The position numbers were made by a program, and so were the translations under genes. From Brachionus koreanus (taxonomy: Eukaryota; Rotifera; Eurotatoria; Ploima; Brachionidae), in NCBI GenBank assembly GCA_016987375.1, contig PJRA01000272.1, positions 1,361,102-1,425,101 of the forward strand: a DNA stretch of 64,000 nt, given 5' to 3'. The notes under the pieces are model-generated. The model saw only the letters and a list, made by a program, of their open reading frames with translations. It was not told where the DNA came from and did not search any database. Positions 1 to 64,000 of the stretch are shown here, in pieces; positions within the stretch are counted from its first letter, which is position 1, and every line of letters begins with the position of its first letter.

Positions 1-514
1 TTTTGCATGGACTAAATTTGGGTGATACGTACCTTGTATCAGCTGATTCATTTTGCAGAACGGTTTTTAGACTCTTAGAAAAAAATATAATTTTAATTTT
101 AAATTTTTGTTTTTTGTTCCAAAATTCACAATGCCATTTTTTAATTTATTATAAAATTCAAATTCTCAAATACAAAAAAAAATTGCTGCTAATTTAAGAA
201 TAATTTTTATTTTTATCCATTTTGCTATAAAAATGTATCATTTTTTTTGAAAGATTTAACTTTTTTTGCACTTTAATATCTTATTTTTTGTTAACCAATT
301 TTTAATGACAATAATTTTATTAGAGTAATCAATTTAAAATAATTAAAACTATAGTTTTAGACTAGAAAATGACAAAAATGTTTTCTAAATCTTTTATTTC
401 AATTTTATATTTTATAATTATTTAATTGTTTTAATAAAACAAAAACAAACAATAACTTGAATACTAGTTAAAATTAAAGAATTTTTTCTTAAATTCTTTT
501 TAAAAACAAAATAG
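1..514. other. AT-rich DNA upstream of the first ATM exon in the window, probably intron
   Basis: No exon is recognisable here. The residues expected just upstream in ATM kinases are not encoded in any frame. The first 60 bases resemble a stretch near 34190-34235 (shared core around ggtgatac with similar flanks), so part of this region may be a decayed repeat. A 64-codon open frame near the left edge looks like chance. Confidence 0.4.
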
Positions 515-1347
515 GTCTGAAAAAATTTAAGAAGAAGTCTAAACTGGAAGTTTTTTTGGATGTCACAAGTAGATTCAAGCCTGTTTTTCGATATTTTTTT
601 ATGGAAAGCTTTCACGATCATAAAGAATGGTTCGAAAGACGCCAAAATTTTACTAAAAGTGTGGCAACTTCTTCCATTGTAGGTTATGTAGTCGGTCTAG
701 GAGATCGCCATGTTCAAAATATTTTAATCGATAAAACAAATGCAGATGTTGTACATATTGACCTTGGAATCGCTTTTGATCAAGGAAAAATCTTGCCAAT
801 ACCTGAAACCGTGCCTTTTAGACTTACTAGAGATATAATAGACGGATTCGGCGTTTGTGCAGTAGAGGGTATATTTAAGTTTTGTTGTGAATCAATTTTA
901 AAGCTATTGAAAATATCTCGTGAACAAATAATGACTATATTCGAGGTTCTTTTGTACGACCCGGTTCACAATTGGTGTTTATCACCTGCTAAAGCACTCA
1001 TGATGCAGCAGGCTATTGAATTCAATAATCAGTCTCAAGAAGACATTGAAGCATGCATAATTCCAAATGCATCATTTGATTCATCTAATAAAGCAAACTG
1101 TACTCAACAAGGCTCAAAACCAGGTAAATACGCTTTTTTATTGTAAATAACTAGTTTTAATGTTGAAATTAAAGCTGAAAGAAATAAAATTGCTGAGAGA
1201 ATACTTTTTCAAATAAAGCAAAAGTTACTAGGCTACGAAAACGGAGCTCAGTTGAGTACTGATGGACAAATAAATTATTTAATTAATGAAGCTACAAATC
1301 CAGAAAATCTTTGTCGAATATATGTCGGATGGCAGCCTTATTTATAA
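515..1347 (+). CDS. ATM: ATM serine/threonine kinase, C-terminal end only (last two exons)
   Basis: This is the C-terminal part of the phosphatidylinositol-3-kinase-like kinase ATM, which signals DNA double-strand breaks in the nucleus. Exons are 515-1123 and 1175-1347, with a 51-bp GT-AG intron whose phases join to give Ala. The first exon carries the catalytic loop [11 protein letters not shown] and the activation-loop start [11 protein letters not shown], followed by the [11 protein letters not shown] segment typical of ATM. The second exon encodes the FATC domain, ending GWQPYL, comparable with the GWKAWV end of vertebrate ATM. All catalytic residues visible here (Asp and Asn of the loop, Asp of the DLG) are intact. 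The rest of the gene lies off the left edge, and an alternative unspliced reading would stop at 1146. The family call is firm. ATM rather than ATR or TOR is chosen because of the [17 protein letters not shown] segment and the FATC sequence. Confidence 0.93.
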
Positions 1348-1522
1348 CTTTTTTTACTTTATTTAAAATATATAATGACAAATCTGTATTTTTGTATTCC
1401 GTCAATAAATAAACAATTAAAAAATTTTTTTTTTATTTTTTAAATTTTTTTTTTAAAAGAGTTAATTATTTTTATAGAAAAAAAAATTTTTTACAAACAA
1501 GTCTTTCAAAATTCATTTAATT

Positions 1523-2398
1523 CTATTTATTTTTGTTCAAATTTTTTGCCTTCAAAATCAGCCTATAATCATCAAGACAATTTTCATGAATTTCTGTTTC
1601 GTTAGTTTTAATTAATTCGTCGAGAGATGCAGTAACCTTAAAATATTTTAAAATAAAATTTCAATAATTAACACAATTCTAATCTACTTGAGTAAAATCA
1701 CGCAAGAAATAAATAACCTTTAGGGAATAATTATTTGTTTTTAATGATTTTGTATTATCTTGATTTGTTTTTTTCTTTGGTTCTTTAGTCGGAGTCTCAT
1801 CATCAACTTCTTGAATAATTGATTGCTCGTCTATTCTTTCTTTCAAGCTTTTTAATTTTCCACCATTTACCTTTTTGACAGTAGATGTTAAATTTTTAAA
1901 TTCTTTCACGCTTCCGCCGATTCTAAGATAAAAAAATAAAAAATAAAATTAAGTTCTGTAAATAAAGACCACGCATATGACAAAAAAATAAATGACTTTA
2001 ATTTAGATTTGAATGAGAGCCATAAACGGTGTCTAAATACTTATTAATGTAGCTAACAATTCATCCTCCAAAGTAGTTAAATTCGATGGTGCTTTTTCAC
2101 TAGACGCTACACTGATTATCGAATCACAAACACTCTGCTCGACAGGTTCATTAGCTTTATGGTCGAGAGACTGAAAATTTTCTGATTCCAAACTTTCTAA
2201 ATATTCTTTTAAGCATTCTTTGATTGATGCATGAATAATTTCATTTGGTACATTGTCAATTAGCCGATCGAACGACATTTCAATCTGGCGTTTTTTCCCA
2301 GAATGAATACTATCAAGTTCACCTAGAATACTTTTGCATTCTAATTTAAAATTAATAAATGCCAAATCATCAGTATTGCACACTAAATCTGTTGCCAT
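1523..2398 (-). CDS. Unrecognised 219-residue protein, three exons
   Basis: I do not recognise this protein. Reading leftward, exons are 2398-2058, 1922-1718 and 1636-1523, with phases that fit and GT-AG borders. It starts MATDLVCNTDD and ends in a short Lys/Asn tail. The first 60 residues look helical. The middle has an acidic then basic stretch (VDDETPTKEPKKKTNQ) that is probably disordered, and the last exon is predicted helical (SLDELIKTNETEI). No signal peptide or membrane segment is seen. It could be a small nuclear or kinetochore-type protein, but that is a guess. The donor of exon 1 (gttagc at 2057) was chosen over the open frame's own stop because it joins smoothly to exon 2. About 48 bp of its second exon is echoed in two repeats near 2785 and 12485. 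Confidence 0.6.
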
Positions 2399-2534
2399 TT
2401 TTACAAATTAAATTCTAATTTTAAAAATTGAACTGTGCTTCTTTGAATTTAAAAAAAATGTTAACAAATTTCCAAAATTTAAATAAAGAAATAAACCCTT
2501 TATTTTGCATTCAGTTAGATTTCATTAAGTGAGT

Positions 2535-2606
2535 GGTTCTATGGTGTAACGGTTAGCACTCTGGACTTTGAATCCAGCGATCCGAGTTCAAATCTCGGTA
2601 GAACCT
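2535..2606 (+). tRNA. tRNA-Gln (anticodon UUG)
   Basis: A complete 72-nt cloverleaf. The acceptor arm ggttcta pairs with tagaacc, the anticodon stem ctgga pairs with tccag, and the loop ctttgaa gives anticodon TTG. The T arm contains gagttcaaatctc (B box). A T-run follows at 2611, as expected for a polymerase III stop. It is identical to the two copies at 12 kb and has the same arms as animal tRNA-Gln genes. Confidence 0.95.
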
Positions 2607-2945
2607 TCATTTTTTTATTTTTACAATTTTGAAAAATTAAGTTAAAAAAATTTGATTGAAAAATTTTTAATGTAAAAAAATATAAATTTTAAACTAAAGC
2701 CAGTGCCGAGAAATATTTCGAAATTGTAGCATTTATGAATTAATTCTTTATGTATAATAAAATGCTTCTTTAATTTTTTTTATATCTTGATTTGTTTTTT
2801 TTTAGTTCTTTGGTCGGTGTCTGATCAACATCATCTATCAAAAACAATTTTTAATAATTTTTAATTTAAAATTTTTTCACAATTTATTAAAACTTGTTTT
2901 ATTCTTAAATGTAGATGTTTAAATTAACTCAAGGAAAAAAAATTA
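2607..2945. repeat. Segmental duplication, copy A (tRNA-Gln 3' flank)
   Basis: The roughly 340 bp after the tRNA match the DNA after the tRNA at 12279 (copy B, 12351-12645), with scattered indels and substitutions. Shared landmarks are the ttgattgaaaa run, the cagtgc.gagaaat segment, a ttgatttgttttt...gttcttt..gtcgg stretch and the ctcaaggaaaa end. The ttgatttg...gtcgg stretch also matches exon 2 of the unknown gene at 1759-1807, so the duplicated unit seems to include a scrap of that gene. Confidence 0.7.
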
Positions 2946-4108
2946 AATCGTAAAAATAAAGAAATGAATCAAATTCTTCAATCTTAATTTAAAAATAAAT
3001 ATTTATTCTGCTATTTTAAAATTTTTAAATATATTTCTATGTAAATTTTTATTTTTTTTTGTCTAGATTTTTTAAAATCATTATGAGATTGATAATGACG
3101 TTTATTTTCAAATTGTTCAATAGAAAGATTTTTTTTTCAATTAATAAAGATGTTAATTAGAAATTTATACTACTTGTTATAATAATTTACATAATTTATA
3201 AAAATCAAACTATTCTTTAGAATAAAAACAAAATTAACTAATTTTAAATTTTTATTTGACAAATATTTAACTCTCTCAATTATTTATTTTTACTTCTATC
3301 AATTACAGTAAAAAAATTTTAGAAATAAAACATTTTCAATTAGAAAACATTTATTTATTTCGTTTAATACTAAATCCCATCAGCAGTCTCGACACTTTTA
3401 AGTATGTTTTCTTTTAAGCAAACAATAATACTAACATAGTGTTGATTTTAATTATTGAATCATATTAAGCCTTAAAATATTTTTTTTATTTTATTTTATT
3501 TTTAACTGCATTATTTTGGTTTAAAAACAACTATCATGGATTTTTTAATCAATCTAATTTAGTAAAAAAGTAAAATATTGGAACTTAAATGGATTCTTTC
3601 TAAATTTATAAGTTTGGGATATTAACTTTTTTCAACTAATGACTAAGTGTAAGTGGAAAATTTAGTATCTTATCATTGAGCACTAATTCCTCTGTTTTAT
3701 TATTTTTGGGTTCAATTAAAATAGAGACGGGTTAAAAGAAGCTTTAATAAAATTTTTAAAATATTAAGTAATATTTGATAATTTTAAAATATTTAAATGA
3801 AGCCTTTTTTTACCTATTTATTTTTTGTAAAAAAAAATTGAAAACAATTTTTTTAATCAAAATAAGCAAAAACAAATCTACGAAATTAATAATATTACTT
3901 ATTCTAAACTAAGATTCATTTAAAATTTATTTTGAAAGCCTAACAGTTTTTACCTCTAGTGAAAAAATTTAAAAATAAATAGAACAAATTTAATATTTAT
4001 TCAATTTTATTTAATATTAGATTAAAAAAAATTATTTTAGAGTAAAAGCTTCTTTAGTGTTCAATTTTCGATTATGCTTTATGTTTTTTAAAATGTTTTT
4101 TATAAATT

Positions 4109-4180
4109 ATTCTATGGTGTAACTGTCGGCAATCTGGACTTTTAATCCAGCGGCCCGAGTTCAAATACCGTTGTAGCCCG
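4109..4180 (+). pseudogene. Decayed tRNA-Gln copy
   Basis: It matches the intact tRNA-Gln over the D arm (tctatggtgtaac), the anticodon arm and the T arm (cccgagttcaaat). The anticodon loop reads cttttaa (TTT), the D-loop has changed, and the acceptor arm no longer pairs. This is a dead copy rather than a tRNA-Lys. Confidence 0.75.
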
Positions 4181-4260
4181 TCTCTTGTTTTTGTTAAATG
4201 AAGTTTATAAAAACAATTTCTATGTTTTCTTAATAGAAAACAAAAAAGATTTTAAAATAT

Positions 4261-4300
4261 TGAACTCGGATCGCTAGATTCAAATGTCAGAGTGCTAACC
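4261..4300 (-). pseudogene. Fragment of tRNA-Gln, inverted
   Basis: Forty bases match the reverse complement of tRNA-Gln from the T arm to the D arm, with a few substitutions. Both ends are missing. It lies about 80 bp from the other relic in the opposite orientation, echoing the head-to-head pair at 12 kb. Confidence 0.65.
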
Positions 4301-5699
4301 GATTTTTAAAAATAATTCTTTTATCTTTTATATTATTGCAATAAAAAACCATTTTTTTTTTAAATGCTTTTTTAAAATTAAATTGTATGCCATTTTAAGA
4401 ACCTATAGTAAAAAAATATTTCAGATAACTTTATAGATAGGTTTTAGAATAATTGGTTAAAATTGGATACGGTTTTTCCTATACGGCCTTCATAACCTTT
4501 TGCATTCGAATTGTCGCTAGTGACGCAGCAATAGTATTTTCTTATTTAAAATTTATGAAACAAATTAAATTTGGCAAATAAAAATACAGGAATTTAATTT
4601 TATATTCAAATAATTTATGGCGATATTTTACCTTCAGAAAAAAAAATGTGTTTTTTTTTACTTCATGATAATAAATTTTTTTCTTAAAAGATTTTATTCA
4701 AAAGCGAGGGTGTTTGATTTTTTTTAAAGCAACTTTGAAATGATTTCAAATATTTATATATCTGTCGATTAGCGCTTTCATTGTTTGCCAAGATTGATTC
4801 AAAAATTTCAATTTGCAATCTCTAAATATAAATTTAAAGCAAAACATTCGTTGATAGGCATTAATAAAAAACTTATGCTCAAGTTGATTTTTCAAAAGGT
4901 AGATATATTAAATCTTATTAAGAAAAAAATAATTTAGTTTAAAATTTTTGCAAATTTTGGACTTGAATTTTTTTAATTAGCTTTAATTAACTCCATTAAA
5001 TTTATCCATTTACATTTGGTAAAATCTTGAAAACAAAAGAAAAAAATTCAAAAGCTCTTTTGTTTAAATATTTTCTCTTTTTTCTTTAATTAGCAGTTAA
5101 ATTATTTAGCAAATCATAGTAAATAAATTAAAAGAGCTGTATTGCACAAGACATTAAAATTATTTTGTTTTATTTTCATTTGCTGGCAAACAGGTTTAAA
5201 CCTTTTACATGTTTAGAAAGAAATGCCAACGGCAGTCAATTCTATTGTTCTTGTTTTATTAAATTTAAATAAAAGCTTTTAGTTAATTGCAGTTTTATGG
5301 CAACTTTACATATTAAGCTTCTCATTACATTTTAATTTTTTTTTGAACGCAACAATCTTATTAAATTATTAAAAATCAATATTCTCGTTAGTTCTTTGAG
5401 CACTGTTTTAGCTTCAAGAGCTAATTAAGCTTTTTCTTTTATTCTGGTATACAAATTTTCAAAAAATTGTCTCGAAGAACATTATCGAGACGATAAACGA
5501 AAGATAACTTTTAACTATAGTTAGATATTAAAGCTTTTAAATTAATTTTAGCCATAATTATATTTGATTAATAAATAGTATCGTGTTTTGAAGCGATTAA
5601 AATTTTTTAGCTCTAATTAAAATTAAATGATATATGAAATTTAGTTTAGATTTTAGGTGTATTTATGTAAAGCTTGAATAAAAAAAAATGTCCTAGAAA

Positions 5700-7088
5700 A
5701 TGGAAGCTTTGTCGATGGCAAAAAGATTCCGAAATAATGAAAATTCCGAGTACAATCAAACAATTCAAACAATGAAAGAAAAAAATTATAAAGACGAAAA
5801 GATACTGGCCAACAACAATCAACCCAAGTATATAGATACTAAGCGCCTACTGAGTCGCCCATCAACGACCTCACATGTTTACGGTCCGAATATAAGCTCC
5901 AAAAATTCCAAGTCAAGTCCCAATGTGCTATACAGCAAGCTGTTAATGCATCATTCCAAAAACAATGAAAAAAAGTCTTCTGTAAATGTTTCTAATGTGA
6001 GCATCACCAACCAGAGTAGCCAAACAGCGGCCGATTCAGTGATAAAGCAGTCTGGCTTAAATTTGGTCAATGGATCTAACCAATCTAGCTTGAATAGCGA
6101 CGTTTTTGTTGATAGACTTAGTGATCAAAGAATATTCAATAGACAATTTAAAATTCAGAATTTAATTGACAACACGGGTAACAAATCGGCTAGGACAGTG
6201 GGAAGTGCTGTTCAAAGTTATCAAAATAAATCCAAACAACAGTTCTATAATCAGAACAGACCTAGAAATTCCATTCCAAGCTCGGCTCAGCCTAAGAGCA
6301 AAAAAGATGATACAACGAATTATTCAAATCAGGCATATAGACATTCTATTTCTTCTAATAAAAACACTGACTATCAATCAAATTCAATTTATATGGATTA
6401 CAAGTCAAGAAAAACAGCCAATTCATCTAGTGTCTATTACAATTTAGCTAGTGCACGCAATCCGGTTGCTTTGAACGACGAAGGAAAAAATATTCGAAAT
6501 AGCGCAATGACTCGAAAATTTGTGGGTTTTAATTTAAATGAAAATTCAAGTTTAAATCAAAAGCATAAAAATCAATTTGAGGACAATGTTTATGTAAGAA
6601 GTACCGAAAGTTTTAATGATATATACTTTTCGGCGCCAAGTGGCGTTTTCTATGAACAAAAGCCTGTTGAAAAAGTTGAAATAAGACAAAAGTTTGAGTT
6701 TAATGATGCCAGGAACAGTTCACCCTTGCCAACAGAATCACCTGCAATTGTTAATCTGTTACTCAATAATCAAAACAAGTTATACGAGTCTACTAAGCTT
6801 ATTTATGAGAACAAAAAGTATCCAAGTAGCAAATTTGGACTAAGGATGAATGAAACGATTGGAGAAGGAGATGAGAAAAATGACGAACAATTTGAAAAGC
6901 AAAAAAAAGGAAGCAGGGACAATGAGAGAAGTTTAGATAAATGTACCGATGATTACGATCCAAATGAAAGTGCTATAATTGCTGCTGTTTACAAAAAGTG
7001 CAACGAGTGGCTGGAAAAGCATGTTATTCCAAATTTAGAATCACATTCTAATACATCTAGTCCATCGTTAAATGAAACAATTAATTAA
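5700..7088 (+). CDS. Intronless Asn/Ser/Lys-rich protein of unknown function, 462 residues
   Basis: I do not recognise this protein. It is one uninterrupted exon. The start follows a decoy ATG at 5687 that stops after two codons. Most of the chain is Asn, Ser, Lys and Gln rich, hydrophilic and probably disordered, with no signal peptide or membrane segment. The only part that looks folded is the C-terminal stretch around residues 415-450 (ESAIIAAVYKKCNEWLEKHV), which could form an amphipathic helix. Tyr-containing short motifs recur (SNSIYMDY, NQAYRHS). It has no introns, unlike every other multi-domain gene here, so it may be a fast-evolving lineage gene or a retrocopy. Codon use looks like that of its neighbours. 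A regulatory or cytoskeletal adaptor is possible, but nothing proves it. Confidence 0.65.
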   Translation: MEALSMAKRFRNNENSEYNQTIQTMKEKNYKDEKILANNNQPKYIDTKRLLSRPSTTSHVYGPNISSKNSKSSPNVLYSKLLMHHSKNNEKKSSVNVSNVSITNQSSQTAADSVIKQSGLNLVNGSNQSSLNSDVFVDRLSDQRIFNRQFKIQNLIDNTGNKSARTVGSAVQSYQNKSKQQFYNQNRPRNSIPSSAQPKSKKDDTTNYSNQAYRHSISSNKNTDYQSNSIYMDYKSRKTANSSSVYYNLASARNPVALNDEGKNIRNSAMTRKFVGFNLNENSSLNQKHKNQFEDNVYVRSTESFNDIYFSAPSGVFYEQKPVEKVEIRQKFEFNDARNSSPLPTESPAIVNLLLNNQNKLYESTKLIYENKKYPSSKFGLRMNETIGEGDEKNDEQFEKQKKGSRDNERSLDKCTDDYDPNESAIIAAVYKKCNEWLEKHVIPNLESHSNTSSPSLNETIN

Positions 7089-8539
7089 TCCGATATTCTA
7101 TTAATTGTTAATTTATAAAAAAAATATAATTGAAACAATTCAATTTATGTTGAAAGAATTTTGGTTAGAAATTTGAACTCCCAATTCAAAAATTTGAAAG
7201 CAATCTTTTTTGATTTTAAAATTTATATGAAAAATATTGGATTTTCTAATGTATAAATCTAAATGATTTTTTTTAAATAATTTTATATTTTTAATCAATA
7301 TTCTAAATTCATCAAAAATATTTTTATTTTATTTTTTAATTTTTTTCTTGTATATTTATTAGTTTGGATTGTAAATTTTCAAAATAGTAACATCATGAAA
7401 AATAAAAGATAATGTTTTTCTCCTGAACAAAACTCGAAATTGAGTCAATTTTTATAATTTATCTAAGGCTATCTCATGGCTATCTTAATAAAAAGAAATC
7501 TAATTTATTAAATAAAAATGAAATCTAGTAGTAGTTGAAGTAGGAGTTCCTAACGGAGTGCCTAATTTCATTATAATATACTGATTATCTAATTTTGTTT
7601 ATTTATAAAATATTAAAAATGAAAATCTTAAATAAAAAACACTTGAGACAAATAGTCTAATTAAATTATTTATCTTATGATTTTTTGATTTTTAAATATG
7701 CCAAAAACAAGCTCAATAGATTATGAGTTTTAGTGGAAATCAAGGGTTTCAAAATGATTATATTATGACTGATCAAACGAATATTAAAACTCATCTTGTC
7801 TCAAGATCCCGGATTCAGAAAGAGAAAGAGAAAATCCAGAGAAAGATAAAAGAATTCTAGAGGATGTTCAACGAAGAGTTACTCATAAAATTAATATTTT
7901 ATCATGATAAGATCAAGCAATAGAACGCAATAATTTCATTGATTTCAGTTCTTATGTACTATTAATAAGAATTATTTTTATTTTATTAGAATTAGAATTG
8001 CTCAAAAGTCTAAATGATACTTTAAACCCTTTCGCGATAGATTGTGAAGTTTTTAAGGTAAAAAGCTGACTTTGATTTCTATCCAACTCTGTTTAAAATC
8101 TAATAAGAATCTTTGTAGCTGAGTGTATGTAGCTGCTTGAAATCGATTGAATTTCTAGTGAATTTGATTAATTAATTTACTTTAGCTTAGAAAAAAATTC
8201 TTTCTTAGCTGTATTTTTGACAATTAATTAAGCTATCAAAAATATTTGATTTGAATATTTGATTAAATTGTTAAATTAAAAATACATTTATTTTAATGTT
8301 TTGATCAAATTGAAAGAAATTAAATTTTTTTCTCAGATAACCCTCAGATAAAATTTTTCTCGGAAAAATTTTACTAATTTTGGACTTTTTTTAAATTTTT
8401 GCTTTAATTTTAATTTTACACGAAATTAAATAAAAATAAAATTCTTGGACTAAATTTATTTTTTTAAAACAAAAAAATAAATAATAATAATAGATTTTTA
8501 TTTTTGACATGGTCATATGTTTTGATTTGAAGCGTAGGC
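7089..8539. other. Intergenic, no gene seen
   Basis: AT-rich DNA between two convergent genes, so it holds both 3' ends. No exon, RNA gene or transposase fragment was recognised. Confidence 0.5.
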
Positions 8540-11414
8540 TTATTCGTTTACCTCCTCTTTTTTTGTTTCAACCAGAAATTGAACAGTATATTCAACTTCT
8601 TCAACTTCATTAGTTCCAGATTCTACATCAAAGCCATTTCTTAGTTCCAAACGTTTAGCCTTTTGCTCAGCTAAACGTTTGGCAGCATTACGACGGAAAT
8701 TGCTAAATTCTGCCATCATCTTTCTGCGTTTCTCTAGCTGTTCTTGCGATACAATACGCTGACGAGTACTGTCCAAAGCATTGTATTTTTCACTATATTG
8801 TTTAATATTTTTTCGTATATCTTTAATTTGCTCTGGAGTCAACAATGATGCTGGTCTCGGACGCCAACTAAACTTGAACAATCTATCGAATACTTGCTTC
8901 TGCAATTGTCTGCCTTGAAAGTTCCACATTATGTATGCATTTTCTAGCTTTAAAAAATAAAAATATTTTATTTTGCGCTAAAAATATCTTTTTTATTACT
9001 TTGTAATTCCAGTATGATACATAAGTGACAAAAAAACGGCCAGTAGGATCCCATTCAAAGTCTGTCATGTGTTCGTGTTCGATTTTATTGAGCATAACAA
9101 CATCATTACTTTGAACATCGTAAAACTCGGCATGACAACTCGCTGCTTGTTGCTTTGATGCACTAGTTGCAAGCACACAGTGCTGTCCATTTGGAGACCA
9201 AGAAATTTGCAAAACGGCTTTGTTTTTGAACTCTTTAATTAATTCGAGCTTTCCTGCAACTGTTGGAGTAGGATTGGCTACTCTATAGAATGAGCCAGTG
9301 GTTCGGCTAGTTACTTCACCTGAAATGATGGCGAATCTTTGACCATTTGGCTCCCAAGCAAATGAATAGCAGTTTTCTTTAATTTCAAGCGAGTCGACCG
9401 GAATTTGTTTTTCTCTTATTCTGAAAAATTCCAAATTATAGTAAATACCGCTATATCTCAAAGTCTCTTTTTCGTTCTCATCTTTAACCACATTAGCTTT
9501 TTTGTATCTTTCGACTCGAACACACAAAAAATCGCCAGCGCTTTGCCAATACATTTTACAATCAACAACATTAACCAAATTCTTTTAAATATTAAATTTT
9601 CAATATAAATGTAAATACACTTAAGTTTGATAGTTTCAACTAAAAAAATCAAAAATTTTTCATTTGTTTAAGTCTGGTATAAATTAATAAGCTGGTATAA
9701 ATTGAGGTTGTAAACAAATATTTTTTAATTTTTTGGTTTAAACTTGTTCTCATAATGAAAATATATTAATTAAGAATTTTCCTAGTTTATTATTAAGATT
9801 AATTTTTAAGATAAAGAAGTTGAATTTTTGTACGGATTTTAAGTTTATAGCACTAAAATTAAAAACGCTCTGCTTCTAAATAAAATTTCATTTCAACTTA
9901 ACATTAGCTGAAAAGATTTAAAAATAATTAGATCCTTTTCATTTTAATAATAATCAAAACTAAAAACTAAGGTCTGACATGAATTTAAAATAGCCCTAAA
10001 TAATTTAAATAAACTTAAATAACTAGACTAAAATAAATGACGTGATGATTATTTTTGATTGATAAATCATAATAAAATTAACTTAAAAAAAATAAATATT
10101 TTTGATTAAAAGAGACAAACCTTTGATCTTATTTCGGTTTTTGATGGAATATCTAGCAAAACAACACGAGCAGGTACATTTTTATGCTCAGCAACCCAGT
10201 AAGATATGTAGTTATTTGATGGCGACCATTCAAAGTCTTTGATAAAAGGAATTTTAATGCTCTTCTTCTCAACAAGACTAAAACTAGCGGTTTCATAAAC
10301 CATAAGTGAATCGTTTCCAAGTCTGGCAAAATATTTATCATCAAAGTTCCATTTAAAATAAGGCCAAGAAAAGCTAACTGATCTATCACACGAAAATGCT
10401 CGCTTTTTTTTTCCAGTACGCACACACCATACAATTACTGCCTGATCGTCCACACCAGCTCTGCTTGGATTACATGTTACCAAGTATTTTTCACATGGGG
10501 AAAAATCAATCAACTGAACACCTGAGTGACTAAAACGTTCGAATTTGTTGAATTCTTCGCGTGCCCAAAGAGCAATGCCACGTTCATGAAAAGTACATAA
10601 ATAATGTCCTTTAGGCGACCATTGAAAACGAGTTTCACTCCATTTCTGTTTTATTTAAATTTAAAATCATTTATATGAATTAAAATAAAGAATAAAGGAA
10701 ATAACCTCTCTTGAAATTAATTGCTGAGGCTGATTAGGTGTATTCATGAGTACGCTCATAATGTTGTCACCATGTTGAATGCAGAATTGATCATGAGCTC
10801 CTGGTTTAGTTAGCCACCATTTGAGGTTTCCTTGATTCTTGAATGGAGCCGGTTCGCCAATATCTTCTTCTCGTATTACCAAATTCTTGTATTTTTCAAT
10901 GTCACCGAACAAGTTTACTTTAAAACAGTGCATTTTATCCAAATGATATCCATTTAGTTCGGATACTGCTTTTTGAGCTAAATTTTCATCTTCTAATTCG
11001 ACAAATAAATATCTAATCAATTTATTTTTAAAAATAAATGCTTATAGATCAAATATTTGTTTTAAAGTACCCTTTTAAGACCTGGTTTTCATCTTCTGGA
11101 TAATAATCATTTACAATTTTTCCATAGTTTTTCAACAAATTGCCCAGCACTTTTCGCAATCTTTCCTTTTTTTCTTTAGGTCCAACTTTAGGTATGTTAT
11201 CAATAATAATTATTTTGTTAACCGATCGGTCTAGTCGAGGCTCAGTTTGCATCAATTCAGGTAAAAGCTCTATATGAAATGAAACAATTTTATTATCATG
11301 ATTTAATTCAAATAAAAAAAAACCTTCATTTGTGACATCATCTTGAAAACCCTCTGGATCGCTGAAATCGGGCAAATTATCGGGACTTTCGGTTCGATTT
11401 GAATTGGTAACCAT
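8540..11414 (-). CDS. EIF3B: Eukaryotic translation initiation factor 3 subunit B
   Basis: This is the scaffold subunit of eIF3, which brings mRNA and initiator complexes to the 40S ribosome. Exons run 11414-11071, 11012-10706, 10645-10121, 9581-9000 and 8947-8540 and give 721 residues (human is about 814, mostly a longer acidic N terminus). Residues about 60-150 form the RRM (KIIIIDNIP, then GYLFVEL). The WD-type beta propeller follows, with landmarks NLKWWLTKPGAHDQF, FSPCEKYLVT and SWSPNGQHCVL. The C-terminal region WNFQGRQLQKQ...SWRPRP is the conserved segment that contacts other eIF3 subunits. Three introns are short (58-60, 60 and 52 bp) and one is 539 bp. Nothing is missing. Start choice: first ATG, preceding the acidic N terminus. 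Confidence 0.95.
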
Positions 11415-11981
11415 TTCGCATCAAATGCTCTAAACAAATTAAAATAAATATTTAAAATTAAATCCGTCAAAATCTATTTAATTAGATTGAATTGTATCCA
11501 AAATTTAGCAATTCTTTCTGCCTTTATCTACACGTGTTTAAAGCTATAGAAAATTTTGTATGCATGCAGAAATTTATTTTTGAATAATAATTCTAAAAAA
11601 ATTCAATATTTAAATTTTTGCACGATAATAAATTTAATATTTTGATGATATTTTTAAGATGAAAATAAATAATATTTTAAGTCTTAATTGATACGGATCG
11701 ATGAGTTTTAGATCAATTTTGTATCAAATAAATTTTAAATTTAACATAATTTTAAAAATTTAAAAAATTCAGATTTGCAAAAATTAAAAAAATTTTATTA
11801 GCTTTTTTTTGTTTGAAATTTAACTTAACATTTTTTCTAATTTGAATAAAATTAATTAATTTTTTTTATTTATCATTCTGAAACAACATTTTATTTAAGA
11901 GTAATTTGCTACTGATAAAAAATATTTAATAAAACAACAGCTGTACAACTTTATTTAAAAAGCAAAATAAAAAAAAATTGA

Positions 11982-12053
11982 AGGTTCTACCGAGATTTGA
12001 ACTCGGATCGCTGGATTCAAAGTCCAGAGTGCTAACCGTTACACCATAGAACC
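11982..12053 (-). tRNA. tRNA-Gln (anticodon UUG), left copy of inverted pair
   Basis: On the minus strand it is identical base for base to the copies at 2535 and 12279. All arms pair, and a T-run follows the 3' end on the minus strand. It is transcribed away from its partner at 12279. Confidence 0.95.
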
Positions 12054-12278
12054 ACTTATTGATTTTGAATTTAAAACCATTGATCAAAATTTATTAAATC
12101 TTAATTTAAAAAAAAGAATTTAAATTCCTAATTATTTATTTACATTTTCGAAATTTCGACATTTTTTAAAAAAAATATTGATTGATATACGATTAAAATT
12201 TCCGCTTGTTTTCAAAATCTTTTTTTTTGAAGATTTAATAAATTTTGATCAATGGTTTTAAATTCAAAATCAATAAGT

Positions 12279-12350
12279 GGTTCTATGGTGTAACGGTTAG
12301 CACTCTGGACTTTGAATCCAGCGATCCGAGTTCAAATCTCGGTAGAACCT
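12279..12350 (+). tRNA. tRNA-Gln (anticodon UUG), right copy of inverted pair
   Basis: Complete cloverleaf identical to the other two copies, with anticodon loop ctttgaa and a T-run just downstream. Its 3' flank is the second copy of the duplicated DNA seen after the tRNA at 2535. Confidence 0.95.
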
Positions 12351-12645
12351 TCATTTTTTTATTTTCTTATTTTTACAATTTTAAAAAATTAAGTTTAAAA
12401 AATTTAGTTTAAAAAATTTGATTGAAAATTTTTTTATGTAAAAAATATAAATTTTAAATAAAAGTCAGTGCAGAGAAATGTTTCCTTAATCTTGATTTGT
12501 TTTTCCTTTGGTTCTTTAAGTCGGAGTCTCATCAATACATCTATCAAGAACAATTTTTAATAAGTTTTAATTTAAAATTTGTTCACAGTTTATTAAAACT
12601 TTTTATTCTAAAATGTAGATTTTTAAATAAACTCAAGGAAAAAAT
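12351..12645. repeat. Segmental duplication, copy B
   Basis: Matches 2607-2945 over its length. It keeps a closer copy than copy A does of the scrap resembling exon 2 of the unknown gene at 1.7 kb (gttctttaagtcggagtctc here). Confidence 0.7.
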
Positions 12646-13333
12646 TTAGAAAATTTTAGATAAAAAAAAACTTGAACAGAAACATGATTAATTGCTTAAA
12701 AATGACTTCAGTTAGTTCAAAATACATGGCTGATAATCCAAAAAAATACTAACCTTTAATATTATTATATATCAATGAAAATCAAAATTACAATTTTTAA
12801 TATGTAAAAAAATTAATTTTGTCAGTTTTTTTTGTTCTGTCAACATTTATAGTTATTTAAAACAAATTTAGATAAAAAAATATATTCTACCAAAGAAAAA
12901 AATTTATCAAACATTATTTGATTTTTAAATAATGTTTAATCAATATTAAAATTCGTCAACTTGTTATTTTTAAATTAAATTATCACTTTAATTATAAGTA
13001 ATTTTATAAAAATAACTTCAAAATGAAATAAACTTGAAGTCAATATTATTTCTTTGAGCAATAGCGTTTACTTAATACAACATTTTTCCAAATTCCTTAC
13101 ATTTTATTTTAGAGAACATTAAATAATTATATTTAATGACCAAATTTCAAAATATTCTATGTTCATAAATAAATAAATGTAGTATTAAAACAATATTTAC
13201 TTTGGTTAACTGATATTATAACTAGTCTTTTTCTCTTGTAGTTTTATGACATTTAACAACTCATTATTAAAATACCAGCTTTTAATATATAAAACTAGTT
13301 TGATCAACCTGTTCCTAAGTTCTAAAAGAATAA
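12646..13333. other. Intergenic, no gene seen
   Basis: AT-rich DNA holding the 5' flank of the metalloprotease gene. No repeat or exon recognised. Confidence 0.45.
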
Positions 13334-15883
13334 ATGTTTAATCAATATTTAATAATTTGTCTTGTTTCTCTCACTGTTACGTCGTTCTCTTTCAGGGAAA
13401 AAGGTAATATTTATGTATAAATTTTAAAAATCGTCAAATATGTCATAATAATTTTGCTTTTTTTTAATAAAAATTAAAATATTTAATTTTGACAGAAATC
13501 AATGATGGTGAAAAGAACAAAATCATTCGAGATTTAAAAATTGAAATAAATGAAAAGAAGTTTAACGGATTCTTTGCAGATTCAATAAAAATAAATTTTA
13601 AAACATCAGAATTTAATAAAACAATTGTTTTATTCAAAAGTAGTCGAGGATCCAAATTCCATCCATTATTAGAAGACACAATATTAAATGACCAGCATAA
13701 CGACAACATAAATGAGAACTTGAATTATTTAAGTGATAAAATAGCATTTTATCATGACCAAAATTATACTTGTTGCTTGACTTTAATAAAGAAATCTATG
13801 GATAAATCAAAAGCGGTAGATTAAACTTGAATTAAATGAAGATAAAATTTTTTAAAAAAATTTAGCTTGGTACATGTCATGGAAAAAAGAAATTCTATTC
13901 ATTTTTACCTGTAGATTTAGACACAAGAAGGCATAAAAGATCTAATTTAGAAAATCCTCATTTATTTATTGAAAGAGCAAAAAATCATGAGAATGTTTTT
14001 GATTTTATCAAAATTGATTCTGGTAATAAAAATTTATTTAATTTAAAAAAAATATTTAAAATTTTTTTCTGATTATAGAATTAAAAAATGAAATTTTCGA
14101 TTCTAAAAATTTAAAGTAATTTTTTGTTAAATAATTATTTATTTTTAATTTTTTTTTCAGAAATAAAGAAAATATTACCAATTATTTAATTGAAATACTT
14201 GTTGTTACAGATTATTCAGTTTATCAACTTTTTGAAAAAGTTACAAAAATAAACAATGAAAAAGCCTTATTAATTTATATGAAAATCTACTTTACTCAAT
14301 TAATAAATGAAGTTAATTTTAAGTATTTAAATTCATTTAATGATGACACAGAGCTCCGAATTTCAGTGAAGCTTAAAAACTTTTTATTCTCTACGGTTTT
14401 TAATTCAAAAGAAAAGAATAGAATATAATTTAAATTTTTTCTATTTTTAAGAAACCAAATGAATCAAAATGGTCGAATAGAAAGCGAGTAGGAATAAATG
14501 AAATTCCTTTTTATAAACAAAAAGAAGTCATTCTTGCTGATGATACTTTATTAGCTTTTTCTGAATTCATGATTAATACCAAGCTTAATTATACTTATGA
14601 CCATGCAGTTGGAATAACAAGCAAAGATTTGTGGAGTTCAGATCAATATTTAGGACCGGAAACAAGATCCATGACCTCTGGAATGGCTTATTTTGGTCGT
14701 ATTTGTTCACCAAAATACAAGTTTTCAATAATAGAAGATAACACTTTATTAAGAGGAACGATTGTAATATTTTCAAACTATGTATCTCATTTTTTTTCAT
14801 TTTTTAAATCAGACTTTGGCACATGAGATAGGTCATAATTTAGGCTCTGATCATGATGGAATAAAAGGGTTGTACAAAAGTTGTAAAGAAACTGATGGAT
14901 TTATTATGTCACCGATAGCTCTACCTACACTTAATGGAAACAAGTTTTCTAATTGTTCTATTGAAGCCATTAAAAATTACATGCTCAAAAATAGGTAAAA
15001 AGTAAAAAAAATATTTCTAACTATAATAAAGAATTTTTAATAAAGCGATTCACAATGTCTTTCTGAAGTTGATGATTTTTTAAAATTTGCCGAAATTGAA
15101 AATGTTGAAAATTCCAGTTTGGGCACTTTTTGGGACCTGGATGAACAATGCAAAACTGCTTTTGGAATAAATGCCTCATTTTGCAAAGTATTCAAAACAA
15201 AAATTTGTTTTTTCTAAATATATTTATTTGCTACCAGGATATTGGAGATAATTTGTGTCTAAATTTGTATTGTAGAGAAAATGATACTTTGGACTATTGT
15301 ACATCTGTAGGAGGAGCATTGCAAGGATCTATTTGTGACTCAGGAAAAACATGTGTTCATAGTGAGTGTGTTTCGGATAAAATATCAAGCAGCAATCAAA
15401 ATGAATGCTTATTTGGTGATGATGCAGTTATCAAAGATTATTTCACAAATGAAAGTTTTACATGTGAAAATTTTATTGAAAATATGATAATAAAAAGCAA
15501 CTTTAGTCAAAATGACTGTGTTAATAACGAATGGGTTAAAAGAAAGTGCTGTAGTACTTGCAAAATTTATAGGAAAATGACATGCTTCGATAAATATAGT
15601 AATTGTGATGAATTAAAGGACTATTGTGAGTTAAGTGATAATATTAAATTAAATTGCCCAAAAACTTGTGGTATTTGCTCAAGTATTTAAAGAAAATAAG
15701 AAATTTAGATAACTTTAATTTTTTAAAATTGCTTAAATAGCTAAAATTACATGCCAAAGTGATGAAAATTTGTGTAAAAATGGGGGAACTTGTATGAATA
15801 TAGGATCGAATAGCATAAAATCTTTTAAATGCGTTTGTAAAAATGAATATAGCGGTCAATATTGTGAAAAGAGTAAAATCTAA
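13334..15883 (+). CDS. Secreted ADAM/ADAMTS-type metalloprotease with ShK and EGF modules
   Basis: A predicted secreted zinc endopeptidase of family M12B, 680 residues. Exons are 13334-13403, 13496-13815, 13866-14022, 14079-14115, 14161-14395, 14452-14763, 14813-14994, 15046-15187, 15238-15682 and 15741-15883, and all phases agree. Residues 1-20 are a signal peptide (MFNQYLIICLVSLTVTSFSF). A pro-domain ends near a furin-like site RRHKR (151-155). The catalytic domain starts around IEILVVTDYS and contains HEIGHNLGSDHD (His381, Glu382, His385, His391), with the downstream Met turn FIMSP. A Cys-rich region follows (CKTAFGINASFC), then two ShK-like six-cysteine modules (about 500-630, the second ending CPKTCGICSS) and one EGF-like module (LCKNGGTC ... 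CKNEYSGQYC). No membrane segment is seen, so it acts outside the cell, perhaps on matrix or cuticle. Orthology to a named ADAM or ADAMTS is not claimed. The small 37-bp exon is supported by phase only. Confidence 0.85.
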
Positions 15884-16486
15884 ATGAAGTAGCCAAAAAT
15901 TTTCTTTAAAAATATCGATTTTGATATAAATTTTTAAATACTGTTATATAAGAAATAAAATTTACCAGCTATTTCATAATCCGATTTTTTGATATTTTTT
16001 AATTTTAAAATTTTACACAGAGATACTAAGCAAAGCATGTTTAATCAATCAAGTGTTATTAATATTAAAATTTTTGTAGAACTTTTTAGAAAAAAAAATG
16101 AGTTCAACATTAAATGATTAATCCTTCTGCAACAAAATTGATAATTTTAAACATTGTTAAAAACAAAATTATTGGCAAAATGAAAATAATTTTACATTTT
16201 TAGGCTTTTTGTGAAATATTTAAGAAATTTTTTAATATTTTTTGTTTATCAAATATTTTGAGAGTTTTTTTAATTTTCTGAAAAAATGCCCAAAAATCTA
16301 AAAATATGAAAAAATTTAAAAATAAAAAATTATTTTTATTTTGCAAAATTATCTTAAAATGTGAAGATTAGACATTTTAAAATTAATATTTTTATTTTTC
16401 TTATGATTTAAATTTTTAAAGTAATTGAAAATTTTTGGTGATCAATTTATTTTGAAAAAAAATTAAATTTTTTTAAATAACTTTAG

Positions 16487-16566
16487 AAAACCCGTGTATA
16501 CCAAATCCTTGTTCTTCTGACAAAAATTGCTATAAAATTGGAAAAAATGGTTATATATGCTCGTGA
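16487..16566 (+). CDS. Possible alternative last exon with a truncated EGF module
   Basis: After an AG at 16485-16486 an open stretch reads KNPCIPNPCSSDKNC...GYICS then stop. Its first two bases fit the phase left by exon 9 of the metalloprotease (ending 15682). It could therefore replace the normal EGF exon and give a shorter, five-cysteine end. It could equally be a degenerate second EGF exon. Phase and cysteine spacing are seen; use in a transcript is inference. Confidence 0.4.
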
Positions 16567-16763
16567 ACCACATATTTTTCTGAAACATTTATTTTTTAAA
16601 ACATTTTTTTTACTATAAGTATAAAGACAAACTTGCCGTCTTTACATTTAAGCCAACATCTCACGTTTTACTCTATTTTCTGGCATGTACTTGCTTTTTC
16701 ATTAAAAAAACACAAAAATAATAATCTAAATAAAAATATATTTAATTTAAAAAATTTTTTAAC

Positions 16764-18194
16764 ATGGGTCTTGCAGAACCTAAGAAAAAAGTAAAATATT
16801 CAATTGACCCTAATGCGCTCCATTGGGCAAACAGTAATTCTTTGAATTTATTCTTTGATTAATCAATTTAGTTAATTAGTTATTCAGATGAAGACAAATT
16901 TGGTAAGCGTTTGATGGAAAAGATGGGTTGGCAGAAAGGAAAAGGTTTAGGGGCGAATGAAGATGGAATGACAGAGCACATAAAAGTAAAATTCAAGTCA
17001 GATACCCAAGGCATTGGTTTCAAGAATGAATACGATAATGTCTGGCTGGATCATCAAGATGAATTTGAAAGTTTGCTTAGCAATTTATCGCAGAATTGCG
17101 CTAATAGCAGTGCAAAAAGTGAAAAGTCTGAAGAAGTTAAATCTTTAGAAGAACGCTCAAAAGAATCTAGAAGACTTCATTACAAAAAATTTGCCAAGTC
17201 CAAAGATTTATCAAGTGTGTCTGCAAATGACTTAAACTGTATCTTGGGAACACAAAAGCGAAAATTAAAAGCCTCTGAAGATTCTTCTAAGATCTCAAGC
17301 TCTGACAGTGAAGATGTCGATTCTTTCAGACCTTCATTTAGCCAGGTTGACAGCAAAAAAAATGAAAATGATAATGAAGATAAAGTAGAAGATAATTATG
17401 GAACGAAATTTAACACTAATAAGCTTTCAGTGCAAGATTATTTTGCCAACAAGATGGCATCAAAAATTAATACAGCTAAAAACAATTCATTCGAATCTTC
17501 AATTAGTTCTGATTTTAAAGACTCTAACGAAGAAATTGAATCAGAATCTAAAGATGTCAATGAAGAAAATTATGCTAAAAAGAAAAAAAAGAAAAACAAG
17601 CACAAAGATGATTTTGAATTGCAACAAAATAATGAAGAAGTGGAAAATTTAAACAGTGATAGAAGGAAAAATAATAAAATAGAAATTCCAGTTAATTTAG
17701 TTGAGATAAACGATAGTGAAGAAAACCTTACTGACGTTAAAATTAAAAAAAAGAAGAAAAAAAGTAAAAAATCGATTGAATCTGAAGGCTTCAACGTGTC
17801 TCTTACGGAACAAAAAACTATTATTGCTGAAAACGATGATTCTAAAGATCTAAATGGACTTGTCACTGATAGTTTAACAAATGAAACTGAAATGGATAAT
17901 AAAAATGAAACGAAAAAGAAAAAAAAATCCAAAACAAAAGATGAACAATTAAACGTAAGTCTAAATGAAGAAAGCAACCAAAAACCAAATGATTTAGATT
18001 CATTGGTAAAATCTTCATTTAAAGGTTCAAATTTATTGAGCATTTATGGTTATTCGGCATATTATATCAATTCTAATTTGGAAGAAGTAATTAACGAAAA
18101 AGTTAAACGACTAAATAGAAAGCGCTATTTAGTAAATAAAAAGCTTGAAATTGATGCCGATTATTATAAAAGTAGCAAAAAAATGAATGTTTAA
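16764..18194 (+). CDS. PINX1: PIN2/TERF1-interacting telomerase inhibitor 1 homologue (G-patch protein)
   Basis: A nucleolar G-patch protein. In the family it activates the helicase DHX15/Prp43 in rRNA maturation and, in vertebrates, inhibits telomerase. Two exons, 16764-16833 and 16888-18194, give 458 residues (human 328). The N terminus (WAN, then DKFGKRLMEKMGWQKGKGLG) is the PINX1-type G-patch, followed by EHIKVKFKSDTQGIGF and a conserved WLDHQDEFESLL. The extra length is a low-complexity middle of Ser/Asp/Glu stretches alternating with Lys clusters (KKKKKK), typical of nucleolar proteins. The C-terminal 40 residues (GYSAYYINSNLEEV) look folded and basic. The G-patch glycines are intact. 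The start is fixed by MGLAEPKKKVKYS, which aligns with the family N terminus. Confidence 0.92.
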
Positions 18195-20099
18195 ATAAAA
18201 TAATTATTTATTAAATTAACTTTTTATTTTTATTATATCTAAAATTATCTAAAGAAAAATACACACGCATCCTGATCATTCTCACTTTAACAAGAAGGGC
18301 TAAATTTTATTTACGAATTCACTTCTTTTTGCACTATATTTTTTTATGAACCATCATACTTTTTTTTATGTTCAGACAGCCAAACTAGTAGTAAAAAAAT
18401 ATTGATCGTTATTGATTTATTTTTTTTTATAAAGATAAAATAAAATAAATTTAATAAAAAAGAGAAATTTTCAAAAAAAAAAATAGTAGTCTTTTGTGAT
18501 GTGTAATAGCCCACAAGCTTAAATCACTACTCTTATTACCATTGCACATTCTTATTTAGTTTACTGTTTACCGTTCCTTGAAAGCTCTTATGAATTTTAT
18601 CTTTTGGCTTGTGAACTAGTTTATTGAGTTGGGACTCTGGTTTTTATTAAAAGACAGGTTTGAAAAGTATTTTTACTTCTTTTAGTGATTTATTAGTAAC
18701 AATAAGCACAAAATCATTAGGCTTAGTTTTTTAGAGACTAGATTTTTAATAATATACATGAAATAAAATTTTTTGGCATATTTCTGATATACATGTGAGT
18801 GATGAATATAAAAATTACTTTAAATTAATTAATAAACTACGGTGGCGGTACGGCAACAGTTTTTTAAGTAAATTAGTGAAAATCAGTGTAAATTATGCTA
18901 AATTTACGTGAATTTGCATAAAATTTTATAAAAATTCAAATCACCAAAAAAGATGATAAATTTTTTAGTATTTTTTCATTAAATTCTCTATTTAACTAAT
19001 AAAATATAGCAATATTCTTTTGATAAAAATGTTACGTAGATTTTTGCATCATAGCACCACTGTTATTAAAGTTTATAAAAAGTTTATAAATGCTAATACT
19101 CAATAAAAATTAATTAGATTATTTATTAATTTATTAAGACCAAATATTTTGAAACTTTTTAATAAAAAATATAGCTTAATAGAACCGAAATATTACACCA
19201 CTAAATTACTAATATTTAGCATATCAGACATAAGTAAATTGCTATTGAAAATAAGCAAAATGATACATAGGTTTTTAAAAAGTAAAAGATTTGACTTGAC
19301 TTGAATTTTTTTTTTTAAATCTTTTGACTTTGAGAAGAGTTTAAATTAATTTTTTTCCCATTTGCAGAAGTGTGCTAGTAAGTTGTATTTGAAAATCATA
19401 AATTCTACTACTTAAAAGCTCATAATAACTCTAGAGACTTTTTAAAAAAAAATTTTAAAGTCAAGTCTAAAGACTTTTTTATATTTTTGGCTTAATATAA
19501 TGAAAAGCTTTCATTTTGAAATGATTACTGAAATGGTTTTTAGGCAATATTTGGATAATTCAAGTGATACTGCATAAATTTCTATATGAGTTAAATATTT
19601 TTCTCTTGATCTTGAAGCTAGAAGAATTATATAATTTTAAAAACAGGAGGTAGAGAGCGGGGAGAAAAAAAATTGCTAGAAGTTGCAATAGAATTCATTA
19701 AAAAAGAACTTTTTTTAATAACATTCTAACTGTAATTAAATACAAACTAAACAAAAAATGATATTTCGTCAAAGTGTACATTCTAGCCTTTAGGCAGCCA
19801 GCTTCATCATCAGCACTCTCCTATTCAGTCCGTAATTAGTACCTATTTTTGCTTGTTTAAAATTTTACTATCAATAAAGCTAAGCCACTTAAAATTGGTT
19901 GAAGATTTATTCAATTCAATCCTTTTTATTTGGTCTAAATTGAAAAATACCAATGAAGAAAAAAAAAATTATTAGTACTGAGCATTTTGTTAACTTGGAT
20001 CTGAAAAGTTGGTGTAAAAAAATTGAGCCTTACTTGTATTAATGAATTAACTTTGAAACAATTTAAAATTTGAAGAAAAATTATTTTTGTATAGATAAA
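18195..20099. other. Intergenic, decayed repeats, no gene
   Basis: No exon recognised. A weak inverted repeat pairs about 19285-19325 (ttgacttgacttgaa) with 19455-19480 (aaagtcaagtctaaa), which may be a remnant of a small DNA transposon. Confidence 0.4.
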
Positions 20100-23000
20100 A
20101 TGAGACTTACCGAAAGAGAAATAGATTGTCTTTTAATTCACAATGCAGGTTTTTTAGCTCAAAAAAGATTAGCCAGAGGTTTGCAACTAAATTATCCAGA
20201 ATCAGTTGCTTTAATATCTGCTCAAGTAAAGCCTCTTTCGGCTTTTATTTCTTAATTAAATTTGTCAAATATCATTTAGATCTTAGAATTTGCTAGAGAT
20301 GGAAATTCCATTGATGAAGTTAGCGAAAAAGCTAAACAAATTATCGGTAGAAAAATGGTTCAGAGTGGTGTAAGCAAAATACTTAGAGAGCTATCTGTAT
20401 ATGCGACATTTTCTGATGGTCTAAAGAATGTAATTCCTCTCCTTTCATGATTGGATAAATTTTAAGAGTCTTTAATTTATTTAGGTATTCATTGAAAACC
20501 CTATTTGTACTGAATATGGAAATATTCAACTTGCTTTATTCGGAAGTCATTTGCCCATACCTGATTTATTCAGCAATCCAGAATCAAAAAATGAAACAGA
20601 TATTCAAATGATGGATGAAAATTCAGAGTTAAATACAGATGAAGTATATCCTGGTCAGATAATTCCATTCAAGTCAGATAATATGCCAAAAGAAAGCTTA
20701 GATGAGGGTGAAATAGACGAAAATCAAAACATGAATGAAGATGACGAAGTTCTAACAGACTATATTGAGATTAATAAAAATAAAGGACAAGTATCGCTAT
20801 TGAGTGTAACTAATCCAAGCAATGAAAAAATTAAAGTATTTTTTTTAATATTCTATTGATAAATAAATATCAATTTTTTTATTAGATTGGTAGTCATTTT
20901 AATCTGATTGAAGCCAATAAAGCTTTATTATTTGATCGGTCAATTGCTTTCGGAAAAAGACTGGTATCAATGATGTTTTTAGTCTTTCTAAGTTTTAATT
21001 TTATATTTTAAGAATATACCATCTGGTGATTGGATCGAATTTGAACCTAAGAGTACAAAGATTGTTCCTATAGTAAGAATAGCAGGCTTAAAGTGAGAAA
21101 ATTTGATTGTTGTAATTTCAAAATTAAATATTATATTCTTTTAGAATTATTAAAGGTGGTAATTTCCTGGTCGATGGCAAACTAAACGATGATTTACTCA
21201 AAAAGACGCTTAAAAAATTAAATAAAAAATCATTTTTGCATAAACACCAAGAGGTATTTTCAAGTTTACATTCAGATCTTATAATCTATAAAATTTTGCA
21301 AATAATTATATTTTTGAATCTTCTTTTCTTTATATCAGATATGCCTTTCATCTTTTGATAATAATGGATAAAAATCAAATTCTAGCAAAGAGGTTGTGGA
21401 TTGTTAGCTATATACAATGAGCTTATTTTTTTCCCAGCATTAAAGTGTGTTAAAATTGTTCCTTGTGTATTTGAAAATTTTCTCTTAGTCAATCTATGTG
21501 TGGGTCAAGTTGTTGATTTGAACTAAAAAAAAATAAAAATTAAGGATAAAGTCATGGATTAGTCTTCTATGAATATATAATAAAAAAATAATTGATAATC
21601 GAAATTGATATCAAAATTAGAATTGTTAAAATATATACTTTTAGATATTTTCATTTTGAAAATCTAAGTTTAGCTACAGCCAATCTTATTAGTTTCAGTT
21701 TAAATCCGAATTAACAAATTAAGCCAAAAAAATACTTTCAAAAAATGACTATTTTAAATTAATGATTCTCAATTTAATTTATCAAAATTAATAATTTATT
21801 TGATATTTTATTATAAATAGTTTTTTCAATTATTTGTTTATTTTTCTTATAATAACTGCACGCTTCTGAAATAAGTCAACATTTTGTTTAACGCTAGAAT
21901 TCAATCAATGAGTTTTATTTCTTTCTTCTAAGGAAAGAAATTATAAACCCAAACGCTGTGAAGAGAAAATGAAAAAAAAATTTCTATTATTTAGCACATT
22001 TTTATTTTTAATAGGAAAGAATTCGATCTAGAGAAATTTATGACAAAAATTTAGTAACTCAAAGATTACTTTAAAATTTTCAAATAGGGAAATTGATTAA
22101 TTTAGATGTTTCTTTGGTAATTTAATTATTTGGAGTTTATTCTTTCTTAAATTTTATTCTGAAAATATTTAAAATTTACATTAATCTTTTTGAAAAAAAA
22201 TTTAACACAAAAAAAAATATAATTGATATATTCTTAAACCTAATTTTAATCTTGTCCAAAGGAAATAATATTCAACGATGAAAATAAAAAAATAATTGAA
22301 AAATATTCGAAAATACCGAGAGATATTTATATAAAAAAATATGGACCAACAAGAGGCGATAAAGTAAATTTTTAAAGAATTTATTTTACAAAATTTTTTA
22401 AAATTTTTTATGTACCAGATCAAATTGGCAGACACTAATTTAATTATTGAACTGGAAAAAGATTTCACTATTTATGGTGACGAATTAACTTTTGGAATCG
22501 GAAAAGTATCAATTTAATTTTAATAAATTTATCTATTTTCTAATGGAATTTTTTTTTAAAGAATTTAAGAGAAGGCCTAGCACAAAGTATTAGTATGAGA
22601 AATGATGTTGCCCTGGATTCTGTAATTACTAACGTTGTGGTAGTTGATAGTGTGTCTGGTATTTTCAAAGCAGATATTGGAATCAAGGATGGAATGATTC
22701 AAGGAGTTGGCAAAGCTGGTAATCCTCACACTATGGACATTACTGCTGGAATGGTAGTTGGTGCAGGAACTGATGTAATCTGTGGTGAAGGATTAATTGT
22801 TACCGCTGGTGCTATTGACATTGGATCATCATTTTTTCAATCAAAATCAAACATTTTGTCGGCTCTAGGTTCTGGTATTACTACTATATTTGGTAAAAAA
22901 ATCTATTATTTGAATGAAAAAAATTTATTAATTTTTTTTAAAGGTGGAGGAACCGGATCTTTTGGGAGCTCGTCAACAAACTGTACACCAGGCCCAAATA

Positions 23001-24289
23001 ATATCAAATACATGATTCAAAGCACTGATGAAATTCCTCTTAACTTTGGGTTTTACGCAAAATCAAACAGCTCATCGTCAAAATCAAACGAGTCTTCTTC
23101 ATTTGATTTACCAAAAGAAATCGAGGATCAATTAGTTTCAGGCGCTATGGGTTTGAGGCTTAGCGAGTTTTATGGTGCAACACCAGCTGCAATTGATTCA
23201 TGTCTAAGGGTTGCCGATTTTCATGACGTAACAGCCATTTTGGACATTGATAGCCTGCATGAAACTTACGGAAATGACTATCTCATTAGTTTGATAAAAA
23301 ATCGAGTGGCTGGAGTCGCATTTAATCCTAGTCTTTTCAAGTCTGATTTCTTAAATGAGATTTTAACTCAGATTAACATGATTGGAATATCAGCTTTGAA
23401 TGAATCAGAAAATATAAATTTAGAAAAATATTTTCACGATTTGGGCCTGATAAGTATGGTTTCTTCATCATCATTTGCTCCAAGCAATCGATCTAAGGTA
23501 AAATTATCATTTAGTTTTTTTACTTAGTTTTTTAAAAGATTTTATTAAACCTAGTCAAATATTGAAAATTTAATTAATAAAACTTGGCAAGTAGCTAGTT
23601 ACATGAAAAAAATGGAAAAAATGAATCCGAGAAACGATAATCAAAGAGTGAAACGCTATTTGGCAAAATATACCATTAATCCAGCTGTGTTTAGTGGTTG
23701 CTCTCATGCAGTTGGTAGCATTGAAGTAAATAAAATGGCTGATTTAGTTCTGTGGAGGCCTGAATTTTTTGGTACAAGACCAGAAATTGTAATTAAAGGT
23801 GGTCAAATTGTTACTTCGGAATTAAATAGTTTAGAACGAACAAATCAAGTATTGGGCGTTTGCGGGAAGAGTCCTTGTGCAAATTCAGTTGTTTTCATTT
23901 CAAAAGTTAACCAGTAATTTGTCATGTTTGTTTTTTATAATTCTTGATTTAAGGCTTCTTATGAAATTGGAGCTACAAATACATACGGAATCAGCAAACA
24001 TGTGGAACCTATAAGAGATTGTCGCAGTCTAAATCGAATTCAGCACATGTACCCACCTAACTTTTGTCCAAGAATTAGTTGTAAATCATTTGATTGATAA
24101 GTTTCAGGTAAAAAAAATAAAATTTTTTAAAAAATAGATTCGAGTGCCCATTCCAAAGGAATTTTGAATTATATTGAACATGATACTCAACAAAGCAAGC
24201 AACTTCTACCTCTAAAGCCAGAGATCAAGTCATCTATAGAAAACATTAAAACAACTCAATTTCTCAGTCAAAGGTTTTATCTGTTTTAG
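20100..24289 (+). CDS. Fused gamma-beta-alpha urease homologue lacking all active-site residues (pseudoenzyme)
   Basis: Full-length single-chain urease as in plants and animals, 864 residues (jack bean about 840), from 13 exons: 20100-20225, 20280-20429, 20485-20835, 20886-20963, 21013-21092, 21145-21253, 22262-22363, 22419-22505, 22562-22892, 22944-23497, 23555-23905, 23954-24077, 24138-24289. Every phase fits. The gamma part has [15 protein letters not shown], beta has [14 protein letters not shown], and alpha has [41 protein letters not shown] and the terminal FLSQRFYLF. The nickel site is gone. The two His of the HxH motif are Gly449 and Ser451, the carbamylated Lys is Arg543, the later His ligands are Asp572 and Asn599, and the Asp ligand is Ser647. 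The His next to the Lys is Ser545. About 40 residues of the flap with its catalytic His and Cys are deleted. All these changes lie inside continuous exons, so splicing cannot restore them. It cannot be an active urease. The conserved fold and open frame suggest a structural or binding role. Confidence 0.9.
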
Positions 24290-24350
24290 ATTGAATTTTG
24301 ATTTAAAAATTTGTAAATTTAAATAAATGTTTAAAAAGTTTTTTATTTTT

Positions 24351-24410
24351 TTCAATCTGAAGGAGTATTAGCTCGGTACAGAAAAACAAATAAATAAAAA
24401 AAATAAATCG
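24351..24410 (+). repeat. Short dispersed repeat, LINE-like 3' tail
   Basis: The segment ctgaaggagtattagctcgg followed by tacagaaaaacaaataaataaa recurs at 33886, 63360 and, inverted, 63430. It ends in an A-rich tail, as 3' ends of non-LTR retrotransposons do. Here it sits just past the urease stop codon. Confidence 0.6.
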
Positions 24411-25530
24411 ATTATATGGGTTTCGTTAAATTTAGTACAATCGAATTAAAACTTCTTAAAACTAAAAATAGTTTATAAGCTTTTTTAGCATTAATTTTTG
24501 TTCAATTTTTTTATTTTGTACTAAATTTCACACAACAATTATATGTCATATAAATATTATTGATCAAATAAAATTATAGATTAAATTATAGAAAATATTT
24601 TTTAATTTTTTTAATAATTAAATTGTTTTTTTAATCAGATTTTATTTTTTATTTGAAAACTAATTATTTAAAATGATAACTAAAACTTTTAATTTACGAT
24701 TTATACATTTGATTGAATATTTTTCAAGTTTTGAAAATTTTACTTTTTTTTTTTTGAAAATATTTAGAAAATAAAAATGGCATAAAGATTTTTTTCCCTA
24801 TAATTAAAATCTTTTTCATGTGAATAAAATAGGGTTATTCTATTTTAACATCTAAAAATATAAATAATAAGAAAATATTAAATCTGTAGAAGAATAAAAA
24901 AAATTGAAATTTTATAAAATATTAGTCAATAATTAGTTAATTTATTTAAAAAATATTTTCTTTAATTATTTTGTGTTTTTTAAAAAGCATCTTTAGCCTG
25001 AGCTTTCTTCCACGACATCTATTTAATTCCAATAATTTGAAAGCTAAAATTAAGATTAACAGTAGTCTTCTTTAGCTTTCATTAGGAATTATCTCCACTA
25101 GACGAATGTTTACGTTTTATCCAAAAGCTGATGGCTGACATATGATAAATCATAATTTGTCTTTTATGAATTTCTTTTTACGAACTGCTATTTTTTCTAG
25201 TTTAGCTTCCAAGATGATATGAAAAAATGTCGATACATTTAGTTTAAATTTCAATAATTCTACAGAAAAGATTTTTACAAAATACACTCTAAAACTTAAT
25301 ATATAATTTAAACATTCTATTTTTTAGAATTTATGTACAGTAAAAAAGTATTCATATTTCCAAGATTTTCTTTAATTGCCGAAATTCATATTGAATTTTT
25401 AACTAATTAAATTCTGAAAGTTTTGTTCATTTAGTTTTGCTTGAATAAAGTAATTATGACCAAAAATTTTATTTTCTTCTACAAGAAAATTTTTATTAGA
25501 AAATTTAAAATTTTTTTCAGTTTTTAAAAC
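24411..25530. other. Intergenic, no gene seen
   Basis: AT-rich. A small imperfect inverted repeat around 25024-25095 (gaaagctaaa / tttagctttc) is the only structure noted. Confidence 0.4.
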
Positions 25531-28446
25531 ATGGTCTATGCTGAAGCGAAACGAATAATGATCGCTTATGAGAATAAGCAAGGATCAATTCAATCACTTA
25601 TCGCCCAGAGTAAAAGCCAAGTACTTTTTAATTAAATAATTTTTTATTCAATACATCTTAATTTAAAAAGCACAAAAACTCTCTTACTTGCTTGATAATG
25701 AAGACCATGAGTTACAAAAAACTTCTAAATAAAATAATTAAAAAATCCAAAATGCTTGAAAACGAAAAATTTTTAGGAGATAAACTTGCCCAATTGTTGG
25801 TCTATGATGTATTGTTCGGAATGGGGGTTAGAGGAAAATTCAAAGTATAAAAATTTTTAATTTTATTTAAATTTTACTAATTTTCAAAATAAGAGCGCCG
25901 TAAAGCGAAATTATCAAAGTTTAACTGACGCATGTGAGTATTACATGAAAAAGTACCAAGTAGATAATCGTGACAATCTTCTTAAAATTTTCGATGAAAA
26001 GCAATCTTTTGCCAACAATTCTTCTAATAAACCAAAATATGTTTACATAAATCAACTAAAATTAAAAAAAAAAGAAATTTTAAATAAATTAATTGATGGT
26101 TCATATAAAAAAGTAGATTACGACAAAAAAGACGAAAATTATATGAAATCAAGTCAAAAATACAAAGATCTAATTAATTCTCTAAAAGAAAATGAATTTA
26201 TTAAAGACAATCATGTTAAAAATTTGATAATATTTAAACATGATGCAAAAATAAATAAAAATTATAACCTATTTATCGAAGGACATCTATTACAGATTGA
26301 TAAATCAAGTTGTTTGGTTCCACTAGCTCTCAATCCAGAAATAGATAGTCACGTTATTGATGGTGCAAGCGCTCCAGTAAGTTTACTTATATTTTTCATC
26401 ATTTAATTATTAAAATAATTCAATATTGTTCTTATTAACAAGACAAACATTTCCATAATTATAATGAAGTGTTTTTAAAAACTGTCAGACAAAAATTTAT
26501 TAAATAAGGTCACCATTTTATGAGCTGACAAAATAAAATTTATTAAATAAACTATTTTGAATGGTAAAATCAGCATATAAACTAATTTATTTACAAATAA
26601 AAAAATTTCGGGTTGACAAATTTAATTTAATGTTAAAAAAAAATTAGAATAGTTTTTAAAATTTAAAATCTCAATTTGTTTTGAATTTCAATAATTTTTC
26701 AATTCCTCAAGTTTGCTTAATAATTTTAGAATTATTTTATTATTAAAAATGTAGTTTGGGTTTAAATCTCGGCAGTTTGGAATGGAGCTTAGTCCTTCCT
26801 TTCAGCCGCATGAAATAAAAACATGGCTTTTAGTCATTTAAAAATAATCATGAATATGCAAAAGAAAATTAATTTATGTAGTTCTAACTTAATTTTTCTG
26901 TTTAAATTAAGTAAGTTTATATTTATATATTCTGTTTAATATTAATTTTTTTATTTAGATAATCTTTCAAGTCTTCCCGATACATGAGAATGTAGTCTTT
27001 ATTTTCGTTTGAACTCAAAAAAAGTGTTTATTGGATTATTTTTTGATTATGTCCTTTTTTTCTATTTCTTCGTAAAATTCAGATTCATAGATTAGTTAGT
27101 TTACAATTTGGTTAATGCCTGCAAATATCCAAAAAAAAACAAATTTTATTTTTTTTACCAAATGACGTAAAATTATTATTGTATATAAAACAGGCACAGT
27201 AAGGTCTTTTAAAAGAAAGGAATTAATCTAATCTCAGTAAGATATAAACAAGACAACAAAGATATGTCAAAAAACCTAACTTAAGAACAACTGTAATTTT
27301 TTCGTTTTTGCTGTTTCTCTTTTCGATAGTAAATTTTATTTTTGTCATTAAATGCTAAATAATATTAAATGTCATTTTTATAAAACAATAATTTTAATTT
27401 TAAGGGTTAGTCAAAAAATTTTGCGTTTTTTGTTTAAAAAAAAAAAAAAGCAAAAGTTAGCTAATCTTCAAAATTTAAGCCATCATTCTTGATAGCCTTT
27501 TGCCATCTATCAGAAAGTAGTTTTAAAAATGCAAAATTTTATGACAACATAATAATTCTTAAGACCAGATTTTTTTCAAATCGAGCTATCAAATATTGGA
27601 CTATTGCCAAGATATTAAAAATTTAAGAAACAATTATTAATTTAATTATTTTAAAATCTAAAACTAAATAAAATTCTTTATAAAAAATAATTTTTTTTCC
27701 TCTAATTAATTAAATTTAATCTTAAAGGGCAACAAGACAATTTTATTATCGAACATTTTAAAAAATACTGGGTACTATATTTAAATATTTAAAAATAATG
27801 AACTTTTCTAAAAATTTTATTGCAAAGACTGATTCATGCGTTCGATATTGATGATGTAAGAGTTAAGACAATGCAAAATAATCTAAAACAACACAATGTT
27901 ACAAATGTTAGGTTGAAATGCATGGACTTTTTGCAAACCGAAATTCATAAATATGATAGAGTTAGCCATATAATGTTAGATGTTCCGTGTAGCGGAAGTG
28001 GAATGACAAATCGTTTTAAATTTGGTGATACCGATCTGGAAAATATAAAAGATGATAAAAGATTATGGAAATTGGAAGCTTTACAGAGAAGAATGCTACT
28101 TCATGCTATGTCATTTTTAAACGTAACTCGAATTGTGTACTCTACATGTTCAATTCATCAGGAAGAAAACGAAAATGTGGTACGGTATGCTTTAAAAAAT
28201 TGTGATGACAGATTTAAGCTAATTAATATATTTGCTGATAAATGGAATTACGGACGAGGTATATGTTTAGATGAAAAAGATAAAAATGATTTTCACTTAG
28301 ATTATTGCATTCGCACTTGCTTTGAAAGCAATTTTACAAATGGTTTCTTTATTGCATGCTTTGAATTAAGCCAAGATATTGATCAAAATTCTTTTTCCAC
28401 AATGGATAAGGAACAAACAATTGAAGACGAAATAAATGAAACTTAA
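25531..28446 (+). CDS. NSUN5: 28S rRNA (cytosine-C5) methyltransferase NSUN5
   Basis: SAM-dependent methyltransferase that makes m5C in large-subunit rRNA (family knowledge). Exons 25531-25620, 25671-25844, 25894-26376, 27728-27771 and 27828-28446 encode 469 residues (human about 430-466). The N terminus (KQGSIQSLI) and LAQLLVYDVLFG match NSUN5 rather than other NSUNs. SAM-binding motif I spans the third intron and reads DGASAPGNKT, against the usual DACAAPGNKT. The Asp motif is HAFDID. The catalytic cysteines are in DVPCSGSG and in VYSTCS, both intact. The end FTNGFFIACFE matches the family's SGFFVAV motif. Intron 3 is long (1.35 kb) and holds a mariner relic, and exon 4 is only 44 bp. The enzyme looks functional, with an altered motif I. 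Confidence 0.93.
27461..27535 (-). mobile_element. Relic of a mariner-type transposase C terminus
   Basis: On the minus strand one frame reads LLSDRWQKAIKNDGLNFED then stop, which fits the RWQKxIxxxGxYF end of mariner transposases. It lies inside NSUN5 intron 3. No longer frame remains. Confidence 0.65.
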
Positions 28447-29401
28447 TTTTTTATTAATAAAATTTTAAATTAATACATTTTTTATTTACGATTTAACTTT
28501 TAAAATAAGTAAAAGCTTATAGAAAAAAATTACCAAAACGACCATATTTTTTTAAATGGTAACGGAGCAAAAATATACAAGTCACCAACAATATGCGAAG
28601 AATTTTCTTTTTTGGGTTAAAAGTAAAGTTTTTAAAAAAATTTCATTAAAAAATTAATTTTAAATAAGTTTTTCAAGAATACTAATTTTTATTTTATATT
28701 CAATTTTGATGATTTATGCTATTTTTTAAAATAAAAAGTATAAAATAAAAATTTGGATCATTTAGTTGAAATAAGGAAAATTAAAAGACTAGTATGTACA
28801 GGATAGAATGGAATGGCCTTGTACTCTATCAAGAGTATTAGTATTAGGTAGAAGAAGATGAATATACCTAAAAATTATTATCAAAACTTCTACTATTTTT
28901 TAATTTTCTAAAAATTACACTTTATACATGTTTAATAAATAAAAATAAAAAAGAAACTTTAAAAGTGTATTTGTCGGATTAGAATATTGATGTATTTATT
29001 TTAATTAATTGCTAAATCTAAGCTTCAATTCTGCTAATAGTTAGTATTTTATAAATTTTTAAAAGTATCCTTAATTGAAATTTTTGTTAAATTTAGCCTT
29101 TATTTTTGAGACGATTAATTTTTTTTTTCTTAAAATAAACCATTAATATAAACTATTTAATTGAAGCAAAAAATTTTGGTAATTTTAACTAATCTCGATT
29201 AATAATTTAAAGAAGATTATTTAAAAAAATCATATGGAAAATTATTAGAGCTAATTAACTTTTGAAATTTTAATGAATAATTGGACATAATCTAAAACTA
29301 CTCTAAATCAAAAAGATCGTACGTTTAAACATTATTTAAAGCGGATACTTTTCCTAAGAAAATCAAAATCTAAGTTAGAAAACAACAAAAAAAACTCGAA
29401 A
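28447..29401. other. Intergenic, no gene seen
   Basis: AT-rich DNA between NSUN5 and the chitin-binding gene. No exon or repeat family recognised. Confidence 0.4.
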
Positions 29402-30983
29402 ATGTTTTTTAAAATATTACTATTAGTAATTGTCTTTACAACAGCTCATTCACATTTGATCGAAAGTCCTCTAGGTGAAGAGGATGTATGCAATTTTCAA
29501 GATCGCAGGCTAGCAGAGTCGGTCAGACTCGTTAGATCAAAATACAATTGTCGAGTCTACTATGTATGTGCCTTTTACAAGCAGTATTCTCTTATTTGTG
29601 CCGAAGGTCTTTACTTCGACCAAGATTCAAATTCTTGTAATTATCAAGAAATAGTAAAATGCAAATTAGCTTCGGATGACTTGACATTGCAAGAAAATTC
29701 AATTTACCAACTTGAAAAAAATCAAGATTCTTTGAATCAAAGCAATCAAACCGAAATCGAATTGCCCGATTTTTATTTTAATCAAACTAATTTTGTAGCC
29801 AACGAAACGGACGATATTTATTCAACAACAAATTTTAATGAAATGATGAATAATTTGACTGATGTGGACTTTATAAATGAAACAAATTTGACGTCAATTG
29901 AATCAGAAAAAATCAATACAACTCCATTACAAACAACATCCACTTCTATCATTCAAACTCAAACACTTGCTGATTTAAATAACTGGTGGCATGGTCCAAG
30001 TGACTGCATTCAAGGATTTAAACATAGAATAGCTCATAAAAATAATTGTGCATTATATTATGAATGTACTGAAAAAGGTGACAAAATCATTAAATCATGT
30101 CCATATCCTTTACAGTATGACGAAATGCTTAATGAATGCAGATTTTATGATTTGATTGAATGTGGCACTAGAAAACAAGCCAAAGATTTATGTAATATTT
30201 ACAAAAAAATATAAAATATTATTTTGATTTAAAAAAATATAAATCTTAGGTGATTATCAAACAAATACTTCAATTCCAAGTTCAATTCCTTGCAATAGAT
30301 ATCCAAGCTGTAAGGGTTTAAGTGATGGCCTTTATCCATCAAATGATTGCAAACATTACTTTCAATGTAAAGATGAAAGAACACTAAGGATTTACAGTTG
30401 CCCTAGGGACAAAAAAACAGGCACTCAATTAAAGTTTAATTATCTAACAAAAAGATGTGATTTTCTCGAAAATGTGTCTTTCAACTGCGGAGGATCTGCT
30501 ATTCCGATAGATATATACAGTAATCTTGTTCATGATATGATAAGTATTATATATAAATTTTATTAAAATTAAGCAAACAAAATGGCATGCCCAAGTAAAC
30601 AGAAAATGGAAGATGAACAGCTTAGTTTGGAGATTCGTGATGTTTATTTTTCTCATCCAAGTGAATGTCATTTGTATGTTACATGCGATAATCAAGGAAA
30701 TATGTCAATTTTAGAATGTTTTAATGGTACTCATTTTTCACCGCATTATCAAAGCTGTGTTCATCCATCAGTTGTCAACTGTAAAAAATTTCCAATGGTC
30801 AAAGTTCAAAAAATATTTTCTTTAAAGAAACTCTTTGTTGAACCGAAAATAAAATTGGGATTTATTAATAAAACATCTGAAATGTTGTTTTACACAGGGC
30901 CAGTTCTAACAACACCATCAGTCAAACTAAATACTACTATAGATATGGAATCAAGCAATAATTCTAATTCAACTTTATTCTAA
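29402..30983 (+). CDS. Secreted protein with four chitin-binding type-2 (peritrophin-A/CBM14) domains
   Basis: Three exons (29402-30191, 30250-30519, 30574-30983) encode 489 residues. A signal peptide covers about residues 1-17 (MFFKILLLVIVFTTAHS). Four six-cysteine CBM14-like modules follow, with the usual aromatic next to the third cysteine (CRVYYVC, CALYYEC, CKHYFQC, CHLYVTC). Between modules 1 and 2 lies a Thr/Asn-rich linker with many NxS/T sequons (NQT, NET, NLT), likely heavily glycosylated. No enzyme domain is present. The C-terminal tail is Ser/Asn-rich with no clear membrane anchor. Such proteins bind chitin in cuticle, jaw, gut lining or egg shell; which one here is not shown. Modules 1-2 sit on exon 1, module 3 on exon 2 and module 4 on exon 3. 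A reading without splicing would stop at 30214. Confidence 0.87.
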
Positions 30984-31440
30984 TTTTTTTTCAATTTTCT
31001 TTTAATTTTCTTACAATTGCTGTTAAACAGCATATTCAATTCTCAACTAGAAAAAATTCAAATTATTTAATAAAACATAAATTAAATGTGTTTTTTTTAA
31101 TTATTCAAATTTTAGAGAATATTTTTTTGCTTAGAAAATAGTTAAGCAAAAGAGGATGTTGTATTTAGGGATTTTCGGTCCCCAAATTTAAGAAATCGTA
31201 ATTAAAAAATCAATAGCTCATTTTGAAGCTTTTCTTACCTGAATTAAAAAAACTATAGATTGGCGTCATGCTGATCTTTATCTTGAAAGAAGACTCTTAA
31301 ACGTCCAACTTAAACTAAATGATATGATAAAATAAATGAAAATACTTGAGTATGGAAATTTTTTTAAATAAATTTTTCATTAAATAATCATTTTTCGACC
31401 AATCAGTAGTAAAAATTGGGGAGTATATAGTAGAATAAAA
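30984..31440. other. Intergenic, no gene seen
   Basis: 3' flank of the chitin-binding gene. The region around 31240-31320 may belong to the LINE fragment that follows. Confidence 0.35.
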
Positions 31441-31860
31441 ATGATCAAATACAAGGGACTAATTAGACCAGTTTTCGACTATGTTCCTTTTGCTACATTA
31501 GTCATGTCCAAGAAAAATCAAAATTTGTTAGGTATACAACGAAAAGCCATAAAATACTCCTACAACAAACCTAGAGACACCAAAACAATTGAAATTTATA
31601 AGTTAGTAAATCTTGAACTAGCCATGATTCTAATTCAATAAGATATACAATCTAGCACAAAACATTAATGAGGGTGTCCTATACAAAATCAGAGCCATTT
31701 TTTGGTTTCAAGAACAGTAAAGAAATGTCAAGTAGCAGATATTTCAAACTGGGCCCGGACAACAGTCTCTTCCTAGATATGGAAAAATATATCAATGAAA
31801 AATTCGATACAAATTCAAATGAAGTTATAAGAAAACAATGATGGGCTAAAAGAGATTATT
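31441..31860 (+). mobile_element. Fragment of a non-LTR retrotransposon (LINE), RT C-terminal region
   Basis: A 66-codon open frame has YKGLIRPVFDYVPFA and NLLGIQRKAIKY, the pattern YxxLIRPxxEYAxxxW...LExIQRRAxK found just after the palm of LINE reverse transcriptases. It is followed by frame-shifted remains. The core catalytic FADD region is absent. Confidence 0.6.
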
Positions 31861-32149
31861 ATCTTAAGAGATTATAAGTCCAATGTCACTAAACTTTATT
31901 AAGTCAAGTCAATTTTTGACTAACTAAGCAAATCTTGTCTTTTGTATGTTGAATTATATCCTTCAAAACCAATTAAGCATTAAGTTTAGACATTAATTTT
32001 TAAAGTGAAATCAATTATTTTCGTGAAAGAGGCATGGCTAGATAATTTTTTGCTCATTTTAAAAGCTGAAAAAAAACTTGAAAAAAATTATCTTTTATTC
32101 ATATTTTGATATTTTAATTAAATAAAGATGTCATTTTTGAAGATACCAG

Positions 32150-32650
32150 TCATTTAAAATTGACTGGCATGTACGGCTGCCTCTAGGAATGAAAATTTTT
32201 TTGTTGACAGAATAGTTTGTGTTCTAGCTACTGATTGAAATAAATGGAGTTCTGTACAATTATTACAACATATAACAGAATTTTTATGACTACAAATTGA
32301 TTTTGGCAAATCAATATAAATAGATTGAGATTCTTCAGATTTGCTTCTTTTAAAAAAATTTTAACTTTATCTGAGATCTTATTCTTAATCAGCAGAAAAT
32401 TCATTTTCCCAAATGTCTTCTATAATTGTTTCCTGGGTGTTTAAAAAACAAGGACTTGATGTTTCAACTAGAAGTTAATCAGGAACAATTGTAGAAGATT
32501 TATATTCATTATTTTTATTTGTTTTAATTTTGACAAAAAAAATACTTTATTACAGCAATAATTACAAATCAGGTCATTTTTGGATAAGATAACTTTAGAT
32601 TTGAATAAATTGGCGATTTCATTTAATGAAAATCAAAAATAACGATTGCG
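32150..32650 (-). mobile_element. Possible DDE-transposon relic with Cys-rich segment
   Basis: On the minus strand broken frames read LPKSICSHKNSVICC and, after a gap, FSFLEAAVHASQF. This recalls the SH..C.VC ... FIP.G.R.C..H region found ahead of DDE nuclease domains in invertebrate transposons. Frameshifts and stops are frequent. The assignment is tentative. Confidence 0.3.
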
Positions 32651-33017
32651 AGACAACTCTTCAAATCTAACTTGATTGCATTTTAGACATTTTTTTGAGA
32701 GTCTTTCATTAGTTTTTCACATTTTTAAGCTTGAGTTGTTTTGTATTTTTTCAAATTTTTAAGAAATTAAAAAAAATTCTAATTTGTATTTTTAACTACA
32801 ATCACATAATTATCTTAAGAGTTTTTCAATTTTTTTAATTTCTAACATTAGCTTGGTTTACTTTTAGAAAATTAAAAAAATTCATTTTGAAAATAATGCC
32901 ACCAGTTTAAAATGAGAGCGAAGTTTACATATTTTTCTAACATCTATTTAATAATAATAATAATAGTTAATATTCTACGGTCAAGTTTAGTTTAACTAAA
33001 CTGACAAAGCAGGAAGA

Positions 33018-33590
33018 CTAACATAATCCCACTATAGCAGACTTTTCGTTTTTTTTGTCTCTACCGACATTGTNNNNNNNNNNNNNNNNNNNNNNNNNNN
33101 NNNNNNNNNNNNNNNNNNNNNNNNNNNNNNNNNNNNNNNNNNNNNNNNNNNNNNNNNNNNNNNNNNNNNNNNNNNNNNNNNNNNNNNNNNNNNNNNNTCT
33201 TGACTCATAGTTCAAACTTCTTATTTGTGGAACAAGTTTCTTTGCTCTTCTTTGTACTTGTTCAAGTCTAAATATATCCTTCTTCAAATATGAATTCCAG
33301 GCAGGTGCACAGTATTCTAGATGCCGTCTAACATATGTTTTATAAAGTTGCAAAAACGATTGAGCATCCCAATACACGAACGTTTTCTTGAGCATACCAA
33401 TCATGTTGTTAGCTTTTTAAACGCAAATGTCAATTTGATTATTCCATTTGAGTTTATTGTTCACCATTACACCAACATCGGGCTCAGGAGTAGTCTCAGC
33501 TAATTCAACTCTCAAATCATTAGCATTTAACATTGAGATTTTTTGCTTAGCAATCTTTGAGTTGCCAATACATCCTTCTTTTAAATCCTA
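33018..33590 (-). mobile_element. LINE reverse-transcriptase C-terminal fragment, interrupted by a gap
   Basis: On the minus strand the sequence reads DVGVMVNNKLKWNNQI, then NMIGMLKKTFVYW, YVRRHLEYCAPAWNSYLKKD and LEQVQRRAKKLVPQ. This is the classic region after the RT palm in jockey/CR1-type LINEs. One stop (near 33417) breaks the first part, and N bases remove 33074-33197. A related copy on the plus strand is at 57585. Confidence 0.85.
33074..33197. other. Assembly gap (124 N)
   Basis: A run of N inside a LINE copy, consistent with a repeat that could not be assembled. Confidence 0.99.
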
Positions 33591-33937
33591 TAAATTACAA
33601 GTTAATCATAAAATAATTCAAAACTTGATACAAATGTGGAGACAATCAGGAGTTGGTTATAACTCACTTAGAAAAACTAATAAATTAAGAATCAAACATC
33701 TAAATACAGTCGTCGAGACCCAATTTAACAAAAAGCTCTTTAAACAATTTAACTAATTTAACATATTACGATATAACTAGCAATACAAAAAGAAATAAAA
33801 ACTATCTAACGAAAAATTGATAAAATTAGCTTACTTTAAAAGACTGCTTAATCGTTTTAATTGATTTTTTTTAGCTTTTTTTTTAATCTGAAGAGCATTA
33901 GCTATGTACATACAACAAATAAATAAAAAATAAATAT
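33591..33937 (+). repeat. LINE 3' end, plus-strand fragment with A-rich tail
   Basis: A short frame (IQNLIQMWRQSGVGYN ... stop near 33756) is followed by the dispersed tail also seen at 24351 (here ctgaagagcattagcta then acaaataaataaa). The tail match is clear. The coding assignment is weak. Confidence 0.45.
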
Positions 33938-34379
33938 TTTGTCAAATATAATTGATAAAATTAAAAAGATAAACAACGAGTAATTATGTATTTATTTTTT
34001 TATTTATTTAATGTTCAGAAAATTAATTTTATAAATTAAAATAATAATAAAACAAAATTTAAAAAAAAAACATTTATAATTTGTTTATTTACATTTACAT
34101 TTAAAAAATTTAATATGTGTAAAAACTCTGTAATTGTGCGAAATAGATTTTGCATTAGAAAATTATTATAATTAAATTGCAGAGTCTTTGCACAGAGTAA
34201 ATTTTGGTGATACATATCTTATACTGTATGTTGCAAAAGTTCAGAAATTTTATTAAGTAAACTAGATAATTATTTTTACTCATATAATAGGCGGGAAAAA
34301 TTTTTATTTGTCATCAATCGAAAATCATAAAAGCTAAAAATAAAATTATCCGAAAAAAAAAATTCCAGAAAAAACTCCT

Positions 34380-34640
34380 TTTGGCATTGATTCCAACTAA
34401 TTTTTGTACGTACTCAGTCCGAATCTTTAACCATTCTTAAAGCTATTGTATTAAACCTCTTTTAAATGCTCAATTGAGGTAACTTTAGGAGGAGTTTAAT
34501 GATAAGAGATTGTTTTTTAAGGTGTTGATGTAGACAAATTGATAAATTTTTTCTGTATAAATGTTACATATACAAGTGCCTTTGTAAGAAATGCATTTCT
34601 AAATACCTGCTGAACCTCCACCGATTTGTAGCCTTGGTAT
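34380..34640 (-). mobile_element. Relic of a Tc1-like transposase
   Basis: Minus-strand frame reads GGGSAGI, stop, KCISYKGTC and INTLKNNLL, matching the GGGSIMVWGCISYKGTG...YIxxLxxNLL region of Tc1 transposases before the second Asp. The last part is frameshifted. Flanks at 34190-34235 resemble bases 5-50 of the window and may belong to the same repeat. Confidence 0.7.
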
Positions 34641-37600
34641 ACAGAAGCACTATACCATTTTTAATAATTGAACTGTCAGCTTAAAGAACATCCAAGTTTA
34701 TCATATGTTTTTTTCATTAATTAATTTTCCGTTAAGTTTTTATTAGTTTTTATTGGTAATATTAGGCTTCAAGCTTTACGGAAATAAATTGTTAAAACTT
34801 AATTTAATAATAATTATTCTTGAGATATTTAGTTCGCATACGACAATCTTTTGATTTTTTACCCGAATTTTATCAAAAAAAAACACAAAAAATAAAATAA
34901 TGCATAAAAATTAAGAAAAAATACTTTTTTGTTAATGTGACACTAATCTTTTTATTTTTTAAACATTTATTTGGACAAGGCCAGTAACGTTTTTTCTTCA
35001 TTCGCCACATTGATCACATGATTCTTTTTCTTTGTCACTTATCTTTATTTTTATTAATCAAATTTTATATTTTAGTAACCAGTAAACAAAAAAATAAAAA
35101 CTAGTTTTATTCAATATTTATTTAATGAAGAGAAATTTTCAAACTAAAATTATTATCTATGTTAACAAAAAAATAAAATTTTATCAAGCTAGTTTTTATC
35201 TTTATTGAATAATTTATTTGTGAAAAATATTAAGTAATTTGAGAATTCGAAAAATTAAGTAAATAAATAATCTTCTCTTGTTTGATTTAAAGTTCAATTT
35301 TGAAAAGGAGAGCAATAATAAAATTACATTAAAATCTAGTGAACTAATGAAACGAAATTGAATCTTCTAAAAAAGAAGCATACAATAAGTTATTCTTAAA
35401 TAAGTTATAATGATGATATAACACGGATTTATGCTATTTAATACCTAAATTTCTAAAAAAACTTTAGGAATGTTTAATTTCTCTATAAATCAAAGGATCT
35501 AATTTATTTTAATTTTTTGTTTTGTCTTAATTCAGGCTAAAATTATTGCATCATTAATAAAAATTTGACAATTGATCTTGTTTAGATCCATGTCTAAATT
35601 TTTAAACGTCAAAATATAATCAATAATTTGATTTTAAAGAAATATCTCAAAATCATCAGCAATAATTTTTGTAAAAATCTTTCTATCCACACATTCAAAG
35701 CTATTTTTTGGACAAATTAATTTATTAGTTTTTATTGAGTTGATAGATAAAAAAGCTAAAAAATTTAAATTTTATTGTAAATTGACTGAAGTAAAATTTT
35801 TCAAAACCAAGTCAACAAATTTAACGTAGTAAAGAAAATAAATTTTTAAATGAAATTTTTTTTTGGAATATTTTAGGTAAAGGAATTTCAAGCATAGTTA
35901 GAAGCTTGATATAAAATAGATGATATAAAAAAATATTTTTCTTATTTTCCTAAATTATTTCAGGCTTCTGACTAAACTCAATATTCCCTATTTTATAATT
36001 CTAAATGCTGACATTAAAAAATTAGGAAACTCTTCAATTTTAATCAGGTAGAAACATCTAAAAACTGATCTTAAACGTGACCTTTAAATTAGAAAATGGA
36101 TTAAAATTCAAATATTAAATTCTTAATGATTTAAGCCTTTTTAAATTGAAAATAGCTAATATCAGCAAAAATTGGGAATCGTAATTAAGATTTATTTTAA
36201 TTATTAAAATCCATAATCTTTTATTTTTATGAAAGTTAATTTATAATTTTTGTGATGATATTTTTTTAAGATTTTTACTTCATAGTTTTTTTAACGATCT
36301 AAAACAGATACAAATATCACTGAAATGAATCTCTTAATTACTTTCTGAATTCTATTAAAGAAATAATAAATAAAAAAATTGCGTTCTAAGTCACATGTGC
36401 ATTAAATTAAAGTTTTTCACTTATAGATTCGATTGCTTAAGTTGGCTTGATTCATTTTAATTTACTTAATTAAATAGCATGTATAGAAAAAAAGTGTATA
36501 ATCATTTAGAGTAAAATTTTATCAAGTTTAAATTAAATTAAATAAATCTATCTAAAAAACGCTTTGAAACAATTAAGAGTAGCATCAATTTAGTAGGAAT
36601 TAAGTCATTAAATTCAAAAAGTTGACCAGAGTCAATATTCAGTTTTTTTTATTCATTTTATTGAATTTGAGGAATTTAGCCATAGGACTGTCCCGAACCG
36701 CTTTGTGCCTTCTTTTCAGTCTCCATCCCAAAAAAAAATTTTATAAAAGAAATTGTTGAAAATAGAGCTGAAAAATTGCTCTAATTTCAGCGTAATTTAA
36801 AAATAAAAAATTTCATATCAATAATCACAAAAAAAGACTAATTTAATTGAAATAAAAATCAAATGGAGTTTTCTTTGTGTCAATTTTCGGTTAAATCTTG
36901 TATTTTTTAAAAGTTTTTGTATTATTCCAAATAAAAGTTGCAGGAATATATATTTAGTACTGAGTACCATCAGTGATGGCCACTGTACCGCCAAAAAATG
37001 GTACCTAATACCTTAATTAGCTTCAATAAATTTAACTATAATAAGTCAATATAAGGAATGGAATCTAAAAAAAATCATGAAAATAAAATTAGATCTAAAT
37101 TTCATTCTTAATCGCAGTCAAAAAATAATTTTTTTTTATTTTTTTGTTTGAATGATTGAAAAATCAATTTAAAAATTTTTGTAAAAATTTACAAAAATTT
37201 TTTGTTAGCCTTGTATAAAATTCAAATTTTAGTGCATCGAGTAAGCTTCTTAGCTTTACACATTGCTAAAAAGAAATAAGAAACCAAAAATGAGACTTAT
37301 TAGAGACAATACACAAAAAAATCCGAATTTTTCTATTTCAGTATTTAAGGCCAAAATTAATGATTTCTTGAATAAGATTTATTTAATTAATTTATAATTT
37401 TTTTGATGATATTTTTTTAAGATTATTTGAAATTTTTAAAATTTGTCAATCCATTGAAAAATGAATTTAATGAAAAATTAAAATTTTTTTAAATTTTTAC
37501 TCTAAGATTCTTTATTTAATTTTTAAAAAATGAGACCAAATATTATTTTTTTAAATTAAAAATTTTGATTTTTATTGTTTTAATTGATATTGAAATTGTC

Positions 37601-40600
37601 TGTATTTTCTAAAATTATGTCATGAATTAAATGCAAAAATTTTTCGAATTTAAGTAAGTCTTGATTTGGAAATTTAAATTTAGTGATGCATTTTAAGCAG
37701 CTTTTTTATCTGAGAATGAAATCACGACCAATTCTGATTAAAAAGCATTTATATTTGTACAATATTAAATCTTTTAAATTGAATTCTATTTTATATATGA
37801 TAATTTCCAAGGCAGTTTAATATTTACTCTCATAGCACAATCTCAATCAATATTATTCTTTAAAAAGTATGCAAGGTATTATGGATTAGTTAAATAATGC
37901 TAATCTGGTTGAAATTCTTGTATATTATATACGATATTCTTTTGGTTTTTAAATCATGCAAAAAGTGTTTTCTTATAAAAAGAAAACTTTACGTTTTATT
38001 CAAATAATTAAAAAATTTAAAAATTTAAAATAAATTTTTCAGGATTATAAAATAGAAGTTCAATAATCAAAATTTAATTGATAATCGATAAAAAAATAAT
38101 TAGATAATATGAAATTTTTAATTTTCGTAATGAAAAAAATTTAATATAATTTTTAAGTGGTTTAAATTTAATTTCATAGACTTAAGATTTTCCCTCACGT
38201 TGTTTAACCGGTTTAAATCAAGGAATTATTTGATAATTTTTTAATCATTTTTAATAATAAAGATGGATTTCTATAAAAATAGTGTAGGGAGAAAAAAAAT
38301 ACTTCGATTTTTTAAAACCAATCTTAATGAAAATTTAATTTATGTTGTAACAAGTTTTCGAAGCTCATTCTCTCGAGCTGCAGACTTGAATAAAAATCGC
38401 TAGAAACTATTTAACTTGTGTAAATATTTGAGTTTGCTTAGCAAAAGAAAAATAAATGTCCTGACTTGAAAGAAACAAGTATATTATATAAAAGATAAAT
38501 AGAATTAATATTTAATAATTTTTTTTTCCGAGAAACAACTGTGCAAGATACTAATTTTCTCTTAAAACTTTTCATAAACAAATTTTTTTCTGAATTAATG
38601 AGAACCAAAAAAAGTAAGTGGCAATTCAAATATTTTTTATAAAGCAATTATTTTCCCTGTTTTTCTTAGATGTTTAACAGTTTTAATTTTAAATCATTTA
38701 GTGTAATTACTTTATATTATAATTTGTTTAAATGAGTCTTTTAACAAATCATCCGAATAATATCTAATCTAACAAAGATTTTGGTAAAACGCTTCGGGTT
38801 AATTGAGTCAAATCGATTATTTTTGAGCCTTTTTGTTTGAAAAACAGTCAATTGTTCTAGATATTAAAGTTTCATTTAATAAAACTTCAATATTTTACTA
38901 AGCTTAGTTAAGAATATCAATGAAAAAGAATAATTCAATTTATTAAAGTCTACTCATTGTTCTTATTTCGATTTGTTTCGAGTGTATCAATGATGCGCAA
39001 TTATTTTATAAGAGACAACTTAGCTATTGTAAAATTTAATGAAATTGAATAAGTTTGAAATAGTTTTCAATTCTCAAGGGAATTTCCAGATTTAATTAAA
39101 TAATTTTTTTGTAAATATTGAAATATATTTTATTTATAAGTTTAAATCTTTCGAATAACAGCGAACATTTTTTGAATAAAGCTAAAAATTTTTTGGCCCT
39201 TGAAAAATTAATGAACAGAGAAAATCTAAGGACAAAAATAAATTTTGTCTTTTTTATTAATAGTTTTGCATAATCTCGTTGAAACTCATGAAATAGATTT
39301 TAATCAGTTTTCGATCTAATAAATATAGATAGCATACTTTTTAAAGATCTCTTTAAAAAAATGCTTGAAATATCTTATCACATGAATCCAATATTTTTTT
39401 ATTTAAAAATAAATAGAGATTATTTCCATGATATTTTAGGAAAAGATATATCACAATATTCGGAAAATTATTAAAAACATTCAAAAAAGATAAGTATTTT
39501 AATTAACATTTTTTTTAAACAAATTGCCATCATCTATAAATATCATTAATTTGAAATTAAGAAATTTACATGCCATTTTAGATATTTTTTTACTATTTTC
39601 AATTAACCATTGTTTGCCAAGTTCAATATTGAAAAACTTGTAGTAATATTTAAAAAATCTAATTTTTAGAAAATTCAAAGAGGCAAATTTCTGCTTATTT
39701 TCGATTTTTTTTAATTAAGAAATTTTGTTCTAACGTTCAAATATTGTGAATTTTAACAAAATCTCTGATTTTTCTTCAACTTTGTTCGAAGAAAAAAATT
39801 TATATGTTCCATTGTAGCTTTAAATTAATTATTGATTAGTAAAATGATATTTTTGTTTTTATTAAAATATTAATAAATTATTGAAAAAAAATTTTAAAAT
39901 TAGAAAAATAAAATTTCATTTATAAAGCTAAAAAGTTAAATTTTTTAGTTTCCAAAAAAAAATAAAGATATTATTAATTAGTTATTATGCTATAAATTAA
40001 CACTTGAGCTTAAACTATTTATTTTTATTCTTTATTAAAAATAAAATGATTTTAGTATTTTTCAATAAGTATGGTATCTTTGAAAAAAAATGAGTTAACC
40101 CCAGCTTTCTATAAATGCAAAACTCAATTGTTTATTTTTTGTTCGTGTTCTTTGATTCTTTTATGTTTATAAATATTTTAATCAGTAAATATCTAATCAC
40201 TTTTACAATAAATTGTGTAAGATTTGCTTTTATTTTGAATATTTGTTTGTTTTTAGTTTACTATATTTTTTGATTTTTGAGACCGACTGTGCTAAAAAAA
40301 TCTGAAGTTTTTGCATTTGAATAATTAGCTTTATCAATAATTTTAGTCTTTTCAAAAGTTTGGTTCACGGAAATTAAATTAAGCTAAGCATAAACAGGCT
40401 TTCAAAAATTAAGCCTGAAAGTCCGATATAATCCAGACCACAAGGATTGTTGTTCTTTCAAAGGTCTAAAAGAATCCTTTGTCTACTTTATTTTTAAATA
40501 ACAGTTAATCACATCGAAGCAATCTATTTTAAAACAATTTTTTAAAAAGAAAATTGACTTTACATGAAAATATTTGACAAATTATTTAAATTAAAATTAA

Positions 40601-41989
40601 GTTTTTTTTCAAATTTTAATGAAAAATCTAAGAGTAAATACGCCAAAAATTAAAGGGAAAAAAATTTAAAAATTTTTGATGCGAAAATTTTTATTATTTT
40701 TTGGCATCATAGACAGCGTTGATTTAACCACCAAAATTGGTTAGTAATTGGTTATGCTGATAACTATTTTAAAACATTTTGTAATACTTTTCTCTATTAA
40801 TATTTATCGTTAAATTATATTATGAATTTAAAAATGAAGCTTTATTTTAGAATATTTGTAGGTAGATGCGAAACAATTTTTCTTTGTTGTGTTGACATTT
40901 TGTCCGATTGTTGACGTAAGTTTTTTTTTTGTGTGCCAAAAATTTATAATAAAATTTTAAACTATTTTTTTCACAATAATATTCATTTTGATAAATAATT
41001 TTTTTAAAAAGATTTTAATAATTTAATATTCTGTATCAAATCTTGATAATGCATTTAGTTTCTTTTTTGTAACCTCTTGTTATAACATCAAATGATAATG
41101 AATCTTTAATTATGTTAGTGTCACTAGGTCACAAATCATCTTTTTAGTTCCATTTCAAGGGTTCTAATATTTGAACCTTGATGTTTTAGTTAGCTTGTTT
41201 TTCACAAGCGCTATTTCAATAATAAAAACCATTTTTTTGAATTAAAACACATTAAAAAAATTCAAAAATAATAAATTACAATTATATTAAATTCAGCTAT
41301 AGTATAATTGGTATCGCTTTTTTACATCGGACTATAGTTGCATTAAAATAATTAGCAAAATTATTTAAACTTTTACAAAATATATTAAAAAAAATAATTA
41401 ATTTACATCTATGTTAATTTATTTTCTTTTGCTATTAATTTAAGTATGTGTTATATCAGATAGAAAGAAAAGCAAGGCTACTTAAGGTTTTATCAACATT
41501 TAATCTGCTCTAGGTCCTATTATTATTACTTTTACTATAATCATGTGACCATATTCATTATTATTTCCTAATTACAAAAATCCATTTAATTTTCTCATTT
41601 TAACCAAATTTTAAATGTGAAAAATTTTATTTTTAATAAAATACAATAAAAATAATTGGTATCATTTTTTTAATTTTTTTTCAATAGAGTATTTTTTGTT
41701 AATGAATGAATTTGATTGATAGTGCTAAATCTTAGATGAATTTTCCAATTTTTTTCTCAAACTCCGAGTAATTAAAAAAAATTTACAATGAAAAAAATAA
41801 CATCTTCTAAAATCTGATTTTCGAATTATTTAATTGAAAAATCGATTAGGTACTGTTCTTTATCAAATCATCATAATTTTGCAGCTTTCATTCTGCTTAA
41901 TTACTTTTATTTTTCTAAAAGCGGATTGCATGAGATAAAAAAATATAAAAATGAAGTTAAATCAGAGATCTTATCTTATTTCAATATAC

Positions 41990-42480
41990 CATCTAGAACT
42001 TGTGTCTTGACCTGAGTTCTTCAAGATTTATGAGGTATAGTGTTATCTTGAGGAAGTAAACCTATCTTTCAGCTTACCTTGAAATGAAGCATACATTCAT
42101 AATTGATCAGAATGAAAGTGCATTTTTAACGCGAGCCTCTTCAACTAGCTCAAAGTGCATTACTCCTTGGAAATTCCAACAAATATTTTTTATCAAAACG
42201 GTTTATTTTCACGACAGCCTGGGTTGGTTTGTTCCAAGCATTTATTTCTGTTAGCATAATTTCGAAAATAGATCCAATTCTCATCACAAGATCACATTGA
42301 TCTGTCTGAAAAACCGTTAATCTAGAGAATTTTTAAAAGCAGTTTCCAATAAATTTCAATGGGTCGTTGATGAAGAATATCTCAACAATTTCTGTAAGAT
42401 GTGTTAAATGTTGTGATTTGTAAGAACATTTTATAATTGAGTTCTGATCGAAAATATCTAGATGACCCATTCTTTTCTAG
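41990..42480 (-). mobile_element. Relic of a mariner transposase
   Basis: On the minus strand, in shifting frames, the sequence reads CDENWIYFRNYANRNKCLEQ, then NPGCRENKPF and WNFQGVMHFELVEEA. These match the mariner motifs TGDEKWIxYxN and WWDxxGxxxxELL. Multiple stops and frameshifts show it is dead. Confidence 0.75.
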
Positions 42481-45400
42481 AAGATTCGTATCACCACAAT
42501 TAAATTTTTAAACTTCTTACATTAAGCACTTTTTTACCTTTCACTAGACATATTTTACGAGTTACTTCTTTTGATGAAAGGCTTTTTTTTCAATAGTGAC
42601 CAATAGAGCCAATATTTTAAAATTTTCATTTAAAGTTTTTATCTTATAATATTTAGAATTTAGTAAACAACGAGTAAAGCATACAATTTTGAAGAGGATT
42701 CATGTTTTTATTTCAAACTATAATATGACATTAAGTTTTAGAATTACTAAGATACTAATATCAAAAATATCCAGCTCTTTAAAAAAGCAAACTTAAAATT
42801 TTGAGACTCAACATTATATTTAAATTATTAACTAATTTGTACAAAAAATAATTGTTCAAAATTAAAAAAAATATATATATTTTTTTAATTCTTATAATTT
42901 AATTTTTTTATGTTCTTTTCAAATAAAACTTATGAAATTAAATTAACTTGGCAGTACTAATTAAATAAAGATTGAATTAAAAGTTTATGCATGTTGCCGA
43001 ATAGAGTTACTAAAAAAATTATTCTCATATCAAAGAATCGTTGATTTAATTTTAATAATAAGTGTAAATTAATTTATTGGATTTGCATATAAATTTTATT
43101 TTTTGGAACCAAATTTAACTTAATTTCAGATAAAAATATAATTCAATTAGAAAATTCGATTTCAATGTTTGGAACGATTTTCTGGCCTAAACTAGGAAAA
43201 TTTTCTCTTTTTTTTAAATTACTATGTTAACTATTTTTTTTTGGTTTATTGAAAAATATTGCATAATCAAATTATCATATTACTCCTAAAATACAGTTTG
43301 AAAAACTTTTAAATTATTTTGTGATGAATAAACTTTAAAAAAAAAAAGCTCGAAACTGATTGAGCATGTTTAACAATCCTTAAATCCGTTTTTAAAGGCA
43401 ATTTATTACTTTTTCAGCAAATTTTTTTAATCATTTAACTAGAAAATTAAAGACCCGTTTTCTTATACTGTGTTCAGTTCTTATAAACATTTCTCAAAAC
43501 ATCAACAAAATTTCTTGCAATTAAGAAAAGCTGATAATCTATGGTTCAAAGATATTTTTTTTTCACTCAGAACGGGTATCAATTAATTAAAGGGATATTT
43601 ATAATTCTTAACTATTTCTCTACCATGAATATTAATGTTCTGTAAAAATGAAATTAATATACCTTTATGCATATTACTCAAGTAAATTTGTTTTCAAGTA
43701 TCATCCAATTTAAAAATTAAATATTTAGACACTATCTTTTTTTAATCGATTCAAATAAATTTAATGCGTTTTTGAAAATAATTGAATTTTAGAACCATAA
43801 TATCAAGAATTCTTTGAATTTTTTAGCTAACTTAGACCTTATTTTTTTGTTTTAATTTCGAAAAATATTGAATAACAAGATCTCAAATTTTTGATTAATT
43901 TTTGAAAATTTTTATGCATAGTTTAGTTCAAGAAAGTTTTCTGATTGAAGCTAATGTTTCATGATAAGATTTTAATTAGAAGTTTAATTAAGATTTTTAA
44001 TAATTATATGAATTACTTAGAAATTTATTTTAACTGATTAAAGAAAATAAAAAAAAATAGAAATACCTAAATAAATGCAAAAGTGATTATTAAAATAAAT
44101 ATATATTAAGTTTTATAATTATTTTAAAATTTTTTCCTATAGGCCGAATAAAGGTGTAATAAAAATATCGTCTAATTTTTGTTTCATATTTTTATTGTTA
44201 TGTAACCTATTTACAACCAAAGATTAAATAACAGTAAGACTTGGAAAAAATTAACCAAGTAATCATTTTGGTCAATTTTTAATTTATTCGTGTTGCTTAA
44301 ATATTTAAAATTTTAAATTTTAGAACTGATATTTCATGTAATTGCGTATTTAAAATTTTTAATTATTTAGAATTTCTAAATAAATTTTAAACTGATAAGA
44401 AAGTGATTTATAAGAAAGTTAATATTTTGTGACTATCTAATCTTTAAATAAGTTAATTAACATTAAAATAAAATGATGTGAATTTTTTATATAATTAATT
44501 GAACTTATCAGAAATTTTATTTTTCTTCTGCTTTTTAATTTCATCATTGTTTACAATTAAAAATCTAATTACACTAAACATTGAAAATTTTTAAAAATAG
44601 AATTGTTTAAAAAATATTTTTGTTAAAAATATTGTTCATTTGATTTTGATTGATTCTGAAATTAGTAAATAAATTTTATAAATTGCTCATTTATTGAAAC
44701 AGATCTTCTTTGATCTTAAAAAAAAATTATCTTAGTTTTTACAAGCACTGTATGACATCAGCATCATCAATTTTAAGCTTCGTCACTTTTTCAATGTCTT
44801 TAAGCGATTTGTAGCGAAGATAATATTCTTTTAAGATGAGAAACAAATCCGAAAAAAGGATAAACTTTTTAGCTTGAAAATAAAATAAAATCTTGAATTT
44901 ATGATAAAGTTAGCTAATTGTTTTAATATGTATTTAGTTAAGCCAATTTTTTGCTTAATTAGACAATTTTTGAGTCTGTCGTACTCTTTCAATGTTGATT
45001 TTCCGATATGGCAAAATTCTACAAAAAAGATTTTTCCTACTGATTTTCAGGATTAAAATTGGTTCGCCAAGTTCTACCAAATTCTTTACAATCATTATGC
45101 AGATTTGTATGCTTGTCTCAGTTGAATTCAAAATTACTAAATCTTCAAAATAGCATAGTAAAAGAGTGTTTATTTTACATTAAAAAATTGAAATCAATTC
45201 AGTTTAAGATTAGATGGTTTATGTAGAAGCAAAAATTTTTTAAATTTTGCCATTGAACTAGCTACAGTAAATATTTAAATTATTTTTATTTAATAAATTA
45301 ATGATTAAAGTAATTTAAAAATTTTCATTTTATAAATTTATAACACAAAATTAAATTTCGAATCAGCATCAAATTTTTTTTCCCTGATTTCTTATTTAAA

Positions 45401-46020
45401 GAGTAAATTATAATAAAAGATAAAGTTATAATTTAATATTTATTTAAGACAATTTAGATTAAGAAATAAAAAAAAACAAAACTCCCATGAAATTTCGAAT
45501 GAGACACCTTATAAAAAATTTGCTTCCATTCAAAAGTAAAAAAGTTTCTAAATAAAGTAACAACTCATAGCTAAAATCAATCAAACATTTTGATTGTGTT
45601 ATATAATAAAGAATATTGTTGTAATAGTTAACAATTGATCCTTAAAGTATTTGGGTATTTTGGAAATAAAATAAACATTAAATAAGCTTTTTAGTTTTTT
45701 AATTACCACCAAGTCAATAAATATTTTACGTTTAATTTTTAAAATAAAGCATATTTATCAAAAAAATCTACCTGTCAATGGAATCTATGAAAATCTATAA
45801 ATTTAACCAGAAAAAATTTAACACACATAATTAATAGCACAAACTATTTGACATGAACCATATTATTAAAGCAACAGCATAGACGTTTAATTCCCAGAGC
45901 TAATTTGAATTACTTGAATAATTTTCTAATTTATTTTAAATAAATTCATTTTTGTATCATCAGAAAATTTTTTAAAACAGATAAAATTAAAAAATGAGAT
46001 GCTAACAAATTTATTCGACT

Positions 46021-49000
46021 ATGTTGTTTCACAACAAGGCTTGCTACACACAAACTAAGTTAATTTCTTATCTGTTTTCAATAATAATTACATGTTCAGC
46101 TCTACCTACTGAAGCCATAATTGAATCAATTTATTTATATAAGAATAGTACAACGAAATACTTGGATAGTTCAAAGCTCGAATTTTGTAAACAATGTGAT
46201 ATATTTCTTGGTGGTTTATTTCCTATACATGGACCTAAATACGCTCGTCATTCGAAAAAAAACCCTGATGATGCATTTAGCAAATATTCTGAATCTCTTA
46301 ACTATGTTTCGACTACGCCAACAATATCCGTTGAAAATTTTATGCACAGTGAGTTTATCTGTGGAGAGATTAAAAAAGAACGTGGTATTCAGCGTTTGGA
46401 AGCCATGCTATTTGCAATTGATCTAATTAATAATAGTACAAATCTTTTACCAAATTTAAAGCTAGGCGCTCGTATTTTTGACACTTGTGACCGTGACACA
46501 ATTGCCATGGAGAAATCTCTTAATTTTGTAAGCGACTACTTTTTGTTGAAAGAGGAAAATATTGTAGATGATTTTACTTGTATGAGCAACAATCCAAGCA
46601 TGATAGATTTTGCAGACAATTTTAAGCCAATAAAGAACAAGGACGCAATACACAAGAGAAAAGTTGTTGGTGTAATCGGAGCAGCGAGTAGCAGTGTATC
46701 GATTCAGGTGGCAAATTTGCTAAGATTATTTCAGGTAGGTTAAAGTGCAAGGAAAAAGAAGTTGTATAATGAAGCTATTTAATTTTTAGGTTCCCCAAAT
46801 AAGTTACGCATCTACAAGTCCTGAGCTAAGTAATAAGGAAAGATTTCCATTTTTTTCTCGGGTATTGCCTTCAGACACATTACAAGCAGAAGCAATGGCT
46901 AATTTGGTTCATTCGTTAAATTGGAACTATATAGCAACTTTAAACGAGGAAGGAAATCTTGGTGGAATCGACTCATTTATTTCAAATGCCAAATCTAAAA
47001 GTTCTCTATCGAAATATCAAATTAAAAATTTTTCAAATTATTTCATTCTAATTTTAAGATATATGCATTTCGGGATCATATACTTTATCTCAAACAGCTT
47101 CTGAAGACGATGTAAAAGCTATTCTTATTGAAATGTATGAGCAAAAAAATGCTAGAGGAGTTATTGTTTTTCTTCAAGATCACAATGTGAGGTATAAAAA
47201 TTTTAAAATTTTTATTTTAAATTTTGTCCTTATTTTCTTTTATCACCGTAAAATAGAGCATTTAAAAAAAATTATTTATTTCATAAAACCAATAAGTCAC
47301 ACTAATGATTCTCGTTTTAAAAACGAAAAATTTGATCAATATCAGATAAAAACCAAAGCCAGTTAATTGACCCACATGATTAGAAACAGGCTGGGAAAAT
47401 TAATTGTCATAAATTCAGAATTTTATCCTGAACAATTTGAATAAATGAATATCCTTCTTTGGTAAACTGAAAGCTACTCAAGATAACGCTAGACCGCATA
47501 GAGCTAGAAGACCATTGCTGCTTGAGCGTATCTTGATGTTTCGGACATGGTTCTGATATTCTAGGTTCCGATTCTACATCTGTGTTTGGCAGTAAATACC
47601 CACTTTTCTACTTGTAACCTCCACGAAGGTTTTCAGTCTCAAGCATCATGACTGGCGTTGTTTTGTCCTTTTGGATGTTACCACTACTCCATTGATTTCC
47701 TCTCTTCTTTCCTGACGTATACAGCTAGAAGAACAATGGGAAAAATAAAAAAGCTTGAAGGGATCAAACTTCTTTCTCATTAAGCATGTAGCCCAGATCT
47801 TTTTCCTTTTAAATATCATATTTTTCGCTAAATGGCTCATTTAACGACATTTAACTTAGATAAAATTGAAGAAGGGTATCGTGAGTTTTTTGGTTCCAAA
47901 GGCTATCAATGGTACTAGAAAAGAATCGAATTTCTTGTTGAAAGATGGCTAAAAACTTTATAATATTATCGTTTATCCTTTGAAAATTAGCTAACTATTG
48001 CTTTTTTTCTATTGATAAATCAAAAAAAGTGAAAAAAAATATTTTGCTTCTCCTTAATATTTAGAGTTTAATTGATAAAAATTTTATCGGCAACATGAAG
48101 TATAGTACGATTGTACTGTACGATTCCAGTACTATTCGTGATGAAAAAGCTAACGATTCAACACATACTTTTTTTATATACCTACCCTGAGAACAGCTTA
48201 AGAAAAAAATTTTAGACCCTCTTAAAATTTAAAAAAAAAAAAACAGTCTTGCTTGAATTCAAAAATATAATATAATATAAGTTAAATTTTTTTTTCCTTC
48301 AGTACGATTATGTTTTTGAATAAATTAATTAATTCTGAGAAAAAAAAATATTTTTTATTTTTTTATTATAATTACTTTGAATAGTAAAAATTTGTACGAT
48401 TCAAGGGTTATCAAAAATTTGGTACAAAAAATATTGTACATTGTGTACAAACTTCTATTTTAGCAAAATAACCAATCGTACTAGTAGTTTATTAAAAAAA
48501 AGAAAAAAAACTTCAGCCTCTATATTTGAAACATGAGGGCTCATCAGAATAAAAATTTTTCATTCTACCAAAAAAAAAACTTCATGTACACTCAAAAATT
48601 TGTACATAAATTTGTACATCCGGTGTAAAAAACTCAGCCTGGAAATTAATTTCTAACCCAATAATACAATATTACAATCGTACTAAACTTCATGTTGCCA
48701 ATTTTATCAATGATCTTTTGATCTTAATAAACATTTTTCTTCATTTTTCTCTGAAATAATGGTAGCATAATGGTCTATGTATTATAACTTGAGCTTGTGT
48801 ATTCTTGGTGAAATTAACACAATTAAATATTAAATTAATTAACACTTGGGAATTTAAAGCTTATTTTTCAAATAACAGTAGATTTTTTTTATTTAAAAAA
48901 TAGCTAAATAAAAGCTTAAAATGTTTTCTGAAAACTAAAGAGTTTTTTTAAAGGAAATTACTTAAGCTGGTTAAAGACTTGAATATGACAAGACATTTCT

Positions 49001-52000
49001 TATGGATTGCAAGCGACAGCTGGGGTACCAAAATAGAATCAATTCGAAATAACAATTTAGCAGCCGAAGGAGCGATTACTTTTTCACCCAAATCCTTTAT
49101 AATAAAAGAATTTAGCGAATATTTCCAAAAGTTGAAACCAGGCAAGAACATCAGAAATCCATGGTTCGAAGAGTTTTGGCAAGATGAGTTTAAATGTCGC
49201 ATCGAAAATCCAATATTTAAGCCAAATCGTCGCTCATCGTACAAAAAATTGTGCACCGGTCATGAAACACTTAGTTTTACTCAAGATGGTTTCATTCATT
49301 TTGTAATTGATAGTGTATTTGCGATTGCGCATGCTATTCAAGATTTAGTAGCCATTCATTGTTCCAATCTAAATTTAAAAGATTTAATTCAATGTCAGCA
49401 CAAGATAATTTTTAAGGGACCAGAATTTCTCAAAGCGATTAGAAATGTAAATTTTAAATCTATCACAGGACGACAAGTCGAGTTTCTAAAAGACAAAGAC
49501 AATTCAGGAGATGGTTTGGCACCTTTTGAAGTTTTTCAGTATCAAAAAGATGAAAAGGGAGAGTTCGGTTACAAAAAAATAACCGAATGGGAAAAAAATA
49601 AACCATTTGTTTTAGACAAATCAATTTTAAAATGGAATAGTGATAGTGATACGATACCGCGTTCAGTTTGTAAAGAAGAATGTGGAAATGGAGAAGTTAA
49701 ACAAGGCGACCATTGTTGCTGGGTTTGTGTAAAATGTGAAGAAAATCAATATGTTGACATGAACAAGTGTATTAAATGTCCTCAAGGCTTTGGTCCTAAT
49801 GAAAACAAGACTAATTGTGTTAAGTTACCAGTTGAATACATGACATTTAATAGCCCGTTTACTTTGATACCAATTATATTTTCCACCCTTGGCATAATCT
49901 TAACAACTCTAATTATTTACATTTTTATTAGGTTTATTTATTTTTTATTTAAAATCACCAATTACTTAATACATTTTTTTCAGATATAACGAAACTCCAA
50001 TAATAAAAGCATCAGGAAGGGAACTTTGCTATGTTTTATTAGCTGGAATCCTTGCAAGCTATCTGGTCACATTTCCTTTAGGTAAATTTTTCATTTCAAA
50101 ATACTTTAAATTATTTTTTTGGATTAATAAAACTAATCTATTTTTAAATAAAATAAACTGGTTAAATAAAATTTTAGTTTTTAGGGAATAATTAAAATAT
50201 TTTCTGGATAAAGGGTTAAGCTGAAAATTCAAAATCTTCCAAAGAAATAACTTAATATTTTTTTTTTAAATTTTTCATTAAATTATTATATTAAAACGGT
50301 TTTAAAAACCGTTGTTTAAATGAAATTTTTGGTTTTAAAAAACGATCAGTTATTAAACTAAACCTGTGCTTATAATGGTTTAATAAAAAAGAATTTCATG
50401 CTTACAAAAATTCGGCAAATTGAAGTTTATGATCAAATTAAAATGATTATGCTCAGTAGTTATCATTTAAAAAATTTCTTAAAAATTTGTAAAAAAAATT
50501 ATATTTGAGCATGATCATAAACTTCAATATGTCAAAAATTCTTCGAAGAAAATAATGCGGCTGGTGTAGATTATTAACTAGATACAAAAACCTTTGTGTT
50601 TTATTGAAGCTATCTCTCAGAAAACTACGGGAAAGTACTAGAAGATGAGCCCTTCACCAATAATCCTTCCCAAATAATATTCTATTTAATTAGTAATGGG
50701 AGTAACAAACTTTAAAAACTATACATCAAACTTTAAAAATCGATTTTCTAGAAATGAGGCTAAAAAAACTATTTATCAAATTCGTTTTGTCAAAAGACCA
50801 AGATGACCTGATCACAAACAACCTTCAAAACTACGCAACAAACCCAACTCATAAATTCAAAACACCTTTTGATAACTTTTTAGATTTTGAACAAGACTAA
50901 ACTTTTTCTCATCTTTTATTAATCTGTAAATAAGTTTATGTAGAAAAATTTTTATTTAATTGTATTATTCATTTTTATAATCGCATGCGGGTTGAAAAGA
51001 AGGTTTTAGACCATTCTGAACTTCCCAAGGGTCACGGCCCTTAAACTATTATTTAAATAAAAAAAATAAATAAAAAATTGTAATGGGAGTAATGTCATCC
51101 GAAAGAGTTAAACTATGCAATAGAAATGACAATAATCTTTATTTTAATTGATCATGCTCAAAGAATTCAACGATTAAAATAATCTTATTTGTGTTTTTCA
51201 AAATTTAAACACAAGTTTTAGATTAAAGTAAAAATTATTTTATTTATATTTTAGTTACAAAACCAAATTTGATCTCATGCTTGCTTCTTCGTTTTGGTTT
51301 TAGCACTAGCTTGACAATTTGTTTATCAGCTCTTTTCACCAAAACAAACAGATTATCAAGAATATTCAATAATAGCATAAAACAAGTCCGACAAGCAAGC
51401 TATGTAAGTCCAAAATCTCAATTAGTCATTTGTGGATCTATTGTATCAATCCAAGTTGTAGCTATATTTGTTTGGATTTCAATCAGGTAGAAGAAAAATT
51501 TAAATTATAAGAAATTTAGGATAAAATTTTTTGTCTAGTCCACCAGGTACAAGTTTTGATTATGATGATCCAAAAAGAGTGATTCTTCAATGCAAAACTC
51601 AAAATACTCATCTAGCCATATCATTTTTGTATAATTTTTTTCTTGTTATCCTTTGTACAATATACGCGATTAAAACTCGAAAAATTCCTGAAAATTTTAA
51701 CGAAGCCCGTTTCATTGGTTTCACTATGTACTCAATTTGTATTATTTGGGTCGCATTTATACCAATTTATTTTGGTACTACCGCAGCAGCTGGTACTAGT
51801 AAATCTCCAAAAAACAATTACAAAGTAAGTTTTGATTGAAACTGAATTAATATAACTAAATTTTTTATAAATTATTAAATTAGATACAACTAACAACAAT
51901 GGCTATGTGCTTGAGTTTAAGTGCAACGGTGATTCTTTTTTGTCTTTTTTTGCCCAAAATTCGAGTTGTTCTTTTAAAGCCTAACAAAAATGTTCGTGCC

Positions 52001-55000
52001 AAATCAACATTGAATAAATCAAGCTTTAAAAGCAATACAAATTACAGAGAATCTAAAGTAGTTTTGCAATCTAAAAGTACTGGAAACTTTGAAAAATCTC
52101 TCACTGTTGCCACAGTCGCGAGCTCGAACAGTGCCACAAGCTCACCGGGTAAAAAGTTTGGACATTACATAGTTATTTTTATAGAAATTTAGTCCTTTCA
52201 TTCAGACACATGAAAATATCTTTATTTAATAAGAAAACTTGATTTGAACAAAAACGTAAATTAGATTATAGTTAAATTTTAAATTTTGCTGTTAATTTGC
52301 CAAAAAGAGTAAGAAAAACGACTTGAATAGATTCTTTCTTACAAAAGTATAGCCAGTGAGTCTGGTGCTTTCCAGTTATATTACAGTTTCCAGCCATCTA
52401 CTAGAATGTGTGATGGTAGAATTTGATTTTTTTAACATAGGAACTAATAGACGATCATGAGTTAGTTTATTAAATCAAAAAGATTAGTGTCAATCCCAGG
52501 GGTTTGATTGAACATAGAAAGAATTACTAAAATAAAATGAAATAAATAAATTTGATTTAAAAGTTAATATGTAAAAATTTTGTATTGTAAATCAAATTTT
52601 GGAAAAATTTTGCAAGTTTCCATAAACATTTCATTTTCATTTTCAAAGAATAAGTCGTTTTTTACTCATACACAATAGTATATAATTTCTGAAAAAGTTT
52701 CTGAAAAAACTTTGCTAGATAACATGATCCATGAAAAATAAATTAATTTACGAAAAATTATCCAAAAGTCTAAATGTTTAAATAACAAATTAAAAATAAT
52801 TTTTTTTTACGTTAGAAAGCCCGAGGGGTTTTTTAGACCGATTTTATAAAAATTGAAACTTAAATATTTTTCGATAGAAATAAAATTTTATAAAATTGGT
52901 TTTAAAAACTAGGCAACTAGTTTTTGATCGTTTAAAAATTTTAATTGATTTTTAGAAAAAAAATTTATTTTATTTACATAGCAAAATTTGGAATTTTTAG
53001 CAATAATCAATAATAAAAATGTTAATGTTATTACCAAAATAAGCTTAATGTTTCAAAAATATAAAAGAGAAAGACTTTTTGAATTGAAGTATCCAATTAA
53101 TTACCTAAAATAAGATATTTATTATTATTTCTAAATATTAACATGCCAATTATTTTAGTTCACTACTTCTTTTATATTATAAAGTATGAATATAATTTAC
53201 TGGTAAAAAGGTTCTGAGCGTTTTGGGTGAAAGAGCTTCAATTTTATATATCGAAATTTACCTCTCATTAATTGCTGATCAAAGCAAAACTCTTAGAGTT
53301 TAGCTGCTAGTCGTGTTGAAAAGCTTAAATAATTATACAAATATCCGCTGCTTGTTTAAAAAACTCAAAAAAATAAGTCCAGAGAAATTTTTTTTTGGAA
53401 TTAGTTAATTTTTGTCTATTGCTCAAGTATAAAAAAGTAAACTCTTCAGTTTAGTTTTTTGAATAAATAAAAATCGCACAATTAACTAAATGCACCGTTT
53501 TTTAAAGTACTTTGCCTGTGAATTACTTTATATTTTATTTTAATTGAATTAAATGATTAAGAAAAAAAAGCTATAGGAACATTTTTGCTAGGATTGATAG
53601 TTTAGTTGCTTGCGCTGACGCTTTAGTTCTTAATTTTCTAAGCAGACACCTCTCGGGATGCATTTTGTTTTTAGCTCTTGTTCTTTGTATTCTTTCGTCA
53701 ATATGTCGTTATCTTGTGTTCGATACAATACATCATTATTTTAATGAATTAAAAAATTGTGGCTTGACGTTAAAAGTTCAACTTTATGCTGACTAAAATT
53801 TTTTTTCAGAATCAAGCTATTTTATCTGCATCAAACATTTATTAAGGAAACCGCTTAATTTTTGGTTATAATTAACACTTGAGAGATCGGCTGGTAAATA
53901 AAAAAAATTATTTTTAGTCATGTAAACAAATAAAATATTTTTTTAAAAATCAATTTAAATTTTTTAAGAATTAAAAATAAGATGTTAAGCTTTTAAAAGC
54001 TCTTTTAAATTTTTTCAATAAAAATTTTATTAAAAGGTATTCAAGTTTATTTAAACTTTTTTAAAAAGGACTTTTTTAAAAAAATCCTCGGGCTTTCTAG
54101 TTTTAAAACTGCATGTCAATTTCTCTGCCTTTTAGAGGGATGATGCCTTTATGGCGACCAAATGTATCTTACTCTTTCTTTGATTTTCGTTTGGTTTTAA
54201 ATCGACCCCAGACAATCGGACTTGTATGATATGCAAGTCGATTCTAAATCAAGGATTGATTTGGAATCCTTAGTCATCAGGCTTCCATAATTTATAAAAC
54301 AATACTCCTTCATCTTCCTGCATCTTCAACATTAATAGACTTTTTTCAGTCTAATATCATCATTTAGTTTCATATAAGCCATTTAAATCTACAAATAGGA
54401 TCGCTCTTGCATAAAAGAGCTAAGTCATAATTATTAAATTGCTTTGTTCTGGTTTCATTTTTCTTGAATACAGTTTGAAAAAGAAACACAGTAGATATTT
54501 ATGATTTCATTGATAATAGATACGATACTAAATTTTTAAAATTTATTCTATTTATATTATTTCATTAATAATTTTATTTTTAATTATTTAGGCTATAATT
54601 CAAGTAAAAAAGAAAAAAATATCAATGCTTTGAAAACAAGTGAAAATCAAATAAAAAATTCAGCCACTTCAATAAAAACAAGCAATATTTCATCAACATT
54701 TGAACACGATAATGAGACTAGCAAAGAAGAATTTAATTTAGTCGATTTAAATTGTAATCAACAATTATCTGGGAAAGAAATTGAAACTCAAAATGTGAGT
54801 GCACTAGAGCTCGGGGTTACTCATGTTGTGGACACATTAGGAAGCTTTTCGCTCAAGATCCTCAACAGTCAAATAAACGATATAAACAATAATTTGGTAA
54901 AAATTGCCGATGATAATAATAGCTTAGAATCGGACGAACTTAATTTTCCAGATTATGAATACATACTTACTTCAAGAAAAAATGATTCTCAGCATCTCAA

Positions 55001-55298
55001 ATCAAATACAAAAACAATCGAAAAATGTGATCTTTTAAGTCAACCCAAAGAAAATGGAAAACTTACAATAGAAAACATAAAAAACAGAGATAGACCAATT
55101 GAAGCTTTACTTAATCTAAAAAAAAGCGATGTTGACCAAGTAAATAATCTGTCAGTTTCATCTGTGTCTTTACGGAGTGATACTTCACTTGGAACTGCTA
55201 AGAACGGAAAAAACAATATTAAGCATTGTAGAAAAAAAGAAGATGATTTAAATTTTGATGCCAATGATTTTCAGAGCCTTAAAATTACATTTGTATAA
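46021..55298 (+). CDS. Metabotropic glutamate receptor (class C GPCR)
   Basis: Plasma-membrane class C G-protein-coupled receptor, 1201 residues. Exons: 46021-46734, 46790-47000, 47059-47186, 48967-49931, 49984-50081, 51255-51486, 51539-51824, 51884-52148, 54592-55298; phases fit throughout. A signal peptide is followed by the Venus-flytrap domain to about residue 590. The ligand-pocket Ser-Thr motifs are present ([38 protein letters not shown]). The Cys-rich domain ([16 protein letters not shown] ... CPQGFG) comes next, then seven membrane segments starting near residue 650, with the family hallmarks [24 protein letters not shown] and the [20 protein letters not shown] loop. The last exon is a 235-residue Ser/Asn-rich cytoplasmic tail. 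The position of the ligand-contacting Tyr (Tyr236 of mGluR1, motif EGNYGE) is Leu (EEGNLGG). Introns 3, 5 and 8 are large and hold transposons. No vertebrate subtype is assigned. Confidence 0.93.
47460..47560 (+). mobile_element. Relic of a Tc1/mariner transposase in receptor intron 3
   Basis: An open stretch reads [20 protein letters not shown], matching the QDNARPHxAR motif around the second catalytic Asp of Tc1/mariner elements. It stops soon after. The following 250 bp are less AT-rich than the surroundings and may belong to the same relic. Confidence 0.7.
48088..48701. mobile_element. Non-autonomous DNA transposon (MITE-like), about 610 bp
   Basis: Terminal inverted repeats of 27 bp at 48089-48115 and 48673-48699 (ggcaacatgaag ... 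agtacgattgta) differ at one base. Both ends are flanked by an attttatc-like sequence, perhaps a target duplication. No open frame lies inside, and gtac-centred words recur. It lies in receptor intron 3. Confidence 0.75.
50415..50533. repeat. Hairpin-forming inverted repeat in receptor intron 5
   Basis: The words ttgaagtttatgatca and tgatcataaacttcaa face each other about 80 bp apart, with extra pairing (attatgctca / tgagcatgat) inward. It looks like a very short fold-back element. Confidence 0.6.
50740..51070 (+). mobile_element. LINE 3' end in receptor intron 5
   Basis: A 50-codon frame ([20 protein letters not shown] ... FLDFEQD, stop near 50899) resembles the C-terminal end of a LINE second ORF. 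It is followed by a 3' tail (gttgaaaagaaggttttaga, then ccattctgaacttcccaagg) ending in A-rich repeats. The same tail recurs at 63955 and, inverted, at 60661. Confidence 0.55.
52813..54099. mobile_element. Decayed piggyBac-like element, about 1.29 kb, in receptor intron 8
   Basis: Perfect 14-bp terminal inverted repeats tagaaagcccgagg (52813-52826) and cctcgggctttcta (54086-54099). The inner bases of the left end (ggggttttttagacc) resemble the MITE at 60810. No transposase frame of useful length remains. The piggyBac label rests on end similarity only. Confidence 0.6.
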
Positions 55299-55878
55299 AT
55301 ATTAGAATTTTAATATTTTTTAAATAATAAATAAAATCCTATTTCTCAAAATGAGATTCTACTTTTTATTTTTTAAATTTTTAGTGAAAATATTTTTACC
55401 AAACTAGAAGGTTAATACAATGAATGAAAAATATAATGTTTACATTAGAGCCCGTCTATCATATCAAGGAATGTCGCTATATAAGGCAAAAAAAAATATC
55501 ATTATATAAATTTTAATTAATAAATTAGAGAAAAATCATTATTAAATGAATATAGAATATTTTTTGTACTACAATGAAAAACGAGATTAAAAAATCCATT
55601 ACATTAGCACCATGGGTCCATTCACATTCTTGCAGAAAAAGATTATCCATATTGTCTGTAGAGTTTGCTAAAGCTTTGTAGAGAGTCATAATCTGATGGA
55701 ATCAGTCTAAGGAAAATACATCATAGATTTCTTTGAATGTATACTCCTCTTAAAATTTCGTCTTTTTGATTAGGATTAATGTGCAAAAGAAAATGTTAAT
55801 AAAAAGAGAATATAATCGTTTCATAAATTTAAATTTTAATGCAATTTTTATTTTCTAGAATTTTTAAATAAAATAGAA
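55299..55878. other. Intergenic between convergent genes
   Basis: Holds the 3' ends of the receptor gene (+) and IQUB (-). No exon recognised. About 55600-55750 is less AT-rich and could be a decayed transposon frame, but I could not name it. Confidence 0.4.
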
Positions 55879-58800
55879 TCAAATTTTAATTCCAGTTAGA
55901 CTTGGTAATCGAAAATCATCTTGTGACTGTTTTCTAGTCAAATACTCAGATATATTAGGCAATTTATTGAAATAATTCCGTGCCATTACATGTTTTTGCT
56001 TTATTTTTTTGACAAATTGATCGCCATAACTCTTTTAAAAACAATATTTAAAAATATTTAGATAAAAACACTAATAAAAATACCAAATCAAGATTTGTCA
56101 GTTTTAAATGTGATTCAGCTTCATCCAAAGTCAATAAAATAGTATTCCAAGGAGACCATTCCTCATCTTTTTTCCATCTAACAAAATGTAATTGATAAAT
56201 ATCGTTGTTTGAGCTCAATATTGATTGGCTATTCCAAATTGTTTCGAACATATATTGAATATCTCTTTCCTAATTGCAAAATAATTTTATTCTTTTTTTT
56301 TTAATTTTAGGACAAAATTTACAGTTAACAAGAAACAAATACGAGAATAAGTATTGTAACTCTGTTCTTCTTGTTGGATCCTAGTAAGCATAAATCTATT
56401 CCAAAGTTATTAGAAAGTATAAAATTCTTTCAATTAACAAATACTTGAATTTTGTATAGTCAACTCTTTTGAGAGCCAAATTCTCCAAATTTCTACAACT
56501 TCGACATTTTCCTACTTTGCTACTTGATGAGCTTATCTGGAATTCTGTAGAAGCCAAATAACGTTGACATGTCGAACAATAGAAACTTTCTATTTTTTCA
56601 TTGATATCTTGTGGCACTTTAAGATGACGAGCCGCAGATGGATTGAATTGTGGTGTCTTTATATATTGCAAAAATAAAGACACAATGCGCTTTCTTAGGC
56701 CAACTAAATTTTCTTCTTTTATTCCTCTCATTAAAAGATCAGCTTCACGATCAATTAACGCTATGATTTCTTGAGTCAACTTACAATCATGCTCCTAAAT
56801 TAAATGGATTAGCTTAATCATATAAGATTATTTATAAAATTTCGTAAATATTCAAAAGAGAAAAGAAATAAACGCTGAACAAACTTGCAACCATCTTTTT
56901 AAAACAAGTTATGCAAATGAGAAATGCTGCATACATAGTTGCATCAGCATTTAGTAAAATTAAGCAGAAAAATTTTGCTTGTGCTAAACAAATTATCTGC
57001 AAAATTCAAAACAGTCGATTTTATTTTTTATTTATTTATTTAATTAAAGTTTAATTGAGTTGATTTGAAATAAAAAGGTAGAAAAATTTAGAATTTAAAA
57101 GATAGTTAGATGTCTATTTTACTATTGAGTTAAAAGTTTAATTTGTTTTATACAAAAAAATGACAAATATTGTTTAACACTCAAAATCCGATGGGATTTT
57201 TCGACCCTTTGTGTTTATTTAATTCTCATTCTATGAAAATAAGCATATTTTACAATAAAAACTAACTAAACCAAATATTTTTTTATTTTAGATTTCTGTT
57301 TGAAAAAAAATAGTGTTAGCATACAAAATTCGAAATAAGTTAAAATCATATTGTGTTAATTAATATCAAATGAATCTAATGTCAAAATTTTGATTAAAGA
57401 GAAAATAACTTATTGCTAATTTTTAAAATAAAAAAATAGTTATAAGCTATTTTCTAATAAACATCAAGGAAATTTTTAATTGTTATTGCTAATATTGCTA
57501 ACTTGCATCAAAAATTTAGAGAGTAAGGCGAGTGCTCATTAAACTAAACATTTTTTTTAAATCAATCATCATTTCCACTTAATAAATCAGTATGCGAAAG
57601 AGATCTCGGAATATATATCAAAAATGACCTAAAATGGGAAACACAAGTAAACTATGTTACAGCTAAAGCAAATAGGATTTTGGGTATGTTGAAGAAATTC
57701 ACTTAGATATCCAAATGTTAACAACATAAAACTTCTGTACACTTCAATGGTCAGACCTCACTCAGAATTCGCCATAACCTATTGGCCTCCTTACCTGAAA
57801 AAAGATATCGATATGATAGAAAAGATTCAACGGAGGGCTATTAAGTTAGTTCCAAATTTAAAGCACATGACTTACTCGACAAGCTAAGCTAAATTCGTGC
57901 AAGCTGACCAGCTAGCCTAACTACGAGAAGAATGAGAGGAGATCTGATCCAGATGTTCAAGTTAATAAATAAAATTGAGTTAGTTGAATTTAAAAAAGGG
58001 TTAATCTTTGGTCAAAGTGGTCAAGTAAACGATTTAAGAAGGCATTCAAAGACTCTACATGGTGAACAGATAAAAAATTGTTCCTCGCGTTTCCATTTTT
58101 TCATAAATAGAGTTGTAAACATATGGAATGGATTACCGGAAGAAATAGTTAGCGCAAAAACGCTGAATATTTTTTAGTCGAAACTAGATGCATGGCTTGT
58201 GAAAAAAGAAGCGACTGCTATAGCTCATTAGAGTTTTGCTCGAGCATTTTTCCGAGTAGCAGTTCAACTTACTACTACTACTACTACTACTAAATTTTTT
58301 ATACTCTTAAAAAAAACTTAAATTTCCGATTATGAAAGAAAATTTAAAAAAAAATTATTTTAACTGATATTAATTTTTTTCAATTTTTTTATAACAAAGC
58401 TAAAAAATTATTTATTTTTTACCTTTACTGTATGTTTCAACGTAAGCAAAACATCCAAGCGTTCATCTTGAGTTAAAAAATTCATATTTAAACTATTGTA
58501 TATATCTTTTAGTTCTCTGGCTCTAATATTGTACGGAGTGTCGAGTTCAGTTGTTGAGCCGTCTTTTGCTTTCCAAATTTTTGGTTGTGACATCTTAATT
58601 AGAAAAAAATAAAAATTTGCTAGAGAATATTTTTTCGAGTTTTCTTATTTACTTTTTCAAGTAAAATTTGAATATTTTTATCTTTATTTTCTTTGTTTGC
58701 CTCAATTTTATACCTTTCAATGGTTGCAATCAATTCAGCTTCTTGGTCTACGAGCATGGCCAAGGCAGCCTTTCTTGAAGCTCCAGTCTTGGTAGCATTG

Positions 58801-59880
58801 ATTTTCTCAATTTCCTCCAATCTCCATTTTTCCAAAGCTGCATACAATATTTCAAAATCATCCCTAGTCCTAGGCTTAAGTCTTCGATTTATATCATTTT
58901 GTCTACGCGATTCAATATCTTTTATTCTTTGATTTTCTTTGTCCTTTTCCCATGCAACCCTTTGCTCATAAGCCAGTTTAAGTAAATTGAATTTTCGCTT
59001 AGCCAACCAACGTCGAAAATATTTTTGAATAATTACAACATTTTTTTCTATGATAGACAACCTTTGCTCAGCTGTTTGATAAGGTTTGGGTGTAAGCAAT
59101 CTGTCCTCAATTCTAGAGACAAATACTCCAGGTTTTGTCATTTGAGTAGACATATCCTGTCGAGTCTGTAGCTTAACATGATTGCTAACTATTGTTTGAG
59201 TATCTCGGCAAAATTTCTGAATACCATTGTCCAATTTTTGTGGACGCTTAGTCTGTGTTGAAGCGTTTAAAAATTCAGTGCTAGTTTGCCTATTTCTATA
59301 TCCACCTAAGAATGGTTTTCGGTTCGATGCTCTTTCTATTTCAACAATTATTTCTTTCAATTGATTATTGCCTAGATCTACTTGAACAGTAATTACGTCA
59401 GGAGATTGAAATTTTTCTTTGGGCTCATACGGTTTGAGAGGATAAGCTTTTTGGTCAATTGATTCGACTTTGATTTGAAAAATGCCATTTGCTTCAGCTC
59501 CGTATTCCCACAATTTTTTAGAATCATCCTCGAGATAAGTTTCTAAAGAGAAATTAGAAAAGATTACTTTTAAATTTAAATTATTTTTAGTTACGCATTT
59601 CATCAGTAAGAGAAAACTTTAGATTGCTTGGCTCCATCTTAAGCTCAGAAGAAATTTTTTTCTTCAAATCGTTGACTTGAATACTGATGGGAAATGCAAA
59701 TGTTACAATTTGATTCATCGGAAAAAGAAGAAACTTGATAGTAGCATTCGGCTCTTGGTTGCTAGATGAATTATTTTGATCCTCATTTTTAAATTGATTT
59801 TGAGGAATTGTAGAAGTCTCGGCGTCAATCTGAGGCTGAGAAGTTGTAATTATTTCTTTTAATTCTTTATCGTCGCTCAT
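55879..59880 (-). CDS. IQUB: IQ and ubiquitin-like domain protein IQUB
   Basis: An axonemal adaptor of radial spokes in motile cilia (family knowledge), 699 residues (human 791). Exons, leftward: 59880-59595, 59542-58653, 58593-58423, 56794-56439, 56380-56323, 56269-56084, 56031-55879. The N terminus is acidic and low-complexity. A ubiquitin-like fold comes at about 45-120, then KPFLGGYRNR and FCRDTQTI as in human IQUB. The IQ motif is IIQKYFRRWLAKRK. A conserved helical block follows (ENQRIKDIESRRQNDINRR, DFEILYAALEKW), then DERLDVLLTLKHTVK, a Cys-rich zinc-like knuckle (FYCSTCQRYL ... CRSC) and the C-terminal EWSPWNTILL and KQKHVMARNYF. Exon 5 is only 58 bp. Intron 3 is 1.6 kb and holds a LINE. 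An upstream ATG at 59925 is in frame; MSDDKELKE at 59880 is preferred. All key motifs are intact. Confidence 0.92.
57178..57215 (+). repeat. End of a piggyBac-like MITE in IQUB intron 3
   Basis: TTAA (57174-57177) followed by cactcaaaatccgatggg and a gaccctttg stretch closely matches the left end of the MITE at 60810. I did not find a matching right end. Confidence 0.5.
57585..58267 (+). mobile_element. LINE reverse-transcriptase C-terminal relic in IQUB intron 3
   Basis: Broken plus-strand frames read DLGIYIKNDLKWETQV, ANRILGMLKKF and, later, an 81-codon frame with RGDLIQMFKLINKIE and FFINRVVNIWNGLPEEIVSA. These are standard RT-tail motifs of jockey/CR1-type LINEs, in the same order as the copy at 33018-33590. 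It is on the strand opposite to IQUB transcription. Confidence 0.85.
58269..58291. repeat. (ACT)n microsatellite at LINE 3' end
   Basis: About seven ACT units directly after the LINE relic, probably its original 3' tail repeat. Confidence 0.85.
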
Positions 59881-60660
59881 TTTAGCAATATATAAATTTT
59901 GCCAAAGATTGGTATAGTTGATCAAAATATTATATGTGAAGTTTTGTTTTTTTTTTGTTAATATATGTTAGACTCTAGAAGGATAAACCATCGTCAAAAT
60001 TGCTAAGCAACCAAAATCAAAAAATATTAATTTTTAATTTTCAAAATTTAAATTAACATAAAAAAAAATTTTAAGATATTTTATTGTTTAACATTTTAGT
60101 AAATAATACAAAAAGATTAAATTTAATAATTAAATAATATCTATTAGCTTATTTTTCTTTTTTCCTTATTTGGCCAAATTTCATATGTGTGATAATTCTT
60201 TATTCATTTTTTTTGAGTCCTTCATTTAATAGGATGTCAAAATATACTATACTTAACTGAAAAATAAAATATTTTCCGGTGACTAATTAAACCAAAACCA
60301 TAGAAGTTAAAAGTTATAAAATTTTTAATTGATAAGATTATGTAAATAGAAATGAAAACTGTCCATTATTACATTTAATGTCCAAAAAAAATTTAAAATC
60401 TTTGTTTTAAATCTAATGTTGAGCATACTAGATCGAGACCGTGTCAATTTTATAAAAATTCTGTCTCAAAAATCCTGCAGAGATAATTGAATAAAACTAT
60501 TATAAATGTTTTTCCTTTTTCCTTATACTTTGCTTTCTGGCTTTTACATAAGAATCATTTATGCCATTTATAAACAAAAATGATTCTTTCATTTTTAACT
60601 TTTAGAAAAATTTTTACAATTTTCTTCTCAAAACTTTTTAAACGTTTATTTATTTACTAA
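59881..60660. other. IQUB upstream flank, no gene seen
   Basis: AT-rich DNA upstream of IQUB; any promoter should lie here. No motif stands out. Confidence 0.4.
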
Positions 60661-60712
60661 TAATGATTTAATGGTCGTGACCATTGGGAAATTCAGAATG
60701 GTCTAATAATTT
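60661..60712 (-). repeat. LINE tail repeat, inverted copy
   Basis: Reverse complement of the tail at 50998-51050 (rc reads ttagaccattctgaatttcc, then caatggtcacg), with a few substitutions. Confidence 0.6.
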
Positions 60713-60809
60713 ACTTGGACAAGGCTTAGTTAGACATAATTTACTTGACAAAAATTATTTCGACTTAATTATGACGTCAAAAGTGATCAAAAAAAATATG
60801 TGTTTTTAA

Positions 60810-61038
60810 CACTCAAAAACCGGAGGGGTCTTTTGAACCCTTTTTGTAACTTCCTTTATTTGTTTTTTATTCAATAAATTTAATCATTTTTTTATAATGT
60901 TTTTTTCAATCATATCTTAAATAAAAAATATTACAAATTTATTTAATTTTTTCTATAAAATAATTTTATTTTCATTGAATAAAAGTATTAAAAAAAATTT
61001 AAATAAAAGGCTCAAAAAAGTCTACCGGTTTTTGAGTG
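60810..61038. mobile_element. piggyBac-like MITE with TTAA target duplication, 229 bp
   Basis: Perfect 14-bp ends CACTCAAAAACCGG (60810-60823) and its reverse complement (61025-61038), with a further imperfect match inward. TTAA flanks both sides exactly (60806-60809 and 61039-61042), the hallmark of piggyBac insertion. There is no coding capacity. Confidence 0.8.
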
Positions 61039-61042
61039 TTAA

Positions 61043-61289
61043 ATTAAGTAAAAGTTTTGACACAAAACAATTTAATAACAAAGCTTCATATTTTTCAATG
61101 TTGTTTAGGAATAAATAGCAAAAAATAATATATTTTTCTAGATGAATTTTAATAAGTAGCAAAACAAAAATTATCGATAAAATAAAGTCAATTTAACAAA
61201 ATAAAAATTTAAATAAAAAACTAATAATTAATTAATAAGCACAAATTGTTTAAATATTCTATTAATAACCCAAATTTATAATCAGCGAT
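61043..61289. other. AT-rich spacer
   Basis: Nothing recognised between the MITE and the MULE relic. Confidence 0.4.
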
Positions 61290-61990
61290 AATTGTTGATA
61301 CTTTCTGCTCAAGCTCTTCGTATTTTGGCTTTCTTTTATTTACATTGCCAGTTGTAAGAACGATAAGCTCGATAAACATATTTGGATAGTCTTAAATACT
61401 TTATTGCAAGCCATTGTACCAACCTTATTATTACTGGTCCTATGTATGCCTTTTTAGTCCTTTCATTTACATTCCACAAATCGGATATTTTGGTTCTTTT
61501 CTACCTCCTAAGCGGTCTCTATTTTTTATTCCTATATAATTATTTTCAAAATATTTGAAAATGGGCACTGCATCTTGGCGGATTGCTTTGCACTGTGACC
61601 GGGACAAACGCCAAAGCGGCAAGCATTTTACAATATGCACGAACGGGGCTACCAAGCTGATTATACTGAGATGCTAAGCCTTCATTTTGAATATGACCCT
61701 AAATGTTTATTTTCAAGTGAAAAAACAACCACAAATTTCAACTTCTGGAAAATTTTCATTTATCGCATTAATGACACCAATTTCAAAATCAACCGTAATA
61801 GTTTCAGGTTGACACTTAAAATTTTTTTTTAATTAGATAAAAAAAGAACCAAATAACTGCTCTCATGTTTATCAACAAGCAAGTCGTATGCTAATGGTAG
61901 ATTCTTTCCATTTTTTAGGACATAAAAGATAAATAATTGAGTAAAAATCTCTGGGGCAACATCGAAGGTTCAATTGCAAAGCCAATTGCG
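61290..61990 (-). mobile_element. Relic of a MULE transposase
   Basis: Minus-strand frames, broken by stops and shifts, carry AYCKMLAALAFVPV, FKYFENNYIGIKNRDRLGGR and EPKYPI followed by MWNVNERTKKA. These match the LLxMLxALAFVP ... YFExxYIGxxxRxxRxxPxFPIxxWNVYxR block at the C-terminal end of MULE transposases with FLYWCH fingers, common in invertebrates. The catalytic part upstream is barely readable. Confidence 0.7.
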
Positions 61991-63008
61991 ATATTCATTG
62001 AGAAGAATCACTCATGACTATTTTTACTTGAGATTTAATACTCGCCAAATGCTTTCGTTCTCTGTTAAAGATAACTGTTTTTTTCATTCCAAATGTAATA
62101 ACGCTACCAGGAAAATTAGGCCTTTCACTGCTATTGCATCGCCAAGTAATTTTATCATTCGTTTTGCATTTTTAACTGATTTTATATTCAAAATTTTATT
62201 TTTGAAAAAAACAGATTTTATTTTTAATTTAAAAAAAAAACACTTGTCGAAATAAGCTGTTATGAAAATAAGACTTGTAAAAATACAATCTTTTTTAAAT
62301 GAGACTTGTCAAAATCATTATTGAAAAAATAAAGAGCAATCCTTTTCAACTCACACGCGATTTTAAAAATGTTTAATAAAATTAAGAAATTAAACATAAA
62401 AATTTTGGTACAAAAATCTTATTTTCAGATTAGTAAAAAGGTAAGAAATCTTTAGTCTTATTTAAAATCTAAAAAATTATCAAAAGGTGTTTGGAATTTA
62501 TTCGTTGAGTTTGTTGCGTAGATTTGAAAGTTTTTTGTTATCAGGTCATCAAATACTCCATAATATCTCAGTTAAATATATCTATACCTTTCCTCTTTAT
62601 CCCTTTCCAGATCTCCTGGTAAATTTTTTAGATGAGATTAAGCTTGATTGTATTCAAGTTCGCCTTGGTAAATTTTTTTGAAATATTTAAAAAATAATTA
62701 TTTGAATAATAATGTGTTTATTCAGGAATTAGTTAAGGACTATTTTGAAACTTTAGTTAATAGCTATAGAGCTCCTAAGAAATAAAAAACCTTTGTTTAA
62801 TTTCTGTTTATGATTGGAAGATAAAAGGTTTTCTTTATAAATTTATTAATTTTAATTGTTACTTTTTATGCTTTTTTTATTATTAATAACTAGAACAACC
62901 TAGAGCTTTCTCCCAAAACCTGCTCCGAATCATTATTCTAAGATGCAAAAATTAAATAAATATTAGTAAAATTGATCACAGATTAAGCAATCTCTTAGAA
63001 AATTACTT

Positions 63009-63056
63009 NNNNNNNNNNNNNNNNNNNNNNNNNNNNNNNNNNNNNNNNNNNNNNNN
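63009..63056. other. Assembly gap (48 N)
   Basis: A run of N in repeat-rich DNA. Confidence 0.99.
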
Positions 63057-63351
63057 GGCTTCGATTCTTGATTTATTACGAATCCTACTCCTCTTTGTAG
63101 CTGTTATTTAATAATACAAAATTTTATCTGACTCTTAAAATTATTTCCATGTTATTCTTTTTCTTATTATCATATTACCTTATTTGTTTTACTTATTTTC
63201 ATAATACCTTCAATAGCCTAAATAGTCAATTCTTTAATTATTTGTTTCTCATCTTAATAATAATTTCTTATGTATTAAACGAACAATTCTTATTCAAGTT
63301 TAAAATATTTTAAACGTTTTTTTCTTTTAAATTTATACTTTTCTTTTTTTA

Positions 63352-63478
63352 TCTGAAGGAGCTTATGTTCGAACAAAAAAAAACAAATAAAAAAAAACCT
63401 AAACTGGTTTATTTTTTTGGTGTAATTTTATTATTTATTTATTTATTTGTTTTCTGTACCAAGCTAGAGCTCCTTCAG
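63352..63478. repeat. Two copies of the LINE tail facing each other
   Basis: A plus copy (atctgaaggagcttatgttc then gaacaaaaa, about 63352-63400) and a minus copy (tttgttttctgtaccaagc then agctccttcag, about 63425-63478) of the tail seen at 24351 meet tail to tail, joined by A/T-rich repeats. Confidence 0.6.
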
Positions 63479-63954
63479 AATAAAGTAAAAAATAAAATTA
63501 GAGTTAATAGAATAATAGATAAAATAAAATAAAGTAAATGAGCTAAAAAAATATTAAGAAAGTTTAAAAGACATAGGTTGTTGCATGTGACAGAAGTTTA
63601 CATAGCTGAAGCTTCATAGAAATAAGAGATTCTTGATATCTTGATTCAGAAAAAATGTTTTATTAGAAACGATAATTGAAATGTATTATTGTATTGATAA
63701 TTGACTTGTTTGTCCAAATTTAATTGTATAATCAAAGTAAATTCGTGCGCTTCTTACTCGTAAAATTCGTATTTATTTTTTATTTGATATTTTAGATTAG
63801 TTAATTTTTTAGTTTTCACACTTGTAAGATTTTTCTTTTTGATAATATTAACAAAGCACTATTTGGTTTCGTTATCCTAATATAGTAACACTAAGGATGG
63901 CGAAAGGGTTTTACCAAAATTTTTATCTTTATCTCCTTAATTGTATTAAACATT

Positions 63955-64000
63955 TTTATAATCGCATATAAGTTAAAAAGAAGGTTTTTAGACCATTCTG
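63955..64000 (+). repeat. LINE tail repeat, runs off the window
   Basis: Matches 50978-51020 (ttataatcgcat ... gaaggtttttagaccattctg) with few changes. Confidence 0.7.

Follow-up and report, generated by a model that had tools for sequence, protein, structure and literature searches.

The closest described relatives of the protein examined here are the single-chain ureases of animals and plants (EC 3.5.1.5; jack bean, structures 3la4 and 7kns, Priapulus, molluscs and corals), which share its domain order, align with it over the full length and are 43-46% identical to it (alignment A1). Unlike them, it keeps none of the six nickel ligands, lacks His492 and His593, and has a flap segment of 46 instead of 85 residues, and the maturation genes UreD, UreF and UreG went undetected in its genome. 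The UreA2B2 urease of Helicobacter mustelae (3qga), in which iron takes the place of nickel, is also a sequence and structural match, but UreA2B2 contains metal, bound by the usual urease ligands, whereas the rotifer protein has 0 of 6 of these. To our knowledge, no pseudoenzyme has so far been described in the urease family. Literature searches for such proteins, and for rotifers combined with pseudoenzymes, found none in a collection with few subscription papers and no preprints; phrases of the pseudo-urease type turned up only in the passage on mutant strains of a Helicobacter pylori review (PMC12915409), and the urease passage of PMC7248198 likewise concerns H. pylori. A parallel is offered by the CRMP/DPYSL proteins, which belong to the same amidohydrolase superfamily and have likewise lost the activity of their parent. 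According to the passages on these proteins in PMC4051505, CRMP-4 has only 2 of 6 metal-binding residues left, its carboxylated lysine replaced and no DHPase activity, with the barrel kept, and another enzyme activity is reported for CRMP-3, so that a related pseudoenzyme is on record as having acquired new chemistry. Unlike the rotifer protein, CRMPs resemble dihydropyrimidinase and lack the gamma and beta domains, and their neuronal roles are not implied for it.

The gene lies on the + strand of the window, that is, the whole stretch of 64,000 nucleotides that was analysed, taken from an 83 Mb assembly of the rotifer Brachionus koreanus. Its 13 exons splice into a single frame of 2598 nucleotides encoding 865 residues, with no internal stop. 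The 12 introns are all GT-AG and measure 48-57 bp, except for intron 6 (1008 bp), and the G+C content is 0.34 in exons versus 0.19 in introns. Pfam recognizes, all above cut-off and in urease order, Urease_gamma (PF00547, 6.6e-31), Urease_beta (PF00699, 5.2e-24), the Urease_alpha N-terminal domain (PF00449, 1.2e-45) and Amidohydro_1 (PF01979, 3.7e-21). Jack bean urease is the top match among solved structures (E 1e-170); by domains and by sequence the protein is thus a full-length urease and not a descendant of dihydropyrimidinase. The phase-consistent, 13-exon gamma-beta-alpha urease described in an earlier note on this DNA is therefore confirmed by gene model and Pfam, apart from its length, which had been given as 864 codons. 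The repeats near the gene are AT-rich, chance-like matches. The features of the locus are as follows.

20100..24289, + strand: pseudo-urease gene, gamma-beta-alpha fusion of 865 residues (gene model, Pfam, orthologue P0001)
20100-20225 and 20280-20429, + strand: exons 1-2, gamma domain (Pfam Urease_gamma, residues 1-99; 23/27 invariant columns kept)
20485..20835, + strand: exon 3, end of gamma, gamma-beta linker with acidic insert, start of beta (alignment A1)
20886-20963, 21013-21092 and 21145-21253, + strand: exons 4-6, beta domain and linker (Pfam Urease_beta, residues 184-274)
21254..22261, + strand: intron 6, 1008 bp (gene model)
22262-22363, 22419-22505 and 22562-22892, + strand: exons 7-9, alpha N-terminal domain, then the beginning of the barrel (Pfam Urease_alpha, residues 315-434)
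22823..22831, + strand: codons Gly449 to Ser451, of which 449 and 451 replace ligands His407 and His409 (alignment columns)
22944..23497, + strand: exon 10, bulk of the barrel including the lost active site (gene model, alignment A1, column conservation)
23156..23164, + strand: codons Arg543 to Ser545, at the carbamylated Lys490 and His492 (alignment columns)
23243..23245, + strand: codon Asp572, replacing ligand His519 (alignment columns)
23303..23440, + strand: residues 592-637, shortened His545/flap segment, 46 versus 85 residues (alignment)
23468..23470, + strand: codon Ser647, replacing ligand Asp633 (alignment columns)
23555-23905, 23954-24080 and 24138-24289, + strand: exons 11-13, end of the barrel and C-terminal part, terminus RFYLF (gene model, alignment A1)

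In the alignment columns, H407, H409, K490, H492, H519 and D633 of jack bean urease correspond to G449, S451, R543, S545, D572 and S647 of the rotifer protein, which bears out the replacements listed in the earlier note at these positions. Its broader claim that all six ligands are replaced stands insofar as none is kept, but the Asn599 it had put at the sixth site is one candidate only, since the counterpart of H545 depends on the alignment (F in one, a gap in another). No histidine is found anywhere in residues 592-635, the region of H545. The loss also goes beyond the ligands: the flap segment is shortened and the column of His593 is a gap, a feature that the earlier note had not covered. 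This segment measures 40-56 residues in all ten syndermatan sequences (29-45 of the 85 are missing), whereas it has 85 residues in 156 of 157 other ureases, the exception being the plant row P0065.

These ten sequences, found among the matches listed, are the window gene and nine others (five monogonont-type, four bdelloid and one acanthocephalan in all), and each retains 0/6 nickel ligands, while all eight catalytic residues checked are present in 156 of the 157 non-syndermatan ureases retrieved among those matches. The nearest relative is the orthologue P0001 of Brachionus plicatilis, with 86% identity over 98% of the protein (85-86% across comparisons). Three others (P0002-P0004), each with an open frame of 863-894 residues, come from contigs that measure 2741-2986 bases; these leave no room for twelve introns of the kind seen in the window gene and look like spliced mRNA. 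Because nine further sequences carry the same loss, an assembly error is very unlikely and was rejected as its cause. The six species-named syndermatan entries are labelled in the database as urease (four) or hypothetical protein (two). The acidic insert in the gamma-beta linker is present in the five monogonont-type sequences (alignment A1). A search with residues 385-620 of the acanthocephalan protein returned only itself among 3192 candidates, and a profile of the nine syndermatan sequences recovered eight of its nine query rows and no new member in the best 120 of 7884; P0001, itself a query row, was absent from these 120, so other true members may be missed too.

The ten sequences form one clade (SH-aLRT 100, tree of 39 chosen rows), which also holds without the active-site columns (residues 440-665 removed; 100/99, tree of 41 chosen rows). 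In the plant-rooted, ureases-only tree of 39 they fall within animal ureases, where the branching order of the animal groups is not secure, and their branches are longer than those of catalytic ureases. A single ancient origin of the syndermatan pseudo-urease is thus very probable. What followed the loss is not uniform along the active site. The site of H407 is G, A or C among monogononts, bdelloids and the acanthocephalan, that of H409 is S, C, N or Y across syndermatans, and that of H492 is S or D. On the other hand, Arg543, Asp572 and Ser455 are found in 9/9 rotifer rows, where 156/156 catalytic rows have Lys, His and Cys, respectively. In total, 11 residues, R543 and D572 included, are identical across the nine rotifer rows yet occur in less than 5% of the 156 catalytic rows; the same test gave no such group-specific residue in 10 molluscs or 9 panarthropods, control groups that were hand-picked (row P0113 included) and whose stems are shorter than that of Syndermata. 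Outside the active site, the window protein keeps 23/27 invariant columns in gamma and 44/49 in residues 276-446 (mainly the alpha N-terminal domain), but only 11/57 in the H545/flap region, that is, 85-90% versus 19%.

Could such a gene simply be a pseudogene, whether recent or in decay, or else an artefact of assembly? The loss of every catalytic residue and the long branches would be expected, yet the frame is intact, the splice sites are canonical, exons and introns contrast in G+C, and nine other sequences share the loss. Moreover, a stop-codon simulation in place of dN/dS, in which the gene drifted unselected until protein identity had fallen to 84.8%, gave on average 7.3 or 10.3 stops in two settings, and none of the 300 runs in either setting was free of stops, as the window gene is. 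This agrees with the argument of the earlier note that a neutral pseudogene would carry stops. We rejected the pseudogene reading, which is hardly conceivable on these grounds, and have next to no doubt that the gene is maintained by selection; its catalytic residues are lost while its frame is intact and selected, as in a pseudoenzyme. The earlier note also suggested that the protein might assist or regulate an active paralogue, as is common for pseudoenzymes; this found no support in the genome examined. All urease matches in the 83 Mb assembly, the completeness of which is not given, are exons of the window gene, so that one urease gene was found by a search that proceeds exon by exon, sees exons rather than genes and is of limited sensitivity: on the window gene itself it recovered the gamma family in two pieces and the beta family over only 27/98 positions (4.9e-5). 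For UreG, the cobW profile PF02492 and TIGR00101 had no match in the assembly (5 and 1 candidates scored), in searches that were positive in 13/14 and 6/14 control genomes, all prokaryotes. At the exon level, where sensitivity for less conserved, intron-split genes may be low, UreD and UreF (PF01774, PF01730) had no match. Uricase and allantoicase were without match in the genome as well, the latter equally so in the control genomes, and arginase was found. With one urease gene and UreD, UreF and UreG undetected, the active urease and accessory genes that the earlier note proposed to look for did not appear, and a partner role is highly improbable in this genome.

Two further readings accept a selected function. 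In one, the barrel pocket, opened by the loss of the flap, would perform metal-free or differently metallated chemistry, or bind a new small ligand. The three residues identical in all nine rotifer rows at the Lys, His and Cys sites speak for such a neofunctionalised enzyme, as does region 542-575, which is 97% identical within the four bdelloids and, at 58%, ranks third among 11 regions when monogononts are compared with bdelloids; CRMP-3 provides a precedent (PMC4051505). However, the H407, H409 and H492 sites vary between the monogonont, bdelloid and acanthocephalan sequences, and in the comparison of monogononts with bdelloids the lowest conservation of the 11 regions (0.27-0.28) is seen around the former H545, the flap and D633, which makes this reading unlikely. 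It is less probable still that another non-catalytic role of ureases has been kept. Some plant and bacterial ureases are reported to have membrane-active or defence-like effects, and such roles need no nickel, but the beta-alpha linker, the part that contains the membrane-active plant peptide, shows some of the lowest conservation between monogononts and bdelloids (0.30). A protective role of methionines against oxidants has a precedent in the catalytically inactive urease of H. pylori, as described in the mutant-strain passage of PMC12915409, but the methionine content of the ten family members (15-23 in 793-903 residues) is not strikingly high.

We thus favor, with a probability of about 0.78, an ancient nickel-free syndermatan pseudo-urease that persists in a non-enzymatic capacity, much as the CRMPs do; the intact pseudo-urease with a probably non-catalytic function envisaged in the earlier note is supported by the loss of ligands and flap in ten syndermatan sequences. 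In the stem lineage of Syndermata, an ordinary animal urease would have lost its six nickel ligands together with the catalytic histidines and the greater part of the mobile flap, and the gamma, beta and alpha domains would have been retained under purifying selection. Judging from its residues, the protein should be unable to bind a dinickel center and is, almost certainly, not a urease. Its job would most likely be non-enzymatic, that of a folded scaffold or binding protein which is probably multimeric and is related to urease as CRMPs are to dihydropyrimidinase; the multimeric scaffold is slightly favored. In rotifers, the fixed Arg543/Asp572 pair, which stands where ureases have the carbamylated Lys and one of the His ligands, seems to replace the metal site, and the chances are about even that the two form a salt bridge, which may brace the empty pocket. 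A good fold model was obtained only when 36 of the 45 alignment rows were catalytic ureases (CRMP-5 and CRMP-2 are low-ranked matches in the fold search with this model); a model built from just the nine syndermatan rows (alignment A2, led by P0006 of Adineta ricciae) was poor (pLDDT 43, pTM 0.28), so that we do not claim the fold as predicted independently of catalytic ureases.

A 2025 paper describes nickel "ureases/hydrogenases" of acanthocephalans that resemble the rotifer ones, and the passage concerned takes them to bind nickel and to support the detoxification of ammonia driven by urease (PMC12274423). For the urease gene, the syndermatan sequences analyzed here, which may differ from those of the paper, argue against this reading. 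Tentatively, and at slightly less than even odds, the ancestor that rotifers share with acanthocephalans may have dropped the use of nickel urease altogether, activity and maturation genes alike, and turned the protein into a non-enzymatic scaffold, the new function being kept in all sampled descendants; this would be a conversion on the scale of a phylum, with the Arg-Asp pair in rotifers. The family poses a directly testable question, namely what role a urease can have that is unable to split urea, and Brachionus, a culturable rotifer, is a system in which it could be answered.

The urease-like gene of the window is organized as follows:
20100-24289, plus strand: 13 exons and 12 GT-AG introns, encoding one protein

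Its spliced frame (2598 nt, 865 residues) contains no internal stop, and Pfam-A recovers, in order and above the cut-off, all three domains of urease together with the amidohydrolase barrel. This confirms the full-length, in-frame, 13-exon urease homologue described by the earlier note. The introns measure 48-57 bp, except intron 6 (1008 bp), and their G+C content is 0.19 versus 0.34 in the exons. Intron 6 (21254-22261) is about 20 times the length of the other eleven, and the only repeats in it are AT-rich and weak. The best solved relative of the protein is jack bean urease (E 1e-170), and the closest protein among the matches listed is the Brachionus plicatilis "urease isoform X1" (P0001; 86% identity over 98%), with 84.8% identity across 862 aligned positions in our alignment. 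The C-terminal ~50 residues of P0001 do not resemble the C-termini in the rest of the family, which is probably a gene-model error.

Ten further open frames of the window were compared with Pfam; nine match ordinary protein families, among them an NSUN5 match just downstream of the urease-like gene, and one matches none. They include:
5700-7088: open frame of 462 residues, without a Pfam match
29402-30214: open frame with two stretches matching the chitin-binding peritrophin-A domain, directly downstream of the NSUN5-like exons
46021-49989: ANF_receptor matches in two large open frames, with an additional NCD3G match in the second, a combination known from class C G-protein-coupled receptors

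With positions transferred by way of a plant urease, the protein has G449, S451, R543, D572 and S647 in place of the ligands H407, H409, K490, H519 and D633 (jack bean numbering), and S545 in place of the substrate-binding H492, so the substitutions first noticed at these six positions are borne out. The position of H545 depends on the alignment, with a Phe in one and a gap in another. It lies in a segment, bounded by Arg592 and the HD motif (residues 592-637), that is only 46 residues long here. In 156 of the 157 non-syndermatan rows of our alignment the counterpart has 85 residues (the exception, the plant model P0065, has 55), and in ureases it bears both H545 and the flap His593.

That alignment comprises 167 rows, namely the window gene and the 166 distinct proteins given by the best 120 matches of each of two protein searches (7956 and 7884 matches). 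All eight catalytic residues checked are present in 156 rows, and none of the six nickel ligands is found in ten, all of them syndermatan: the window gene, B. plicatilis, three monogonont-type relatives that cluster with Brachionus in the tree (P0002-P0004), four bdelloids (Didymodactylos carnosus, Adineta ricciae, Adineta vaga and Rotaria socialis) and the acanthocephalan Pomphorhynchus laevis. The comparison with other ureases, rotifers included, which the earlier note had proposed, thus separates 156 intact rows from ten syndermatan ones without a single ligand. The eleventh exception, P0094 from Papaver bracteatum, keeps five of the six ligands; it is in our view a quirk of the gene model, and we excluded it from the catalytic set for the counts of invariant columns and lineage-fixed residues. 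The ligands are retained by no protein labelled syndermatan among the 166 (best 120 of each search), and the remaining rows reach at most 52% identity with any of the ten. The search does lose true members, since P0001 is absent from the best 120 of 7884 matches of the second search, though it is one of the rows of that search's own query. The other bdelloid sequences are 79-90% identical to that of A. ricciae. The five monogonont-type sequences share an acidic, probably disordered stretch inserted between gamma and beta (window 20485-20835), which is missing from P. laevis and all four bdelloids.

Of the 167 rows, 39 were chosen for a tree, in which the ten sequences form one clade (SH-aLRT 100) with bdelloid, monogonont-type and acanthocephalan sublineages; this clade sits among animal ureases when the tree is rooted on plants. 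Support for the branching among animal groups is weak (84-94, with several forks left open), and the acanthocephalan branch is long (2.24 and 1.37). A 41-row tree built without residues 440-665, in which the active site cannot draw the ten sequences together, still supports the clade at 100/99. The flap segment is short in all ten (40-56 residues), and this common shortening speaks for one event, though the leftover lengths differ among members.

The gene does not look like a decaying one. In a substitution-only simulation of selection-free drift to 84.8% protein identity, run with two base compositions, a mean of 7.3 or 10.3 stops accumulated, and in neither setting did any of the 300 runs stay stop-free. 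We defined 293 invariant columns (at least 97% one residue across the 156 catalytic rows), of which the window gene retains 182 (62%) and all nine rotifer rows together 141.

Invariant columns kept by the window gene, by region
Gamma: 23/27
Beta: 22/31
Residues 276-446: 44/49
Residues 447-541: 25/36
K490-H519: 7/16
H545 and flap: 11/57 (20 of 57 in gaps)
D633 region: 3/8
C-terminal: 40/61

All eight catalytic residues are lost, versus 111 of 293 columns overall (hypergeometric P 3.6e-4, a guide only, as neighbouring columns are not independent). Monogonont-bdelloid identity is lowest of 11 regions around the former H545, flap and D633 (0.27-0.28), the very regions that are most conserved among the seven catalytic rows compared (0.86-0.91). 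As read from these comparisons, constraint in the syndermatan proteins has left the active site and now lies on the scaffold. Five residues are fixed in all ten syndermatans and occur in less than 5% of catalytic rows (for one, K529, most catalytic rows have a gap), and eleven are so fixed in the nine rotifer rows; the same count gives 0 in nine panarthropods and 0 in ten molluscs, controls with shorter stems. Among the eleven are Arg543, Asp572 and Ser455, whose counterparts are Lys, His and Cys in 156 of 156 catalytic rows. The fixed Arg543 and Asp572, which stand where ureases have the carbamylated Lys and one of the His ligands, suggest a putative salt bridge; in the acanthocephalan the two sites are Ile and Cys, so that the pair is missing as a whole.

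The earlier note had proposed a look for an active urease and UreD/F/G genes elsewhere in the genome. In the 83,257,189-base assembly (92 contigs), every urease match found is an exon of the window gene, and the UreD, UreF, cobW and UreG profiles gave no matches in an exon-by-exon search whose signal-giving controls were prokaryotic. This search recovered the intron-split gamma family (99 positions) in two pieces, but only 27 of the 98 positions of the four-exon beta family (4.9e-5). A well conserved UreG should probably have shown up, and a divergent UreD or UreF might escape. The ZNG1/CBWD type of cobW-domain protein is usual in animals, and the absence of a cobW-domain match in the assembly (5 candidates scored) would cover it too. 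Uricase gave no match in the genome search, and arginase is present at two loci:
L009, C45:44376-45356: arginase family, positions 16-277 of 280 spanned within ~1 kb
L010, C1:2542592-2542939: arginase family

As for expression, the contigs of P0002-P0004 measure 2741-2986 bases and carry open frames of 863-894 residues, which leaves no room for twelve introns of the window gene's kind and suggests that they are assembled transcripts of other monogononts, from what we infer to be RNA.

As of 2011, urease was reported from only a few metazoan genomes, according to PMC3073912. In PMC12274423, rotifer-like nickel "ureases/hydrogenases" of an acanthocephalan are taken as nickel-binding, and urease-driven ammonia detoxification is proposed. 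We came across neither a pseudo-urease nor inactive rotifer ureases in the open-licence literature searched, and any novelty is relative to that literature.

The protein retains neither the metal site nor the greater part of the flap and, judged by its sequence, cannot be a urease by any mechanism known to us. Some caution comes from a bacterial urease, in which single Ala mutants of three ligands retained 45-76% activity (PMC11705952), with one ligand changed in each and not six. Conservation lies in the shell, formed by gamma, alpha-N and the last part of the barrel, and the best analogy is the CRMP family, whose members lost most metal ligands, the carboxylated Lys and DHPase activity and retained the barrel, as PMC4051505 relates. 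It is possible that the syndermatan protein carries out a new chemistry, and the same paper cites a histone deacetylase activity for CRMP-3. The conserved shell and the CRMP analogy lead us to favour a non-enzymatic scaffold or binding protein, which would probably be multimeric. A useful inactive urease has a precedent in Helicobacter pylori, where the catalytically inactive urease of mutants is reported to protect against oxidants (PMC12915409).
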